Under the pieces are notes generated by a model, which saw only the letters and a program-made list of their open reading frames with translations, was not told where the DNA came from and did no database searches. A DNA stretch of 64,000 nt from a bacterium (GTDB taxonomy: Bacteria; UBP14; UBA6098; 4484-93), in the NCBI GenBank assembly GCA_021158465.1, contig JAGGUN010000028.1:1-64000 (forward strand). The letters are read 5' to 3'. How positions within the stretch are numbered: the stretch's first letter is position 1; every line of letters begins with the position of its first letter. The position numbers and the translations under genes were made by a program. Of this stretch, positions 1 through 64,000 are shown in pieces.

Positions 1-243
1 ATATTTATATGGATATATTTTGTTTCTCTTAAATAAGCTGTCTGCTTTGAATTCAATTACACAATCACCATAGAATGGCACATAATCACTAAGAATATCA
101 CACATGCTAACAGTATCTTCGTCATAACCGTTAATCCTTTTTCCAATTGGTGCAAGAAACTTTTTCTCTAACAGACTTATCAAGTTTATCTGACTTGTAG
201 CATGATACAAATATTTAGGAAGTATATCTTGTTTTTTATTCAT
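1..243 (-). CDS. Partial protein with ADP-ribosyltransferase-like N-terminus (truncated by window edge)
   Basis: The first 81 codons of a gene that runs off the window. Its ATG (243-241) overlaps the TGA of the methyltransferase as ATGA, so the two are translationally coupled. Residues 11-17 read YLYHATS, which resembles the first strand of ADP-ribosyltransferase folds (DarT, KptA and PARP types often start with Y-x-H/R-x-T). A later DYVPFY segment recalls DarT-like proteins. This similarity is weak and by eye only. Because it is coupled to an adenine methyltransferase, the alternative is the restriction endonuclease partner. Codon and base use are AT-rich like the methyltransferase and unlike the rest of the window. 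Confidence 0.55.
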   Translation of the reverse strand, partial: MNKKQDILPKYLYHATSQINLISLLEKKFLAPIGKRINGYDEDTVSMCDILSDYVPFYGDCVIEFKADSLFKRNKIYPYKY

Positions 244-1178
244 TCCCCCCCCTCCAACCCCAAGTAATTGTTAACCTTTGTAGATCTGGGAAACGGCTCT
301 TCTGCTATCTTCAAAGGTTTTCTGAATCTTTCTACAATTCCCTTTATGTAGTTTTCGTTGACCTCAATCATAACGAAATCTCTTTTTAGTGTTTTTGCCA
401 CATATCCTGTTGTTCCAGTTCCAGCCACAGGATCCAAGATTAGATCACCCTTTTTAGTAGATGTCAAAATAACTCTTTTTAGTAATTCTATGGGCTTTTG
501 TGTAGAATGTAGTCTTTTACCGTTTTCATCTTTCAATCGCTCTTTTCCACTACATATTGGTAGAACCCATACATTAGCCCCAACTTTGCCAATCCCAAAC
601 TCCTTTGCCAAATCTTTATTAAATGTGTATTTCTTCGCCTTTTTATCTTTTACAGCCCATATTAGAGTTTCCGTTGCGTTTGTAAATCTAACACCTAACC
701 AGTTAGGCATAGGATTTGTTTTTACCCAATGAACATCATTAAGAATCCAAAATCCCAAGTCCTGCATAATCTTACCAATCCTAAAAATACTATGATAGGT
801 AGCAATAACCCAGATGGTGGCATTAGGCTTCATTACCCTTTTAAGCTCTGTTAGAATATTTTTGATGAAATTGTCATATTCCTCAAATGATGCAAATTTA
901 TCCCAGTCATCATTCACTGCATCTACTTCAGTTTTAACTGTCCATCTTTTCAATTTTTTGTTTGGTAGTTGGAGAAAATAAGGTGGATCCATGAAGATCA
1001 TATCTACAAACTCTTCTGGTAATTTCCTTAGTACTTTTAATGCATCCCCTAAGATTACTTTGTTCAATATTTCTTGTGATGAATATGCTTTGATCTCCGG
1101 TGTATCTTTGATTGCAAGACCGTTTTCCGTGTTCCCGCCCAACAAATTACTGGTAAATAACCCTTCTTGAGTTTTCAC
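240..1178 (-). CDS. DNA adenine N6-methyltransferase, beta class (HinfI/CcrM-like)
   Basis: A SAM-dependent methyltransferase of 312 residues. The catalytic motif DPPY is at 64-67 and the SAM-binding motif DPVAGTGTTG at 249-258; this order (catalytic before SAM motif) defines the beta class. The stretch around 91-175 (DDWDKF, then WILNDV, then KTNPMPN) strongly resembles M.HinfI and CcrM, which modify GANTC, though the target cannot be read from sequence alone. The start is GTG at 1178 with GGAGGAG just upstream. It is followed by an ATGA-coupled gene that may be a toxin or nuclease, so the pair may form a defence or addiction unit. Low GC suggests transfer. Confidence 0.9.
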   Translation of the reverse strand: MKTQEGLFTSNLLGGNTENGLAIKDTPEIKAYSSQEILNKVILGDALKVLRKLPEEFVDMIFMDPPYFLQLPNKKLKRWTVKTEVDAVNDDWDKFASFEEYDNFIKNILTELKRVMKPNATIWVIATYHSIFRIGKIMQDLGFWILNDVHWVKTNPMPNWLGVRFTNATETLIWAVKDKKAKKYTFNKDLAKEFGIGKVGANVWVLPICSGKERLKDENGKRLHSTQKPIELLKRVILTSTKKGDLILDPVAGTGTTGYVAKTLKRDFVMIEVNENYIKGIVERFRKPLKIAEEPFPRSTKVNNYLGLEGGE

Positions 1179-1240
1179 ATCTCCTCCGTAGGGTGTGATG
1201 CGGAATTTCTGATAGCCTGTTCATGCCCGTCGTTTTGAAG

Positions 1241-1312
1241 CTCCGGTGGAGGGACTCGAACCCCCAACCTAGTGGTTAACAGCCACCCGCTCTACCATTG
1301 AGCTACACCGGA
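1241..1312 (-). tRNA. tRNA-Asn(GUU)
   Basis: Acceptor stem TCCGGTG pairs with CACCGGA, discriminator G at 1241. D arm carries AGCTCAATGGTAGAGC, anticodon loop CTGTTAA gives GUU, and the T arm has GGTTCGAGTCC. The CCA is not encoded (CTT follows). A consensus promoter lies just upstream. Confidence 0.97.
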
Positions 1313-1332
1313 GTATGAGATAAGCAAAATTC

Positions 1333-1360
1333 ATTATAAGAAAATTTCCGACTATGTCAA
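1333..1360 (-). promoter_or_regulatory. Promoter of tRNA-Asn
   Basis: On the minus strand TTGACA (1360-1355), 16 bases, TATAAT (1338-1333). Both hexamers are perfect consensus. Transcription would start about 14-15 bases before the mature tRNA. Confidence 0.85.
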
Positions 1361-1367
1361 GCAAATA

Positions 1368-2282
1368 TCATAAGCCGAGCGAGAGCAGCAGAAACCCGAC
1401 AAGATACCCTACAACCAGATTGTAAAATTTGAGCTTGAAAGAATCATCGAGCGAGAACCCAAGAAGTGGCAGCAGACCGTGCCCATCCTGAACGATGGAA
1501 TTTACCAGAAGAACAGAAAAGGGGAGCATCCCCTTGGCAAAGAGTGTCAGGAAGAGAAGGTTCGGTCCCGATATCGGCGCAATGCCGACAACACCTGCCA
1601 GAAGCATCACGAGGACAAGATTGTCCGTCGTCAACTGCTGAAGATTAAACGAGGAGTCAAGCACCTCGATAACGAGAATACTCCCGAAAAGCCATAGGAA
1701 TATCTTCCAGATGTGCTTTTTGATTATATGCTCCCAGATATGCTTCGTGAGGAAATGAGGCAGATGAATCCATCTTCCCGTATCATAAGGTGGATGAGAG
1801 ACGATCTTGCACTTCTTGCAGACCTGTATCCCGAGCCGACTGACGATCGTATCTCCAATCGCTCCAAAAAGTATCCCCAGAAGAAAAAGCGCTCCCCAGA
1901 GAACGGCAATCTGCCCGACTCCAAAAGAAACCGTCGGATCAGACGCCATAGCAAGCATAACAAAAGCCTCATCACCGCTGGTGGCAATAAGAGCTGCCAC
2001 CATTGCACCAAAACTGAACACCCCCGACATATAGAACGAATCGGCAAGAAATGTCCCAGAACAGCCAGGAATAATACCCAGAACCGAGGCTAACAGATAC
2101 TGAACAAAACTCCGTTTTACAATGTTCTTCTCGAGCCATTCCCTAGCTTTTATCTCCAGTATCTCCACAACAATCATAAGCACAAAGACAATCCCCGTTA
2201 TCCTCAGCGAGACAAAAAGTATCCTCTGGAAGGCAATCCAGCCACCGGTGAGAATGAATTTGTGCGCAAGATTCTCAAGCAT
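1368..2282 (-). CDS. Putative multi-TM metal/metalloid exporter (ArsP_2-type, putative manganese transporter)
   Basis: A hydrophobic protein of 304 residues with about eight to ten membrane spans in two halves. The first half holds IPGCSG and a following ATSGDEAF motif, the second half IAPISGPN; this internally repeated pattern matches the putative heavy-metal exporter family (Pfam ArsP_2), whose members are often labelled putative manganese transporters. A cytoplasmic loop near 158-165 contains CKKC, a possible metal site. The ATG is preceded by GGAGGGG. It stands alone between tRNA-Asn and a divergent secreted-protein gene. The substrate is not determined by sequence. Confidence 0.75.
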   Translation of the reverse strand: MLENLAHKFILTGGWIAFQRILFVSLRITGIVFVLMIVVEILEIKAREWLEKNIVKRSFVQYLLASVLGIIPGCSGTFLADSFYMSGVFSFGAMVAALIATSGDEAFVMLAMASDPTVSFGVGQIAVLWGALFLLGILFGAIGDTIVSRLGIQVCKKCKIVSHPPYDTGRWIHLPHFLTKHIWEHIIKKHIWKIFLWLFGSILVIEVLDSSFNLQQLTTDNLVLVMLLAGVVGIAPISGPNLLFLTLFAKGMLPFSVLLVNSIVQDGHGLLPLLGFSLDDSFKLKFYNLVVGYLVGFLLLSLGL

Positions 2283-2307
2283 ATCCCCTCCATTCCTATG
2301 AAATTGC

Positions 2308-2336
2308 TTGACAGTTCGAATAAAAAAGTATATTAT
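2308..2336 (+). promoter_or_regulatory. Promoter of the 2384 secreted-protein gene
   Basis: TTGACA (2308-2313), 17 bases, TATTAT (2331-2336). The predicted start near 2343 gives a leader of about 40 bases containing AGGAGG at 2371-2376. Confidence 0.85.
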
Positions 2337-2383
2337 AGAAGATTAGAAAACAAATTTCAACCTATAATAAAGGAGGAATGGCA

Positions 2384-4831
2384 ATGAGGATATTTTTTGC
2401 TTGTTTCCTGGTCATCTTGTGCTGGGGGGTAGCGATGGCAGGGGACATATCATCGATTCTACCTCACACTGAGAAAGAGGCGGCTTTAGATATGGATGTT
2501 GACACGGTTGCCTTCTGGGACATGGAGTCCGGAACGGACGAGTTTACATTCTACCCGAACATAGACACCGTCTACTGGCATATATCCGATTTTAACGCCT
2601 ATGAGGGGAACTCCTACTGGTGCGGACTTGAGGATGTAGAGGGGTACGACAACCGTTGGCTACAGTATCTTGAAAGTCCTGTTATTTCTCTCCCAACAAC
2701 CGAAACTATAACCCTTTCTTTTCAGGCGAGCTACAACTGCGAGGAGCCGATGGAAGAACCCGATACCATTGGGGGAGAGGCTTACGATGGCTGGGATGGT
2801 TGGAATGTCAGGATATCAACCGATGGTGGGGACAGCTGGACAGTTATTGTTCCTGAGGGTGGATACGACGGAACGAGTTTCTACGCCTTCGGCATAAACG
2901 CTGAGGGCAGTGGTATCCCCGCCTTTGGTGGAGCAAGTGATGGCTGGGTTTCTCCGGTATTCGACATAAGCAGTTACGCTGGGATGGATGTAAAGATTGC
3001 GATAGTGTTTGCCTCCGACCCGGCATACTGCACCATCAATCACAATGAGGGACCAGGCTCCTGGGACCCTGATATGTTTGGGCTTATTGTGGACAACATT
3101 CTCGTATCGACAGGGGATGGAGGAATAGTTTTCTCGGATAATGCTGGGGATACTGGCGAGGCACAGATGGTTGGCAGAAACGCTCATCCCTACCATTGGG
3201 TTATAACCGAGGACGAGAGCTTCTCGCCAACACACTCGTTCGTGGCTTATGCCGACCCTTATGTCGATATATCGCTCGTCTCACCACCTGTCAGGATACC
3301 TGGTGGAACAGATTCACTTACATTTGTCAGTTTCTATGTTTATGCCGACCTGCCCGATGTCGACAGCGATGATGATGGATACCTTGACGACTACTATATC
3401 GTTTATGCCACGAACGATGACGGTATCACCTGGACACCTCTTATCCTTGACTGGGGTCGCGACAGCTATGCCGAAGGGTGGTCTCTTATGGAGGAGGATT
3501 CTGTTCTGGCAAGGAGTTGGAGCGATGGCACTCCGTTCAGGCTTGAGCTGACAGAATTTGCGGGGGAGACGATAAGGCTCCGCTGGAATATAAACTCCGA
3601 CCCCGATGCCATAGGCGGTGGGCTTTACATAGACGATGTGACAGTGTATACATATCGTGGATTGCATAGGGATGTCGGCGTTGGGTATATCGCAACAACA
3701 CCGATAATCCTCAATGTCGATATCAACTTTACCGCTATGCTCATCAACGAGGGGCTTGACGATGTATCCGGTGTGCCTGCATTCTACTACATCTTCGATG
3801 AAGAGATGAACGATATGGGGCACGGAGCTCTTGCCCCATGGGCAAATATCGTTGCCGGCGGGTTTGAATACAAGACATTCACCTGGCGCCCGACGGTGGC
3901 GGGAAACTATTCCTGCCTCGTCTACACAGGACTCACCGGCGATGAGAATACGGCAAACGACTCCCTCTGGTTCGACTTCACCGTGCCTGAGGCAAGTGTA
4001 AGAAACCTCGGCTACGATGACGGTATGATAGACACATTCTATGTTACCGTCGGAGGTGAGACATATGGACCGTTTTCATACTGGTTCACCGATACAACAG
4101 AGGGTTCTGCCTTTGCCGTTGGGTTCACTCCCGGAGCAGTGGACACTGTCAGGCTTACGGAGGTATCTTATTATGTTATGACAACAGTGCCGTTCAATGT
4201 TCAGATATATTCTGACGCAGACGGTCCCGATATGGAGCTTATAACCCCTGTTCTTATCGAGCCTGATAGTGCAGGTACCTGGGTAAGATACACATTTTCC
4301 GCTCCTTTGGACCTGCCTGCCGATGAGGATTTCTATGTTGCTGCGGTTCTACCAGAGACAGGGCATTATGGAATATATATCGGTGCCGATATGAGCACAC
4401 CACACGACCATCACTCCTGGGTCAATCCCGGCGGAGCAGGATGGGCTAACTTTGAGGACTACTATATTGCCCCGATAAACGACATCGACCTGCTCATTCG
4501 AGCAAAGGTATACATCGGCTCCGGCATCACAGCTGAGCTGGGAAATACACCGAAGCAGTATGCACTCTATCAGAACTTCCCGAACCCGTTCAATCCACAG
4601 ACAAAGATAAGATTCGACTTGCCGAAAGAGGATAATGTGAGAATTGAGCTATTCAACATACTCGGCGAGAAGGTAGCTACAATTGTGGACAAGAGGCTTC
4701 CAGCTGGGAGGTTCTCTGTCACCTGGGATGGAACGGACGACTCCGGGAAACCCCTCCCTTCTGGAACATACTTCTACCGTCTGCGCACAGACAACTTTAC
4801 AAAGACGAGCAAGATGTTGCTTCTGAAGTAG
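2384..4831 (+). CDS. Large secreted jelly-roll protein with C-terminal sorting domain
   Basis: A signal peptide (hydrophobic run ending near AMA) opens the protein. The second in-frame ATG at 2384 is chosen because AGGAGG (2371-2376) sits 7 bases before it and only 1 base before the ATG at 2378. Residues about 40-230 form a MAM/immune-inhibitor-A-like beta-sandwich (STDGGDSW, then VDNI near its end); a second such module spans about 240-425. A CARDB-like region follows. The last 90 residues are the FlgD-like sorting module: NFPNPFNP, LFNILGEKV, WDGTDDSG, GTYFYRL, ending in LLLK. That ending predicts Por/type-IX-like export and surface anchoring. No catalytic residues are recognised. It is monocistronic, ended by a strong terminator. 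Confidence 0.85.
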   Translation: MRIFFACFLVILCWGVAMAGDISSILPHTEKEAALDMDVDTVAFWDMESGTDEFTFYPNIDTVYWHISDFNAYEGNSYWCGLEDVEGYDNRWLQYLESPVISLPTTETITLSFQASYNCEEPMEEPDTIGGEAYDGWDGWNVRISTDGGDSWTVIVPEGGYDGTSFYAFGINAEGSGIPAFGGASDGWVSPVFDISSYAGMDVKIAIVFASDPAYCTINHNEGPGSWDPDMFGLIVDNILVSTGDGGIVFSDNAGDTGEAQMVGRNAHPYHWVITEDESFSPTHSFVAYADPYVDISLVSPPVRIPGGTDSLTFVSFYVYADLPDVDSDDDGYLDDYYIVYATNDDGITWTPLILDWGRDSYAEGWSLMEEDSVLARSWSDGTPFRLELTEFAGETIRLRWNINSDPDAIGGGLYIDDVTVYTYRGLHRDVGVGYIATTPIILNVDINFTAMLINEGLDDVSGVPAFYYIFDEEMNDMGHGALAPWANIVAGGFEYKTFTWRPTVAGNYSCLVYTGLTGDENTANDSLWFDFTVPEASVRNLGYDDGMIDTFYVTVGGETYGPFSYWFTDTTEGSAFAVGFTPGAVDTVRLTEVSYYVMTTVPFNVQIYSDADGPDMELITPVLIEPDSAGTWVRYTFSAPLDLPADEDFYVAAVLPETGHYGIYIGADMSTPHDHHSWVNPGGAGWANFEDYYIAPINDIDLLIRAKVYIGSGITAELGNTPKQYALYQNFPNPFNPQTKIRFDLPKEDNVRIELFNILGEKVATIVDKRLPAGRFSVTWDGTDDSGKPLPSGTYFYRLRTDNFTKTSKMLLLK

Positions 4832-4857
4832 TCTTTTACCATCTGTTCATACGATAG

Positions 4858-4884
4858 CCCCCGGAAAGACTCCGGGGGTTTTTT
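4858..4884 (+). terminator. Rho-independent terminator
   Basis: Eight-base stem CCCCCGGA / TCCGGGGG (4858-4865 and 4871-4878), 5-base loop, then six T. The T run contains the stop codon of the convergent gene. Confidence 0.93.
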
Positions 4885-6094
4885 AACGCACCAGAAGGAA
4901 AATAAAGGAAAAAACAATAAGGAGCAAAACGGGCAGAAATAGGAGCTTATATACCTTCCCCCAGTCTGCACCAAAGTATATCTTGCTCAAGGCGAGGCAG
5001 AGATGAACAGGTGACAGAAGCACCCCTGCGAACCCGCTCGAATAGACAAAAGCAGCAAGCGGCAGGTTTCCCGATATAATCGGCAGAACAACAGCAAAGC
5101 TTATCCCGATATAGGCAAAGTTCACACCGGTCACAAGACCGAGAAAAAACGGAATAATAAACAGGATAAAGAGCTCAGGGAGTCCAAGTGCAGAAAGAAC
5201 AGCTGGCAGACCATCAAGCGCACCTGAAGCCTCGATGACCCGCTTGAACACCATAACGGAGAGGACCAGAACGAGTATCTCAAACGAGAAAGCATCCCTA
5301 AGAATGGAGAAAAACAATTTCGATGAGAGAGCCTTACGGAGAAGAAGCATAACGAGAAAAACGAGGGATATAAGAGCAAGTGCAACGGCGATGTCAACAC
5401 CACCAAGAACAGAACACACAATTATCACCCAGACAAACCAAAGTCGGAGGAGAAAATTAAGAATATCACGGAAGCTAACCTTTCCATCCCTTTTCGCCCC
5501 TATCCTCGGAAGCGGCAGGATGAAAAATATAAGCCCAAGAAGAATCATAAAAAGGGTAAAAGGGAACTGAGAAGCCATCAGACAGGTTACCGGGACATCA
5601 AGCATCTCAGAGGCAAGGATAAGCCCCGGGTAAAGTGGCCAGCAGTATTCCCAGAGATGCCTGAACCAATAGTTTATGGCGAGTTTTTCCTCCGGCGGCA
5701 GGGAAAAAACAGCTGCACTCTTCTCAAAAAGCGGTGCAGAGAACACCGCTCCACCTGGCATCGGCAGAAGCCCGATGACAGCAGGCAGAATGGTAACAGC
5801 TGGTCTCGGCTCACGAAAAAGTCGCGAAACAGATTCAACTATTGCATCTGCCTCACCCGTCTGCTTGAGCATTATCCCAATAAGGGCAATAAGGTAAACT
5901 ACAACATACAACCTGATGGTGGAGAAGGAGAAGATCGTCAGAAAGAGGCTTCTGGAAAAGCTAAGCAAAGGCATTGAGAAAAAAAGAGCCCAGAGAAAGC
6001 TTAATGCCAGAAACGAAAATCCAACAGGCAGTTTCAACCTTAAGAGGACAATAAATATAACAGATAAGATAGCGATTCTAAGAAGAAGGAACAT
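4883..6094 (-). CDS. DUF401-family integral membrane permease
   Basis: 403 residues with ten or more predicted membrane spans. The motif LLPMPGGAVFSAP near 108-122 is the hallmark of DUF401 proteins, a family of unknown substrate related to anion/gluconate-type permeases. The start ATG overlaps the stop of the upstream MBL hydrolase gene (TGATG), so the two are coupled. No substrate-binding component is adjacent. Its stop codon lies in the T run of the opposing terminator. Confidence 0.8.
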   Translation of the reverse strand: MFLLLRIAILSVIFIVLLRLKLPVGFSFLALSFLWALFFSMPLLSFSRSLFLTIFSFSTIRLYVVVYLIALIGIMLKQTGEADAIVESVSRLFREPRPAVTILPAVIGLLPMPGGAVFSAPLFEKSAAVFSLPPEEKLAINYWFRHLWEYCWPLYPGLILASEMLDVPVTCLMASQFPFTLFMILLGLIFFILPLPRIGAKRDGKVSFRDILNFLLRLWFVWVIIVCSVLGGVDIAVALALISLVFLVMLLLRKALSSKLFFSILRDAFSFEILVLVLSVMVFKRVIEASGALDGLPAVLSALGLPELFILFIIPFFLGLVTGVNFAYIGISFAVVLPIISGNLPLAAFVYSSGFAGVLLSPVHLCLALSKIYFGADWGKVYKLLFLPVLLLIVFSFIFLLVR

Positions 6095-6831
6095 CAGTCC
6101 TCCAGAAGGAGGGATTCGCCGTTATCGAGGATTCTCACCCTATTCTGCATATCCGGGCGGGACTCCAGCTCCCGCCGAAGCTCCCAGATCGGTCTATCCG
6201 GATGCTCCAGTCCGACAATGAATGACCCCCAGTGAGATGGCACCATATACATTGCCCCGAGATCATCGAACATCGAAAGAGCCTCCCGCGAGTCCATATG
6301 AACACGCCTGTAGATAAAATACGGAGCTCCACCCCCTATCGGGATGATGGCAACTGTCAGGTTAAACATCTGCTTGAGATACGACAGGTCGAAGTAGCCC
6401 GTGTCCCCGATAAAGAGAATCTTCTTGCCTATTACATACCCGACAGCCTCATCAAGCCGCAGGAAGGATAACAACCTGTGCTCCCCGTGGCGGACAGAAA
6501 AGGGATAAATCTCCACCTCCTTAAACAGAAACCGTTTCCCAGGCTCGACAAGAACCCTATCTTTGACACCCCACATTTTCAGAACCTTCCCGGAATACCG
6601 TGGCGCAAAGACAACAGGCGAACCGGAAAGAGAAAGAAGGCTTCTCTTTTCAAGATGGTCGATGTGTGAATGAGAAACAAGGATGGCATCAACAGGCTTA
6701 TCTGGTGGATGCGCCCTCCTGTGCCGCCGGAAGAGTATAAGCCTGTCTGAAAACTGCGGGTCAGTCACAAAGAGGAGCCCCCCGAGTTCTATCAGAAAGC
6801 TCGCGTGCCCCAGAAAGGTTATCCTGGTCAT
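6094..6831 (-). CDS. MBL-fold metallo-hydrolase (UlaG/NAPE-PLD-like)
   Basis: 245 residues. GHASF near 8-12 and the zinc-binding signature SHSHIDH near 53-59 are plain; further ligands are the H of RHGEH, the D of FIGDTGYF and the H of PSHWGS. That pattern fits the L-ascorbate-6-phosphate lactonase/NAPE-PLD branch. There is no signal peptide, so it should act in the cytoplasm. It is translationally coupled to the DUF401 permease, which suggests one pathway: uptake then hydrolysis of a lactone or phosphodiester (inference). AGGAGG precedes the start, but the best promoter lies so close that the SD may be barely transcribed. Confidence 0.85.
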   Translation of the reverse strand: MTRITFLGHASFLIELGGLLFVTDPQFSDRLILFRRHRRAHPPDKPVDAILVSHSHIDHLEKRSLLSLSGSPVVFAPRYSGKVLKMWGVKDRVLVEPGKRFLFKEVEIYPFSVRHGEHRLLSFLRLDEAVGYVIGKKILFIGDTGYFDLSYLKQMFNLTVAIIPIGGGAPYFIYRRVHMDSREALSMFDDLGAMYMVPSHWGSFIVGLEHPDRPIWELRRELESRPDMQNRVRILDNGESLLLED

Positions 6832-6839
6832 ACCCTCCT

Positions 6840-6867
6840 AATCTAAAGAGTGCCTTCCTCTTGTCAA
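6840..6867 (-). promoter_or_regulatory. Promoter of the MBL/DUF401 pair
   Basis: Minus strand TTGACA (6867-6862), 16 bases, TAGATT (6845-6840). Only 8 bases separate the -10 box from the ATG, so the transcript would have a leader of 1-2 bases despite AGGAGG in that gap. It is back to back with the recN promoter. Confidence 0.55.
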
Positions 6868-6880
6868 TATGAATTTGCCC

Positions 6881-6909
6881 TTGCAACTTATCACTCCCTC
6901 TGTTATATT
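6881..6909 (+). promoter_or_regulatory. recN promoter predicting a leaderless mRNA
   Basis: TTGCAA (6881-6886), 17 bases, TATATT (6904-6909). The expected start, seven bases after the -10 box, is the A of the recN ATG (6916). No SD and no LexA-like operator is seen. Confidence 0.65.
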
Positions 6910-6915
6910 AAAAAT

Positions 6916-8505
6916 ATGAAATCGGGATTTATAAAAAGGCTTACCATCAGGAACTACGGGATAATAGATGAGCTCAACCTGGAGTTCTCATCTGGCTTGA
7001 ACCTCCTAACAGGTGAAACGGGAGCAGGCAAATCGCTCGTCATCGGTGCCTTAGAGTTTGTCCTGGGTGAACGCAAGCCAAAAGAGGTAATAAAAACAGG
7101 CAGAGATTTCAGTGAGGTAAGCGTGGAGTTCTTCTGTCCCGAGGGAATAGGGCTTGAACCGTTCGGCACACATGAGAAGGGAACAGTTACAATCAGTCGC
7201 AGGATTGCTCGCACGGGTAGAGGAGGTACAAGTATTAACGGAACTCCAACAACCCTCGATACGGTGTCAAGAATCGGTGAGGCTCTCGTTGACATCCACG
7301 GACAGCACGAGCATCAGTCGCTCCTCAATCCGAGGCACCAGCAGGAGCTGTTTGACAGATATGTCGGAATAAAAGAGCAGGTGGATGAGTTCTCATCCCT
7401 TTTGAACAAGATCAGACGAAAAGAAGCAACTCTCAAAGCCCTGAAGCAGAAGGAAGAGGAAAACAGGCGGATTAGGGAATTGAAGGAATTCCAGCTGAAC
7501 GAGCTTACAAATGCTGACCTAAAAGAGGGTGAACTGGAGGAAATTCAGGACAATATCTCAGAAATGGAAAATGTCGAGAAGATAAACCTACTACTCGATG
7601 AGCTCCGCTCGATCATTGACTCTATCCCCATGACTCGGATATTGCAGGCATCGGAGAAACTTGCCAGATTGAACAGAAGGTTTCAGGAACTTTCATCGCT
7701 TGCAAGCGAGCTCACGACGGTATCCGAGGAGCTTGCACGCTCACTGCGTGAAACGGCTTCCTCCATCGAGTTCGACCATGAGAAACTCGACAAGATGAGA
7801 CTAAGGCTCTCCTTCCTCCAGAGACTTATGGAAAAATACAATACAGATTATCAAGGACTGCTTGAGCTTCGAGAGAGTCTGAGCCGATTCGAGGATGAGG
7901 TTTTTCTCAACAAGGAGAGAATCGATAAGCTCGAAAGGGAGATAACTGAAGAGAAGAAACTCCTTGTCGAGCTTGGGGAGAAACTGCACACATCGAGGGT
8001 AACAGCAAAGAAGAGGTTCGAGGAAAAAATAGAGAAGAACCTCTCCCTATTAGGGATGGAAGATGCGGACTTTCTGGTCGAGATAGAGCAGGGGAAAGAG
8101 CCGACACCGTTTGGGTTCGACAGGCTGGAGTTCTTCATAAGGACAAACCCTGGTGAGCTGCACAAGCCGTTCCGGGCGGTTGCCTCTGGAGGAGAGGTAT
8201 CGCGGATCATGCTCGCCTGCAAATCGGTCGTATCATCGGTGGACAACATCCCCGTTATGGTGTTCGATGAGATAGATGTTGGCATCGGCGGAAGAACAGC
8301 AAATCGAGTGGCTTCAATGCTCAAAAAGATATCAGACGAACACCAACTGATAGTTGTCACACATCTTCCACAGATAGCGAGAATAGAAGGGAATCATATA
8401 AGGATAGAGAAGAAAACAGATGGGAAGCGGACAAATGTTGTAGTCAAAACCCTCAACAAGGAGGAGAAAGAAGAGGAGCTAAAGCGGATGCTGGGGGTAG
8501 AATAG
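6916..8505 (+). CDS. recN: DNA repair protein RecN
   Basis: SMC-like ATPase that acts in double-strand-break repair. From the chosen start it has 529 residues, slightly shorter than the usual 550. Walker A GETGAGKS is at 33-40; a long coiled-coil region covers about 155-390; the ABC signature ASGGEVSR and Walker B VMVFDEIDVGIGG lie near the C-terminus. An upstream in-frame ATG at 6850 is rejected: the added residues do not belong to the family and the promoter lies inside them. The next gene starts 2 bases after its stop, giving recN-pgsA-ktrA. Confidence 0.95.
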   Translation: MKSGFIKRLTIRNYGIIDELNLEFSSGLNLLTGETGAGKSLVIGALEFVLGERKPKEVIKTGRDFSEVSVEFFCPEGIGLEPFGTHEKGTVTISRRIARTGRGGTSINGTPTTLDTVSRIGEALVDIHGQHEHQSLLNPRHQQELFDRYVGIKEQVDEFSSLLNKIRRKEATLKALKQKEEENRRIRELKEFQLNELTNADLKEGELEEIQDNISEMENVEKINLLLDELRSIIDSIPMTRILQASEKLARLNRRFQELSSLASELTTVSEELARSLRETASSIEFDHEKLDKMRLRLSFLQRLMEKYNTDYQGLLELRESLSRFEDEVFLNKERIDKLEREITEEKKLLVELGEKLHTSRVTAKKRFEEKIEKNLSLLGMEDADFLVEIEQGKEPTPFGFDRLEFFIRTNPGELHKPFRAVASGGEVSRIMLACKSVVSSVDNIPVMVFDEIDVGIGGRTANRVASMLKKISDEHQLIVVTHLPQIARIEGNHIRIEKKTDGKRTNVVVKTLNKEEKEEELKRMLGVE

Positions 8506-8507
8506 CA

Positions 8508-9095
8508 ATGAGGATAGGTCCTGTCTTCACACTGCCAAACCTACTCACAATGACAAGACTGGCTCTCCTACCTGTGCTTTGCTATCTTCTCCTCAGATCA
8601 GAGTTCTTCGGCTGGCTACCCCCCGTTATTGTTGGCTGCGCAATGATAGCAACCGACAACCTCGACGGATATATCGCGCGAAAAACAAGGACATCATCTA
8701 ATCTTGGCAAGATACTTGACCCACTCTCCGACAAGCTCATCCTGAACGGGCTTGCACTGACCCTTGTTATACTCGGCAGGATACCGTTCTGGCTTTTCCT
8801 CCTTATCTTCGTAAGAGACCTCATCCTGCTCATCATCGGAGCGGTATCCTTGTTCAAACAGAGGATACTGCTTATCCCACCAATCTGGGGTAGGCTGACA
8901 TCACTTACACTGGGAGTAAGCCTTATACTGCTCTTTATAAAATCTCCTGTGGGTATTGCAGGGCTTGGACTCTCGGTCATCTTTATGGCAATCTCCACCT
9001 ATATCTACGCTGTAAGATATAGGAAGGTCTTCTCAATCGAAAGGAGCTATCGGTATGCAGGTTCTGGTAATAGGGCTGGGAAGCTTCGGCTTTAA
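8508..9095 (+). CDS. pgsA: CDP-diacylglycerol--glycerol-3-phosphate 3-phosphatidyltransferase
   Basis: Makes phosphatidylglycerol phosphate at the inner membrane. The CDP-alcohol phosphotransferase motif D-G-x2-A-R-x8-G-x3-D-x3-D is complete (DGYIAR, then GKILDPLSDK, near 48-70). Several membrane spans follow. PgpA, the next enzyme of the pathway, is encoded at 18951. The last 14 residues are encoded by DNA that also encodes the start of the following gene, a 41-base overlap; these residues are poorly conserved in type and may be an extension. Confidence 0.92.
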   Translation: MRIGPVFTLPNLLTMTRLALLPVLCYLLLRSEFFGWLPPVIVGCAMIATDNLDGYIARKTRTSSNLGKILDPLSDKLILNGLALTLVILGRIPFWLFLLIFVRDLILLIIGAVSLFKQRILLIPPIWGRLTSLTLGVSLILLFIKSPVGIAGLGLSVIFMAISTYIYAVRYRKVFSIERSYRYAGSGNRAGKLRL

Positions 9096-9699
9096 GGTCG
9101 CTCAGACCTTAGCAGAAAGGAATGTTCCTTTCCTTGGAATAGATAGAGACCAGGACCGAGTGGACGAGTTCAATGAGATTTCTCCATCGGCGATAAGATT
9201 AGACGCAACGAACTTAGAGAGCCTGGAACAGCTGGGGCTAAAGCAGTTCGACACAGCGATAATCTCACTTGGTAATAGAATTGAACCGAGCGTCCTTGTG
9301 ACCCTCTTCCTCAAAGAAGCGGGAGTGAAGAGGATAATCGTGAAGGGGATATCGAGGGAGCACAGGGAAGTGCTGAAGAAGGTAGGTGCCACGGATGTGC
9401 TGTTTCCTGAGGAGGAAGGGGCGGTAAGGCTCGCGAACTCCCTGACCATCCCGAACCTGCTCGACCATATCCCGCTAACCGAGGGATACAGTATCGTCGA
9501 GATGACGCTCCCTAAGGGGTTTGATGGAAAGTCCCTACTTGAGCTGGAGATACGGAAAAAATACAACATCGAGGTAATCGCCATAAAGCGAGAGAAAGAG
9601 GTCATCGTCATACCATCGGCACTTGAGGTAATGAACAAGGGCGATACGCTGGTCGTCATCGGCAAAAATGAGGATATAGACAACCTACGAGGAAGATAA
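9055..9699 (+). CDS. KtrA/TrkA-family potassium channel regulator
   Basis: 214 residues: a Rossmann RCK_N domain (GLGSFG near 7-12, acidic D near 31-33 for NAD/ATP ribose binding) and an RCK_C domain from about 130. Such proteins gate KtrB/TrkH potassium channels at the inner membrane. No channel subunit is encoded in this window, so its partner is elsewhere. AAGGAGC lies 7-8 bases before the ATG, inside pgsA. The gene ends in a 15-base convergent overlap with the AmgK-like gene. Confidence 0.88.
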   Translation: MQVLVIGLGSFGFKVAQTLAERNVPFLGIDRDQDRVDEFNEISPSAIRLDATNLESLEQLGLKQFDTAIISLGNRIEPSVLVTLFLKEAGVKRIIVKGISREHREVLKKVGATDVLFPEEEGAVRLANSLTIPNLLDHIPLTEGYSIVEMTLPKGFDGKSLLELEIRKKYNIEVIAIKREKEVIVIPSALEVMNKGDTLVVIGKNEDIDNLRGR

Positions 9700-10638
9700 C
9701 AGCTCCTCCCAGCGCAATCTGGCAAGCTTAACAAGCGAAAGAAGTTCCTCAAACCTCTCCTGTTTCTCCAGAAGATACTGCAACCTTGAGAGGGCAGGCG
9801 AGATAAACCCCAGGAAACGAGTTTTTCCCATACCATTACCCAGATACCCGTAGGCACCGAGAGCCTGAAGAAGCCTCTGAATACATGTCAAGTAAAACGC
9901 TTCCTCCACAAATGGGAAATCAGGCTGAGAAAGGGTTTGATAGTATCTGAAGAGGAAATCGATCTCTGGAATCGGCAGAAAGACATAGGGGTCGAACAGA
10001 AGCGATGCAACATCATAAAATGCAGGACCACGACAAGCCGACTGGAAATCGAGCAGACGAATAGCGCCAGACTTTATAAATATATTCTCCGACTGAAAAT
10101 CCCTGTGCATAAAGCCTACAGGCGTCGATGAAACAAGCCTCACAAGACGGGAAAAATCTCCCCATACACCACCAGGAACGGATAATCCAACCGTCTTCTC
10201 TATGAACTCCCGCGCAAAATATTCCGTCTCTTGAAAGAGGTTCTCCCTGCCGAAGATAGGAAGAGAAGATGTATCCACATCCTTCTCCATTGCAACAAGC
10301 ACATCGATAACATAAAGATAGATGTTGCGTCTGCCGGATACACCCGCCCTCTTCACGAAGGATGACAAACTCTCATCCCCCACATCCTCGAGCAGGACAA
10401 ACCCGAGCTTTACATTCTCTTGGAAGATTCGGGGAACCGCAACCCCGCTTCGCGACAGAAGATGGGCAATACGAATATATCTGGAAAGAGAAGACCTGTC
10501 AGCATCGAGCATAAGGACAAGACTGCCCTCCTTTGTAGCCACCCGAAAAAACTGTCTGTTTGAGCCCCCATCACCGACAGGAGATACAGCCAGAACCCCA
10601 TCTGGAAAAAGATGTCGAAGAATATGTTTCACATCCAT
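9685..10638 (-). CDS. amgK: AmgK-like sugar kinase (aminoglycoside phosphotransferase fold)
   Basis: 317 residues from the ATG at 10638, which overlaps the MurU-like stop as TGATG; the open frame continues upstream to 10788 but that part is a shadow of the neighbour. The APH-fold catalytic motif HRDFQSEN and metal-binding LDFQSA are present, in the form seen in AmgK, the anomeric kinase that makes MurNAc/GlcNAc alpha-1-phosphate in Pseudomonas cell-wall recycling. The neighbours (MurU-like nucleotidyltransferase and NamZ-like muramidase) support that role more than the fold does. Alternative: another sugar-1-kinase feeding a nucleotide sugar. Confidence 0.72.
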   Translation of the reverse strand: MDVKHILRHLFPDGVLAVSPVGDGGSNRQFFRVATKEGSLVLMLDADRSSLSRYIRIAHLLSRSGVAVPRIFQENVKLGFVLLEDVGDESLSSFVKRAGVSGRRNIYLYVIDVLVAMEKDVDTSSLPIFGRENLFQETEYFAREFIEKTVGLSVPGGVWGDFSRLVRLVSSTPVGFMHRDFQSENIFIKSGAIRLLDFQSACRGPAFYDVASLLFDPYVFLPIPEIDFLFRYYQTLSQPDFPFVEEAFYLTCIQRLLQALGAYGYLGNGMGKTRFLGFISPALSRLQYLLEKQERFEELLSLVKLARLRWEELLSSS

Positions 10639-11549
10639 CAAACCTTGACCTCCCCAAACGGTGTAACAATCATACCTTCTTTGTCCCCTGAGACCACAGA
10701 ACCCGACCAGATAATCGTATCCTGAATCGAAGGGGAACCAGAAACAGCAATATTTTCCCCTCCCACAACAAAACCAGAAAGAGAACATCCTGAAAGCGAA
10801 TCATCTGCAAGACAAATCCTGTCCTTGCATCCAAACTCTTTCCCATAGCCGGAGAGTATAGCATCCTTATGTGCAGAAAAATAGCTACTTATGTCTCCTA
10901 TCTCATACCACAGGGATTCTGTCTGCAGATACAGGACCCTCCGACGTTTATCCTTCGGCAGATGAGCAAAGAACGAGATCCACGGATGCTTTCCCTCCGG
11001 AATGTAGCGGATAACCCCTCGGGAGACAACAGCAACCCCAGCATATGTCAGACAAAAAGCAGCACCAGACGGCTTAACTACCCCACCAACCTTACCATCA
11101 GGGAGAACAGAAAGCGTATTCCTCTTCGGGTCATCGACACAGAGCAGGGTGACAAGCGAACCTTCCTTTTTGTGATAATCCAAAAGACGCTCGAGCGGAA
11201 AGAAAGACACCGCATCACAGTTGTGGATAAGAACGGTCTCCGGAAGATAAGAGTAAAGGGCGTGCAGTGTCCCTCCTGTGTCAAGCAGCTCCTCCTCAGC
11301 GAAAAGATGAAAAGATACATCTTTGAATTTTCGGGCAAGATTGCAGGATACAAACGATGAGACCATCTCACCGAGATGATGCGTGTTGATAAAAATATCA
11401 TAAATCCCGGCTGAGCGGACAGAAGAGATTACCCGCTCGAGGATAGGTATATTGAAGAACGGGAAGAGCGGCTTGGGAAGAAAGCGTGAAAAGGGCAAAA
11501 ACCGCTTCCCGTATCCCGCGGAGAAAACAACGGACGCAATATCACTCAT
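10638..11549 (-). CDS. murU: MurU-like sugar-1-phosphate nucleotidyltransferase
   Basis: 303 residues, nucleotidyltransferase fold: SAGYGKRFLPFS near 10-21, PKPLFPF near 25-31 and INTHHLG near 55-61, which parallels the MurU signature. MurU makes UDP-MurNAc from MurNAc-1-phosphate. A C-terminal tail from about 235 looks like a short left-handed beta-helix (isoleucine/valine-spaced SGS repeats), longer than in Pseudomonas MurU. It overlaps the NamZ-like gene by 8 bases upstream and the kinase by 3 bases downstream. Alternative: GDP/UDP-hexose pyrophosphorylase of another pathway. Confidence 0.75.
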   Translation of the reverse strand: MSDIASVVFSAGYGKRFLPFSRFLPKPLFPFFNIPILERVISSVRSAGIYDIFINTHHLGEMVSSFVSCNLARKFKDVSFHLFAEEELLDTGGTLHALYSYLPETVLIHNCDAVSFFPLERLLDYHKKEGSLVTLLCVDDPKRNTLSVLPDGKVGGVVKPSGAAFCLTYAGVAVVSRGVIRYIPEGKHPWISFFAHLPKDKRRRVLYLQTESLWYEIGDISSYFSAHKDAILSGYGKEFGCKDRICLADDSLSGCSLSGFVVGGENIAVSGSPSIQDTIIWSGSVVSGDKEGMIVTPFGEVKV

Positions 11550-12708
11550 AGAGGAGAAACTCCTTTACTTCTTTTTGAAAAGGCAATATCTGTCTCTGAA
11601 AAACTGCTCGGAAGTCGCCTATCGGTGCATCGGCATCTATCATCTCACGAACCTTCTCATCCCCAGAGAGAATATCAAACGGCAGATGGGTGTAGTCATA
11701 CTCATAGGGCGGATTGCGGTAAGCGAAGCTGTCGCCAAAGAGATGACGCGCTGCCTTTATTATAGCGATATAGGTAAGCACAGGCTCGAAACTGCCTCTA
11801 TCTGTCACATAAAGCTGGGCTCCAAAGCAGAGTTCATCCTTGTATTTTCCGAATGTGGGACGGAAGCGGTGCTCTCTCAGCGCAAAACCGGAAAGATTTT
11901 CCTTCCTCACCCTCTCGATGAGAAGTCGTGGCTCAATGTAGGGCGCACCGAACAGTTCAAACGGAAGAGTTGTTCCCCTGCCCTCGGAGATGTTCGTTCC
12001 CTCAAGAAGGCAGGCACCCGGATAGACTATCGCAGTCGAGAGAGAAGGCATATTGGGCGACGGTAGCACCCATGCTATGCCTGTGTCGTCGTAATACATC
12101 CAGCGTCGCCATTCGGTAAGCGGAATAATCTCGAGCTCGCATCCTATTCCAAACCTGGAGTTAAGATACATAGCCAGCTCCCCGACTGTCAGGGCATACC
12201 GAATAGGAACCGGATACATCCCGACAAAGGAGATAAGCTCTTCGCTGACGAGACCGCCTTCCGTCTTCTCTCCACCTATCGGGTTGGGACGGTCGAGGAC
12301 GACAACTTTCGTCCCTGTTCTGCTCGATACCTTCATACAGCCCGCAAGCGACCAGATAAATGTGTAGTATCTCGCACCAACATCCTGAATATCGTAGAAG
12401 AGAACATCGATATCGGATAGAAGCTCATCGGTCGGCTCGAGCCGCTTACCATAAAGAGAGAATACGGGCAGCGAAAACCGCTTATCGAAATAATCCTCCG
12501 ACTCTACCATATTATCCTGAAGCTCTGAGAAAAGCCCATGCTGAACCGAGAAAGCCTTGATAAGATGAACAGTATCGGATGAGGCAAGTATCTCCAAGAG
12601 ATGGCAAAAGTTCCTATCGACGGATGTCTGGTTGACAACTGCCCCGACACGGGCTCCCTTTATCTTCGCAAGATAGGAAGATAGTCTCTCAATGCCTGCC
12701 GTCACCAT
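11542..12708 (-). CDS. namZ: NamZ-like exo-beta-N-acetylmuramidase (DUF1343), no signal peptide
   Basis: 388 residues. DUF1343 hallmarks are clear: VNQTSVD near 25, FSVQHGLF (usually FxPEHG), YDIQDVGARYYT, DRPNPIGG and EGTNISEGRGTT with PFELFGAP. NamZ of Bacillus subtilis cuts MurNAc from the non-reducing end of wall fragments and is secreted. Here the mature domain starts at residue 4, an in-frame stop lies just upstream, and there is no signal peptide, so action in the cytoplasm is predicted. There is no SD, and a promoter 9 bases before the ATG suggests a leaderless mRNA. First gene of the salvage operon. Confidence 0.85.
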   Translation of the reverse strand: MVTAGIERLSSYLAKIKGARVGAVVNQTSVDRNFCHLLEILASSDTVHLIKAFSVQHGLFSELQDNMVESEDYFDKRFSLPVFSLYGKRLEPTDELLSDIDVLFYDIQDVGARYYTFIWSLAGCMKVSSRTGTKVVVLDRPNPIGGEKTEGGLVSEELISFVGMYPVPIRYALTVGELAMYLNSRFGIGCELEIIPLTEWRRWMYYDDTGIAWVLPSPNMPSLSTAIVYPGACLLEGTNISEGRGTTLPFELFGAPYIEPRLLIERVRKENLSGFALREHRFRPTFGKYKDELCFGAQLYVTDRGSFEPVLTYIAIIKAARHLFGDSFAYRNPPYEYDYTHLPFDILSGDEKVREMIDADAPIGDFRAVFQRQILPFQKEVKEFLLYE

Positions 12709-12717
12709 CGCAGTGGA

Positions 12718-12746
12718 AATTTAAGCAAGAAACCGCCCGCAAACAA
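12718..12746 (-). promoter_or_regulatory. Promoter of the MurNAc-salvage operon
   Basis: Minus strand TTGTTT (12746-12741), 17 bases, TAAATT (12723-12718). Nine bases separate it from the namZ ATG, giving a leader of 2-3 bases. Confidence 0.5.
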
Positions 12747-12753
12747 ATACTAT

Positions 12754-12781
12754 TTGACAATCGGGGCAAAATTTTTATCAT
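12754..12781 (+). promoter_or_regulatory. Promoter of the TPR lipoprotein/subtilase operon
   Basis: TTGACA (12754-12759), 16 bases, TATCAT (12776-12781). The ATG is at 12791, so the leader would be about 3 bases. It is divergent from and adjacent to the namZ promoter. Confidence 0.6.
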
Positions 12782-12790
12782 AAGGTCGGT

Positions 12791-13774
12791 ATGAAAAGGG
12801 TTACCATCTTGCTTCCTTTTTTGCTTGTTCTCTCCTGCACCACAACCGTCCCTGTGAAACAGGAGAATATCTTCATTGCAGAGGGCAAGCGGTATTTTTC
12901 CAACGGAGACTACAGAAAGGCGTCGGCTGCCTTTCATTCGGCGCTTGTGGACAACCCAGAAAATGCGGATGCATACCTCTGGCTCGGGAAGCTGAAGCTT
13001 GCGAAGTCGGACACATTCCGGGCAGAGATATTCCTCCGGAAGGCGATAAGCATTAACAAGAAACTCCCGGAAGGGTACGCCCTATTAGGTGATATCTATC
13101 TCGCCCGCTCAGACACCCAGAGGGCTTACTTCTTTTTTGACCACTGCCCGAAGGACAATCGATTTTACCCGAAACTGCACCTTCGCTTGGCTGAGGATGC
13201 TCTCTTCAAGGGGGACGAGGTCCGAGCGAGAGAGGAGTTTGAGAAGGTTTTATCTGCTGTTCCCGAGGCAGCAGAGGGAAAATGTGCTCTCGGGGCTATT
13301 GCATACCTTTCAGGAAACTACGATGAGGCAGAGGATGCACTTCGTTGCTCATACATAAGGGGGAAAATCCCGCTTGCCTACCTCCTCCTCGCAAACAGCC
13401 TCGAGAAAAGAGAGAATCTCGAGGAGGCTTACTATATCCTCACAAGGCTGGTAAGGAACTTCCCAGAATATGCAGAAAAACACAACCTGTCCGGAAGGCT
13501 ACCAGCTATCAAAGAGAAGATAACTACCCAGATAGCAGAAGATGAGCCGAAGGTAGACTTCTCCCTCGAAAGGGGAACGAACCTAACCGTCGGGATATAC
13601 TCGGAAACAGGAGACCCTGTAAAGTTACTTTTCGAGGGGTTCATCACAAGAGGCAAATACTCGCTGACATGGGACGGAACAGTGGATTCCGGCGTCCAGG
13701 CACCACCGGGGATATACATAGGGGCAGTCGACTCGGAACTGCTCATCAAAACAAAAATCTTCAGGAAAAAGTAA
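12791..13774 (+). CDS. TPR-repeat lipoprotein
   Basis: 327 residues. A lipobox LVLSC (Cys 16) ends the signal peptide, so it should be lipid-anchored on the periplasmic side. About five TPR repeats follow (for instance the motif around 27-60, YLWLGKLKLAKSD near 62-75, and GDYRKA). Residues from about 255 hold a FlgD-like Ig strand set (LTWDGTVDSG, GIYIG) like the sorting modules of the neighbouring exported proteins. The subtilase starts at the base after its stop. It may be a scaffold for secretion or surface assembly (inference). Confidence 0.82.
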   Translation: MKRVTILLPFLLVLSCTTTVPVKQENIFIAEGKRYFSNGDYRKASAAFHSALVDNPENADAYLWLGKLKLAKSDTFRAEIFLRKAISINKKLPEGYALLGDIYLARSDTQRAYFFFDHCPKDNRFYPKLHLRLAEDALFKGDEVRAREEFEKVLSAVPEAAEGKCALGAIAYLSGNYDEAEDALRCSYIRGKIPLAYLLLANSLEKRENLEEAYYILTRLVRNFPEYAEKHNLSGRLPAIKEKITTQIAEDEPKVDFSLERGTNLTVGIYSETGDPVKLLFEGFITRGKYSLTWDGTVDSGVQAPPGIYIGAVDSELLIKTKIFRKK

Positions 13775-16700
13775 TTGAGAAAAAGATTCCTGATAATATC
13801 CCTTATACTCGTCCTTACTGCAGGGAAAAGCCACAGTAAGGTTAATGTATCAGCCGATCTTGGTCAAGAAAAAGCTTCTGTAAAGATCATTATCTACGAT
13901 GGGTTTCCGCAGGAAGAAAGGGAAAGGCTTCGCCTTCTTCACAAGCAAGCCCGCAGGGAAAAAGGTATATCACTTCTCAAGGATTTCTTCGAGCAGAGTC
14001 AAAAGCCCGTTCTCAGCGTACTCCGCCAAGAGGAGAAGCTTGGGAATGCTGACAGCATACTACCCTTGTGGATAAACAATGTAATACTTGCCCGTATGAA
14101 CAATGAGGCTGCCCAGCACCTCGTGAGGGAAGAGAAATCGCTTCCCGAGCTTGTCATCCTCCCTATTGTTAGGAAGCCTGCTCTTCTGAGAAGGGAGCCT
14201 TCTCTCCCTGAAGAGCTTGCTTGGGGTGTTGAGAAGATAGGAGCTGATTCTGTTTGGATAAGGTATGGTTACACCGGGCGAGCAGTCCTCGTTGCAATCC
14301 TCGACACGGGGCTCGAGATAACCCATCCGGACATAACCGACAGGCTGTTTATAAATGAGCTGGAGATACCCTACAACGGAAGAGATGATGACAGCAACGG
14401 TTTCGTGGACGACTACATCGGGGTGAACCTTATCTCCGGCGGACTCCCATACGATGACCATGGGCACGGAACCCATTGCACCGGGACGATAGCTGGCAAC
14501 GGAAGGAACGGAATAGGGACCGGGGTTGCACCTGAAGCGACTGTTCTTCCTATAAAGATACTGGACCGTACCGGAAGCGGCGACGAATCGGACTGTTGGC
14601 TTGGGATTCAGTATGCAGTTGAGATGGGGGCAGATGTCGTGAGCCTATCCGTTGGCTGGGACTACGACGAGGACCCTGACAGAGGAGCATTCAGGGAGGC
14701 TTGTGACAACGCTGTTGCCTGTGGAACGGTTCTATGTGTTGCCGCCGGAAACGAGGATGAATCCGCAGGAGTACCCAACAACCTCAGAACACCAGGGGAT
14801 GTCCCTTCGGTTATAACCGTTGGTGCTACTGACGCCGATGACGAACTGGCTTCCTTCTCATCCGTTGGTCCTGTATGTTGGGAGGATATCGAACCTTACC
14901 TTGATTATCCGTATCCACCTGGACTTGTAAAGCCAGATGTTGTTGCTCCCGGGGTGAACATAACATCGACCGTTCTCGGGGGAGGGTATGAGGGTGGCTG
15001 GGACGGAACATCTATGTCTGCACCACACATAGCAGGCACTGTTGTCTTGCTCCTTTCGGGGAGACCATCACTTTCTCCGGAGGATGTCAAATCCGTCATC
15101 GAGTCGACCGCTGTTGACCTCGGCGAGCCTGGAAAGGACAATCGATACGGCTCAGGAAGAGTAGATGCCATCCGAGCGATGGAGCGGATGCTTGGTGCCA
15201 CAGGAGAGCTCTGCTTCTCTTTCCCACATAACGGCAGGATATATCTGCTTGAATCGAATCAAACCATCGAGACATCCCCTGATGAGCCTCTACACTGTAT
15301 CAGATCCCCTGGTGGTGTGGACTACACGATAGTTGCAACGGCAGTCGGTTTCTCCCCAGAGACGCTTCTGGTTCACCTCCCGATCGACACGACACTGGAG
15401 ATCGAGCCTTCTCCTGTCCCTCTTCCTACAGCAGATGTGAGAATCCGGCTCTTCGACAAGTTATCAGGTGAGCTTATCCCTCATTTCGAGCTATCATCCG
15501 GTGTTGACTCCATTGTGGATGGCATCGGGTTCACCAGACTTCCCGTTGGTGAGAGCCGGCTCACCTTCGAGGCTTGCGGGTATATGCCTGAGGAGAGGAG
15601 ATTTTCCGTTTACTCGGATACAATCTTGAACATACTTCTCCTCCCGGCTATGAACCTTGAGGAATCGGATGGTGGGTTCTCTTCCACCGGCGATTGGGAA
15701 TGGGGGATACCGTCCGGAGACTCGCCTCCTCCACGCTCGGGTAGCAGGTGTTGGGCAACGAACCTCGAGGGGATGTACTCCAACTCTACCGAATCCGTTC
15801 TCTCCACCGCTGATATACCTCTGCATTCAGATAGTGCTTGGTTCGGTTTTTATCAATTCTACCAGTTCGAGGCAACGAGCTGGGGTCTTTGGGACGGTGG
15901 AAATGTCCGTCTTTCCGTTGATGGTGGCGAATCAGAGATAATATACCCGACAAATCTTTTCTACGATGGGATAATCGACCCATACGACACAATCCTTGCA
16001 TACGAGCCAGCGTTCTCGGGTGAACAGACCGGGAACTTCTGGCATTTCGCTCGGTTCGACATCGGGGAATACTCTGGGCATACAGTCAGGATAATGTTCC
16101 GCACAGGTGAGGATGATAACACTACACGGCTCGGTTGGTACATAGATGACATTGCACTCGTCGACACATTCCGATTCACACCTCTTCTACTACATTCAGC
16201 ACACCCAGATGTTGAGGCAGGGGAAGAGGCTGTAATATCCGCTCTTGTCGTTCCGAGGGATACGCCGATAACTGGAGTATACCTTTTCTGGAGGGCAGGA
16301 GCAGGAGACTTCTCTCCTATGGAGATGGTGCCCCTGCCAGGAGATAGTTTCTCTATCCATCTTCCCGACACACTCCCACCCGAGGGGGATGTGGAATACT
16401 ACATCCTTGCACTCGATTCCGACCACGACACAGCAGTAACTGATACCTTTTCCTTCCACATAGGCGAGGATACTACACCACCTCTCATCCGGACACGGTT
16501 CGTCTCACCGACACTCCGCTCCATACCACCATACACGGTCCTGGCAAGTATCACCGACAACCTGGGCGTGGACACAGAGACCGTTCACCTTTACGCAAGG
16601 AGAACAGATACCCCTTGGGAAAGCTTCCCACCTACCTCAGTAGAGGATTCTGTTTTCTCCTTTGAGATACCGCTCGCACTATCAGCAGAGGATAGCATTA

Positions 16701-17593
16701 TCTTTTACATAGAAGCCTGTGATGTATCCTCTCATCACAACTGTTCCCGTGAGCCTGCAGATGGGTGCTTTACAATAGTCGTAACGGACGAGATGACTTT
16801 TGACCTCGAGAGCCTTCCTTCCCTGTTTACCTTAGATAGCATCTGGCAGTGGGGAGAACTTGGAACAGAGCCGTTCTCAGCGCACTCTGGCACACATCTC
16901 CTGGGGACAATTCTCGGCGGATACTACCCGAATGAACGGTTTGCCAGGATGACCCTCCAGCTCGATCTATCCGGATGTGAGACAGCGTTTTTATCATTCT
17001 ACCAGATATACCACTTCGAGGAGCCGTCCCCGTATGCACCAGACGGCGGAAATATAAAGCTCATCACCGATGGGGGAGAGCATATAGTTGTGCCAGAGAG
17101 CCTCTACACGGGCGTCATCTCCTATTCAAACCCGTTCATACCGGGGGAACTGTGCTTCGGAGGCGAGAGTTCGCTCTGGGAGCAGCAGATTATCGACCTA
17201 TCCGACTGGGCTGATGGAAACCTCACTGTTGCATTCGACTTTGCCTCAGATAGCGAGAACAGCGACTGGGGGTGGTATATAGACGATATAACAGTCTCAA
17301 CACACAACATAAGAATCGGTGAGGAAACTACCCCCGATGCGGCATCAATCGGGAACCCATTCCCAAACCCGGTTAACAGTTTGCTCTCCATTAATGTATT
17401 CTCACCCCAAAAGAGCTTAATACGGCTTGAGTTGTTCAATGTCCGCGGCGAAAAGGTTGCGAAGGCAGAAAAGTATATAGAGGGAAAGGAGAGCATTTCA
17501 TTCAATCTTGCAAATCTTGCTTCCGGTGTGTATATTTATAAGATAAAAGCAGACAAGATAACCAAGAGCGGAAAAGTGATTCTTCTGAAATGA
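13775..17593 (+). CDS. Secreted subtilisin-like serine protease (S8) with sorting domain
   Basis: 1272 residues from a TTG start placed directly after the TAA of the lipoprotein gene; the signal peptide starts here, which supports the TTG. An I9-like propeptide covers about 25-135. The catalytic triad is visible: Asp177 (LDTG), His231 (DDHGHGTH), Ser413 (GTSMSAPH). Beyond the protease lie a carboxypeptidase-regulatory-like segment, a MAM/jelly-roll module (about 630-800), Ig-like modules, a second jelly roll (about 1010-1175), and a FlgD-like sorting end (NPFPNPVNS, LFNVRGEKV, SGVYIYKI, ILLK). It should be exported and cell-surface bound, degrading external protein. Confidence 0.93.
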   Translation: MRKRFLIISLILVLTAGKSHSKVNVSADLGQEKASVKIIIYDGFPQEERERLRLLHKQARREKGISLLKDFFEQSQKPVLSVLRQEEKLGNADSILPLWINNVILARMNNEAAQHLVREEKSLPELVILPIVRKPALLRREPSLPEELAWGVEKIGADSVWIRYGYTGRAVLVAILDTGLEITHPDITDRLFINELEIPYNGRDDDSNGFVDDYIGVNLISGGLPYDDHGHGTHCTGTIAGNGRNGIGTGVAPEATVLPIKILDRTGSGDESDCWLGIQYAVEMGADVVSLSVGWDYDEDPDRGAFREACDNAVACGTVLCVAAGNEDESAGVPNNLRTPGDVPSVITVGATDADDELASFSSVGPVCWEDIEPYLDYPYPPGLVKPDVVAPGVNITSTVLGGGYEGGWDGTSMSAPHIAGTVVLLLSGRPSLSPEDVKSVIESTAVDLGEPGKDNRYGSGRVDAIRAMERMLGATGELCFSFPHNGRIYLLESNQTIETSPDEPLHCIRSPGGVDYTIVATAVGFSPETLLVHLPIDTTLEIEPSPVPLPTADVRIRLFDKLSGELIPHFELSSGVDSIVDGIGFTRLPVGESRLTFEACGYMPEERRFSVYSDTILNILLLPAMNLEESDGGFSSTGDWEWGIPSGDSPPPRSGSRCWATNLEGMYSNSTESVLSTADIPLHSDSAWFGFYQFYQFEATSWGLWDGGNVRLSVDGGESEIIYPTNLFYDGIIDPYDTILAYEPAFSGEQTGNFWHFARFDIGEYSGHTVRIMFRTGEDDNTTRLGWYIDDIALVDTFRFTPLLLHSAHPDVEAGEEAVISALVVPRDTPITGVYLFWRAGAGDFSPMEMVPLPGDSFSIHLPDTLPPEGDVEYYILALDSDHDTAVTDTFSFHIGEDTTPPLIRTRFVSPTLRSIPPYTVLASITDNLGVDTETVHLYARRTDTPWESFPPTSVEDSVFSFEIPLALSAEDSIIFYIEACDVSSHHNCSREPADGCFTIVVTDEMTFDLESLPSLFTLDSIWQWGELGTEPFSAHSGTHLLGTILGGYYPNERFARMTLQLDLSGCETAFLSFYQIYHFEEPSPYAPDGGNIKLITDGGEHIVVPESLYTGVISYSNPFIPGELCFGGESSLWEQQIIDLSDWADGNLTVAFDFASDSENSDWGWYIDDITVSTHNIRIGEETTPDAASIGNPFPNPVNSLLSINVFSPQKSLIRLELFNVRGEKVAKAEKYIEGKESISFNLANLASGVYIYKIKADKITKSGKVILLK

Positions 17594-17808
17594 AGAGAGG
17601 TGAGAGCCTAATATCCATCTTTGGGAGGATTGGCTCACTTGGTTTCACCTTATCAATTCTGATATTCGGGGGGTTTTTTGGTGGGTTATTCCTCGACAAG
17701 TTCCTCGACACAGGGGTTGTTTTCCGCTTTGTTGGACTCGCATTCGGGATACTGCTCTCCATCTGGAACCTCTTCTATGTTGGACTTCCACCAAAAGATA
17801 GGAGGTAG
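17590..17808 (+). CDS. AtpZ/AtpI-like small membrane protein
   Basis: 72 residues with two membrane spans separated by FGGLFLDKFLDT, the pattern of AtpZ/AtpI proteins thought to help F1F0 ATP synthase assembly or act in Mg/Ca transport. Its ATG overlaps the protease stop (ATGA). No ATP synthase genes are in the window, so it is separated from the usual atp operon. Confidence 0.75.
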   Translation: MKRGESLISIFGRIGSLGFTLSILIFGGFFGGLFLDKFLDTGVVFRFVGLAFGILLSIWNLFYVGLPPKDRR

Positions 17809-17825
17809 TGGTTATAAGATTGATA

Positions 17826-17853
17826 TTGACAAAGGGAGATTCTCCTTTAATAT
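17826..17853 (+). promoter_or_regulatory. Promoter of the pilT-pgpA-cinA-thpR-recA operon
   Basis: TTGACA (17826-17831), 16 bases, TAATAT (17848-17853). The start near 17860 gives a 17-base leader containing GGTGGGAG before the GTG start of pilT. Confidence 0.8.
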
Positions 17854-17876
17854 AGAGTTATGGTGGGAGAGTTATT

Positions 17877-18944
17877 GTGAACCTAAACGAGTTTCTGGCC
17901 TTCGTTGTTAAGAAAGGGGCATCGGACATACATTTCAAGGTAGGCAGTCCCCCACTCCTGCGGATATACGGGGACCTGGTTGCCGTCAAGGGGAGACCAC
18001 TCTCTCCAAGGGACACATCTGCGCTTGCCTTCACCTTTATGAGCAAGTCTCCAAAGAGGCGGTTCTCCTCCTTCTTTGAGGTGGATACCACATACACGAT
18101 ACCGAATGTTGCGCGCTTCCGTGTGAATATATATAGACAGCGAGGGAACTTCTCCATCGCTATGAGATACATCCCTTTGAGGATTCCGTCGTTCGAGGCG
18201 CTGAACATTCCAGAGGTTGTCAAGAAGCTTGCTATGGAGCCGAGGGGGCTTGTGCTTGTGACAGGCGTCACCGGAAGTGGTAAGACAACTACGCTTGCAG
18301 CGATGATAAACTACATCAATATGCACAAGCGAGCGCATATAATAACCATCGAGGACCCGGTCGAGTTCATTCACAAGGATATAAAGAGCCACATCGAGGA
18401 GCGAGAGGTTGGGCTTGACACAGGTAGTTTTGTTTCGGCGCTTCGCTCCGCCCTTCGCCAGGACCCGGATGTAATTATGATAGGTGAGATGCGAGACAGG
18501 GAAACGATAGAAACTGCTCTCCATGCCGCCGAGACAGGGCATCTGGTATTCTCCACATTCCACACAACGAACGCCGTCGAGACGATTAACGGTATCGTTG
18601 GATATTTCCCGCCGGAGAGCGCAGAACAGGTACTTGTCCAGATTGCAGCAAACCTAAAGGGGGTGATAGGACAAAGGCTTATAAAGAGGAAGGATGGGGC
18701 AGGGAGGATACTTGCAGCTGAGGTGCTCGTATCTACACCAACAATACGCTCCTGCATCATCACACCTGAGCGGTTCAACGAGATACCGACATATATGGAG
18801 CGAGGGCGCTCAGAATACGGTATGCAGACATTCGACCAGGCAGTGCTGGACCTCTATCGAAAAGGGCTCATTTCATATCAAGCGGCGTTGGAGAACGCAT
18901 CTGTCCCAACAGAGTTTGAGAGAAAACTGCAGTTCGAGGAGTAA
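17877..18944 (+). CDS. pilT: Twitching motility ATPase PilT
   Basis: 355 residues, GTG start with GGGAG upstream. Type IV pilus retraction ATPase: N-terminal PAS-like region, Walker A GVTGSGKTTT, Asp box, Walker B-like DVIMIGEMRD, and the His-box segment AETGHLVFSTFHTTNA. No other pilus genes lie in the window, so it is either a dispersed pilus gene or serves another type II/IV machine. It leads an operon otherwise devoted to phosphatidylglycerol synthesis and DNA repair. Confidence 0.93.
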   Translation: MNLNEFLAFVVKKGASDIHFKVGSPPLLRIYGDLVAVKGRPLSPRDTSALAFTFMSKSPKRRFSSFFEVDTTYTIPNVARFRVNIYRQRGNFSIAMRYIPLRIPSFEALNIPEVVKKLAMEPRGLVLVTGVTGSGKTTTLAAMINYINMHKRAHIITIEDPVEFIHKDIKSHIEEREVGLDTGSFVSALRSALRQDPDVIMIGEMRDRETIETALHAAETGHLVFSTFHTTNAVETINGIVGYFPPESAEQVLVQIAANLKGVIGQRLIKRKDGAGRILAAEVLVSTPTIRSCIITPERFNEIPTYMERGRSEYGMQTFDQAVLDLYRKGLISYQAALENASVPTEFERKLQFEE

Positions 18945-18950
18945 CCCCAT

Positions 18951-19391
18951 TTGAAAATCCTTGCGTCGGGCTTTGGAACCGGATATTCACCTGTCGCACC
19001 TGGGACTGCTGGTTCGCTCCTTGCCTATGTTATCCTCTTTTTCATCCCAACAAAAAATCTTATCTATCCGGTAGCGCTTATCGCATTTACCCTGTTCGCA
19101 ATCTATATCTCAGGTGTTGCCGAGAAGTCCTGGGGAACGGATTCCAGAAAGATAGTTATAGACGAAATGGCAGGAGCAGGGTTTGCAATCGCTTTTATAC
19201 CAAAAATCGAATGGGTCTTCATTGTGAATTTTCTTATCTTCAGGCTATTAGATGTCGTCAAACCTCCGCCTGCAAACTTCTTCAACAAAAGGAAAGGAGG
19301 AGCAGATGTTGTCCTCGATGATGTCACTGCAGGGATATATACCAACCTTCTGACCTGGTGGATAGTCGTTCTGAAGGAAAGGCTTGTATGA
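18951..19391 (+). CDS. pgpA: Phosphatidylglycerophosphatase A
   Basis: 146 residues. The TTG start is supported by GAGGAG 9 bases upstream inside the pilT end, and by the family's usual N-terminus (GFGTGYSPVAPGTAGS). VIDEMAG and the FRLLDVVKPPP segment are conserved PgpA motifs. It dephosphorylates the product of PgsA (8508-9095). Its stop overlaps the cinA ATG. Confidence 0.93.
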   Translation: MKILASGFGTGYSPVAPGTAGSLLAYVILFFIPTKNLIYPVALIAFTLFAIYISGVAEKSWGTDSRKIVIDEMAGAGFAIAFIPKIEWVFIVNFLIFRLLDVVKPPPANFFNKRKGGADVVLDDVTAGIYTNLLTWWIVVLKERLV

Positions 19392-20623
19392 ACCTGTTTA
19401 TCATCTCGGTCGGGAACGAATTGGTCTCCGGCAGAACAGTTGACACAAATTCGAACCTCATATCGAAGAGTTTATCGGCTATCGGTGTGGAGACCGTTGG
19501 AAAAATCTCCGTTCCTGACGAAAAGAAGGCGATCAAGGAGGCGATTCAGTTCGCCATAGGGAGGGCAGATGCCGTTATCATAACCGGTGGCTTGGGGCCT
19601 ACCCCCGATGATGTAACGGTGGAGGCGATATCCGAGTTTCTCGGGGAAAAGCTTGTATTCCACAAGGATGTTCTCGACAGTATAAGGGAGCATTTCGACT
19701 CCCAGGGTCTCGTTATGCCAGAGAACAACATCCGTCAGGCATATCTGCCGGAATCCGCTACACCGATTCCAAACAATGTGGGAACAGCTCCGGGTCTCTT
19801 CATCAAGAAGGATGGCAAAAGGATATTTGCCATTCCCGGTTTCCCCTCCGAGATGGAGGCAATGTTGAACGGCTTCATCATCCCAAAACTTTCTGGCACA
19901 GAGGAATTGACAGAACGGTTTGAGTCCTTCTCCACAGCACAGGTACCAGAGTCTCAGATACTCACGATGCTTGAAAAAAAGCTATCGAAGAGCAGCCTGA
20001 AACAGATAAGGTTCTATCCATCATACACAGGGATTAACCTCCAAGTACCGAAGGAAACAGCTCCAGCAGTTAGGGAACTTCTCTCGGATTATATCGTTGC
20101 AAACGGCGAAAAGAAGCTTGAGCAGGTGATAGGCGAGATTTTACGAACTCGGGGTCAGACCCTATCTGTTGCAGAATCCTGCTCTGGGGGTATGCTTGCA
20201 TCCCGAATAGTCTCTGTTTCTGGCAGCTCGGACTACTTCCTGGCAGGTATTGTCTCGTATTCAAACGAGGCAAAGAAAAAACTGCTTGGAGTGCGCGAGG
20301 AGACACTCCGTAAGTTCGGTGCAGTATCACCAGAAACAGCAGCAGAGATGGCAGAGGGCGCACGAAAGATACACAACTGCGACTTTGCTTTATCCACAAC
20401 GGGCATCGCAGGACCAACGGGTGGAACAAGGGAAAAACCGGTCGGGCTTGTCTATATCGGTCTGGCAACGAAAGAAGGGTGGAGTGTCCGAAGGTACTTT
20501 ATGCCATCGGAAAGGAACATCTTCCGACTGAAGACCACACAGGCTGCGTTGAACATCCTCTGGGTATACCTTACGGGAAGATGGGGACGCTACAAGTTCT
20601 TAGACGGCTCCGAGGAGATATGA
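19388..20623 (+). CDS. cinA: CinA (nicotinamide-nucleotide amidohydrolase family)
   Basis: 411 residues from ATG 19388, which overlaps the pgpA stop (ATGA); an upstream in-frame ATG at 19358 lies inside pgpA and is rejected. The N-terminal MoCF/COG1058 domain has SVGNEL and GGLGPTPDD; the C-terminal CinA domain has the NMN deamidase pattern ESCSGGMLASR and GIVSYSNEAK. It likely recycles pyridine nucleotides. The cinA-thpR-recA order is conserved in several phyla. Confidence 0.93.
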   Translation: MNLFIISVGNELVSGRTVDTNSNLISKSLSAIGVETVGKISVPDEKKAIKEAIQFAIGRADAVIITGGLGPTPDDVTVEAISEFLGEKLVFHKDVLDSIREHFDSQGLVMPENNIRQAYLPESATPIPNNVGTAPGLFIKKDGKRIFAIPGFPSEMEAMLNGFIIPKLSGTEELTERFESFSTAQVPESQILTMLEKKLSKSSLKQIRFYPSYTGINLQVPKETAPAVRELLSDYIVANGEKKLEQVIGEILRTRGQTLSVAESCSGGMLASRIVSVSGSSDYFLAGIVSYSNEAKKKLLGVREETLRKFGAVSPETAAEMAEGARKIHNCDFALSTTGIAGPTGGTREKPVGLVYIGLATKEGWSVRRYFMPSERNIFRLKTTQAALNILWVYLTGRWGRYKFLDGSEEI

Positions 20624-21213
20624 AAGAAAAGGGACTTGTCAGGGCATTCATAGCAATCCAACTGCCAGCCTCCATCCGGGAGAGGCTCATCCGTGAGGTT
20701 CAGGCTCCACTTAAGCAGCTTCCAGATAAGATAACATTCGTGAAGGAAGAGAATATCCATCTGACACTGAGGTTCTTAGGTGAGGTACCGAAGGAGAAGC
20801 TGAATGAACTCATCAGGATACTCGATGAAACGGAATTCGGGATACCTCCGTTCGAGCTTACGGTAAAGGGTATAGGTTTCTTCGGCTCGAGGCGTTCACC
20901 CAGGGTCATCTGGGTCGGTACAGAAACAAAAGAAGAACTGAACGCTTTATCCCAAAAAATTGACCAACTCGTTCGCTCGGTTGGTCTGCCCAAGAGAGAC
21001 CACTTCTTCTCGCCGCATCTGACACTCGGTAGGGTAAGGCACACAAGGGACGGCGAGAAAATTGCAAATATCCTTGAAAAGCACGATTTTTCGGATAGAT
21101 TTACGGTCGACAGGTTCGTTGTATTCAAAAGTCAGCTAACATGTGAAGGTCCAATCCATACAGCGCTCTTCTCGAAGAGGTTGCAAGGGGGAAACGATGA
21201 AGAAAAGCGATGA
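20620..21213 (+). CDS. thpR: RNA 2',3'-cyclic phosphodiesterase
   Basis: 197 residues from ATG 20620, overlapping the cinA stop. It is a 2H phosphoesterase with two HxT motifs, [10 protein letters not shown] near 46 and [10 protein letters not shown] near 130. The family opens 2',3'-cyclic ends of RNA in vitro (old name LigT). The longer open frame that starts at 20479 lies in cinA and is not used. Its last 17 bases overlap recA. Confidence 0.92.
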
Positions 21214-22228
21214 AGAAAAGAAGAGGAGGTCCTTGGATCTTGCCCTTGCTCAGATAGAGAAGCAGTTCGGCAAGGGATCAATTATGCGTCTTGGGGCAAA
21301 GGGAGAAAAGGGCGAAATAGGGGTTATCCCCACGGGCTCGATAGCCCTCGACTATGCCCTGGGCATAGGAGGCATCCCAAGGGGGCGAATAACGGAGATA
21401 TACGGGCAGGAATCCTCGGGGAAGACCACGCTTGCACTCCATATAATAGCTGAGGCACAAAAGAGGGGTGGAATTGCGGCTTTTATAGATGCAGAACATG
21501 CACTTGACCCCAAATATGCCCGCGCCCTCGGCGTTGACACCGATAACCTGCTCATCTCCCAGCCAGACTACGGCGAGCAGGCGTTGGAGATAGCGGAAGC
21601 TCTCACGAGAAGTGCTGCCGTTGATGCTATCGTCGTGGACTCTGTGGCAGCACTTGTCCCCCGCCAGGAGATAGAAGGAACTATGTCCGACACCTCCGTT
21701 GGTCTGCAGGCACGCCTTATGTCAAAGGCACTGAGAAAGCTCTCAGGAGCCATCTCCAAGTCGAACACATCGATCATCTTCATCAATCAGACCCGCATGA
21801 AGATAGGGGTTATCTACGGTGACCCACGCACCACATCCGGCGGAGTGGCACTCAAGTTTTACTCCTCCATCAGAATAGAGGTGAGGAAGGCGGGAAACAT
21901 AGGTACATCCGACTCACCAACAGGAATAGCAATAATTGCAAAAGTGGTCAAGAACAAGCTTGCTCCTCCGTTCAGAACAGCGAAGTTTGATATCATCTAT
22001 GGTGAAGGAATATCGCACGAGGGTGAACTTTTGAGCCTCGGCTCGGACATCGGTGTAGTCAACAAGAGCGGAACCTGGTACTCTTACGGGGAAACGCGAC
22101 TTGGTCAGGGGTATGAGAACGCAAGGATATTCTTAAAGGAGCATCCCAAGATAAGAGATGAAATAGAAGAAAAGGTAAGGGCATCACTCGGACTTGCACC
22201 GGAAAAGAAGGAGGCGGAGAGCAACTGA
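21197..22228 (+). CDS. recA: Recombinase RecA
   Basis: 343 residues from ATG 21197, preceded by AAGGGGG. Walker [12 protein letters not shown], the MAW motif region (VDSVAALVP), loop L1 ([13 protein letters not shown]), and loop L2 ([14 protein letters not shown]) are all present. It forms the recombination filament and triggers SOS-type responses. It is the last gene of its operon, and its start lies inside thpR, so translation is coupled. No LexA box is recognised at the operon promoter. Confidence 0.98.
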
Positions 22229-22393
22229 GTTCCTCCCAGATAGAACGCTAAAGGATTTACGGTCGCTCCAGATGTCTTGGGTAATCCGCAATCCGAAGGG
22301 ACCACCTTCATTATCTGGGTGTTGGAGGAATCTTTATTGAACCCTCCGCCCAAATCAAAATATAGAAAATTTTTTATCTTTCGCAACTTTTTT
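22229..22393 (+). promoter_or_regulatory. Intergenic region with a weak promoter candidate for lolC/E
   Basis: 165 bases. TTGAAC (22337-22342), 18 bases, TATAGA (22361-22366) is the best promoter. No SD precedes the ATG at 22394 and no clear terminator follows recA. Confidence 0.3.
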
Positions 22394-23632
22394 ATGAGGT
22401 TCGAGAATTTCGTTGCGCGAAGGCTTTTCCGTGTCCGAACGAGGGCACACTTTATCTCCGTAGCAGCATTCTTTGCCATAGGAGGAATAGCTGTCGGTGT
22501 TGCAGCTCTTGTGATCGTATTATCCGTTATGAACGGTCTGGAATCTGAGGTCCGCTCACGGATAATAGGGATAACATCGCATATAAATGTCTATTCGTTC
22601 AAGCCGGAGATGCTCGAGGACTGGAGCAGCATAATAACCAGGCTGGACAGCATTCCAAAGGTTGTCTCATCCGCTCCCTTTGTTCAGGGGAATGCTGCGA
22701 TATCAAGCGCGGGAGGCGAGGACGGTATTATGCTGCGTGGGGTTCTCCCGGAGCTCGAGCAGGATGTTACACGGTTCGGCAAAAACATCATATCAGGAGA
22801 ATTCTACCTTCCAGACCCAGATTCACTTGAGACAGAAGCAATCGTTCTCGGGAATTACCTTGCGGACAAGCTCGGCGTCATCCCGGGGGACACGGTCAGG
22901 GTATACACTCTAAAAAGCAGCTCGAAATTCACCTCCATATTTCACAGACCCAGGGTAAGAAAGTTCCTTGTTACGGGAGTATTTGAGACAGGTATGTATG
23001 ACTTCGATGCGGCGCTGGCGCTTGTGCATCTGAAATCTGCGCAGAACATCTACGGAATGGGCAAGAAGATAACAGGAATAGAGGTGCGGATAACAAACTT
23101 CAATCAGGCAAAAAAGATGGCAAAGGAGATCTCCAGGAAGCTCGGATACCTGTTTTACGCCACATCATGGATAGATATGAACAAGAACCTCTTCGCCTGG
23201 ATAACTATCGAGAAATGGGGTATGTTTCTCCTCTTGAGCCTGATTGTTCTTGTGGCGGCGTTCAACATCATATCGACGCTCATTATGGTAGCAATGGAGA
23301 AGAGGGAGGACATAGGAATCCTGAAAGCTATCGGAGCGACAAAGAAAAACATCCACAGGATATTTGTTTATCAGGGACTACGGGTCGGTATAACAGGAAC
23401 AGCAATAGGTATTACTATAGGTTTTGTCTTCTGTCTTCTGCAGATGCGCTACCACATCATCTCGCTACCGCCGGAGGTGTACTCAATCTCTGCTCTCCCT
23501 GTGGATATGAGGTTGCCCGACTTTATTGCTATATCAGCAGGCTCCATCCTGCTATCGCTCTTATCCACCATCTACCCGGCAACAAGGGCGGCATCGCTTA
23601 TGCCACTGGATACGATAAGGCAGAGGGAGTAA
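22394..23632 (+). CDS. LolC/E-family lipoprotein-releasing ABC permease
   Basis: 413 residues from ATG 22394, the point where the family begins (FENFVARRLFR); the open frame reaches to 22277 but those residues look non-coding. One N-terminal span (about 20-45), a large periplasmic MacB-like domain, and three C-terminal spans fit LolC/E. It would extract lipoproteins from the inner membrane, which implies an outer membrane. The LolD ATPase is not adjacent. No SD is visible, unlike most genes here. Confidence 0.87.
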   Translation: MRFENFVARRLFRVRTRAHFISVAAFFAIGGIAVGVAALVIVLSVMNGLESEVRSRIIGITSHINVYSFKPEMLEDWSSIITRLDSIPKVVSSAPFVQGNAAISSAGGEDGIMLRGVLPELEQDVTRFGKNIISGEFYLPDPDSLETEAIVLGNYLADKLGVIPGDTVRVYTLKSSSKFTSIFHRPRVRKFLVTGVFETGMYDFDAALALVHLKSAQNIYGMGKKITGIEVRITNFNQAKKMAKEISRKLGYLFYATSWIDMNKNLFAWITIEKWGMFLLLSLIVLVAAFNIISTLIMVAMEKREDIGILKAIGATKKNIHRIFVYQGLRVGITGTAIGITIGFVFCLLQMRYHIISLPPEVYSISALPVDMRLPDFIAISAGSILLSLLSTIYPATRAASLMPLDTIRQRE

Positions 23633-23638
23633 AACGGC

Positions 23639-23666
23639 TTGACAAAGGAGATGGTTTCGATATAAT
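23639..23666 (+). promoter_or_regulatory. Promoter of tRNA-Leu(CAG)
   Basis: TTGACA (23639-23644), 16 bases, TATAAT (23661-23666): both boxes match consensus exactly. Starts about 4 bases before the mature tRNA. Confidence 0.88.
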
Positions 23667-23676
23667 TTAGGTGGTT

Positions 23677-23760
23677 GCCGAAGTGGCGGAAATGGCAGAC
23701 GCGCTGCGTTCAGGTCGCAGTGAGTGAAAGCTCGTGGGGGTTCGACTCCCCCCTTCGGCA
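23677..23760 (+). tRNA. tRNA-Leu(CAG)
   Basis: 84 bases. Acceptor GCCGAAG pairs with CTTCGGC, discriminator A. Anticodon stem CTGCG/CGCAG encloses loop TTCAGGT (anticodon CAG). A long class II variable arm follows and the T arm carries GGTTCGACTCC. CCA is not encoded. Confidence 0.97.
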
Positions 23761-23855
23761 GTATGAAAGCAATTTGGATGAAGCACAGCGAACTGTCCAT
23801 CCGCTATTATATGCTCCCAAGGGGTAAGATTACGAAGCAACCACAGACCAGAATT

Positions 23856-24230
23856 TTATGATTTCCACAACCCGTGGATATTACAGTATCCCCTCGCTTC
23901 AATATCATCTGCTTTTATCCCGAATTCTGCCTCTGGCTTGCCTGCCGGGGTTAAGAACCTCCTGCAAACCTTACCATCCCAAATTACTTCAATCCATTCT
24001 ATATAATGCTTCTCTTCCATTGGATGAGGAACCGAGCCAATTTTTACCTTTACGCTATTATCTGTCTTTTCTATTACCGGAGTGTGTTTCTCCCTGCCGA
24101 CATCCTCTGTCTTTTCATCAAGCAAATCCATCGGCTGTCCGCAGCATACAAGCTCACCGGCTCCAGTATGCAGAACCTCAACGATGTTTCCGCAAATGTT
24201 GCACCTATAGATTTGTCTTTGTTCGGTCAT
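23856..24230 (-). CDS. dfx: Desulfoferrodoxin (superoxide reductase)
   Basis: 124 residues. The N-terminal desulforedoxin domain has Cys10, Cys13, Cys29 and Cys30 for the Fe(SCys)4 centre. The superoxide reductase domain shows [23 protein letters not shown] and the C-terminal CNIHGLW with the Cys/His ligands of the active iron. It reduces superoxide without releasing oxygen, typical of anaerobes. Last gene of the oxygen-defence operon, 9 bases after the PAS gene. Confidence 0.96.
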
Positions 24231-24239
24231 TTCTTCCCC

Positions 24240-24644
24240 TCAACTTAGAAGTCTTTTTTCTCCTGTTATCTTCTGAATATCACTAATATCCTGACTTGCC
24301 TCCAGACAACCGAGATACTTGCCATCTTCATTCCTCAGGGCAAAATACTGTATCAGAACCTTGTGTTTCTCCTTACTTTCCCCGATAGGGAGGTCAATCC
24401 AGAAAGTTGCTTCGTCCCGTTTTCCATCTTTCATCTCCCTCAAAATCTGCTCGACCTTGCCGAGGCTTCTTTTCGGATGACAATCGCGAACATCCCTACC
24501 GATAACCCCAACAGGTCTCTTGAATATCCTCGTTTCGTGCTTATTCCAACCCAGGACCCTATCATTTTCATCAATAACCGAAATCTGAACAGGGATTGTT
24601 TCCAACACGGCATTCAACACATCATCGGGCAGTTCCCCGGTCAT
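24240..24644 (-). CDS. Stand-alone PAS-domain protein (DUF438 C-terminal type)
   Basis: 134 residues. Almost all is one PAS domain: ISVIDENDRVLGWN near 21-34, VIGRDVRDCHPKRS near 47-60, then FWID and the C-terminal beta strands. This matches the C-terminal PAS of DUF438 proteins, but the DUF438 and hemerythrin parts are absent. There is no output domain. Between rubrerythrin and desulfoferrodoxin it may sense redox or bind heme and act by protein contact (inference). Confidence 0.82.
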   Translation of the reverse strand: MTGELPDDVLNAVLETIPVQISVIDENDRVLGWNKHETRIFKRPVGVIGRDVRDCHPKRSLGKVEQILREMKDGKRDEATFWIDLPIGESKEKHKVLIQYFALRNEDGKYLGCLEASQDISDIQKITGEKRLLS

Positions 24645-24657
24645 TTCTCATCACCTC

Positions 24658-25242
24658 CTAATATTCTTCACATCTAAGCTCAAAGTAATTCTTCGGATGA
24701 CTGCACGACGGGCATTTCTCCGGCGGTCTTTCTCCTTCGTGTATATATCCGCATTTCCTGCACATCCAATAAACCTTCCCATCTTTCTTGAATACCGTGT
24801 TTCCCTCGACCTCTTTCAGCAATTTTTCAAATCTCCATTCGTGATGTTTCTCTGCAACGGCAATCGCTCTCAATCTCGCAGCAATCTCCGGGAGTCCTTC
24901 CTTTTCAGCGACATCTGCAAACTCCGGATACATTTTGGTATGTTCATAGTTTTCACCGGCAATCGCAGCTTTCAAGTTCTCTGCAGTGCTACCCAAAATC
25001 GTCGGAACCACAGCCTTAACCTCGATTTCATCAAGATTCTCGTTGCTCCTCTTTTTTAAGTCGTTAATCAATCTGAATAACCACTTTGCATGTTCTTCTT
25101 CATTTTCTGCGGTGAGCAAGAAAACCTCCGCAATCTGCTCAAACCCTTCTTTCTTGGCAATCTTCGCATAGAAGGTATAGCGGTTTCTCGCCTGACTTTC
25201 ACCAATGAAAGCATTTGCCAGATTCTCGATGCTGTTTTTCAT
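24658..25242 (-). CDS. rbr: Rubrerythrin
   Basis: 194 residues. A four-helix ferritin-like domain carries the diiron ligands (E in [15 protein letters not shown], and a second E-x6-E...EKHHEWRF pair), followed by a rubredoxin domain with CRKCGY and CPSC near the C-terminus. It reduces hydrogen peroxide in anaerobes, and probably takes electrons from the same donors as desulfoferrodoxin. A good SD precedes the ATG. Confidence 0.97.
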
Positions 25243-25283
25243 AATTTTTACCTCCTCTAATGTTTTGTTATTTCCACTTCGAC

Positions 25284-25643
25284 CTACCTGCTATGTCCAC
25301 AGGGCGAAGCACCACCAGCTTCACCGGCAATATATCGCTTTACCGCCTCCTCAACCGTTCCAGTTGCACCTGTCTGAGGCTCTATACCGAGCTGCTGGAA
25401 AAACCCTATTGCACGAGGTCCCATCCCACCGGAGATAATCACATCCGCACCGAGAGACCTAATAAACTCCGGCATCACCCCGCTCCGATGACTGCCAGCA
25501 TAGGGGTTCTTATGCACGGTATTAGCCACAATTTTATCACCCTCTACCTCGACGACAACATAATACGGGCATCTGCCAAAATGCTGGGAGACAGGACTCT
25601 TCAACCCCTCGCCCGTGTCTGCGGAAACGGCTATCTTCTTCAT
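25284..25643 (-). CDS. NifX/NifB-type dinitrogenase cofactor-binding domain protein
   Basis: 119 residues from ATG 25643, chosen because GGAGG lies 8 bases upstream; the ATG at 25658 has none. The domain ([27 protein letters not shown]) is the NifX/MTH1175 type that binds iron-sulfur or FeMo-type clusters. No nitrogenase genes are present, so a role in iron-sulfur handling is more likely. It ends in a Gly/Cys/His tail (ASPCGHS). Confidence 0.87.
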
Positions 25644-25661
25644 ATCTACTACCTCCAATTA

Positions 25662-25917
25662 TCAGGAAGATTCCTTCTGTTTCATCGCATATTTTGCCCA
25701 GAGAATTAGAGCCAGCCCAACAAAGAGGCGGACAAGTCCACCTGCAAGAACCAGCCCATGAAAAAACCAGATGTCGTAAATAAGCGAGAATATTGTCAGA
25801 CCTGCTCCAACACCAAGCCCTCGCAGCAAGCCTGCGCTTGAGATATTCTATGATAATTGCTACAATCGGGATGGACAACGCAAACACTATTGCAACAATC
25901 GGAACCAAAATCTCCAT
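25662..25917 (-). pseudogene. Small membrane protein gene with a one-base frameshift
   Basis: ATG at 25917 has GGAGG 8 bases upstream. The first frame encodes about 25 residues, mostly one membrane span (MEILVPIVAIVFALS), and then becomes non-hydrophobic and Trp/Cys-rich. Skipping one base near 25830-25838 restores a frame with two further spans (LTIFSLIYD, LFVGLALILWAKYAM) and a stop at 25662, just before the next gene. The joined product would be about 84 residues with three spans. The shift point lies in a perfect hairpin, CGCAG-GCTTG-CTGCG. Possible reasons: true mutation, sequencing error, or +1 recoding. First gene of the oxygen-defence operon. Confidence 0.75.
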
Positions 25918-25990
25918 CGGGAGCACCTCCACGCTATAAGTTCGGATTAAATATAGCAAATTCTAAACTGAAACCAAACCAATTTTTTGT

Positions 25991-26018
25991 TTGACTACAC
26001 CTGCTCAAATGTTATCTT
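25991..26018 (+). promoter_or_regulatory. Promoter of the aminopeptidase/barrel operon
   Basis: TTGACT (25991-25996), 16 bases, TATCTT (26013-26018). CAGGAGG precedes the ATG at 26046. Confidence 0.7.
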
Positions 26019-26045
26019 GTTTTCCAATATCTCAGGAGGCAGAAT

Positions 26046-27008
26046 ATGAAAGATGAACTCACAAAATCGGCAGAGATAGTCATAACCCAGTGTGTCGCCT
26101 TGAGGAAGAACGAAAACATCCTCGTGCTGTTCGATGCGCCAGAGAGGAGAATTGCCAACGCCCTGTTCGAGGTGGGGAAGCGGTATGCCAACGAGGCTAT
26201 CGCAGTTGAGATAACCCCTCGTGCAAACCACGGCGAGGAGCCACCCGATATGGTCGCCGAGATTATGCCGCTCTTCGATGTTATCCTCATTCCGACATCA
26301 CGCTCGCTCTCACACACCGATGCCAGAAGAGCTGCCTGCGCAAGAGGTGCCCGGATTGCAACCCTGCCGGGGATAATCGAGGATACATTCATCAGAACAC
26401 TAAACGCCGACTACAACAGGATAGCCGAACTCTCGAACAAGCTCGCCCATCTTCTGACCGAGGCAAAGAGAGCAAGGGTAGTAACGGATATCGGAACGGA
26501 CATAACGATGTCGCTCGAAACGAGAAAGGGACACGCCGATACGGGTATTCTCCACAAGCCAGGCGATTTCTCCAATCTGCCGGCAGGCGAGGCATACATT
26601 GCACCGCTCGAGGGCACAGCTGAGGGGGTGTACATAGTCGATGGTTCGATGAAGGACTCCGGTGTGCTCCAGCCAAACGAATACATCACGATAACGGTCA
26701 GGGATGGCTATGCCACCGAGATAAAGGGAGGAAAATCGGCAGAGGATATAATCCACACGGTTGAGAGATACGGAAAGGACGCCCTCAACATTGCAGAACT
26801 GGGTATCGGAACGAACTACAAGGCAAAAATAATCGGCAATGTTTTAGAGGATGAGAAGGTATTATCAACGGTGCACATTGCAATCGGCGACAACAAGTCT
26901 ATGGGTGGAAATGTCAATGTTCCGAGCCATCTCGATGGCATCATCCGAAACCCGACACTATTTCTCGATGATAAGATGATTATGGAAAAAGGGGAAATCC
27001 TCGTATAA
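26046..27008 (+). CDS. M29-type aminopeptidase (leucyl aminopeptidase family)
   Basis: 320 residues with AGGAGG before the ATG. The protein follows the short M29-like family: an N-terminal region of alternating strands and helices, then VTDIGTDITMSLE, the segment NLPAGEAYIAPLEGTAEG near 178-195, ELGIGTN near 255 and a C-terminal region with HIAIGDNKSMGGNV. These Glu and His residues match the metal ligands of the family. Likely cytoplasmic and acting on short peptides, perhaps those released by the exported proteases. Confidence 0.85.
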   Translation: MKDELTKSAEIVITQCVALRKNENILVLFDAPERRIANALFEVGKRYANEAIAVEITPRANHGEEPPDMVAEIMPLFDVILIPTSRSLSHTDARRAACARGARIATLPGIIEDTFIRTLNADYNRIAELSNKLAHLLTEAKRARVVTDIGTDITMSLETRKGHADTGILHKPGDFSNLPAGEAYIAPLEGTAEGVYIVDGSMKDSGVLQPNEYITITVRDGYATEIKGGKSAEDIIHTVERYGKDALNIAELGIGTNYKAKIIGNVLEDEKVLSTVHIAIGDNKSMGGNVNVPSHLDGIIRNPTLFLDDKMIMEKGEILV

Positions 27009-27023
27009 GATAAGGAGAAACCG

Positions 27024-27935
27024 ATGAAAAAAGCTATCATTACCGTTGCTTTTGTCCTTCTTCTCACAGAGAGCCTCCTTGCCATCGATGCTATGGATAT
27101 GCAGAACTTCATCTACCTTCGGGACAGCGGTATAGTTCTGCCGCACCTTCATCCGATAGCAGGTATCGACTATATCTCCACCTCCACAGACAAAACATAC
27201 GACCGCGAGTGGGACAAAGAGGACATATACGGGACATACAAGAGGTCAGTCATATGGTACTCAATCGGCTTCGGGCTCGGCGATATGTTCGAGACGAGGC
27301 TGTTCATTCCGACACTCACCCACTCCCTGGAGAGCGATTATCCAACTGTTCGCAAGGATGAGTCCTCCGGCGCATCCGACATCTGGCTGACAACGAAGTT
27401 CGCTTTTATCCAGAAGCCTTACCTTTCGTTCAGGTTTGGTGTGAAATTCCCGACCGGCGATGATAACCCCCCGTCCAACAAGCTCCCAACAGGTGATGGG
27501 CAAACTGACCTCGATTTCTCGATATTATCCGCTTATCAGCCAGAGCAGGCTGGTGTCGCATATAATGTTTCGGTCGGATACAGACTGCGCTTCGAGCAGG
27601 AGGAATCTCCTCAATCCAGTGGATATGATTTCGACCCGGCAGATGAGGGACATTTTGCACTGTATATCGGTGGAAAACCGGTCGAGTATTTTGGCATACT
27701 ATTCGGCGGCAACGGCTTTATCTCAACCAGCGATGACAGGATCTCATCCAGTGGTTTCTCACACAACCTCGATGACACCTGGCGAGCATACTTCCAGGTC
27801 GGAACGATAATCAAAGGCTACTCACCGGTGGGTGTCAATTTGAGAGCAGATTTCCATTTTGATGTTGCAGGCAAGAACGAACCAGCCGGCTTCACCTGGG
27901 GGGTGGGGGTCGAATATATCCCAAAGTTCTACTGA
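27024..27935 (+). CDS. Outer-membrane beta-barrel protein
   Basis: 303 residues: a signal peptide ending near ALA-like LLAIDA, then alternating amphipathic strands (for example SYLSFRFGVKFPTGD-like, GVAYNVSVGYRLRFE, PVGVNLRADFHFDV) and a terminal aromatic residue (Tyr at the C-terminus). The pattern resembles MetA-pathway/transporter-type barrels of unknown substrate. It follows the aminopeptidase by 15 bases with AAGGAG before the ATG. Confidence 0.7.
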   Translation: MKKAIITVAFVLLLTESLLAIDAMDMQNFIYLRDSGIVLPHLHPIAGIDYISTSTDKTYDREWDKEDIYGTYKRSVIWYSIGFGLGDMFETRLFIPTLTHSLESDYPTVRKDESSGASDIWLTTKFAFIQKPYLSFRFGVKFPTGDDNPPSNKLPTGDGQTDLDFSILSAYQPEQAGVAYNVSVGYRLRFEQEESPQSSGYDFDPADEGHFALYIGGKPVEYFGILFGGNGFISTSDDRISSSGFSHNLDDTWRAYFQVGTIIKGYSPVGVNLRADFHFDVAGKNEPAGFTWGVGVEYIPKFY

Positions 27936-27941
27936 AAACGG

Positions 27942-27969
27942 TTGCAAAAAAGAGAAGTCGAATTATATT
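27942..27969 (+). promoter_or_regulatory. Promoter of the fumarase-beta/hdrC/TPR operon
   Basis: TTGCAA (27942-27947), 16 bases, TATATT (27964-27969). The start lies near 27976, inside a short inverted repeat. AAGGAGG precedes the ATG at 28009. Confidence 0.7.
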
Positions 27970-27982
27970 GGGTTGAAACCCA
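27969..27982 (+). repeat. Inverted repeat at the predicted transcription start
   Basis: TGGGTT-GA-AACCCA, a perfect 6-base inverted repeat overlapping the predicted +1 site. It is a possible operator; no regulator is identified. Confidence 0.4.
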
Positions 27983-28008
27983 GCATCTAACAGCTCAAGG
28001 AGGTCTCA

Positions 28009-28566
28009 ATGGCGGAGGCAATCAATATAAGGACACCTCTAACAGAGGAGGTTGTCCGCAGCCTGAAGGCAGGGGATTCTGTGCTCATCTCGGGTGTTAT
28101 ATATACTGCAAGGGATGCTGCACACAAAAGGCTTGTCGAGCTGATTGAGAAGGGTGAGCCTCTCCCGTTTGACATCGAGGGGCAGATAATCTACTATGTC
28201 GGTCCTGCACCAGCAAAACCAGGATACCCAATCGGTCCCGCCGGACCAACGACAAGCTACCGTATGGACCCGTATGCACCGATCCTAATCGAGAACGGGC
28301 TACGCGGTATGATAGGCAAGGGACCGAGAAGAAAAACAGTAGAAGAAGCAATGAAGAAGTTTGGTGCGGTATACTTCGCTGCAACCGGGGGAGCAGCAGC
28401 ACTCATCGCCAAGAGTATAAAGAAAGCGGAGGTTATAGCCTACCCCGAGCTCGGCGCCGAGGCAATAAGGCAGCTCGTTGTTGAGGGTTTCCCGGCAATA
28501 GTCGCACAGGACTCACACGGCGGAAACCTGTACAAGGAAGGTCAAAGGAAATATAGAGCCGAATAG
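28009..28566 (+). CDS. Fumarase/tartrate dehydratase beta subunit (Fe-S hydro-lyase)
   Basis: 185 residues. The class I fumarase beta fold is seen in PLTEEVVRSLKAGD near 9, ISGVIYTARDAAH near 27-39, YVGPAPAKPG near 63-72, GPTTSYRMD near 79-87, and the substrate-binding MIGKGPR near 104. It pairs with an alpha subunit that binds the [4Fe-4S] cluster. The alpha subunit is not encoded in the window, although the two are usually adjacent. It therefore depends on a distant gene. Confidence 0.92.
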   Translation: MAEAINIRTPLTEEVVRSLKAGDSVLISGVIYTARDAAHKRLVELIEKGEPLPFDIEGQIIYYVGPAPAKPGYPIGPAGPTTSYRMDPYAPILIENGLRGMIGKGPRRKTVEEAMKKFGAVYFAATGGAAALIAKSIKKAEVIAYPELGAEAIRQLVVEGFPAIVAQDSHGGNLYKEGQRKYRAE

Positions 28567-28614
28567 AAGAAGGGCTACTTTCGCCCGTGGAAGCCTCTCA
28601 AAAAGGAGACTGGA

Positions 28615-29013
28615 ATGAAAACGGTATGCAAACTTGAGCCAGACAAAAAGTATGTGGATAAGGTCGCTTCAATCAGCCTCGAGCGGATAAACAAGTGCTA
28701 CCAGTGTGGGGCATGCACATCAGGCTGTCCATCTGCCTATCTTATGGAGATCAAACCAAATCAGGTAACGATGCTTCTGCAGGTTGGCGATTCAAAAACA
28801 TTACTGGAAAGCGAAACCCCTTGGTTGTGCCTCGCCTGCTACCAGTGTGAGAAGCGCTGCCCACAGGGGATAAGTATCGCACGGATACTCGAGGCGGTCA
28901 GAGAAACTGTTTTGCGCAAGGGAATAGATACTACCTCTCTTTCCGATGTCAAGGAAATAGAGGAGCTTCCATCGGTAGCACTGGTAGCAAACTTCAGAAA
29001 GATGACATCATAA
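28615..29013 (+). CDS. hdrC: HdrC-like heterodisulfide reductase iron-sulfur subunit
   Basis: 132 residues with two [4Fe-4S] motifs, CYQCGACTSGCP near 35-46 and CLACYQCEKRCP near 74-85. This is the layout of HdrC or of the equivalent domain of DUF224-type oxidoreductases. HdrA and HdrB do not follow; the next genes are envelope proteins. It starts 48 bases after the fumarase gene with AAGGAG upstream. Confidence 0.88.
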   Translation: MKTVCKLEPDKKYVDKVASISLERINKCYQCGACTSGCPSAYLMEIKPNQVTMLLQVGDSKTLLESETPWLCLACYQCEKRCPQGISIARILEAVRETVLRKGIDTTSLSDVKEIEELPSVALVANFRKMTS

Positions 29014-29021
29014 CAGTTGCT

Positions 29022-29933
29022 ATGCGATATATCGCCATCCTTGTCACACTACTTCTACCTGTTGCACCCTTATTCTCTCAGGGTAGCTTTGAGGACAAAA
29101 TATTAGACAAAATACTCTCGTCGGACACATTCTCTCCTGCCCCTCCAGAAGGCAATCCTCCCCTTGCATTCGCCGAAAGCCTCTACGCCACAGAGGAATA
29201 CGATGAGGCAAAAGGAGAATACAAAAGGGCAATCTTTCTGTCGGAGGACAAATCGGTCATTAGGTTCGCCACATATAAGCTCTCCGTTTGCCTGCTAAGG
29301 GAAAAGAACTTCGAGGATGCTCTACACATCCTATCCAGTTTCGATTATGACCAGGACGACACAATAAGCATCACCGCACACCTTCTGTCAGTCCTTCTGT
29401 TTGCGCTCTTGGGGAAAAAGGAGTCTGTCCACTTTGAGCTCGCAAACCTGACATCAAGAGGAGAACCAGAGATCCTTCCTAAGATCCTGTATGTCAAGGG
29501 CTGGGCTGAACTTATCCTCGGAGATATCGAAGGAGCAAAAAGGTCTTTTGAGACGGCCGTGAACACAGAAAACGACATACCTGAGCGCGACAGAAGCTAC
29601 TCGCTCCTCCGGGAGATAAAGGGGTTCCGACCGCTCTATGTTTCACCGGAAGAGGCAAGATGGCTCTCTGTTGCCATCCCCGGGGCAGGACAGATGTATG
29701 CGGGAGAGATAAAAGAGGGGATAAACTCCCTCGCTCTAAACCTGCTTCTCGGCGGTGCAACGGTGTCATATCTGTTTAAGGGAGGATATATTCAGGCAGC
29801 GACCATAGCAACTTTTCTTTGGTCAAGATACTGGTGGGGAAGCAATATAAATGCTGCAAGGCTTGCCGAAGAAAAAAACAAGAGGATAAATCGCGAATTC
29901 GTCCTGAAACTTGTGAGGGAATATGGTATATAG
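29022..29933 (+). CDS. Exported TPR protein with DUF5683-like C-terminal membrane module
   Basis: 303 residues: signal peptide (ends near LFSQG), about four TPR-like repeats (about 45-185), and a C-terminal part from about 208 starting VAIPGAGQMYAGEIKEGI, followed by two hydrophobic spans. That IPG-x-GQ-x-Y-x-G motif is the DUF5683/P6-like module. The C-terminal module recurs in the gene at 30315, with the YidD-domain gene in between. Probably inner- or outer-membrane associated with the repeats in the periplasm. Overlaps the next gene by 11 bases. Confidence 0.75.
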   Translation: MRYIAILVTLLLPVAPLFSQGSFEDKILDKILSSDTFSPAPPEGNPPLAFAESLYATEEYDEAKGEYKRAIFLSEDKSVIRFATYKLSVCLLREKNFEDALHILSSFDYDQDDTISITAHLLSVLLFALLGKKESVHFELANLTSRGEPEILPKILYVKGWAELILGDIEGAKRSFETAVNTENDIPERDRSYSLLREIKGFRPLYVSPEEARWLSVAIPGAGQMYAGEIKEGINSLALNLLLGGATVSYLFKGGYIQAATIATFLWSRYWWGSNINAARLAEEKNKRINREFVLKLVREYGI

Positions 29934-30321
29934 GGTCGCTACAACATCTGTTCTCATTCTGCTCTCTCTTTTCGGAACACCTCGGGGCGAAACAAAGGAC
30001 ATACCTATATTGGAGAGGCTGGATTCCCTCGAAACAGAGGAAGCAGTGGACACCCTCGACACAAGAACAGTTTCCTGCTTCTTTGAGGCAGCCATCCTTT
30101 TCTACCAGCACTTCATCACCACACAAGACGCTCAGGAGTGCCAGTTTCGTCCATCCTGCTCGGAGTTTGCTCTTGCCTCATTTAGGCTAACGGATCCCGT
30201 TCAGGCGTATCTTATGACAACAGACAGGCTCATCCGCTGCAACCCAACAGCAAGAAAATATTACGACAAGGACAAAGAGAACTTCCTTGTTGACCCACCC
30301 GAGGAGCATATACTATGGTGA
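29923..30321 (+). CDS. YidD-domain protein with an N-terminal signal peptide
   Basis: 132 residues. Residues about 68-115 carry the YidD core: YQHFIT, then CQFRPSCSEFAL, then RLIRCNP. Normal YidD is a 70-90-residue cytoplasmic/peripheral protein that helps YidC insertion and sits beside rnpA and yidC. Here the core is preceded by a signal peptide (VATTSVLILLSLFG) and a 40-residue linker, and lies between two TPR proteins. The domain is thus predicted outside the cytoplasm, with its three Cys able to form disulfides. Start ATG overlaps the previous gene. Confidence 0.82.
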   Translation: MVYRVATTSVLILLSLFGTPRGETKDIPILERLDSLETEEAVDTLDTRTVSCFFEAAILFYQHFITTQDAQECQFRPSCSEFALASFRLTDPVQAYLMTTDRLIRCNPTARKYYDKDKENFLVDPPEEHILW

Positions 30322-31244
30322 TGAGGAAAACGATGTTTCTTCTACTCCTTCTGATACCCTTCTGTGCACAAGCTCAGGAGCCGGTTGAGCTTCGGGTACC
30401 GAAGGCAGAGAAGAAGCCGTTCGGAAAAGAAGAGATCATATCCTTCGCTGACTTTCTGTTTCGTGAGGGAGATTACGAGAGAGCCGCCACCGAGTATAGA
30501 CGGTTCTGTTTCTTGTATCCTGAGGAGAACGATGTACCGTACGCGCTTTTCCAGGCGGGGGTATCCCTCGAAAAGTGCGGCAGATACAAGACTGCAAGGA
30601 AGCTTTTTAAGCAGTTCTATCGGAAGAGAGGAGACAAAAAAGCCTCGATCGCTTCCTCGTACAGGATCGCCTGCACTTACATAGAAGAAAAGTATTATCC
30701 GACCGCCGTAAAGTATCTCGGCAACTATGAAAACAGCTGGGGGAAACTACCAACCCAGATGAGGTATCTTAGAGGATATGCCTATCTCAAGATGGGTTCA
30801 TATAGTGATGCTATTGAGGAGCTATCCTCTCTGAATGTCAAAGGAAGCTCGCTTTCCTCCGCGACATACTTCCTCATCTCCAAAGCGAAGCAAGGGGCGG
30901 TTCTGCCGAGGAAATCTCCTGTGGTATCTGGGCTTTTGTCGGCAGTGGTTCCTGGAGCAGGTAGGGCATACTGCGATAAGTGGGGAGATGCGATATTCTC
31001 GCTCCTTTCCGTCGGCATCCCGGCTGGCATAGGTTACGCCCTGATGGAAAAAGATAGAGGCTTCTCCAACGCCTGCTTTTTCCTCTCTGTAAGCTTCTAC
31101 CTCTCGGATATCTACGGCTCGACCGTCGACGCTATAAAGTATAACAGGGATACAGAGCGCCACTTCCAGGAAAGCATTGACCGCGATATCCCTGTCGCTC
31201 CAACAGAGATATTCTCCGACTATTCGAGCATCGAAAACAAATGA
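30315..31244 (+). CDS. Second exported TPR protein with DUF5683-like C-terminal module
   Basis: 309 residues (ATG 30315; ATG 30321, in TGATG with the YidD stop, is equally possible). Signal peptide to about CAQAQ, TPR-like repeats about 35-185, then VVPGAGRAYCDKWGD near 222 and two membrane spans. It is a divergent paralogue of the protein at 29022, sharing the domain order. The three genes overlap and should be translated together. Function unknown. Confidence 0.75.
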   Translation: MVMRKTMFLLLLLIPFCAQAQEPVELRVPKAEKKPFGKEEIISFADFLFREGDYERAATEYRRFCFLYPEENDVPYALFQAGVSLEKCGRYKTARKLFKQFYRKRGDKKASIASSYRIACTYIEEKYYPTAVKYLGNYENSWGKLPTQMRYLRGYAYLKMGSYSDAIEELSSLNVKGSSLSSATYFLISKAKQGAVLPRKSPVVSGLLSAVVPGAGRAYCDKWGDAIFSLLSVGIPAGIGYALMEKDRGFSNACFFLSVSFYLSDIYGSTVDAIKYNRDTERHFQESIDRDIPVAPTEIFSDYSSIENK

Positions 31245-31840
31245 ACAGAGGAGGAAAGAGGATAATCTGGGAGGTCTTGAGAAAGCTCGTTCACCTCGGT
31301 GCTCTCGTAATCCCTACCCTTTACTGGTTCCTCCCCTGGAAGTTCTCAATAACTGTTTTATCCCTCGTTACATTCGGTGTCGTGTTAGCAGATGTTTCGC
31401 GCCTCATACATACACCCCTTACCCGTTTCATATACAGGAAAGTTGGTCACATGCTCCGCAGGCATGAGTACAAGAAATTTACAGGAGCATCGTATATTCT
31501 GACAGCGAGTCTACTGGTGATACTTGTCTTCCCGAAACCGATTGCGGTTACTGTCCTCGTGTATATAATTGTGGGTGACACCGCAGCTTCCATCTTTGGA
31601 AAGCTTTTCGGCAGGACAAAGCTCACAAGAGGGAAAAGCCTTGAGGGTTCTCTCGCCTTCCTAACCTTTGCATTCCTTGCGTCGGTTCCTGTGCCATATG
31701 TGCCAACCACAACGAAATTCCTCGGGGCAATGTTCGCAACATTCATCGAGTTCTTACCGCTCAAGCTCGATGACAACCTGACAGTTCCTGTGCTAACTGG
31801 GCTCTTCTTGAAAATCATTGCTGGAACACTTGTTGGATGA
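31241..31840 (+). CDS. Dolichol/phytol-kinase-like CTP-dependent membrane kinase
   Basis: 199 residues with about six spans. The features LRKLVHLGA near 13-21, VGDTAASIFGKLFGRTKL near 110-127 and GKSLEGSLA near 131 are those of the SEC59/VTE5 dolichol, phytol and farnesol kinase family, related to CdsA. It would phosphorylate a polyprenol or similar lipid at the inner membrane. It overlaps the upstream TPR gene by 4 bases (ATGA), tying it to that operon. Confidence 0.83.
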   Translation: MNRGGKRIIWEVLRKLVHLGALVIPTLYWFLPWKFSITVLSLVTFGVVLADVSRLIHTPLTRFIYRKVGHMLRRHEYKKFTGASYILTASLLVILVFPKPIAVTVLVYIIVGDTAASIFGKLFGRTKLTRGKSLEGSLAFLTFAFLASVPVPYVPTTTKFLGAMFATFIEFLPLKLDDNLTVPVLTGLFLKIIAGTLVG

Positions 31841-31850
31841 ATTTATTTTC

Positions 31851-31878
31851 TTGACAAAACAGAAACAATAGATACATT
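31851..31878 (+). promoter_or_regulatory. Promoter of the cold-shock gene
   Basis: TTGACA (31851-31856), 16 bases, TACATT (31873-31878). Leader of about 35 bases with AAAGGAGG. It is too short for the long thermosensing leader of cspA. Confidence 0.65.
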
Positions 31879-31919
31879 GAGTTTTGTAAGTTAATTTTCA
31901 AAAGGAGGGTTAGTTAGGT

Positions 31920-32123
31920 ATGGCTCGTGGTCGTGTAAAGCGGTTCGATGAAAAGAAGGGATACGGTTTCATTGAGGCAGAAGGAATAGATAGGGACATC
32001 TTCGTCCACTATTCTGATGTTGTTGGTGAAGGTTTCCGTACCCTTACCCCCGGTGATGAGGTCGAATTCGACCTGACCGAGGGAGAAAAAGGATTAAAGG
32101 CAACCAATGTGCGAAAGATATAG
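31920..32123 (+). CDS. Cold-shock domain protein
   Basis: 67 residues, a single CSD: RNP1 KGYGFIE near 14-20 and RNP2 DIFVHYS near 27-33. Such proteins bind single-stranded nucleic acids and act as RNA chaperones. Monocistronic, with its own promoter and terminator, which suits high expression. Confidence 0.95.
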   Translation: MARGRVKRFDEKKGYGFIEAEGIDRDIFVHYSDVVGEGFRTLTPGDEVEFDLTEGEKGLKATNVRKI

Positions 32124-32143
32124 CAAGAGGTTGGGATCCGAGA

Positions 32144-32172
32144 AAAACCCCATCAGGTGATGGGGTTTTTTA
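32144..32172 (+). terminator. Rho-independent terminator of the cold-shock gene
   Basis: Stem AACCCCATCA / TGATGGGGTT (two-base loop GG) followed by a T-rich run. Confidence 0.93.
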
Positions 32173-32184
32173 TTTATTTTTTTC

Positions 32185-32213
32185 TTGATTTTTTCCGCTC
32201 CTTTGATTAAAAT
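32185..32213 (+). promoter_or_regulatory. Promoter of the PorV-like/OmpA gene
   Basis: TTGATT (32185-32190), 17 bases, TAAAAT (32208-32213). A second possible -10, TATAAT, lies at about 32273-32278 but has no good -35 box. GGAGAG precedes the ATG at 32292. Confidence 0.6.
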
Positions 32214-32291
32214 AGATTTTGGGGGAATAAAGAAAACTTGCCCTCGGACTAAGAAGAGGTAGTTAAAGCCTAATATAATAGGAGAGAATCT

Positions 32292-35288
32292 ATGAGAAAA
32301 TTGACACTGGTTCTTTTCTGTGTCCTTGTAGGAGGGAGTCTTTTTGCGCAGGGGAACCTGGGGTATGAGGACAACACAGGTGCCCGTCCCCTTGGGATGG
32401 GGAGGACATTTGTTGCCCTTGCCGATGACGGGTATGCCGCTTTGTGGAACCCCGCCGGTGCTGATATGTTCATTGAACGGACACTCTCCGGAATGTTCTC
32501 TCGATTGTATCTCGGACTGGACAACGATGCAATATATGAGGGGTTCATCTCCTACACACACCATTTCGAGAAGACTGGCTCGCCTGCCCTGTCTTATATC
32601 CAGTTAGAGAGTGTTCGCTATCGGGAGATGAATCTTGCACTTACTTACAGTAAGAGGTTACCCAGGAACTTGTATCCCAGAGGGATGAGCTTTGGTGCGA
32701 CATTCCATATCCTGCGGAACCAGTATATTCGCTCCAACTTTGACTACGAGCCACAGTTGGGGGATGCCGAGCATCACATCGGTGACCCGCTCAATGACCC
32801 AATCTTCCGTAACGGCTGGGGAAAGACCAATTTCACACTCGATTTTGGCTTTCTCATGAGGCTCAAGCACAATCTGTCCCTGGGATTTGCAGCATCGAAC
32901 ATCCTTCAACCGGATATGTCACTCACCGGTGACCCTGAAGCGGGGCATTACCCGATGACACTGAGGTTCGGCACCGCTTATCGGTATCACGACTTTCTTG
33001 TCGCTGCTGCGGACTTGCGCTATATCAACGAGAGTATAAACGGGAAGAACAGGTTGAAGCCACACATAGGCGCAGAATGGTGGTTTTCCGACGGAATGGT
33101 TGCTATCCGTACCGGCTGGAATCCAGAGGAATACTCTGCAGGCTTTACCTATCGGACAAAAGCGACCCTCGACCTTCAGCTCGATTATGCGTTTGTGTAT
33201 CCGCTCTCCACAGTGAGGGAAACAGGGGCAACATCGCACAAGCTTTCTGCGACCATGCGTTTCCTACCTCCTCCAAAGCCTCTAATAGACCTCTCCTTAC
33301 GCTCGACCGATATGTCTGTATATCCGAGGAACGCTATCCTCGGTGAGCCCGTGACAATAACAGCAAAGATTGAAAACCTCGGAGAAAAGAAGGTAAGCGA
33401 CTTTAAGGTAACGCTTTACTACCAGTCGCCTGACGCAGGATGGGTGCTTGTGGACGAGCCAAGGACGATAAAGAAGGGGGTAAAGGTCGGCGAGGCACTG
33501 GAGGTTTCCTGGAAGTGGGTTCCTCCAGCAAAGGGGCATTATCAGTTGTTCTCCGCTGTTGACGATGATGGGAGTCTGATTCCAGAGATAAGTGGAAGTC
33601 TCGATGAGATCGATGAGGAAAACAACAAGGGAGCAGTGGAGTTGGATGTTTTTCCGCTGCCAACAGGGACGATCACGCCGGAGGAGTTAAAACTTGAGAT
33701 CGCCCAGGTAACCCTTGTCCGCGAGGAGGAGCCGATAGTCCCTATCGTGTTCTACGACCCGATGCAGACAAGGATAGACCCCAGATTCGAGAAGCTCCTC
33801 TCTACGATCGTCAACAGGATGTCCAATAACCCTGACATCGAGCTTATCCTTTACGGCTACTATGACCCCGAGACTGAAGGGATGGGTTATTCCGTATATG
33901 GTGAGAAACTTGCGAAAGAGAGAGCGCTTGTTCTCCGCTCGCATCTGCTCTCTATGAACCCGTCTCTCAGGGGCAGGATCCGCGTCGCATCTCCTACGGA
34001 ATACGACCCATCCGCAGGCAGAGCAGGAAAGCAGGAGGAGCGTCTACCGGATGACATTCCAAGGATACAGGCGGAGAACCGTCGTGTGGAGATAAAATCA
34101 CGGGTCATCGGGTTCGAGGACTGGCAGGCGTCCATCCCGTTCGAGAAGAACTCCTCCAAAGTAGAGAAGGCAAAGCTTCATAACCTCCGGGCAAAAGCAA
34201 GCGATATAAAGAGGATACTTGAGGACAATCCTGAAGCCATATTGCTCTTTGAGGGGCTCGCCACAGAAGATGAGAAAGACAATTGGTCCCTTACCTTCGA
34301 CAGAGCCTACAATGCAAAACAGGCTCTCAAGAGCATACTTGGAGAAGAAGCGTTTGAGAGGTTCGAGAATCGGATATTCATCAAAGGTAACACAGACAGG
34401 TTCACAGAGGAGCCGAAGGCGGTTGCTTATCTATCTGGAGAAGGGTTAATCTACCGCCCAATGGAAGGGACGATGGCCGCCAAGGAATACGAGATGGAGG
34501 AGGACCAGCAGAACTTTGTGAAGGTAAAAGCAGAGGCTGAGGCAGGGATAGATTCCTTCCGGGTCAGCATAATAGATGAAGACGGGAACCTGTTCAGGGT
34601 TCTTGCCGAGGGTGCTGGCACCCCGCCAAGGGGAATCCCTTGGAACTGGAAGGATGAGAACGGCAACCTCTTGAACCCAGCCCGGAAGTATTTCTGCAAG
34701 CTCGAGCTAAAGGATAAGCTTGGACAGCGGTTCGAGACCATCTCCGATACAATAAGGGTAAAGGTAACAGAGAGGGAACAGTTGACAGAGACCCTTATCC
34801 TTGTGCAGTTCAACTTTGACGAGAAGGTGTCTGAGTCGAAGTTCCTCGAGAGCCGTGTTGAGTATGTCGCACGCAAGTTCATTGAGAGGGCGCTCGAGCC
34901 GAAGAAGCGGCTTGTGGCAGTCGTCGGCGGGCACACAGATGTGGTCGGCATGAGATACCGCAACGAGGAGCTGAGCATCGAGAGAGCAAAAAAGGAAGAA
35001 GCAAACCTCCGCCAGTATCTCATTTACCTTTTGGGACTATCCAACAACAGGGAGCTGAACAGCTGGCTCAGAGCTCACAATACCGTGCTAACATACAGAG
35101 GATACAGAGACACAAAGCCGTATGTAATTGACAAGTGGCAGGAAGGGAAATTTGTAACAGAAGAGATAGGCAACAATGAGCTCCCAGAGGGCAGGACTAT
35201 CAATCGCCGAGTCGTAGTAGAGTTCTATATGGAGAAGGCAGGAGAAAAACCGAAGGAGCTCCTACCACCACAGTCACTTAAGAAATAG
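32292..35288 (+). CDS. PorV/PorQ-like barrel fused to CARDB and three OmpA-like modules
   Basis: 998 residues. Signal peptide to about FAQG. Residues about 22-325 form a PorV/UPF0164-like barrel (GARPLGMGRTFVALADD, WNPAG). A CARDB-like Ig domain spans about 335-455. OmpA-like module 1 is near 480-555, module 2 near 613-685, both lacking the full NxxLSxxRA signature. A FlgD-like Ig insert (FRVLAEG, WNWKDENG) follows near 745-830. Module 3 near 845-985 has the full GHTDVVG, NEELSIERAK pattern for binding peptidoglycan. It would link outer membrane, wall and perhaps the Por-type exporter. Monocistronic. Confidence 0.83.
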   Translation: MRKLTLVLFCVLVGGSLFAQGNLGYEDNTGARPLGMGRTFVALADDGYAALWNPAGADMFIERTLSGMFSRLYLGLDNDAIYEGFISYTHHFEKTGSPALSYIQLESVRYREMNLALTYSKRLPRNLYPRGMSFGATFHILRNQYIRSNFDYEPQLGDAEHHIGDPLNDPIFRNGWGKTNFTLDFGFLMRLKHNLSLGFAASNILQPDMSLTGDPEAGHYPMTLRFGTAYRYHDFLVAAADLRYINESINGKNRLKPHIGAEWWFSDGMVAIRTGWNPEEYSAGFTYRTKATLDLQLDYAFVYPLSTVRETGATSHKLSATMRFLPPPKPLIDLSLRSTDMSVYPRNAILGEPVTITAKIENLGEKKVSDFKVTLYYQSPDAGWVLVDEPRTIKKGVKVGEALEVSWKWVPPAKGHYQLFSAVDDDGSLIPEISGSLDEIDEENNKGAVELDVFPLPTGTITPEELKLEIAQVTLVREEEPIVPIVFYDPMQTRIDPRFEKLLSTIVNRMSNNPDIELILYGYYDPETEGMGYSVYGEKLAKERALVLRSHLLSMNPSLRGRIRVASPTEYDPSAGRAGKQEERLPDDIPRIQAENRRVEIKSRVIGFEDWQASIPFEKNSSKVEKAKLHNLRAKASDIKRILEDNPEAILLFEGLATEDEKDNWSLTFDRAYNAKQALKSILGEEAFERFENRIFIKGNTDRFTEEPKAVAYLSGEGLIYRPMEGTMAAKEYEMEEDQQNFVKVKAEAEAGIDSFRVSIIDEDGNLFRVLAEGAGTPPRGIPWNWKDENGNLLNPARKYFCKLELKDKLGQRFETISDTIRVKVTEREQLTETLILVQFNFDEKVSESKFLESRVEYVARKFIERALEPKKRLVAVVGGHTDVVGMRYRNEELSIERAKKEEANLRQYLIYLLGLSNNRELNSWLRAHNTVLTYRGYRDTKPYVIDKWQEGKFVTEEIGNNELPEGRTINRRVVVEFYMEKAGEKPKELLPPQSLKK

Positions 35289-35315
35289 GAAGAAACAAAT
35301 AGGAGAACTTTGTAA

Positions 35316-35349
35316 GGGGACATCTGTTTTTGTCCCCTCTTTTATTTTT
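35316..35349 (+). terminator. Rho-independent terminator
   Basis: Stem GGGGACA / TGTCCCC, 8-base loop, then a T-rich tail. Confidence 0.9.
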
Positions 35350-35367
35350 GTTTGCCGATATTTCTTC

Positions 35368-35395
35368 TTGACAAGGGGATTTTATTTTTTAACTT
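35368..35395 (+). promoter_or_regulatory. Promoter of the giant Ig-repeat gene
   Basis: TTGACA (35368-35373), 16 bases, TAACTT (35390-35395). Leader of about 55 bases with AAAGGAG before the ATG at 35457. Confidence 0.65.
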
Positions 35396-35456
35396 GATTA
35401 AGCAATTTCTTGTCAGGGAGAGAGAAATAGTGAACCTCAAAAAAGGAGCGTATAGA

Positions 35457-38400
35457 ATGAGAAAGAATTTAGTAGTGGCTATGGTTATGGCTCTTTTTGC
35501 TCTTCTAAGCATAACGAGTGGGGCATATTCTGCCTCTGTCAGTCTCAGTGAACCCCTTAACGGGACGACAACATCCAACCCGTTCCAGGAGGTTTACTAT
35601 GTGTTCACTGATGCTTCCGATGTCGATCCTTCGACAATCCTCTTGACAGTGACCATTGATGGGGTGCCTGAGACATACCATTATATGATGCCCGAACTCA
35701 CCTGGGACCCGTCCAGGCTCTACTTTATTCCATCTGTTGCGTTCGAGGATGGAGACATAGTTGAGCTTGAGCTTGTTGCAGAAACGTTCTCGGGAGAACC
35801 GGTAGATGGGTGCCCGCTAACAAGCACATTCTCCGTTGATATGTCAGGACCCTATGTCCTCCGTTTTGCACCCGAGTATGTTGTTATTGACACCCTCGGA
35901 ACCCTTGCTCCTCCTGTATTCACCGAGAGGAATATCCCGTTCGAGATGGAGATAACCGATGACTACGGCGAGATAAATCCTCATTCGGTTCGAGTTCAAC
36001 TAACCTCTGCTTCCTACACCCACACGCTTACCTATTCTGGAACATACCGCTTCTATTGGGTGGAGACCGATTCGTCTGTTATCATCTCGTTCTACCCCGA
36101 TTCGGTTGGTATCCTCTGGGAGGCAGAGGACCACATAACCGTTCGGATAGTATCAGCAGAGGATATGCCTGACTATGGTGAGGCAAACACCCTTCAAGGA
36201 AGTGAGCTAAACGAGTTCGAGTTCTTCATAAGCGCAACTGGACCAACCGCCGAATACATCTTCCCCGAGGATAGTAGCTTCACATCGTGCACCGATTTAG
36301 AGCCTGTGCTTCACATCCATGATGTGGACGGTGTCCTCGCAGATTCGACTCATCCCATAACGATCGATGTGAACGGAATAGAGTTTTCCTACCCGGCTGA
36401 CGAGAACCTTACCTGGGACGAAACGACGGGTATGCTGACATACCATCCGCTTTCCCCATATCCCGACGGTAGTGCGATAACTGTTTCGCTCCTCGAGGCT
36501 TACGATTCGCTGGGAAATCCAGTTGAGCCTGAGGGGATGATATCTTGGACATTCTTTGTCGACAGGACACCGCCTGTGGTTGACCTTATGTCCAACTGGC
36601 CTCCGAACGGTTACACGACAATGAACAGGCTCGAACATATAAGCTTTAGGACATACGACATCTTCGGTGACGCAATCCGCCCTGTGGACTCCGACAATAT
36701 TCATGTGATTATCCAGAAGAGCGATGGGACAAGATATGAGTATTTTTCCGTCGGCTCCCTCATTCCGGAGTATGATTCTGTACCCGAGATACTGTGGGAT
36801 GGATACACCTGGGAGTTTGCTCCAGAGTCGCTGGGTATAAGCTGGAACCCTGGCGACACGATCTATGTGTCGATATATGAGGTCAGAGATAACATTGACT
36901 ACTGCGCACCCAACATAACTTATGTTGGACCGTTTGTCTGGGAGTTTTATGTAGCCTCTGGACCGCAGGTTGAGATCGTTCAGCCGCTTCCTCGCTCGAC
37001 ATCCAATTGCCCGGACCAGGTTGTTCATCTTATCCTCCACGACGAGGACGGAATCGACCCGGCAAGCGTTCTGCTCGAGGTGAACGGGACAGTGTATGAC
37101 ACAGGATACATCTATGAGGTATGCGATACATTCTGGTATGGCGTCGAGTGCGACACGATCCATCCTCTTCTTGTTCTTGATTCTATTGTCTACTTCAGGT
37201 CACCGGTGCCTTTTGAGAACCATGAGGAGGTGGAGGTATCGCTTCTCTCAGCTGCTGATATCCATGGGAACCAGTTTGAGGGGAGACCGCTCTCCTGGTC
37301 GTTCATAATGGATATGGACCCACCCATTCCAGGGAACCCGTTCCCTGCAGATGGAGCTTATTTCAACGCTCACGACATCTCTCTTGAAATCTACGATTCG
37401 TTATCCCACGATGTTTACTTAGACAATATGATGGTTGTCATCAATAATGCGTATAGGTACATCTATCCTGGGAATATGCTCTGGTGGGACCCTGTTGCCG
37501 AGAGGCTGCATTTCTATCCCGACTCAACCGATATGCCTCTCGTGGATGGTGAGGTCTTAAACATCTGTGTCTACAACATTTCCGACAATCCGACACACCA
37601 CGACTGCACCGTCTACGGCAACCTTTATGATGGACCTTACTGCTGGAGCTTCACTTACGACGAGAGTCCGCCCGTTGTTGGCGATGTCGTCCCTGCAACA
37701 GGGACATTCTCTGCTTGCGACACACAGCAACTCTCGATTGAGATAACTGATCCTGCCGGTGTTGACCCATCAAGCATCATGCTCGTTGTGAACGGACACC
37801 TCTACACAACCTCATCTCCTTATCTTGACTATGACGGGACATACCTTGTCTTCACTCCACCTGAGGCTTACACTACAAGTGGAACCGTGGTCAACTGGGC
37901 AGTTATCCAGATGGCTGATCTCGCTGGCAATCTTATCGACGGAACCCCAGCCACCGGTCACTTCACTGTCGACCTCGCGCCACCTGTTGTCGCCTCTACA
38001 TTCCCAGAGGATGGTGAGTTTGTCACACACCCGATCGACCATATATCATTCGATGTCTATGATGTGCTCTCTGATGTGAACTGGAGCAGTGCCAGCTTCA
38101 CTGTAACCGTGACAACAGATGACGTGCCTGAGGTGTTCGAGATACCAGCAGGTTCGGAGGCTATAGATTTCTATGGAAACACCGTTCTGCTCAATCTGGA
38201 GGCGGCAGGCATCGCGTTTACCCTCGGCGGTCAGGAGGTCGAGGTGAACTTTACAATAGCCGACAACCCTGACTACGCCTGCGACGAGGCAAACATCCTC
38301 GAGGAGACGCTCAACTTCACCATAGACCCCGGTTGGAAAGTTGATTTCGTTGTCTGGGACACACTGGTGGACATAAGCTGTACCTTCGACACCATATGGG

Positions 38401-40088
38401 GCATAGACGGGTTTGGTGACAGCTTCGTCGTTGCCATAGACACAACCTGCGACACAACAATCACAGAAGCCTGGACACCTATTCTGACATTCGGAGCAAC
38501 ATATGAGGGAACGCCGGGATACGACCCAGGTCTCGATGTAGAGGCTCCCCCCTCAGGACCCGGTCCTGGTCCCAGCCAGCCTGCATTTGTAATCGATGGT
38601 GGAATGAGACTGACATCAGACTACCGCGGGCTTATGGATGAGACTTTCGAGTGGATGCTTGCCTGTGGCGATGAAGCCGGCACACTTATCTGGTTCCCGG
38701 ATGAGATACCCGATGGGATTAACCTCGTGATGAACGGCTACCTCGATATGAGGACAACCGACCACTACGACTACAATGCGGGGGATGTTATACTCATCAA
38801 TATGTACCGCGATATCATCTCGCTCAACGCTGGCTGGAACCTTGTTTCTGTGCCGGTCGAACCCATCGATCCCAGCGTCGATGCCGTGTTTGTCGAGCCG
38901 ATAGTCTCTATACTTCCCGAGGAGATGCGCCCCGCGTGGAGAGAGATCATAAAGGGGAGCATCTGGCACTACAACCCAACGCTCAGGAGATACGAACCGG
39001 TCGTGAATGTTGAGCCAGGGAAGGGATACTTCATCCTCTCCCCCGTTATCACCTCGAGCCATACGGAAACAGTAATAGAAGACACCGAAACGACCTATGT
39101 TGAGGTAATCGATACCATCTTCGATGGGAACATCTCCTTCACCGTTCCCGGTGCCCCGGTTATGACATTCACCGAACGGCTTACCCGTGGCTGGAACACG
39201 CTTGGGAGCGTATATAACTTCGGTGGAGTGCCTATCTCCGACTGGACAATCGACCCTGAAGGCTCCCTAACAGGAGGTCTTCTCTTCTCCTACAATACCG
39301 AAACCTGCGGATACGATAGGGAGACAGGGGTTAGAGCAGGAATCGGATATTGGATATTCGTAATGCCGCCGTACGGTTTCGACTACGCCGATGTCACGAT
39401 CGATGCCGGTATCCTCACCAAGAGCCTACCTGTGGCATCAACAATCGAAACCCCGAGCTGGGTAGCTAACATCTCCATCTCCTCCGATGACAGAACAAAA
39501 ACCCTGACAGTCGGGCTCGATGAGAATGCAACGGATAGCTACGATGCCTCGTTTGACCTACCAATGCCACCTGCCCTTCCCGGCGCATTCGATGCCTGCA
39601 TCTTAGAGAACGACGAGTTGGGAAGGTATAGTGTTAGTGTGAAGAAAGAAGGTCCCTGGACGCTTTGTATCAACTCAGCTGCCGTTGTCCAGTCCGACGC
39701 TGAGCTTTACATCCTCGTAGATAACAGATGGACAAACATTCAGGTTCCCGTTTCTGTTCCCGCTGGCGAGTATCTACTGAGAGCAATGGCCGAGAGTTCT
39801 GCTATCCCCACAGAGTTCGCACTCCTTCCAAATGTGCCGAACCCGTTCAATCCCGCAACAGAAATAGCTTTCAACCTGCCGAACGAGTGTAGGGTTGAGC
39901 TTTCCATCTACAACGCAATCGGTTCGAAGGTTCGCACGCTCGTGGATGAAACCTTGCCTGGCGGCCATCACACAGTGGTATGGGATGGAAGGGACAACAC
40001 AGGCAAGCCGGTGCCGACAGGTGTATATTTCTACCGCCTGACATCGGATGAGTTCACATCTACACGCAAGATGCTGCTCTTGAAGTAG
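35457..40088 (+). CDS. Giant secreted protein with repeated Ig-like modules and sorting domain
   Basis: 1543 residues from ATG 35457 (AAAGGAG upstream, signal peptide immediately after); an in-frame ATG at 35352 lies before the promoter. Residues about 25-1000 are made of alternating modules. One type has a DGVDP-like loop, VNG, then AADxxGN and SWSF-VD ending in PPVV; the other starts at PPVV, then PxDGxF and YDxLSxDV. I count about four pairs. A further region (about 1120-1450) contains LNAGWNLVSVPV and RGWNTLGSVYNF repeats. The end is the canonical FlgD-like sorting module (NVPNPFNP, VWDGRDNTG, GVYFYRL, LLLK). Probably a surface adhesin or S-layer-like protein. Confidence 0.85.
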   Translation: MRKNLVVAMVMALFALLSITSGAYSASVSLSEPLNGTTTSNPFQEVYYVFTDASDVDPSTILLTVTIDGVPETYHYMMPELTWDPSRLYFIPSVAFEDGDIVELELVAETFSGEPVDGCPLTSTFSVDMSGPYVLRFAPEYVVIDTLGTLAPPVFTERNIPFEMEITDDYGEINPHSVRVQLTSASYTHTLTYSGTYRFYWVETDSSVIISFYPDSVGILWEAEDHITVRIVSAEDMPDYGEANTLQGSELNEFEFFISATGPTAEYIFPEDSSFTSCTDLEPVLHIHDVDGVLADSTHPITIDVNGIEFSYPADENLTWDETTGMLTYHPLSPYPDGSAITVSLLEAYDSLGNPVEPEGMISWTFFVDRTPPVVDLMSNWPPNGYTTMNRLEHISFRTYDIFGDAIRPVDSDNIHVIIQKSDGTRYEYFSVGSLIPEYDSVPEILWDGYTWEFAPESLGISWNPGDTIYVSIYEVRDNIDYCAPNITYVGPFVWEFYVASGPQVEIVQPLPRSTSNCPDQVVHLILHDEDGIDPASVLLEVNGTVYDTGYIYEVCDTFWYGVECDTIHPLLVLDSIVYFRSPVPFENHEEVEVSLLSAADIHGNQFEGRPLSWSFIMDMDPPIPGNPFPADGAYFNAHDISLEIYDSLSHDVYLDNMMVVINNAYRYIYPGNMLWWDPVAERLHFYPDSTDMPLVDGEVLNICVYNISDNPTHHDCTVYGNLYDGPYCWSFTYDESPPVVGDVVPATGTFSACDTQQLSIEITDPAGVDPSSIMLVVNGHLYTTSSPYLDYDGTYLVFTPPEAYTTSGTVVNWAVIQMADLAGNLIDGTPATGHFTVDLAPPVVASTFPEDGEFVTHPIDHISFDVYDVLSDVNWSSASFTVTVTTDDVPEVFEIPAGSEAIDFYGNTVLLNLEAAGIAFTLGGQEVEVNFTIADNPDYACDEANILEETLNFTIDPGWKVDFVVWDTLVDISCTFDTIWGIDGFGDSFVVAIDTTCDTTITEAWTPILTFGATYEGTPGYDPGLDVEAPPSGPGPGPSQPAFVIDGGMRLTSDYRGLMDETFEWMLACGDEAGTLIWFPDEIPDGINLVMNGYLDMRTTDHYDYNAGDVILINMYRDIISLNAGWNLVSVPVEPIDPSVDAVFVEPIVSILPEEMRPAWREIIKGSIWHYNPTLRRYEPVVNVEPGKGYFILSPVITSSHTETVIEDTETTYVEVIDTIFDGNISFTVPGAPVMTFTERLTRGWNTLGSVYNFGGVPISDWTIDPEGSLTGGLLFSYNTETCGYDRETGVRAGIGYWIFVMPPYGFDYADVTIDAGILTKSLPVASTIETPSWVANISISSDDRTKTLTVGLDENATDSYDASFDLPMPPALPGAFDACILENDELGRYSVSVKKEGPWTLCINSAAVVQSDAELYILVDNRWTNIQVPVSVPAGEYLLRAMAESSAIPTEFALLPNVPNPFNPATEIAFNLPNECRVELSIYNAIGSKVRTLVDETLPGGHHTVVWDGRDNTGKPVPTGVYFYRLTSDEFTSTRKMLLLK

Positions 40089-40110
40089 GCTCCTATATTC
40101 GCGATTGCCA

Positions 40111-40143
40111 AAGCCCCTCTTATGTTGGAGGGGCTTTTTTTGT
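40111..40143 (+). terminator. Rho-independent terminator
   Basis: Stem AAGCCCCTC / GAGGGGCTT, 8-base loop, then T run. Confidence 0.95.
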
Positions 40144-40171
40144 TGCCTTTCCTGGCTCTATTGATTATATT
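40143..40171 (+). promoter_or_regulatory. Promoter of yifB
   Basis: TTGCCT (40143-40148), 17 bases, TATATT (40166-40171), starting immediately after the terminator. Leader of about 27 bases with AAGAAAGAGAAG. Confidence 0.6.
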
Positions 40172-40204
40172 TTTCTCTATAAATAGACTCAAGAAAGAGA
40201 AGAT

Positions 40205-41737
40205 ATGGTTTCAAAGGTTCTCTCTGCTGCTCTTCTCGGTATCGATGCTTATGCCGTCGAGGTTGAGACGGACATCTCGTTCAAGGTGCCGTCATTCAAC
40301 ATAGTAGGCTTGCCGGACAACGCCGTTAGGGAGAGCAGAGAACGGGTGACATCAGCCCTGAGGAATGCAGGATTTGTCATACCTCAGGGAAGGATAGTAA
40401 TAAACCTTGCACCAGCGGACATCAAGAAGGAAGGCAGCGGATTTGACCTCCCTATTGCCATCGGACTCCTTGCCGCTTCAGGGAGCATCTCACAGAAGAG
40501 CGTTGAAGGGTTCCTAATGGTTGGTGAACTTTCCCTTGATGGCAAACTTGCACCTGTTCGTGGAACGCTATCCATCAGTATGCTTGCCAAGGGGCTTGAC
40601 CTGAAGGGACTCATTGTTCCGAAGGCGAACGGCAAGGAAGCAGCTATTGTCAGCGGTGTCGATGTCTTCCCTGTGAATAACCTACAGGAGGCAGTTAGCT
40701 TCTTCCTGTACAGGAACATCGAGCCATACAGGCTGAAGGCGGAGGAGGTGTTCACGGATGAGCCTACCTCAGTTCTGGATTTTTCCGATGTCCGCGGACA
40801 GAGAACAGCGAAGCGAGCACTCGAGGTAGCAGCGGCAGGTGGACACAACGTCCTTATGATAGGACCTCCCGGCTCAGGTAAGACGATGTTAGCCCGACGA
40901 TTCCCAACGATACTTCCACCTCTGACACTCGATGAGGCTCTCGAGACAACAAAGGTGCACTCCGTTGCAGGCATCCTACCACCGAACAGTCCATTGGTTA
41001 TGGAGCGACCGTTTCGCTCTCCACACCACACAATCTCCGACGCCGGGCTCATCGGAGGCGGCGCATACCCACGTCCGGGAGAGGTATCACTCGCTCACAA
41101 CGGGGTGCTGTTCTTGGATGAGTTCCCTGAATTCAAGAGGAATGTGTTGGAGGTTTTGCGACAACCGATGGAGGATGGGGCTGTCACAATCTCCCGTGCT
41201 GCAATGACACTTACATTCCCTGCAAGGTTCACGCTGCTTGCTGCAATGAACCCCTGTCCCTGCGGATACTTCGGTGACCCATATCACACCTGTACCTGCA
41301 CATCATCCCAGATACAGAACTATATCTCTCGCATCTCTGGCCCGCTCCTCGACAGAATCGATATCCACATCGAGGTGCCAACGGTCAGATACAAGGAGCT
41401 CGCAGATAAACAGGAGAGCGAGCCATCAAAAGAGATCCGCAAAAGGGTCATAAGGGCGAGGGAGAGACAACTCGAGCGGTTCCGAGGCTACAAGAGGATA
41501 TACTGCAACGCCCAAATGGAAACCCGCTTAATTCGAACCATCTGCACCATCGATGAGCGAAGCCAAGAGCTTATGAAGATGGCAATAACCAAACTGGGGC
41601 TATCAGCACGGGCATACGACAGGGTGCTCAAGGTCTCCAGAACTATCGCCGACCTCGAAGGAAAAGAGGAGATATTACCACACCATGTCTCCGAGGCAAT
41701 CCAGTATAGAACACTTGATAGAAAATTCTGGGTCTAA
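40205..41737 (+). CDS. yifB: YifB/ComM-family Mg-chelatase-like AAA+ ATPase
   Basis: 510 residues. N-terminal ChlI fold ([36 protein letters not shown]), AAA+ core with Walker [10 protein letters not shown] near 220, the [14 protein letters not shown] segment, Walker B LFLDEFPE, and a C-terminal Mg_chelatase domain with Cys-rich [11 protein letters not shown]. ComM is a DNA branch-migration helicase of natural transformation in Gammaproteobacteria. With cinA, recA and pilT in the window a DNA-uptake link is possible but unproven. Ends in a 4-base convergent overlap (CTAA). Confidence 0.95.
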
Positions 41738-42966
41738 CCAGCCGGAACAGCAACCACAAGCCCCCAATCCCTGTCAGAGATAAAAAGTGTGTCACCAAGC
41801 AGAGAGACCCCGTATGCATAAGGAGTTAACACCTGCCCAACAAGCGAGGTAAAATCGAATATCAGCACACCCTCGCTACCCGACGCGGAAAACAGATATC
41901 TCTCGGATAACGCCACCTCACGAACATAACCTTCCTCTGTATCAAGTCGGAAAAGAAAGGAAGGATGCTCCGGGTCACTGACATCCACCACACTAACCCC
42001 ACCCGTGCCATCGGCAACATAGGCAACTCCCCCATCTACCGTAACATCCTCTGCCTCGTTATAGGTGTCGATATGCGCAACTATCCTCGGCAAGCCAGGA
42101 TTGGAGACATCGAGGATGTACAACCCGACCTCGTCTTCCGCAACGAAAAGGAGCGTATCGAGTAGGAAAACCCCGTTCGTGTAGCCAGGAAGAGCGAACA
42201 TTTCTCCCCTCTGAACGAGAAACCCTGGCTCGGAGAGGTCAAAGCAAAGCACACCATCGTCCCTGTCGGCAACGAAGAGAAAAAGCGTATCACGGATATA
42301 ACCGCCCGCAACATCCCTCGCCTGGCGGGAAAAAGCTTGATATACATACACAGGCTCCTCTATGTTGGTTATATCATAGAGGAGCAAGTTCCCACGATAA
42401 TCGGCAACAACGAGCGAGGCTGTTCCAATGTCGGCGAAGCAGGACTTCGCCATATCGATGGTGCTAAACTCTACCATAAGCACGGGAGATGTCGGTTCGG
42501 CAATATCGAATATCGCAACTCCGCCTTCACCCTCCGCCAGAAAAAGATACGGTGGAGAGACGAAGCCCTTTTGCGGTATCCCGGTAACAGGGGAGCAACT
42601 GGTTATCTGGTATGGATACTGGACAAGTTCGAACTCCCAGACATCAGAGAAGACAGAGACCTCATCGCCGCCCGTTGAGGCACCGACCTGCCAGCTGTAT
42701 CTGCCAGGGGACAAAAACCTATCCACACGCCAGGATGAGCCCGTCTCACGATGGACAAGAATAAGGGTATCGGCTCGCCAAAGCCTAACCTCATAGAATA
42801 CTGCCCCAGAAAAGTTCGACCAGTCAAGCCAAACCTGCGTGGTAACTACAGTCGAACCGTCATCCGGAAAGACAAGGCGAACATACTCGACCGGACCTGT
42901 CGGGAGCCTTTGCTTCCCGCAGGAAAAAAGAATAATGGGTACAAACAAAACAAACAGCTTCCTCAT
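41734..42966 (-). CDS. LVIVD-repeat beta-propeller lipoprotein
   Basis: 410 residues. Lipobox LFSC (Cys 16). A fibronectin-like domain spans about 30-115 ([16 protein letters not shown]). Then six or seven repeats of about 42 residues with the LVIVD pattern ([35 protein letters not shown]) build a propeller. It should be lipid-anchored in the periplasm or on the surface; function unknown. A consensus promoter just 8 bases before the ATG predicts a nearly leaderless mRNA; no usable SD. Confidence 0.85.
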
Positions 42967-42974
42967 AGCACCTT

Positions 42975-43003
42975 ATATTAACCACAGAAAGGATTATTGT
43001 CAA
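42975..43003 (-). promoter_or_regulatory. Promoter of the LVIVD lipoprotein gene
   Basis: Minus strand TTGACA (43003-42998), 17 bases, TAATAT (42980-42975). Predicted start is 1-2 bases before the ATG. Confidence 0.8.
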
Positions 43004-43014
43004 CCGAATTTTGC

Positions 43015-43043
43015 TTGCCTTTTCCCCAATTACCAGATATATT
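43015..43043 (+). promoter_or_regulatory. Promoter of the epimerase/etfB/lipM operon
   Basis: TTGCCT (43015-43020), 17 bases, TATATT (43038-43043). Its -35 box is 11 bases from the -35 of the divergent promoter. AAGGAG precedes the TTG start at 43071. Confidence 0.65.
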
Positions 43044-43070
43044 TAGAACCCTTAAACAAGGAGTGACAGC

Positions 43071-43997
43071 TTGAAGGTACTTGTCACGGGTGGAGCAGGT
43101 TTCATCGGTTCGCACATAGTCGATAGGCTGATTAGAGCAGGACACTCAGTAGCCGTTGTAGACGACCTATCAACCGGTAAAGAGGAAAACATAAACTCTG
43201 AAGCCAGGTTTTATAAGCTTTCCATCCTATCGGAGAAACTGGAAGCCGTCTTCGAAATGGAGAGACCGGATATAGTCAATCATCACGCGGCGCAGATAAA
43301 CCTTCGGCGCTCGATCAAAGACCCGTTCAATGACATCGAGACAAATATCAAGGGAACGGTAAACATCTTAGAGAACTGCAAGAGATACAATGTAAAGAGG
43401 TTGATATTCGCCTCCACGGGCGGAGCTCTCTATGGTGAGCAGGAGTATCTCCCAGCCGACGAGAAGCACCCGATATCACCACTCTCACCCTACGGGATAG
43501 ACAAACTCACCGCCGAGAAGTATCTGGCTTACTACGCTGAGCTGTTCGGGATAGAATATGTTGCACTCCGCTACTCCAATGTTTACGGTCCAAGGCAGAA
43601 CCCAGAGGGCGAGGCAGGGGTTATCTCCATATTCATCGAGAGGATGCTCAGGGGGGCAGATGTCTTCATAAACGGTGATGGAACACAGACAAGGGATTTC
43701 GTCTTTGTCGGTGATGTGGTCGAGGCGAATATACTCGCAATGTCAAGAGGGAAGAACATCTCGCTCAATATCGGCACAGGAAAGGAGACATCCGTCAACA
43801 CGGTATTCAAGAAGTTGAGCGAGCTGACCAGATACAAAAAAGAGCCAAGATACGCCCCACCTATTCCAGGTGAGGTAACAAGAAGCTGTCTCGACAGCGG
43901 AGCAGCAAGAAGAATACTTGGCTGGAGTCCCAAGAGCTCGTTTGACCAGGGACTTGCCCAAACGGTTGAATACTTCAAGCATCAGAACTCGGTATGA
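43071..43997 (+). CDS. NAD-dependent epimerase/dehydratase (UDP-glucose 4-epimerase-like)
   Basis: 308 residues from a TTG start, supported by AAGGAG 7 bases upstream and by the family N-terminus (VTGGAGFIGSH, the NAD-binding GxxGxxG). The extended SDR active site is STGGALYGE with YGIDK (Tyr and Lys of YxxxK). It likely interconverts nucleotide sugars for surface glycans. No glycosyltransferase adjoins it. ATGA overlap with the MBL gene. Confidence 0.9.
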   Translation: MKVLVTGGAGFIGSHIVDRLIRAGHSVAVVDDLSTGKEENINSEARFYKLSILSEKLEAVFEMERPDIVNHHAAQINLRRSIKDPFNDIETNIKGTVNILENCKRYNVKRLIFASTGGALYGEQEYLPADEKHPISPLSPYGIDKLTAEKYLAYYAELFGIEYVALRYSNVYGPRQNPEGEAGVISIFIERMLRGADVFINGDGTQTRDFVFVGDVVEANILAMSRGKNISLNIGTGKETSVNTVFKKLSELTRYKKEPRYAPPIPGEVTRSCLDSGAARRILGWSPKSSFDQGLAQTVEYFKHQNSV

Positions 43998-44737
43998 GAT
44001 GGACTGTTCTTGGAAGTGGGGCAGGTAAGATAACAGCTGAAAGGTCACCTGCATCACATCTGCTGGAAACGGACAACGGAAAGATATATCTCTTCGATGC
44101 AGGCGACGGCACAACAAAGAAGCTATATTCCATCGGAAAGAACCCCTCCTCCCTGGACGCCCTCTTCATCTCACATCTTCACCCTGACCACTGGGGCGGG
44201 TTCCCTCTCCTCATACAGACAATGCATTTGGAGAAAAGAAGCTCTCCCCTCCCTGTCTTCATTCCTGAGGAGGGGATAACTACCCTTAGGCGAATGCTCG
44301 AGATGGGATATCTGTTCAAAGAGATACTCGAATTCGAGATACGGTTTCTCCCGATACTCAAAAACCCCCTTCTCTCCGACGGAGGAATTACCATCTCTGC
44401 CTATCCAACAAGACATCTAAAAAAATACTTCCCGCTCGGGCATCTGCACCCGGCGAACCTTATGGAATCGTTCTGCTTTAGGATCGAAGCAGGTGAGAAA
44501 ACAATCGTCTACTCTGCCGACCTCGCCGCCGTCGATGACATAACAGAGGCAGCAGACACAGGAGGAGAACTCCTTGTTATGGAGGGAATGCATACAAAAA
44601 GAGAAGAGCTCGAACCCTTCCTGAAATTCCATCCGTTCTCACACATCGTTATCACACATATCCCACCAAACAACAAGAGCTGGAAGGATGAAGACAATAT
44701 TATTATTTCTTATGATGGATTTTACATTGAAATATAA
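43994..44737 (+). CDS. MBL-fold hydrolase (RNase Z-like branch)
   Basis: 247 residues. Zinc motif SHLHPDHWGG near 58-67, further ligands in YSADLA and ITHIPP. The start (RWTVLGSGAG) and overall layout resemble RNase Z/ElaC-type beta-lactamase proteins, but the tRNA-binding exosite arm is not evident, so tRNA processing is not assumed. Coupled to the epimerase by ATGA. The 3' end is more AT-rich than its surroundings. Confidence 0.83.
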   Translation: MRWTVLGSGAGKITAERSPASHLLETDNGKIYLFDAGDGTTKKLYSIGKNPSSLDALFISHLHPDHWGGFPLLIQTMHLEKRSSPLPVFIPEEGITTLRRMLEMGYLFKEILEFEIRFLPILKNPLLSDGGITISAYPTRHLKKYFPLGHLHPANLMESFCFRIEAGEKTIVYSADLAAVDDITEAADTGGELLVMEGMHTKREELEPFLKFHPFSHIVITHIPPNNKSWKDEDNIIISYDGFYIEI

Positions 44738-44745
44738 AGGGAAAT

Positions 44746-45525
44746 ATGAGGTACATAACTTGCATCAAACAGGTTCCAAACACGACTGATGTTAGGATAA
44801 ATCCTGAGACTAACACGCTTGTTCGTGAGGGCGTAGAATCGGTTGTTAACCCGTTCGATATGTATGCGATTGAGCTTGCTTTGTCCTTGAGGGAGAAATT
44901 CGGTGGTGAGGTGATAGGCATCTCGATGGGGCCGCCTCAGGCAGAGGAAGCGCTTCGGGAAGCGATATCAGTTGGTGTTGACAGGGCTTACCTGGTAACG
45001 GACAAATCTTTTGCGGGTGCAGATACGCTTGCCACCTCGAGGACGCTTGTCACTGCGATAAGATACATTGGAGGGGCAGATGTAATACTTGTTGGCAAGC
45101 AGGCGATCGACGGTGACACGGCACAGGTTGGACCGGGGATTGCTGAGAGCATGAACATAGGGCAGGTGACATTCGTGCGTGATGTTACAGAAATAGGCGA
45201 TGGTACCCTGCGTGTCCTTCGCATAACAGACAAGGGTAGAAGCGAGGTGGAGGCGGAGCTACCTGTTCTTCTGAGTGTTACCAAGCTTGACAGGGAGCCA
45301 CGGTTGCCATCTCTGCGTGGGAAGTTGCGCGCAAAGAAGGAGAAAATAGAACATTTGGATGCAAAGGTTCTCAATCTACCGGAAGGGTCAGTTGGGCTCG
45401 CCGGCTCACCTACACAGGTTATAAGGATATTCACACCACAAAAGCACACTCAAGGAGAGATAAAGCGAGGGAAGCCTGATGAGTTAGGTAGCTGGCTCGT
45501 AGAAAAGCTCAGAGGGGTTTTGTAA
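44746..45525 (+). CDS. etfB: Electron transfer flavoprotein beta subunit
   Basis: 259 residues with the EtfB hallmarks: CIKQVPNTTDVRI at the N-terminus, NPFDMYAIE near 45, GKQAIDGDTAQVGPGIAE near 121-138 (AMP-binding loop), and EAELPVLLSV. It needs EtfA to hold the redox FAD. EtfA is not next to it or elsewhere in the window, which is unusual. The stop overlaps the lipM ATG (TAATG). Confidence 0.95.
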   Translation: MRYITCIKQVPNTTDVRINPETNTLVREGVESVVNPFDMYAIELALSLREKFGGEVIGISMGPPQAEEALREAISVGVDRAYLVTDKSFAGADTLATSRTLVTAIRYIGGADVILVGKQAIDGDTAQVGPGIAESMNIGQVTFVRDVTEIGDGTLRVLRITDKGRSEVEAELPVLLSVTKLDREPRLPSLRGKLRAKKEKIEHLDAKVLNLPEGSVGLAGSPTQVIRIFTPQKHTQGEIKRGKPDELGSWLVEKLRGVL

Positions 45526-46289
45526 TGGGCAATCGGTGGAAGCTTATCCTCTCGCCTGGTCGGAACGGGTTCTTTCATATGGCACTTGATGAGATGCTCA
45601 TCGGGATAGCAGAGGAAACAGGCGAGACCTTCCTGAGGTTCTACACATGGGAACCGCCCTGTGTCTCCGTCGGTATGTTTCAGGATACAGCAGGGTTAGA
45701 TATACCGAAGATTCTATCCCTGGGGTATCAGGTTGTCCGTCGTCCGACAGGTGGTCGGGCGGTTCTCCATAAGGATGAGATAACCTACTCCATCATATTC
45801 CCACCAGAACACCCGATAACCACCCTTTCCACGATAGAAAGCTACCGTCTCATCTCCAAGGCGCTCATAAACGGGCTTATCTCAATTGGTGTGCCGGCGC
45901 AACTTTCCCGTGGCAGATCGGGGTATGAGCGCAATGTTTCCTGCTTTGCCAGCACAAGTCGACACGAGATAACTCTATTCGGCAGAAAGCTGGTCGGCTC
46001 AGCACAGAGAAGAACCCATAAAACACTTCTTCAGCACGGCTCGATACTCACCGACTACGACAAGAGAGCCTGGAAGAGCATTAGAGCTGGGAAGAGATAC
46101 CCCTCGACGATAAAAGAGGCTCTCGGATACATCCCCCCGTTCGAGAAAACCGCGAGAGCTCTCGCCAAAGGGTTTAAAGAACTGTTCGATGCGGAACTCG
46201 AGCCCGTCTCTGATACCAATTTCCTATCCCAAAAACTTAAGAAACTCATCGAAGAGAAACGCAAGCTCTTCTCCGAAATCCAACAATAA
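45525..46289 (+). CDS. lipM: LipM-like octanoyl/lipoyl protein transferase
   Basis: 254 residues of the biotin/lipoate ligase fold: RRPTGGRAVLHKDE near 66-79, YERNVSCFASTS near 132-143 whose Cys aligns with the LipM catalytic Cys, and GRKLVGSAQRR near 152 with the Lys. The Cys favours octanoyltransferase LipM over ATP-dependent lipoate ligase, but this is a close call. Lipoylated proteins (GcvH, 2-oxoacid dehydrogenase E2) are not encoded here. Confidence 0.82.
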   Translation: MGNRWKLILSPGRNGFFHMALDEMLIGIAEETGETFLRFYTWEPPCVSVGMFQDTAGLDIPKILSLGYQVVRRPTGGRAVLHKDEITYSIIFPPEHPITTLSTIESYRLISKALINGLISIGVPAQLSRGRSGYERNVSCFASTSRHEITLFGRKLVGSAQRRTHKTLLQHGSILTDYDKRAWKSIRAGKRYPSTIKEALGYIPPFEKTARALAKGFKELFDAELEPVSDTNFLSQKLKKLIEEKRKLFSEIQQ

Positions 46290-46304
46290 AAATGTAAAAA
46301 ACAT

Positions 46305-46341
46305 TTGCATCTTGCAAGATTTGGTATAATATTATTATAAA
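46305..46341 (+). promoter_or_regulatory. Promoter region of the zapA/rny operon with a 12-base palindrome
   Basis: Two overlapping readings: TTGCAT (46305-46310), 14 bases, TATAAT (46325-46330); or TTGCAA (46312-46317), 18 bases, TATAAA (46336-46341). The perfect palindrome ATCTTGCAAGAT (46309-46320) covers the -35 area and may be an operator. AAAGGAG precedes the ATG at 46383. Confidence 0.5.
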
Positions 46342-46382
46342 TTAGGGTAGTTCCGCGATCCTCAAGTAGAAAGGAGACAGTT

Positions 46383-46664
46383 ATGGATATGGAGTATATT
46401 GACCTTTTAGAGGAGCAGATTGACAAGGCAATAAATAAGATAGCTCGTCTGACCCAGGAGAAGAAGGATTTGCTTGAGAATATAAGCGAGCTTGAATCAA
46501 AGATTCAACAGCTAACAGACGAGATAGGGCATCTAAGGGAAGAAAACAGTTCTCTAACCCTCAAACTCTCTCAGATGCCTGAGATTTCAGAGAGTAAGGA
46601 AAGGGAGATAAGAAGGCGTTTGGAGGAGCTTAAGAACAAGATTGAGAGTCACCTTGGGGAGTAA
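46383..46664 (+). CDS. Short coiled-coil protein (ZapB-like position)
   Basis: 93 residues, nearly all heptad-repeat coiled coil (I/L at a and d positions from residue 5 to 70 and again 75-90). No catalytic domain. It precedes zapA, and ZapB is a coiled-coil partner of ZapA in the division ring of E. coli, so a division role is a fair inference, though sequence alone cannot separate it from other coiled coils. Confidence 0.75.
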   Translation: MDMEYIDLLEEQIDKAINKIARLTQEKKDLLENISELESKIQQLTDEIGHLREENSSLTLKLSQMPEISESKEREIRRRLEELKNKIESHLGE

Positions 46665-46698
46665 CTTTAACATAGATTGAGAGGTCTTCACTGGAAAA

Positions 46699-46995
46699 GT
46701 GGGTAATCCAAAGCGCACAATCGTTATAAATATTGGCGGTAGAGAGTATATTCTTGCGAGTTCTGTAGATGAGGATTACGCCTTTGATGTTGCGAGGTAT
46801 GTGGACGCCAAGTTCAGAGAGGTATCGGCTCAGAACACAGGCTCACCACCTGCCAAGCTTGCAATTCTCACTGCTCTTAACATAGCGGATGAGCTTTTCA
46901 GGGAACGTAAGAAGTCTGAACTTGCAAGTTTCGAGGATGCAGAAAAGCTGAAAAAACTCTACCAGAAGCTTTCCCAGGCGCTCACCGAAGAGTAG
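46699..46995 (+). CDS. zapA: Cell division protein ZapA
   Basis: 98 residues from a GTG start. The ZapA domain reads VINIGGREYILAS, then VARYVDAKFRE and KLAILTALNIADELF, followed by a coiled-coil tail that mediates dimer contacts. It bundles FtsZ filaments. No strong SD; it probably relies on coupling with the gene 34 bases upstream. Confidence 0.9.
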   Translation: MGNPKRTIVINIGGREYILASSVDEDYAFDVARYVDAKFREVSAQNTGSPPAKLAILTALNIADELFRERKKSELASFEDAEKLKKLYQKLSQALTEE

Positions 46996-47037
46996 CCCAC
47001 TATCCAGCTTGTGACCTCCCCTCGAAAAGGAGGAATT

Positions 47038-48609
47038 ATGAGTACCCTATCGACAGGATTTTCTGTGTTGGTGTTTCTCATCGCTGGGATTGCGGGGCTT
47101 GCTGGCGGATACCTTATGAGCCAAGCATTTGCCAGAAAGAAGATTGCGGACGCAACCGAGAAAGCTGCTCAAATACTCAAAGAGGCGGATAAAGAGATTG
47201 AGATAAAGAAGAAGGAACTGGAGCTCAAGGCACGGACCGAATGGCTGAACGCTAAGGCGGATTTTGAGCACCAGACACAGGCTCAGAGGGCAAAGCTCGA
47301 AAGGCTCGAGAAGAAACTCTATGAGAAGGAAGAGAGGATCAGCAAGAGGGCAGCCCTCTTGCATCAGAAGGAAAAAGAACTCCAATCCACAGAGCGAGCC
47401 ATTAAGAACAAGGAGATGATGCTGAGGGCGAGAGAACGGGAGCTGGAGGAGTTAATAGAGAAACAGAACAAGCAGCTCGAGCAGATAGCGAAGTTGACGG
47501 AGGAGGAAGCAAAGCAGATTCTCATGGAGAACCTTGAGGCAAAAGCTCGAGCGGAGGCAGCGGCCAGAGTCAAGGAGATAAAGGAGAGGGCAGAGAAGGA
47601 AGCAGAGAGAGAGGCAAAGAACATTATCACCCAGGCTATCCAGAGGGTTGCAGCTGAGCATACTATCGAATCTACTGTTTCTGTTGTGCCGCTCCCGAAT
47701 GATGAGATGAAGGGACGCATCATCGGGCGAGAAGGAAGAAATATACGAGCTTTCGAGGTAGCGACTGGTGTGGATGTCATAGTTGACGATACGCCAGAGG
47801 CGGTGATACTCTCCGCATACGATCCCATTCGAAGGGAGATTGCAAGGATTGCACTTGAGAAGCTCGTGCTTGACGGTAGGATTCACCCTTCTCGGATAGA
47901 GGAGGTGGTCAAGAAATCTGAGAAGGAGGTTGAGATGCTCATCCAGGAAAGCGGTGAGCAGACTGCGTTTGAACTCGGCATACACGACCTCCACCCGGAG
48001 CTTACAAGGTTACTTGGGAGACTTCGCTTCAGGACAAGCTATGGTCAGAACGTGCTGGAGCACTCCCGCGAGGTTGCACAGCTCGCAGGCTTTATGGCGA
48101 CCGAACTCGACCTCGACAGCGCTCTTGCGACAAGAGCTGGGCTCCTACACGACATCGGCAAGGCTGTGGACAAAGGGACGGAAGGAACACATACACAGCT
48201 TGGATACGAACTTGCCAAAAAATATGGAGAGAACGAGGTCGTCTTGAACGCCATAGCTGCCCACCATGAGGATGTTGAGGTAACATCACTCTACACTGTT
48301 CTTGTGCAGGCTGCTGATGCCATCTCCGGCGCGCGCCCGGGTGCAAGAAGGGAGACCTTCGAAAACTACATAAAGCGGCTCGAAAAGCTGGAAAGCCTGG
48401 CGGATTCGTTCGATGGGGTAGCAAAAACATATGCAATTCAAGCAGGAAGAGAGATAAGGGTTATGGTTGAGCCAGAGCGGGTGTCGGACACTGACTCCCA
48501 GAGACTAGCCGCCGAGATAGCACAGAAGATCCAGGAAGAGATGGAATACCCTGGACAGATAAAGGTAACCGTTATCCGTGAAACAAGAGCTGTAAGCTAT
48601 GCGAAATGA
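47038..48609 (+). CDS. rny: Ribonuclease Y
   Basis: 523 residues from ATG 47038, with AAGGAGG just upstream; the earlier in-frame GTG/ATG near 47011 adds unrelated residues. N-terminal membrane anchor (about 5-27), long charged coiled coil (about 30-205), KH domain ([15 protein letters not shown]), and HD domain ([24 protein letters not shown]). It is the membrane-bound endoribonuclease that starts mRNA decay. Confidence 0.97.
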
Positions 48610-49432
48610 ACAACTCTTGAGGATTCTGTTCATAGCGGATATATACGGTGTCCCAGGCAGGCGGGCAACCCACAAACTGCTTCCATCTATCATTGAGCAG
48701 TTCAATGTGGACTTTGTCATCGCCAACGGAGAAAACATAGCCGGAGGGTTCGGCATAACAAAGCCGTTGGCGAGGAAACTCATCTCCTATGGGGTGAATA
48801 TCATTACCTTAGGAAATCACTTCTGGGACAGAGAAGAAATTCACAACGAGCTGGATAATATAGAATATCTCCTGCGACCGGCAAATTACCCAGAAACTGT
48901 CCCTGGAAAGGGATATACCGTCATCGAGCTCCCTGAAAAGGGTATCCAACTGGGGGTAATAAACCTTCAGGGAAGGGTTTTTATGCCGCTAATCGATTGC
49001 CCCTTCCAGAAGGCAAACAGCATCCTTCATAAGATTAAGAACAAGACGAATGTTATCTTTGTTGACTTCCATGCTGAGGCAACTTCAGAGAAGAAGGCGA
49101 TGGGTTATTTTCTCGACGGGAGGGTATCGGCTGTAGTCGGCACACATACGCACATCCAGACAGCTGATGAGTGCATCCTTCCAAACGGAACAGCATATAT
49201 AACAGACACCGGTATGACAGGACCGCACAACTCTGTTATCGGTGTCAAGAAGGAAGCGGTGATCGAGCATTTCCTAAATGGGGTTTCTGTCCGCTTCTCC
49301 ACAGCACAGGCGGGGGTGCGTTTTGAGGGAGTGATCGTCGACATCGACACAAAAAGTGGCAAGGGTTACTCCATCCAGAGGATATCGATACCTGTCGAGA
49401 TTCAGAACAAGAACCAGAAGGAACGGAAATGA
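48599..49432 (+). CDS. ymdB: YmdB-family metallophosphoesterase (TIGR00282)
   Basis: 277 residues. Metal ligands are in [34 protein letters not shown] and [10 protein letters not shown]. The family hydrolyses 2',3'-cyclic nucleotides and controls biofilm formation in Bacillus. It overlaps rny by 11 bases, a conserved pairing that suggests a role in RNA turnover products. Confidence 0.95.
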
Positions 49433-49980
49433 CCAGAGAAGAGGCATACAATCTTGTCGTTCGATCTACAAAGAACAAGAACCTTATTAAGCATATGCTT
49501 GCTGTCGAGGCTGGGATGCGTGCCCTCGCCGAGCGGTTTGGTGAGGATCCCGACATATGGGGATTAGCAGGACTCTTGCATGACCTCGACTACGAGGAGA
49601 CAAAAGACAATTTCTCCCGCCACGGATTTGTGACAAGAGAGAAGCTTCTGCCTCTCGGCATCGATGAAAGGATACTCGATGCTATCGTCTCCCATGCAGG
49701 ACACCCTGAGCATCTACCCAAAACCTCAATGGAGATAGCTCTTTACTCCATCGACCCATTGACAGGGCTTATCGTTGCCTCAGCCCTTATGCACCCGACA
49801 AAGAGCCTAAAGGGAGTTACCACAGAATTCATCCTCAAGCGCTTCAAGGAGAAGCGGTTCGCTGCTGGGGCTAACAGAGAGCAGATAAGATACTGCGAAA
49901 AACTCGGATTATCGCTGAAAGAGTTTATTGAGATAGTCTTGAACGGAATGAGGGAGGTATCAGATGAGCTCGGACTTTAG
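49429..49980 (+). CDS. HD-domain (HDIG) hydrolase
   Basis: 183 residues. H of KHMLAVE, LAGLLHDLDYE with the HD pair near 48-49, then SHAGH near 88-92. This fits metal-dependent phosphohydrolases of the HDIG type. The substrate is unknown; placement after ymdB points to nucleotide metabolism. ATGA overlap upstream; its last 17 bases overlap the next gene. Confidence 0.85.
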   Translation: MTREEAYNLVVRSTKNKNLIKHMLAVEAGMRALAERFGEDPDIWGLAGLLHDLDYEETKDNFSRHGFVTREKLLPLGIDERILDAIVSHAGHPEHLPKTSMEIALYSIDPLTGLIVASALMHPTKSLKGVTTEFILKRFKEKRFAAGANREQIRYCEKLGLSLKEFIEIVLNGMREVSDELGL

Positions 49981-50989
49981 ATGTTTTCTGCTATTCGTTT
50001 GCCTTATTTCATTGTCTTCCTGTGAGAAGGGGCTCATCCCTTCAACCCCAGGAGTTGACACTGTCTACACGGTCGCCTTCGAGTCATCCGCCAGCGGGGA
50101 CATGAACATCTATACCGTTTCTTCAACAGGAGACGAGATCCGACAGATTACCAACTCTCCCTACAACGATATATCACCACGCTTCTCTCCTGACGGGCAA
50201 AGGGTTGTATATCTCTCCAACTATGATGTATTCATCTGTAACACAGACGGTACAGGAAGGGTTCAGCTGACCGACACGCCGGATACAGAGTGTGGATGCG
50301 TCTTCTCACCAGACGGAAACAGCATCGCTTTCTCGAGGGATGAAGGAGGCAACGAGAACATCTTTGTTATGGATATTGCATCAGGAGAGGAACGAAGGCT
50401 TACCACAGCATCCTGCAGGGACTTCAGACCGCTTTTCACGCCTGATGGCGAAACCATTATCTTTCTCTCCGATAGGGATTCACGGGGTATCTACACACTT
50501 TACAGCTGCAACCTTTTAACCGGAGAAGTCAGGCGGCTCAATCACTCTCTATATCCCCAGCTTGAGCCAAATATCTCACCATCGGGGGATATGATCGCCT
50601 TCAAGAAGGTGTTTGGAGTTGATTCCGACATCTACTATCTCAGTTATCCAGGGCTTACAGAGCATCTCCTCTTCGACGATGCCGGCCAGGCAGGAAACCC
50701 TGTCTTCTCCACCGATGGAAGCACAATCGCCTTCACCAGGGAGATAGATTACACAGACAAAATATACATACTGGATATAGCAACAGGCGATACAACCCGG
50801 ATAAGCGATATAGGCGAGGGGATAAACTATGCTTCTCCGTGCTGGTCGCCCGATGGGACCGAGCTTGTTTATGCCTCGGACAAATCGGGGCAATGGAAGA
50901 TATACAGGTTCATTCTTGAGACAGGGGAAGAGATCCTGCTTACAGATATTGCAGCACCTGCAACAAATCCTGTGGTCTCGCCAGATTAG
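49964..50989 (+). CDS. TolB-like beta-propeller lipoprotein
   Basis: 341 residues. Lipobox LSSC ends the signal peptide. Six or so repeats of the PD40/TolB type ([46 protein letters not shown]) form a propeller. It may be a TolB-like periplasmic adaptor, but no TolA/Q/R or Pal gene is adjacent. GGAGG lies before the start inside the HD gene. Confidence 0.85.
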
Positions 50990-50991
50990 AT

Positions 50992-52779
50992 ATGAGAAGG
51001 GAATGTATTAGGAATTTTTCCATCGTTGCCCACATTGATCACGGCAAGAGCACGCTCGCTGACAGGATTCTCGAGATAACGGGCACAGTGGAGCCATCCT
51101 GTATGGTTGAGCAGGTCCTGGATGATATGGAGCTTGAGCGTGAGCGCGGGATAACGATAAAATCCCATGCCGTGAAGCTCTCCACATATCGAGGATACGA
51201 GCTTAACCTCATCGACACACCTGGGCATGTCGATTTCTCGTACGAGGTGTCAAGGGCTCTCGCTGCCTGTGAGGGTGTGGTACTACTCGTCGACGCCACG
51301 CAGGGAATCGAGGCTCAAACGCTCTCCAATCTCTATCTTGCCTTAGAGAACGACCTTGTTATAATACCTGTAATAAACAAGATAGACCTGCGCTCAGCGA
51401 GAATAGAGGAAACGAGAAACTGCCTTGTTGAGCTTCTAAGCATATCCCCTGATGAGGTGCTGCTCGTCTCCGCCAAGACAGGGGAAGGTGTGGAAGAGCT
51501 TTTGGAACGTATAATAGAGGTTATCCCTCCGCCTGAGGGTAGTCCCGATTCCCATCTAAAGGCTCTCATATTCGATAGCGTCTACAACCCTTATCGTGGG
51601 GTTATCCCCTACATACGGGTATTTGACGGGACTATAAAGAGAGGGGATAAAATCCTTATGTTCTCATCTGGGCTTACCTTCGATGTCGATGAGGTCGGGT
51701 ATCTCGGTATGAAATACGAGCCTACAGATGTTCTGGAAGCAGGAGAGGTAGGATACCTAATGGCTAATATAAAAGATATTGCCCACACGAGAATAGGGGA
51801 TACAATAACAAACGCCGAGAAGCCTGCAGAATCCCCTTTGCCGGGGTATCGTGAGGCAAAGCCTATGGTCTTCAGCGGGTTTTACCCTGCCAACAACGAG
51901 GAGTTCGAGGAGTTACGGGAAGCTCTTTCAAAACTCAAGCTGAATGATGCATCACTCGTATTCGAGCCGGAGACATCGGCTGCTCTTGGCTTCGGTTTTA
52001 GGTGCGGCTTTCTGGGACTTTTGCACCTCGAGGTAACACAGGAGAGGCTCGAGCGGGAATACGGTCTCGACCTCGTCGCAACAGCACCAAATGTCAAATA
52101 CAAGGTGAACCTAAGAACAGGGGAAACTATTTTCGTAGAGAACCCCACCAAGCTTCCCGCTTTCCATCTCATTGATTCGATAGAGGAGCCGATCGTCCGA
52201 GGGGAGATAATCACACCGAATGAGTTCATAGGAGCAATAATCCAGGTTCTCCGCGAGAGACGAGGCGAGATGCTTACAACGGAAACGCTCGACACAAAAA
52301 GGGTAGTTATCCGGTTTGAGATGCCTCTATCAGAGATAATATTCGATTTCTTCGACAAACTCAAATCCGCAACGAGAGGGTACGGTTCTCTTGACTACGA
52401 GCTAATCGGCTTCAGGAAGGCGGAGCTTGTGAAGCTTGACATCCGCATAAACGGCGAGGTAGTTGATGCACTATCGACAATCGTTCACAAGAAGAAATCC
52501 TACATCTGGGGTCAGCGTCTGGTATCGAAGCTGAAACAGCTTATTCCGAGGCAACTTTTCGAGGTGGTGATACAGGCGGCAATCGGCTCGCGGGTTATCT
52601 CGCGTGCGGTGGTCAAACCACTCCGGAAGAACGTCACCGCAAAGTGCTACGGTGGGGATGTAACGAGGAAGCGCAAACTGCTCGAGAAGCAGAAGGCTGG
52701 TAAGAAACGAATGAAAACGATAGGCAAAGCTCAGATACCCCAGGAGGCGTTCTTTGCCCTCCTCAAAATCGAGAGGTAG
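50992..52779 (+). CDS. lepA: Elongation factor 4 (LepA)
   Basis: 595 residues, the usual length. GTPase motifs [19 protein letters not shown] and NKID are intact. Domain II, EF-G III-like and the LepA-specific C-terminal domain ([40 protein letters not shown]) follow. It acts on stalled or initiating ribosomes. It starts 2 bases after the propeller gene with little SD. Confidence 0.98.
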
Positions 52780-52781
52780 TA

Positions 52782-53348
52782 ATGACGCAGGAAGAGACGC
52801 TGGCAATACTTCGCGAAACAGGCGCCTTGCTCGAGGGGCACTTTCTCCTCTCAAGTGGACTCCATAGCGGCTTCTACTTCCAGTGCGCACTTGCTCTTCA
52901 GTATCCAGAAAAGGCAGAACTCCTTGCAAGGGGAATAGCTGAGAAACTTCCCCCCACGAAATTCGACGGAGTTATATCCCCTGCTATCGGAGGAATTGTC
53001 ATCGGGCAGGAGGTAGCAAGACTGCTCGGAGTGAGAGCGATATTCGCTGAACGGGAAGATGGCAAAATGACACTCCGCAGAGGCTTCTCTGTCAAAGACG
53101 GAGAACGGTTCCTCGTCGTCGAGGATGTCGTAACAACAGGAAAATCCACGAAAGAAGTAATGGAACTACTCAAGAGCAAAGGTGGCATACCATTCCTTGC
53201 AGCCTGCATCGTCAATAGAAGCTCAGAGGAAAACTACCTTGACATTCCGCTTGTTAGTCTTGTCCGTGTCCAGGTAAAAAACTACCCGCCTGGCAACTGC
53301 CCTCTATGTGAAAGGGGGGTTCCCATCATCAAGCCTGGAAGCAGATGA
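52782..53348 (+). CDS. pyrE: Orotate phosphoribosyltransferase
   Basis: 188 residues. The type I phosphoribosyltransferase PRPP motif is FLVVEDVVTTGKST near 107-120; GGIVIGQEVA and the Cys-rich C-terminal segment (YPPGNCPLCERG) match the PyrE group with a C-terminal Cys pair. It makes OMP in pyrimidine synthesis. Last gene of the long operon, it ends 2 bases from the convergent dipeptidase. Confidence 0.95.
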   Translation: MTQEETLAILRETGALLEGHFLLSSGLHSGFYFQCALALQYPEKAELLARGIAEKLPPTKFDGVISPAIGGIVIGQEVARLLGVRAIFAEREDGKMTLRRGFSVKDGERFLVVEDVVTTGKSTKEVMELLKSKGGIPFLAACIVNRSSEENYLDIPLVSLVRVQVKNYPPGNCPLCERGVPIIKPGSR

Positions 53349-53350
53349 AG

Positions 53351-54328
53351 CTACTCTCTAACAGAGGCAAAGAAGCGGAAGAAGTTATCAAAAGCGATTC
53401 CTGAGACAGTCTCCTCAGACATTATTCTGGACAACCGCTCGAAGATAAGCGGAATATCCTCCACTCCTTTCATATCGGATGGGAGGTACCTTATCCCTTC
53501 AAGGTCGCTCCCGAGAGCAAGCATATTGGGCGAAAATCTTTCAGAAAGATATAGAATCTGCTCTACGACGGTCTGGACCGTAATATGCTTCCTTGCCCGC
53601 CGTGAAAGGAAGCTGGGACAAAGGTTCATCCCTATTATACTCCCTGTGGACTCGATAGCCGAAAGAACCTCATCGGAGGCGTTCCTCGGGATATTGCGAA
53701 AATGTCGCACCCCAGAATGGGAGAGAATAGGTGGCTTCTCAGAGATATCAAGAATATCAAAGAATGTGGCATCAGAAGCATGGGAACAGTCAATAATAAC
53801 CTTTCTCTCGTTAAGGATCCGCACAAGCTTCTCTCCCAGCGGAGAAAGACCTCTGTCCTCCCCAGAGGCAGCGTCAACAGCGGATGTGGCAAACCGGTTC
53901 GAATTGTTCCAACAGACGGTGACAACAGACACCCCCTCATCTATCAAAAGCTCGACATCATACAGAGAGTAACCAACAGGATGAAGCCCCTCTATCTCGA
54001 GCATCACAGAGAGTATCCCCTTTTCAAGGTTCTGCTCAACATCGGCAGGCTCCCTAATAAGAGCCACCTTGCCATCGGAGAGGGTAACTATCTTTTTGAA
54101 TTTCTCTATTTGATCCTTTATCTCCTTGAGCCAGGTGCTCCTGTTCCCCGAGCGAGGATCAGCAAAGAGCGAAAAGACGGCAAGCCTCACACCAGAAGCA
54201 AGCATTCTCGGAAGGTCTGTCTGACGCCGGGAAGAACCTTTTACAAAGCTCTCTGGAGTATGCACAGAGAGAACATCCATATGGAGGTCTGCTATCGGAG
54301 AACTACCTGATATAAACCCCCCTTCCAA
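53351..54328 (-). CDS. M19-family dipeptidase
   Basis: 325 residues. Renal-dipeptidase metal ligands: DLHMD near 14-18, the bridging Glu in LEIEGLHP, then DCSHAS and LSHSGVRHF. There is no signal peptide, so it probably cleaves dipeptides in the cytoplasm. Its start overlaps the upstream exported-protein gene by 26 bases, suggesting coupling. Confidence 0.93.
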   Translation of the reverse strand: MEGGFISGSSPIADLHMDVLSVHTPESFVKGSSRRQTDLPRMLASGVRLAVFSLFADPRSGNRSTWLKEIKDQIEKFKKIVTLSDGKVALIREPADVEQNLEKGILSVMLEIEGLHPVGYSLYDVELLIDEGVSVVTVCWNNSNRFATSAVDAASGEDRGLSPLGEKLVRILNERKVIIDCSHASDATFFDILDISEKPPILSHSGVRHFRNIPRNASDEVLSAIESTGSIIGMNLCPSFLSRRARKHITVQTVVEQILYLSERFSPNMLALGSDLEGIRYLPSDMKGVEDIPLIFERLSRIMSEETVSGIAFDNFFRFFASVRE

Positions 54329-56180
54329 CCTTCCTCCCCTCTCTCGTCGTTAAAAGCACCGTGTATACCCCGGTGGGGAGAGAACCCGGACGCCAGATAT
54401 ACTCCCTTCCACCGGAGATAACATCAGCAACTACCCTTTCTCCTCTTATGTTAAATATCTCAATCTTTCCTACCGTATCCCTCTTGAAACCTATCCTCAG
54501 GGCATCGTTGAACGGATTCGGATAGAGAGATAGAGCAAGCTCTTGCGGATGCATCTGGATAATGTTGTCCGTTCCGGTGTAGCCAAAGAGGTAAAGCACA
54601 GAATCCGTTGCGGCAACGACCCTCCTGTCGTCAGCTGTGACACGACGGAAGCCACCGTCGGTCCGATAATACCCAGCTGACAGAAAATCAGGATAAACAG
54701 TGAATGCCGAAAGCCCCTCTCCCTCCATTGCAACAAAGAGAACACGCTCCCAGACAGCAAGACCAAAGCTGGGTGCTACCGTCGGTCTCTGAACTGCCTC
54801 CACCTCCCCAGATTCGATGTATGCCTCCGTCACATAATCCTCCGTCGAGGCAACAAAGAACCTACTCCCCATTGCCGCAACATCCACCGCATCCTCTGCA
54901 ATATTCAAACGCCAAGCAACAATCTCAGCCAATCCAGGCTCTGTCACATCAACTACATACAATCTGTTGTTCGATGTTATCACACCGGCAAGACCAGCCG
55001 ACACAGCAACATCAACACAGCGCGCAAGAATATCAACAGAGCCTACATCAGAGACATCCGGAAGATGTGACACATCATAAATCTTCAACCCTTGGTACCC
55101 AGCAGCAAGATAGAGACAATCACCGACCACATCGATATTGCCAACCGTTCCGGTAAATGAGATAGAATCGACAACCGCAGGAGAACAGGGGTCGGATATA
55201 TCCAGTGCAACAAGTGAACTGCCAAGCGTGTCAGACCTCGAGTAAAAAAGATAATCCCCCCAGATAGCACACCCAAGACCTGTGGCAAAAAACCCCCTGC
55301 AAGAAAGAAGGGTTATGCTATCCCCCTCAAGCGAGAAAAGATAAACACCATGGCTCTCCGTTATGACAGCAAGCTTATCTCCGTCAATCTCGATATCAAA
55401 TATTACATCGGATATACCATATGTATCAGCAAGCTCGAGGTTCTCAGCATCAGGCGGCAAGGATGTGAAAAAGACATTCGCCGTATCGGCATTACCATCG
55501 GGGTCTGCGACACAGAAGATTGCCATCTCTGTCCCGTAGAAACCATCTTCTGCTCTCACACGGATAACATTACCAGCAAGGTACTCGAAAACAAAATGCT
55601 CCGGCTCCGTTATATCCCAGGTAAGTTCATCCACTGGGGTATCGCGGTCTATCACCATATCATTCAGCGCAATCTCCTCCGCTTCTCCGTATCTTATATA
55701 GAATGTATCCGGCGTCGTGATGACAGGTGAGGACGGTCCTACCGAACCGACCCAGAACGGAATGGATATACCAGCCGGATAGCCGTTCAGGGTAACGGTC
55801 AGGAGATACTCACCAGGGCATATCTCCACATCGGGCATCCAGACAGCATTATCCGCTTCACTCTCACCTGGCCTCAGAGTATGGAAGACAATAACAGGAA
55901 GAACAATCTCCGGATACTCCCAGATAGAAGTTCCTTCCCTTGTAACAGTCCACCAGCATAGGTTGCCTGACCTCGCCTCCCATTCTACAACCGATGAGCC
56001 GATATTCCTCACCCGAAATCCAAAGGAAGCCCTCTCAAACCCCTCAGGGTAGGTGCGCATATCCGTCCCAACATAGAGTTCAAGTGACCCGACCGTGTCG
56101 TAAGCCTCGTTCTCGAAAACCTGCCCAAACAGGAAAGAGAAAGAGGCAAATACAAAGATTATAACCAGAGAAAACCTCAT
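54303..56180 (-). CDS. Secreted LVIVD-repeat protein with sorting domain
   Basis: 625 residues from ATG 56180, with AGGAGA upstream and a signal peptide at once; an in-frame ATG at 56264 precedes the promoter. An Ig-like region covers about 20-145 and a cadherin-like/Ig segment to about 240. LVIVD propeller repeats (about 245-530; VALDISDPCSP, LKIYDVSHLP, LYVVDVTEPG) resemble the lipoprotein at 41734. The end is a FlgD-like sorting module (SLYPNPFND, IFNIRGERV, TGVYTVLL) but with a shorter basic tail (GVYIR). Confidence 0.87.
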   Translation of the reverse strand: MRFSLVIIFVFASFSFLFGQVFENEAYDTVGSLELYVGTDMRTYPEGFERASFGFRVRNIGSSVVEWEARSGNLCWWTVTREGTSIWEYPEIVLPVIVFHTLRPGESEADNAVWMPDVEICPGEYLLTVTLNGYPAGISIPFWVGSVGPSSPVITTPDTFYIRYGEAEEIALNDMVIDRDTPVDELTWDITEPEHFVFEYLAGNVIRVRAEDGFYGTEMAIFCVADPDGNADTANVFFTSLPPDAENLELADTYGISDVIFDIEIDGDKLAVITESHGVYLFSLEGDSITLLSCRGFFATGLGCAIWGDYLFYSRSDTLGSSLVALDISDPCSPAVVDSISFTGTVGNIDVVGDCLYLAAGYQGLKIYDVSHLPDVSDVGSVDILARCVDVAVSAGLAGVITSNNRLYVVDVTEPGLAEIVAWRLNIAEDAVDVAAMGSRFFVASTEDYVTEAYIESGEVEAVQRPTVAPSFGLAVWERVLFVAMEGEGLSAFTVYPDFLSAGYYRTDGGFRRVTADDRRVVAATDSVLYLFGYTGTDNIIQMHPQELALSLYPNPFNDALRIGFKRDTVGKIEIFNIRGERVVADVISGGREYIWRPGSLPTGVYTVLLTTREGRKVGRGVYIR

Positions 56181-56202
56181 CTTTGCTCTCCTGTTTTTGT
56201 TT

Positions 56203-56231
56203 ATTATATATTGCACTGGACAAAAAATCAA
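56203..56231 (-). promoter_or_regulatory. Promoter of the LVIVD protein/dipeptidase operon
   Basis: Minus strand TTGATT (56231-56226), 17 bases, TATAAT (56208-56203). Leader of about 16 bases with AGGAGA. Confidence 0.82.
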
Positions 56232-56267
56232 GGGAGAACTGCTCCCGATTTTCCCTATCAACAATAC

Positions 56268-56295
56268 TTGACGAAAACAAATATTTGCTTATATT
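56268..56295 (+). promoter_or_regulatory. Promoter of the tRNA-Leu/tig/clpPX operon
   Basis: TTGACG (56268-56273), 16 bases, TATATT (56290-56295). Start near 56302, 11 bases before the mature tRNA. Confidence 0.75.
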
Positions 56296-56312
56296 TATTC
56301 AAACTTTGACAG

Positions 56313-56396
56313 GCGAGAGTGGCGGAACAGGCAGACGCGCTGGACTTAGGATCCAGTCCGTTCAATCGGGTAGGGGTTCAAATCCCCTCTCTCGCA
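56313..56396 (+). tRNA. tRNA-Leu(UAG)
   Basis: 84 bases. Acceptor GCGAGAG pairs with CTCTCGC, discriminator A. Anticodon stem CTGGA/TCCAG with loop CTTAGGA (anticodon UAG), class II variable arm, T arm GGTTCAAATCC. CCA is not encoded. Confidence 0.97.
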
Positions 56397-56423
56397 GTTT
56401 TCCCTCAATAAGAAAGGAGAGAG

Positions 56424-57674
56424 ATGGACTACTCGATAGAGGCGATAAATGACTATATGAGAAGGATAACGGTAAAGATTCCGAAAGATGAGCTGGAGAA
56501 GAGCTACAGGGACAAGCTCGAAGAATACAGGCAAGAGGTTGCCATTCCTGGGTTCCGCAAGGGGAAGGTGCCGTATAAGCTGTTCGAGGCAAAGTTTGGC
56601 GAGGATGTGAGGTCTGAGGTTACAGAATCCATATTAGAGGAGACTACCAGGGATATATATGAGAAGGAGGAGTTGAGGATTATCGGGCAGGCAAAGCTCA
56701 CTGATACACAGGAAGAGAAGGACGAGACGATATGGACATTGGAGGTAGAGGTTATCCCGAAGGTCGAGCTGAAGAGATACACAGGGTTTAACCTCAAACG
56801 AGTGGTCTCTTCCGTGTCCAATGAGGAGATAGAGACTGCCATCAGGTCGCTCCAGGAACAGCAGGCAGAATTTATCCCTAAGGAGATCGTCGAGGAGGGA
56901 GACTACCTGCTCATCGACTACATAGCTGAAGGAGAGAAGAAGCCGACCGAATACAATCTCGTTATGAGAGGGAAGCTCCTCGATACATTTGGTGGGCTCT
57001 TGGGCGCGCACCCAGGAGAAACCCGGAAGCTCAAGGTTCATCTTCCCGAGGATCTTCAGGGCGAGAAAAGGGGTAAAACCGAGTATGCCGAGATAACGGT
57101 GAAAGAGATAAAGAAAAAGGTCCTCCCAGAAGTGAACGATGAGTTTGCCGCGACCATCGGCAACTACAAGAGTATTAAGGAGTTAAAAGAAAAAATAAGA
57201 GAGTCGATACAAAAGAGGAAAGAGGAAAGTTCCATTCGTCGGCTTCGTGATGACGCAGTGGCAGCACTCATCGAGGCTAACCCGTTCGAACTTCCTCCGT
57301 CACTCATCGAGGCAGAGGCAGAGAAAAGGGCTGAAACTATGGTAAAAAGCGGATATATAAGAGAGGAACAGAAGGAACTCTTCCGCAAGCAGTCGAAGGA
57401 AAAGATCATATTTCGTCTCAAGAGGGAGATACTGCTTGCCAGAATCGCCGAGAAGGAGAATATCGAACCACCAGAGGAGACGGTGGAAGAGAGGGTTAAC
57501 CAGATGGCAAGATCCTACAATGTTGATCCGAACAAGCTGTTCGCTGAACTCTCTAAGACGGGAGAATTAGAGCAGATAGAGGAAGAGGTTAAGCTTGAGG
57601 AAGCGCTGAACTTTGTAATCGAAAACAGCAATGTTGATGAGATAACAGAAGAAAACCCCAAGGAGGAGAAATAA
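56424..57674 (+). CDS. tig: Trigger factor
   Basis: 416 residues. Ribosome-binding signature [12 protein letters not shown] near 43-54, a central FKBP-like prolyl isomerase domain (about 160-245), and a C-terminal helical chaperone domain. It folds nascent chains on the ribosome. It lies 27 bases after tRNA-Leu with AAGGAGAGAG upstream and no promoter between, so it is probably transcribed with the tRNA. Stop overlaps clpP (TAATG). Confidence 0.96.
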
Positions 57675-58264
57675 TGTATATACCGATAGTAGTTGAGCAA
57701 ACAGGGAGAGGCGAGCGAGCCTACGACATATACTCACGCCTCCTGAAGGACAGGATAATCTTTGTTGGGACAACGGTCGATGATAATGTTGCTAACCTTG
57801 TGACAGCTCAGATGTTATTCCTCGAGGCGGAGGACCCGAACAGGGACATCCACCTCTATATCAACTCTCCTGGTGGGTATGTGACATCTGGTCTGGCGAT
57901 ATACGATACGATGCAGTTTGTAAAGCCTGATGTTGCAACAACTTGCATAGGTCAGGCGTCCTCAATGGCGGCAATCCTGCTGGCAGGAGGAGCACCCAAC
58001 AAAAGGGCAGCTCTCCCCAACTCGAGGATTATGATACATCAGCCCTGGGGGGGTGTCCAGGGACAAGTTACAGACATCGAGATACATACGAAAGAGCTAC
58101 AAACACTCAAGAGAAATCTCATCAAGATCTTGGCAAAGCACACGGGACGCTCAGTAGAGCAGATAGAGAAGGATACAGAAAGGAACTATTTTATGTCTCC
58201 TGATGAAGCAAAGGAGTATGGGATAATAGACAAGATCTATTCTGTTAAGGAGGCAAAGGCGTGA
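57674..58264 (+). CDS. clpP: ATP-dependent Clp protease proteolytic subunit
   Basis: 196 residues, aligning without gaps to E. coli mature ClpP. Ser97 (GQASSMAA) and His122 (IHQP) are present, but residue 171, the catalytic Asp in E. coli, is Asn (codon AAC; ERNYFMS). Some ClpP proteins are known to vary here; activity cannot be judged by eye. The handle and N-terminal loops look normal. Partner of ClpX encoded next. Confidence 0.96.
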
Positions 58265-59502
58265 GGCAAGAGAATAAGGCGGAGGAGCGTTGCAGTTTCT
58301 GTGGGCGTCGGGCATCAGAGGTCAACAGGCTCATAGCGGGGCCTGGAGTCTACATCTGCGACCACTGCGTTCGGGTATGCAACGCCATGCTCAAGGAAGA
58401 CGCACTAAAACTCGAGCATTTCGCGAACGGCAGGCTCCCGACCCCAGAGGAGATAAAACAGTTTCTCGACTTGTATATCATCGGGCAGGAGGAGGCAAAA
58501 AAGACCGTCTCTGTCGCTGTATACAACCACTACAAGAGGATACGCTCGACAGTCCTCTCTGATGATGTTGAGTTGGAAAAGAGCAATATTCTGCTCATCG
58601 GTCCCACAGGAACAGGAAAGACCCTCATTGCACAAACACTTGCCAGATACCTCTCTGTTCCTTTCGCAATAGGGGATGCAACGAGTCTGACCGAGGCAGG
58701 CTATGTTGGCGAGGATGTGGAAAACCTGATTGTGAGGCTCCTTCAGTCGGCGAATTACGATGTCTCCCGCACCGAGGTGGGGATCGTATATATCGACGAG
58801 ATTGACAAGATAACCAGAAAGTCCGAGTCTGCCTCAATCACCAGGGATGTCTCCGGCGAGGGGGTTCAGCAGGCGCTATTAAAAATCCTCGAGGGAACAA
58901 TTTCCAATGTTCCCCCACAAGGGGGGAGGAAACATCCCGAACAGGCGTTTGTCCAGGTGGACACAAAGAACATTCTGTTCATTGCGGGCGGCTCATTCGA
59001 TGGATTAGACAAGATCATAAAGAGAAGGCTATCGAGGAAGTCCATCGGGTTCGAGAGCAAGAGAAGGGATATAGATAGCCTTTCCACAGGGGAAGTACTC
59101 AATCTTGTCGAGCCGGACGACCTTGTGAAATACGGGCTTATACCCGAGCTTGTCGGCAGGTTCCCTGTCTGTGTCGGCTTGGATGACCTCGACAAATCGG
59201 CGCTCCTCGACATACTCACCAAGCCCAAAAACGCTCTTGTCAAACAGTACAAGAGGCTGTTTCAGATGGAGGGGGTAGAGCTCGAATTCACCGATGAGGC
59301 TCTGAGGACCGTGGTAGAGCAGACACTCGAGAAGAAGACAGGAGCCAGGGGGCTGAGAACCATCCTCGAAACGAGGATGCGGGATGTTATGTTCGAGTTG
59401 CCATCACTCGAGAACATCGAAAAGTGTATCATCACAAAAGATCTCATCCTGGGAAATGGAAAACCCGTTTTCGTCACCAAAAAAGAGAAGAAAACCGCCT
59501 GA
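58261..59502 (+). CDS. clpX: ATP-dependent unfoldase ClpX
   Basis: 413 residues from GTG overlapping the clpP stop (GTGA). N-terminal zinc finger Cys11, Cys14, Cys33, Cys36; Walker A GPTGTGKT near 120; Walker B VYIDEIDK; pore loop region GYVGEDVE; and the IGF loop area ([10 protein letters not shown]) that docks ClpP. Complete and typical. Confidence 0.98.
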
Positions 59503-59987
59503 TGAGAAAAAAAACGGTCCTTTCTCTTCTTCCTATCGCTGTGCTTACCCTCGACCAAATAACAAAGGTGCTTGTCAGGAACTCTATCCCACCAAATGTT
59601 ACCAGGAGGGTTCTGGGTGATTTCTTTTCCATATCCAATGTGAGAAACAGAGGAGGTGCTTTCGGAACACAGCTCGGGAGCAGCTACTTCTATATTGCGG
59701 TCTCCATCGCTGCGATTGCCCTGATCTTTCTCTATCATATCAAGAGCAAAAGGAGCTCCACTCTTGTCGATGTATCGCTTATGCTTATCCTTGGCGGCGC
59801 ACTGGGAAACCTGAGCGACAGGATAGCTCTCGGTTATGTAACCGATTTCTTAGACTTCGGAATCGGGGAGCTGCGTTGGCCCGCATTCAACGTGGCTGAC
59901 TCCTCCATAACTATCGGGGTAATATTGCTTTTGCTGTCGAACTTTATCGAGAAAGATGAAAAGGATAGAACTGAAGGTTGCACCTAA
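59502..59987 (+). CDS. lspA: Lipoprotein signal peptidase
   Basis: 161 residues from ATG 59502, in TGATG with the clpX stop; earlier in-frame ATG codons lie in clpX. Four membrane spans. Catalytic aspartates are in GNLSDR near 108-113 and FNVADSSI near 133-140. It matures the many lipoproteins seen in this window. Its end overlaps rluD by 32 bases. Confidence 0.93.
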   Translation: MRKKTVLSLLPIAVLTLDQITKVLVRNSIPPNVTRRVLGDFFSISNVRNRGGAFGTQLGSSYFYIAVSIAAIALIFLYHIKSKRSSTLVDVSLMLILGGALGNLSDRIALGYVTDFLDFGIGELRWPAFNVADSSITIGVILLLLSNFIEKDEKDRTEGCT

Positions 59988-60948
59988 TATAATAGGGCGT
60001 AAGAGGCTTGACCTATTTGTCGTAGAGAGCGGAGTTGGGCTATCGCGCTCACAGGTTAGGAAACTGATAGGCGAAAAGAGGATATATGTTGAAGGTAAAG
60101 GGGCAAAGCCAGGCTTTATCCTTCACGGTGGCGAGACGGTGGTAATCGAACTACCCGATGAGGTCAAGCAGTTCTACAAACCAGAGAATATCCCCATCGA
60201 CATTGTTTATGAGGACAATTATATCGTCGTAGTGAACAAGCCCGCGGGTATGGTCGTTCATCCTGCTCCTGGCAACCTAACCGGAACACTCGTCAACGCT
60301 ATGCTATACCATACGCGGTTGTCCGACGAGAAGGTCTCTGGCAGACCTGGTGTTGTTCATCGACTCGACAAGGACACGACAGGGCTCCTGATTATGGCAA
60401 AGGATACAAAGGCGCATCTCATCCTCGCAGAGGCGATAAGAAGAAGAGAGGTCAAAAGGGAGTATATCGCCGTCATCTGGGGAGGTGTGCCGGATAAAGG
60501 GGAGATATTTGCCCCGATAGGTCGCGACCCTCACAACCGCCTGAAGATGGCTGTCGTTTCAAACGGGAAGGTATCCCACACAGAGTATACGCTCATAGCC
60601 CGCTTCAGCTTTCTATCCCTGGTGCGAGTAAGGCTCAAAACAGGAAGAACACACCAGATTCGGGTTCATTTCTCACATATCGGGCATCCCATCTTCGGAG
60701 ACCCTGTGTACGGTGGTCGGGAAACGCATCTTGCAGGGATAATACCAGAGGCAAAAGCAGAGGCGAAGAGTCTCCTCTCTCTCATAGAAAGACAGGCTCT
60801 CCACGCACATAAGCTCAGCTTCCGACATCCGATAACAAACGAAAAACTCGAGTTCCTGGCTCCTCTGCCAGAGGATATGAAATCTGTCATCGATAAACTT
60901 ATCGAAGAAGATGGAGGAGGTCATATAGAACATTCTTTAATATATTGA
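59956..60948 (+). CDS. rluD: RluA/RluD-family 23S rRNA pseudouridine synthase
   Basis: 330 residues. N-terminal S4 domain (LDLFVVESG, RSQVRKLI), catalytic HRLDKDTTGL with the essential Asp near 137, then KTGRTHQIRVH. Membership of the RluA/C/D group is sure; the exact site modified (D versus C type) is not. lspA-rluD adjacency is common in bacteria. Confidence 0.93.
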   Translation: MKRIELKVAPNIIGRKRLDLFVVESGVGLSRSQVRKLIGEKRIYVEGKGAKPGFILHGGETVVIELPDEVKQFYKPENIPIDIVYEDNYIVVVNKPAGMVVHPAPGNLTGTLVNAMLYHTRLSDEKVSGRPGVVHRLDKDTTGLLIMAKDTKAHLILAEAIRRREVKREYIAVIWGGVPDKGEIFAPIGRDPHNRLKMAVVSNGKVSHTEYTLIARFSFLSLVRVRLKTGRTHQIRVHFSHIGHPIFGDPVYGGRETHLAGIIPEAKAEAKSLLSLIERQALHAHKLSFRHPITNEKLEFLAPLPEDMKSVIDKLIEEDGGGHIEHSLIY

Positions 60949-60972
60949 CTTGTGTGCTTCTGAAATTATAAT
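60945..60972 (+). promoter_or_regulatory. Promoter of the tandem aspartyl protease gene
   Basis: TTGACT (60945-60950), 16 bases, TATAAT (60967-60972); its -35 box overlaps the rluD stop codon. CAAGGAG precedes the ATG. Confidence 0.82.
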
Positions 60973-61008
60973 AAGAGGACAAAAACCAAATCTCAAGGAG
61001 AAGAACCA

Positions 61009-61896
61009 ATGAGATACCCTTTTACAGTCCCCCTTATCGTTTCCTTTCTCGCTTTACCTTTCTGTATGGGCGCTGGCGAGCTTGCCAGTGTTAAGATGAC
61101 GACCGATTCGCTTCTTATCACGATACCTGTCCATATCAACGGGAAAGGACCGTTTAACTTCATCATCGACACAGGTGCTATGGCATCGGTGCTCGGGAGA
61201 AAGACAGCAGATTCCCTCGAACTCAAGTTGCAGGATATGCCCCTCCCCGTCATGACAGGCGGCGTAGGAGATGAGGGAAAGATGGATGAGCTCAAGCTCG
61301 TAACGGTTGACAGCATCTCCATTGGAAGGCTCACAAGGGAACCACAGATGTTCATTGTTATGGACATCTCGCACCTCGCAGAAGCAACGAAGCTTCCTAT
61401 CTCCGGCATTATAGGGTACGACATCCTTTCGCCTTACCTTGTAACTCTCTACTTCAAGGAAAAAGAGGCAACCTTCTCCGATCCACCGGAAAAACTGAGC
61501 GAAGATGCGATTCCGTTCGAGCTAAGGCTGAACCACATATATGTCGACTGCGAGATAAATGGGGTGAAAAGACCGTTCCTCTTCGACACAGGAGCATCGG
61601 AAAGTGCCATATCGACGGAGTTCATCGACACATTTGCCCTGAAAGAGGAATTTGAAGCGGCGGAGATAGACACAGCGATCGGAGCAGAGGGAACGGCGGG
61701 CGAGGTTAAGGTCATAACCCTGGCAGAGGTAAAGATAGGTGGGAGGGTAATACCTGATGTAAGGCTTGCAGCAATCGACCTGTCAAACTTATCCTCTATG
61801 CTCGGCGAGCCGATATATGGTGTTATCGGGAACTCAGTTATGAGGCGCTACTGCGTGATCTTAGACTACACAAACAGGGCTGTTTATCTTAGGTAG
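61009..61896 (+). CDS. Exported tandem retropepsin-like aspartyl protease
   Basis: 295 residues. A signal peptide (to about GAGE) precedes two homologous pepsin/retropepsin folds, each with its own active motif: DTGA at 54-57 and DTGA at 193-196, with flap-like GGVGDEG and later hydrophobic-hydrophobic-Gly segments (ISGIIGYDIL; IYGVIGNSVM). The two halves could form the active site together as in eukaryotic pepsins, or each could dimerise. Periplasmic location is predicted; no lipobox. It abuts the convergent EF-G-like gene exactly. Confidence 0.88.
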   Translation: MRYPFTVPLIVSFLALPFCMGAGELASVKMTTDSLLITIPVHINGKGPFNFIIDTGAMASVLGRKTADSLELKLQDMPLPVMTGGVGDEGKMDELKLVTVDSISIGRLTREPQMFIVMDISHLAEATKLPISGIIGYDILSPYLVTLYFKEKEATFSDPPEKLSEDAIPFELRLNHIYVDCEINGVKRPFLFDTGASESAISTEFIDTFALKEEFEAAEIDTAIGAEGTAGEVKVITLAEVKIGGRVIPDVRLAAIDLSNLSSMLGEPIYGVIGNSVMRRYCVILDYTNRAVYLR

Positions 61897-63981
61897 TTAC
61901 TTTCCTCCTTTCTCCGTCTGAGCTTCGGCGATTATCTTCTGCATAACATCAGGGGGCGCCTCTTCATAGTGGGAAAACTTCATCCGGAATATCCCTCTTC
62001 CTTGTGTTATAGCCCGAAGTGAGATAGAGTACCTATACATCTCCGCGGCAGGGACATAAGCTCTTATCCTCTGGAAAGCCCCGTGCGACTCCATACCAAC
62101 TATCTTTCCTCTACGGCTGGAGAGGTCTCCCATAACATCCCCCATAAACTCCTCCGGAACAATAACAGTAACCTCATTTATCGGTTCAAGTATAACAGGA
62201 TCTGCCTCCATAAACGCCTTTTTGAACCCCATCGATGCTGCGACCTTGAACGCCAATTCAGATGAATCAACAGGATGATATGAGCCATAGAACAGCGTCA
62301 CCCTGACATCAACGACCTTGTATCCAGCAAGTACTCCCGCCTCCATCGTCTCCCGGACTCCCTTCTCAACAGCAGGAATAAACCTGGATGGAACAACACC
62401 GCCGACTATCTCATCGAGGAATTCGAACCCTTCTCCCCTCGGCAACGGCTCAAGCCTCAGAAACACATCTCCATACTGCCCATGCCCACCTGTCTGCTTC
62501 TTATATTTGCCCTGTGCCTCCGCTTTCTTCCTGATTGTCTCACGATAGTGGATCTTTGGGCGAGTCAGTTCCACATTGACACCGAACCGCTCCTTGAGCT
62601 TTTGCACCACGGTCTCAAGATGGATCTCTCCTTGTCCCTCGATTATCGTCTGCTTGAGCTCAGGGTCAACATGGAAGAGGAATGTAGGGTCCTCCTCATG
62701 CAACTTGGAAAGCCCCATAGCGACCTTATCTTCTTCACCCTTCTTGGCGGGCTTAATCGCCTCCGTTATGAGCGGTGGCGGAAACTCAATCGCGGGATAC
62801 AGGATCGGAGCCGCCCCATCACAGAGGGTGTCACCTGTCACTGTGTTCTTCAGCTTAACAAGCATTCCGATATCCCCTGCACACAGAGAGGAAACATCCT
62901 CTCTCTTCTTCCCGTTTGCAACGAGCAGTTGACCAACCCTCTCGGTAAAGTTCTTGCCTGGGTTAAAAAGGTCACCCCCAGGTGTGAGCTTACCAGAGAT
63001 AAGCCTGAATACAGCAATCTCCCCAACATGAGCCTCGGAGAGCGTCTTGAACACAAAAAGCGATACCGGCTCATCCACGGAAAAATGTCTCTCCGTGTTC
63101 GGTTCCTCCTCATCAGGGGATGAGTACCCCCTGACAGCAGGCAGGTCAGAAGGAGCAGGAGCTGCTTTAGAAATGAGCTCCAACATCTCCCTCACCCCGA
63201 TATTCCTCACAGCAGAACCAGCAAAAACAGGATATATCTCCCTGGCAAGTATCGCCTTCTTCAACCCAGAAAGGACCTCCTTCTCAGAAAGCTCCATTGT
63301 CTCGAGATACTTTTCCAACAGGAGGTCGTCGCTCTCGGCAATCCGCTCCACTATCGTCTCATGAAGCGAGTCAACATCGATAGAATCAGGTATATCAATC
63401 TCTCTTACCCTACCCTCCCCATCGACCCTGTAAGCCTTCTTCCTCAGGAGATCGACGATGCCTGATAGCTCTTCTCCCTCACCTATCGGCACAGAAAAGG
63501 CAACCGCCTTATCACCAAAGGAGTCCTGTATCGACTTCAGGGCAGATGCAAAATCCGAATGCTCTTTATCACACTTATTGATGAAGAAGAAGGCAGGAAC
63601 ACACCTCTGGGCAAGATACTCCCAAGCAATCTCCGTTCCAACCTCAACGCCCGCCTGTGCAGAGACAGGCAACACCACCAGGTCAACCGCTCTAAGTCCT
63701 GCAATAACCTCACCAATAAAATCGGCAAAACCTGGCGCGTCAACGATGTTTATCTTCTTACCGTTCCAGTCGATATGCATAAAGGAAAGGTAGATCGAGT
63801 TCCCCCGTTCGATCTCATTCGGATGATAGTCAGAGACGGTGTTTCCTTGCTCAACCGAACCGATACGGGAGATGACTCCAGACGCTTTGAGCATTGCTTC
63901 AACAAGGGTCGTCTTACCCGTTCCGCTGTGGGAAGCAAGCATAATATTCCGAATATCCTCTGTGGCGTACTCTTTCAACAT
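61897..63981 (-). CDS. EF-G-like translational GTPase (FusA2-type)
   Basis: 694 residues from ATG 63981 with AAAGG 7 bases upstream; a GTG at 63984 is adjacent and less well spaced. Domains I-V of EF-G are present in order. P-loop is SHSGTGKT in place of the canonical AHIDAGKT, and G3 reads DAPGF: the catalytic His of DTPGH is Phe. G4 NKCD is normal. The domain IV tip reads GGHGQYGD. This matches the EF-G-like paralogue group, not the main EF-G. It probably has weak or altered GTP hydrolysis; function is unclear. Confidence 0.9.
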   Translation of the reverse strand: MLKEYATEDIRNIMLASHSGTGKTTLVEAMLKASGVISRIGSVEQGNTVSDYHPNEIERGNSIYLSFMHIDWNGKKINIVDAPGFADFIGEVIAGLRAVDLVVLPVSAQAGVEVGTEIAWEYLAQRCVPAFFFINKCDKEHSDFASALKSIQDSFGDKAVAFSVPIGEGEELSGIVDLLRKKAYRVDGEGRVREIDIPDSIDVDSLHETIVERIAESDDLLLEKYLETMELSEKEVLSGLKKAILAREIYPVFAGSAVRNIGVREMLELISKAAPAPSDLPAVRGYSSPDEEEPNTERHFSVDEPVSLFVFKTLSEAHVGEIAVFRLISGKLTPGGDLFNPGKNFTERVGQLLVANGKKREDVSSLCAGDIGMLVKLKNTVTGDTLCDGAAPILYPAIEFPPPLITEAIKPAKKGEEDKVAMGLSKLHEEDPTFLFHVDPELKQTIIEGQGEIHLETVVQKLKERFGVNVELTRPKIHYRETIRKKAEAQGKYKKQTGGHGQYGDVFLRLEPLPRGEGFEFLDEIVGGVVPSRFIPAVEKGVRETMEAGVLAGYKVVDVRVTLFYGSYHPVDSSELAFKVAASMGFKKAFMEADPVILEPINEVTVIVPEEFMGDVMGDLSSRRGKIVGMESHGAFQRIRAYVPAAEMYRYSISLRAITQGRGIFRMKFSHYEEAPPDVMQKIIAEAQTEKGGK

Positions 63982-64000
63982 CACCCCCTTTTATTGTAGT

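Follow-up and report, generated by a model that had tools for sequence, protein, structure and literature searches.

The window analyzed here, a stretch of 64,000 nucleotides, belongs to a bacterial genome (G000) of 2.04 Mb that is 97.6% complete, and its phylum was sampled by 17 genomes from four families (f1 to f4). The plus strand of the window carries at positions 29022-31840 four overlapping genes in the order TPR1, YidD, TPR2 and a kinase-like gene, with overlaps of 11, 7 and 4 bases, respectively, and the gene calls agreed with the coordinates and the overlap given in an earlier note on this DNA. TPR1 (29022-29933) codes for a protein with a signal peptide, a TPR solenoid (TPR_2, 32.3 bits) and a C-terminal PGxG helical hairpin (PGAGQMYAGE..., 29643-29876, limits approximate) that was delimited with our own HMM (t1) and overlaps a sub-threshold DUF5683 match at residues 208-229. 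The YidD gene (29923-30321) codes for a putatively exported YidD paralogue of 132 amino acids, with a signal peptide predicted from sequence and conservation (MVYRVATTSVLILLSLFGTPRG, 29923-29988, cleavage site approximate) and a core containing the CQFRPSC and DRLIRC motifs (30085-30267, 58.4 bits), which was modelled at high confidence (about 92-96, residues 71-130). TPR2 (30315-31244) combines a signal peptide, a TPR solenoid that is weakly BamD/CpoB-like and a C-terminal PGxG hairpin (PGAGRAYCDKWGDA...DIYGS, 30912-31145, limits approximate) located with a hairpin HMM, and the last gene (31241-31840) encodes a CTP_transf_1-type polytopic protein resembling dolichol/phytol kinases or cytidylyltransferases. 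The window also encodes, at 32292-35288, a 998-residue protein composed of a PorV-family-like N terminus (53 bits, cut-off 90) followed by CARDB and OmpA domains and, after it, at 35352-40088, a 1,578-residue surface protein whose end resembles by eye a FlgD-like/T9SS C-terminal sorting domain.

YidD proteins are very widespread and poorly understood, and the only role described for them is that of a factor working alongside YidC in the inner membrane. The YidD of the window exceeded the cut-offs of both PF01809 (57.1 bits, cut-off 27) and TIGR00278 (50.8 bits, cut-off 40), which upholds the YidD core proposed in the earlier note. That note had suggested looking for a normal yidD next to yidC in the same genome, and such a gene was found at C20:24519, between rnpA and yidC; the cassette YidD is therefore an extra paralogue beside the ordinary one, and a second YidD match was also observed in several other genomes of the phylum. 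In Escherichia coli, ordinary YidD was reported to aid the insertion of inner-membrane proteins by YidC, an activity that, in the parts of the literature consulted, rests on a single study (Yu et al. 2011, via PMC3573977 and PMC8082313). The cassette YidD shares with this E. coli membrane protein insertion efficiency factor the core family and the CxxxPSC and R..RC motifs, but it lies away from rnpA and yidC and has a signal peptide. Although a hydrophobic helix is also found at the N terminus of ordinary YidD, the hydrophobic N terminus of the cassette protein is added ahead of that core helix, and all the N-terminal substitutions between G000 and a relative of the same genus (G001) keep the residues hydrophobic or small.

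To place these observations in a wider frame, the GTDB genome collection was searched with YidD alone, using the motif C[QP][FM]xPSCSxF, and the best 80 loci were taken; their records were labelled as at least seven phyla and included the lineage of the window, Ignavibacteriota, Bacteroidota, Poribacteria, Neomarinimicrobiota/Fidelibacterota, Spirochaetota (Treponema), Thermodesulfobacteriota and others. In the exported YidDs from these loci, the first motif cysteine does not occur before residue 51 (median position 73), whereas its median position among 29 ordinary YidDs is 29. Export was judged by a strict sequence rule for signal peptides together with N-terminal hydrophobicity and the position of this cysteine; 64 of the 80 proteins satisfied the rule, and most of the remainder missed only the net positive N-terminal charge. 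The conserved hydrophobic N terminus and the late cysteine rule out a mis-called start, and the export of the cassette YidD, as proposed before, is supported by these sequence features.

Both cysteines of CxxxPSC were invariant in the exported YidDs (80/80), and the third conserved cysteine of the core was replaced by aspartate in 41 of them and retained in 39, with no other residue at this site (loci L094 to L173). Because 39 of the 41 Asp-type proteins have exactly two cysteines in the core region, the pattern fits a disulfide within the first pair; the strict choice between cysteine and aspartate would also be compatible with a metal site. The two Asp-type groups fall together in the YidD tree, so we do not claim independent changes, and the switch may represent a single ancestral event. 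In this tree, which was built from 80 columns on sets that were both picked by motif and whose bootstrap had not fully settled, one branch separated 81 exported from 30 ordinary YidDs with a support of 100/99, and the split was present in all 200 bootstrap trees counted.

To detect partners of YidD, the C-terminal hairpins of TPR1 and TPR2 were modelled as HMMs from sequences of the phylum of the window alone, after two unrelated proteins of 1,214 and 1,221 residues had been excluded from the TPR1 seed. A TPR/helical-hairpin partner adjoined or was fused to YidD in 74 of the best 80 loci, arranged as YidD-TPR2-TPR1 (39 loci), YidD-hairpin fusion (20), YidD-TPR2 (7), TPR1-YidD-TPR2 (5), TPR1-YidD fusion (2) and YidD-TPR1-TPR1 (1). 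These HMMs found no TPR partner at the other six loci, one of which is at a contig end. In contrast, they detected no TPR-hairpin partner at any of 38 ordinary yidD loci, some of which overlap mutually and many of which span only about 1.5 kb per side; locus L061 is not a true ordinary control, since it carries an exported-type YidD beside a TPR-hairpin gene (L232). In ten further genomes from GTDB Bacteroidota, the order was YidD-TPR2-TPR1 in nine and YidD-TPR2 in one, and because these cassettes lie between unrelated metabolic genes, it is the triad that forms the conserved unit. The linkage is not an artefact of a context-based search, given the YidD-only query, and chance is likewise argued against by this recurrence and by the fact that TPR1 and TPR2 were the only two TPR proteins of such kind detected in G000. 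The triad is thus conserved far beyond the genome of the window, which rules out an adjacency peculiar to it, and its carriers include cultured Bacteroidota such as Mucilaginibacter and Arcicella.

The fusions of YidD to TPR proteins took two forms. A protein of 410 residues in the sister family f3 has the order signal peptide-TPR-hairpin-YidD and groups with TPR1 in the hairpin tree, and the fusions of Bacteroidota and Marinimicrobia have the order signal peptide-YidD-[TPR]-hairpin and group with TPR2. YidD therefore occurs fused to either paralogue, and at opposite ends of it, a finding that provides good support for a joint action of the three proteins. Two additional genes were observed near such units. 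In Bacteroidota and in G022, an unrelated genome, the gene directly 3' of the YidD-TPR2 unit codes for a small exported protein that has a beta-type domain and a single transmembrane segment (L108, 7066-7599; L053, 4345-4884); the L108 protein had no Pfam or NCBIfam match, and it is possibly an extra partner of the module. In Marinimicrobia, an exported protein with a sub-threshold Sm/Hfq-like segment and an apparent beta-barrel end is encoded directly upstream of the YidD-hairpin fusion (L134, 4982-5881; L120, 5028-5966).

The claim that two exported, paralogous TPR proteins flank YidD was borne out, since both exceeded the Pfam TPR cut-offs and they share 22% identity over residues 47-280 (E 2.4e-7). 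In a tree of the hairpin domain, proteins in the TPR1 position (upstream or second downstream, where the TPR1 orthologue lies in other phyla) and in the TPR2 position (first downstream) fell on opposite sides of one branch (99/94), and TPR1 and TPR2 are, as judged from this phylogeny, two ancient paralogues. The DUF5683-like ends attributed to them were not supported; TPR1 scored 16.8 bits against the curated PF18935 cut-off of 26.7 and TPR2 gave no match, so membership of this family was rejected. DUF5683 and TM2-type hairpin proteins have in common with the cassette proteins a PGxG motif followed by a helical hairpin, but the cassette hairpins are sub-threshold and mostly follow a TPR domain or are fused to YidD. 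Similarly, TPR2 resembles the BamD/CpoB-type periplasmic TPR proteins (OM_YfiO, 40 bits; tol_pal_ybgF, 39 bits), but its scores are far under the respective cut-offs (81.4 and 90.1), and it differs in its C-terminal hairpin and its association with YidD. An AlphaFold2 model of a Mucilaginibacter YidD-TPR-hairpin fusion (mean pLDDT 77) contained a TPR solenoid predicted with confidence and, after it, two long C-terminal helices, of which the last has 45 residues; its YidD part was poorly modelled and no YidD contact was seen, and a Foldseek search with this model returned only TPR proteins in general. No solved relative of YidD was detected by family profile search or by Foldseek of the YidD model.

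Some lineages add a further partner. In Poribacteria (L101 to L104), YidD is immediately preceded by a gene whose product is related to LolA along its entire length, as indicated by an hhalign match to the LolA profile of 96% over 191 columns (0.3-4% in control comparisons), although it remained under the Pfam LolA (PF03548) cut-off (13.3 versus 23.6). In some Treponema (L146, L158, L160 and L163), a domain fused in front of YidD matched the poribacterial profile at 88% over 224 columns and LolA directly at only 29%, so that its putative homology to LolA is reached only through the poribacterial profile. Searches of Pfam and of PDB sequences with the LolA-like domain gave a sub-threshold LolA match or nothing. 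By homology, the neighbour and the fusion would connect the module with the trafficking of lipoproteins in two phyla, and they suggest a device for lipoprotein sorting, with YidD and the TPR proteins presenting lipoproteins to a carrier of the LolA type, releasing them to it or taking over steps of the LolB type. We regard such a dedicated role as unlikely, since the cassettes of other lineages, that of the window included, have no LolA-like partner, the ordinary LolA of those lineages is mostly encoded elsewhere in the genome, and no LolA was detected by Pfam in the genome of the window.

A second possibility is an accessory function of the module in the type IX secretion system (T9SS), where it would cooperate with SprA and PorV-family barrels to bring components or cargo of this system into the outer membrane. 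In agreement with it, SprA (TIGR04189) was present in 16 of the 17 genomes of the phylum, which lies outside Bacteroidota, and the SprA/Sov translocon homologue of G000 (C31:23972-29578; L233, 8769-14576), located near secDF, scored 689 bits against a cut-off of 200. Moreover, the cassette is immediately preceded by a gene for an outer-membrane protein of the PorV family in f2 and f4 and, with a weaker score, in f3, and among 99 Bacteroidota genomes SprA was found in all 13 cassette carriers as compared with 77 overall (p 0.03, not corrected for kinship). However, this correlation is explicable by shared ancestry, 64 SprA-bearing genomes among the 99 are without the cassette, and the cassette-bearing Treponema (two genomes), one Desulfobacterales genome and G059 gave no SprA match. 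A strict T9SS role is excluded as a general one because of these last carriers, and we consider the accessory role quite unlikely. As a separate observation, two poribacterial open frames of about 2,200 residues (G063:C43, about 68782-72639; G064:C54, about 25505-29476) gave weak SprA matches (62-66 bits) and are possible distant SprA homologues.

The coupling to a dolichol/phytol-kinase-like gene put forward in the earlier note stood in part. The protein of the window reached only 14.8 bits against CTP_transf_1 (PF01148, cut-off 24), and its homologues in f4 scored 30.9 and 34.1 bits. The gene, which overlaps TPR2 in the window, adjoins TPR2 in the families of the phylum, even in f3, where TPR2 occupies its own locus and YidD-TPR1 is located away from both. 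A role of the kinase-like enzyme in the synthesis or recycling of a lipid of the polyprenol or dolichol type, with the triad as its periplasmic partner, would account for this linkage, but the module had no kinase-like gene next to it in the other phyla inspected; we thus reject the gene as a core part outside the 17-genome phylum and as part of a general system, and a function in lipid-carrier metabolism seems highly improbable. Least probable is that the cassette YidD assists YidC in the cytoplasm as an ordinary YidD does, held by a membrane anchor at its N terminus, and that its neighbourhood is incidental, since, despite the shared Pfam family, the retained core motifs and the hydrophobic helix of ordinary YidD, its hydrophobic segment is an additional one, the genome already has an ordinary yidD between rnpA and yidC, the f3 and Bacteroidota fusions place YidD inside secreted polypeptides and the TPR linkage recurs in 74 of the best 80 loci.

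Taken together, the linkage, the several fusion arrangements, the ancient TPR paralogues, the signal peptides, the separate YidD paralogue and the LolA-like neighbour and fusion led us to favour, at somewhat under an even chance, a conserved envelope-assembly module in which TPR1 and TPR2 hold YidD outside the cytoplasm, where it aids its clients; we infer its membrane location, complex formation, clients and activity. TPR1 and TPR2 would be secreted proteins with periplasmic TPR solenoids, attached through the helical hairpins at their C termini to what is most likely the inner membrane, although the identity of this membrane is uncertain because the hairpins are only moderately hydrophobic. 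They would thereby keep the secreted YidD paralogue on the non-cytoplasmic face as a counterpart of the presumed role of ordinary YidD inside. There it would aid the insertion or hand-over of membrane-inserting clients, either membrane proteins or lipoproteins, which in some lineages might be passed on to the LolA-like carrier. Against this envelope-assembly module count the six of the 80 loci without a TPR gene and the restriction of the LolA link to Poribacteria and some Treponema. The envelope assembly system of the earlier note hence stays a proposal, and the LolA-like fusion and neighbour provide it with a new and more specific lead. In a broader and slightly more tentative form, the module could be an envelope-biogenesis complex of at least seven diderm phyla, formed by a non-cytoplasmic YidD-type insertion factor, two TPR scaffolds and, in some lineages, a LolA-type carrier.

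No description of an exported YidD or of its module was found in the open-access literature searched, where DUF5683 appeared only in an unrelated context and a paper naming YidD, LolA and tetratricopeptide together concerned an ordinary yidD adjoining yidC. The module is real, conserved and apparently undescribed, and its YidD represents a new exported branch of this known family. A secreted sister family with fixed partners offers a new handle on the role of the YidD fold, and the recurrence of an exported YidD with scaffold proteins points to a widespread and unstudied cell-envelope machine, which may expose an unrecognised step of envelope building across much of bacterial diversity.
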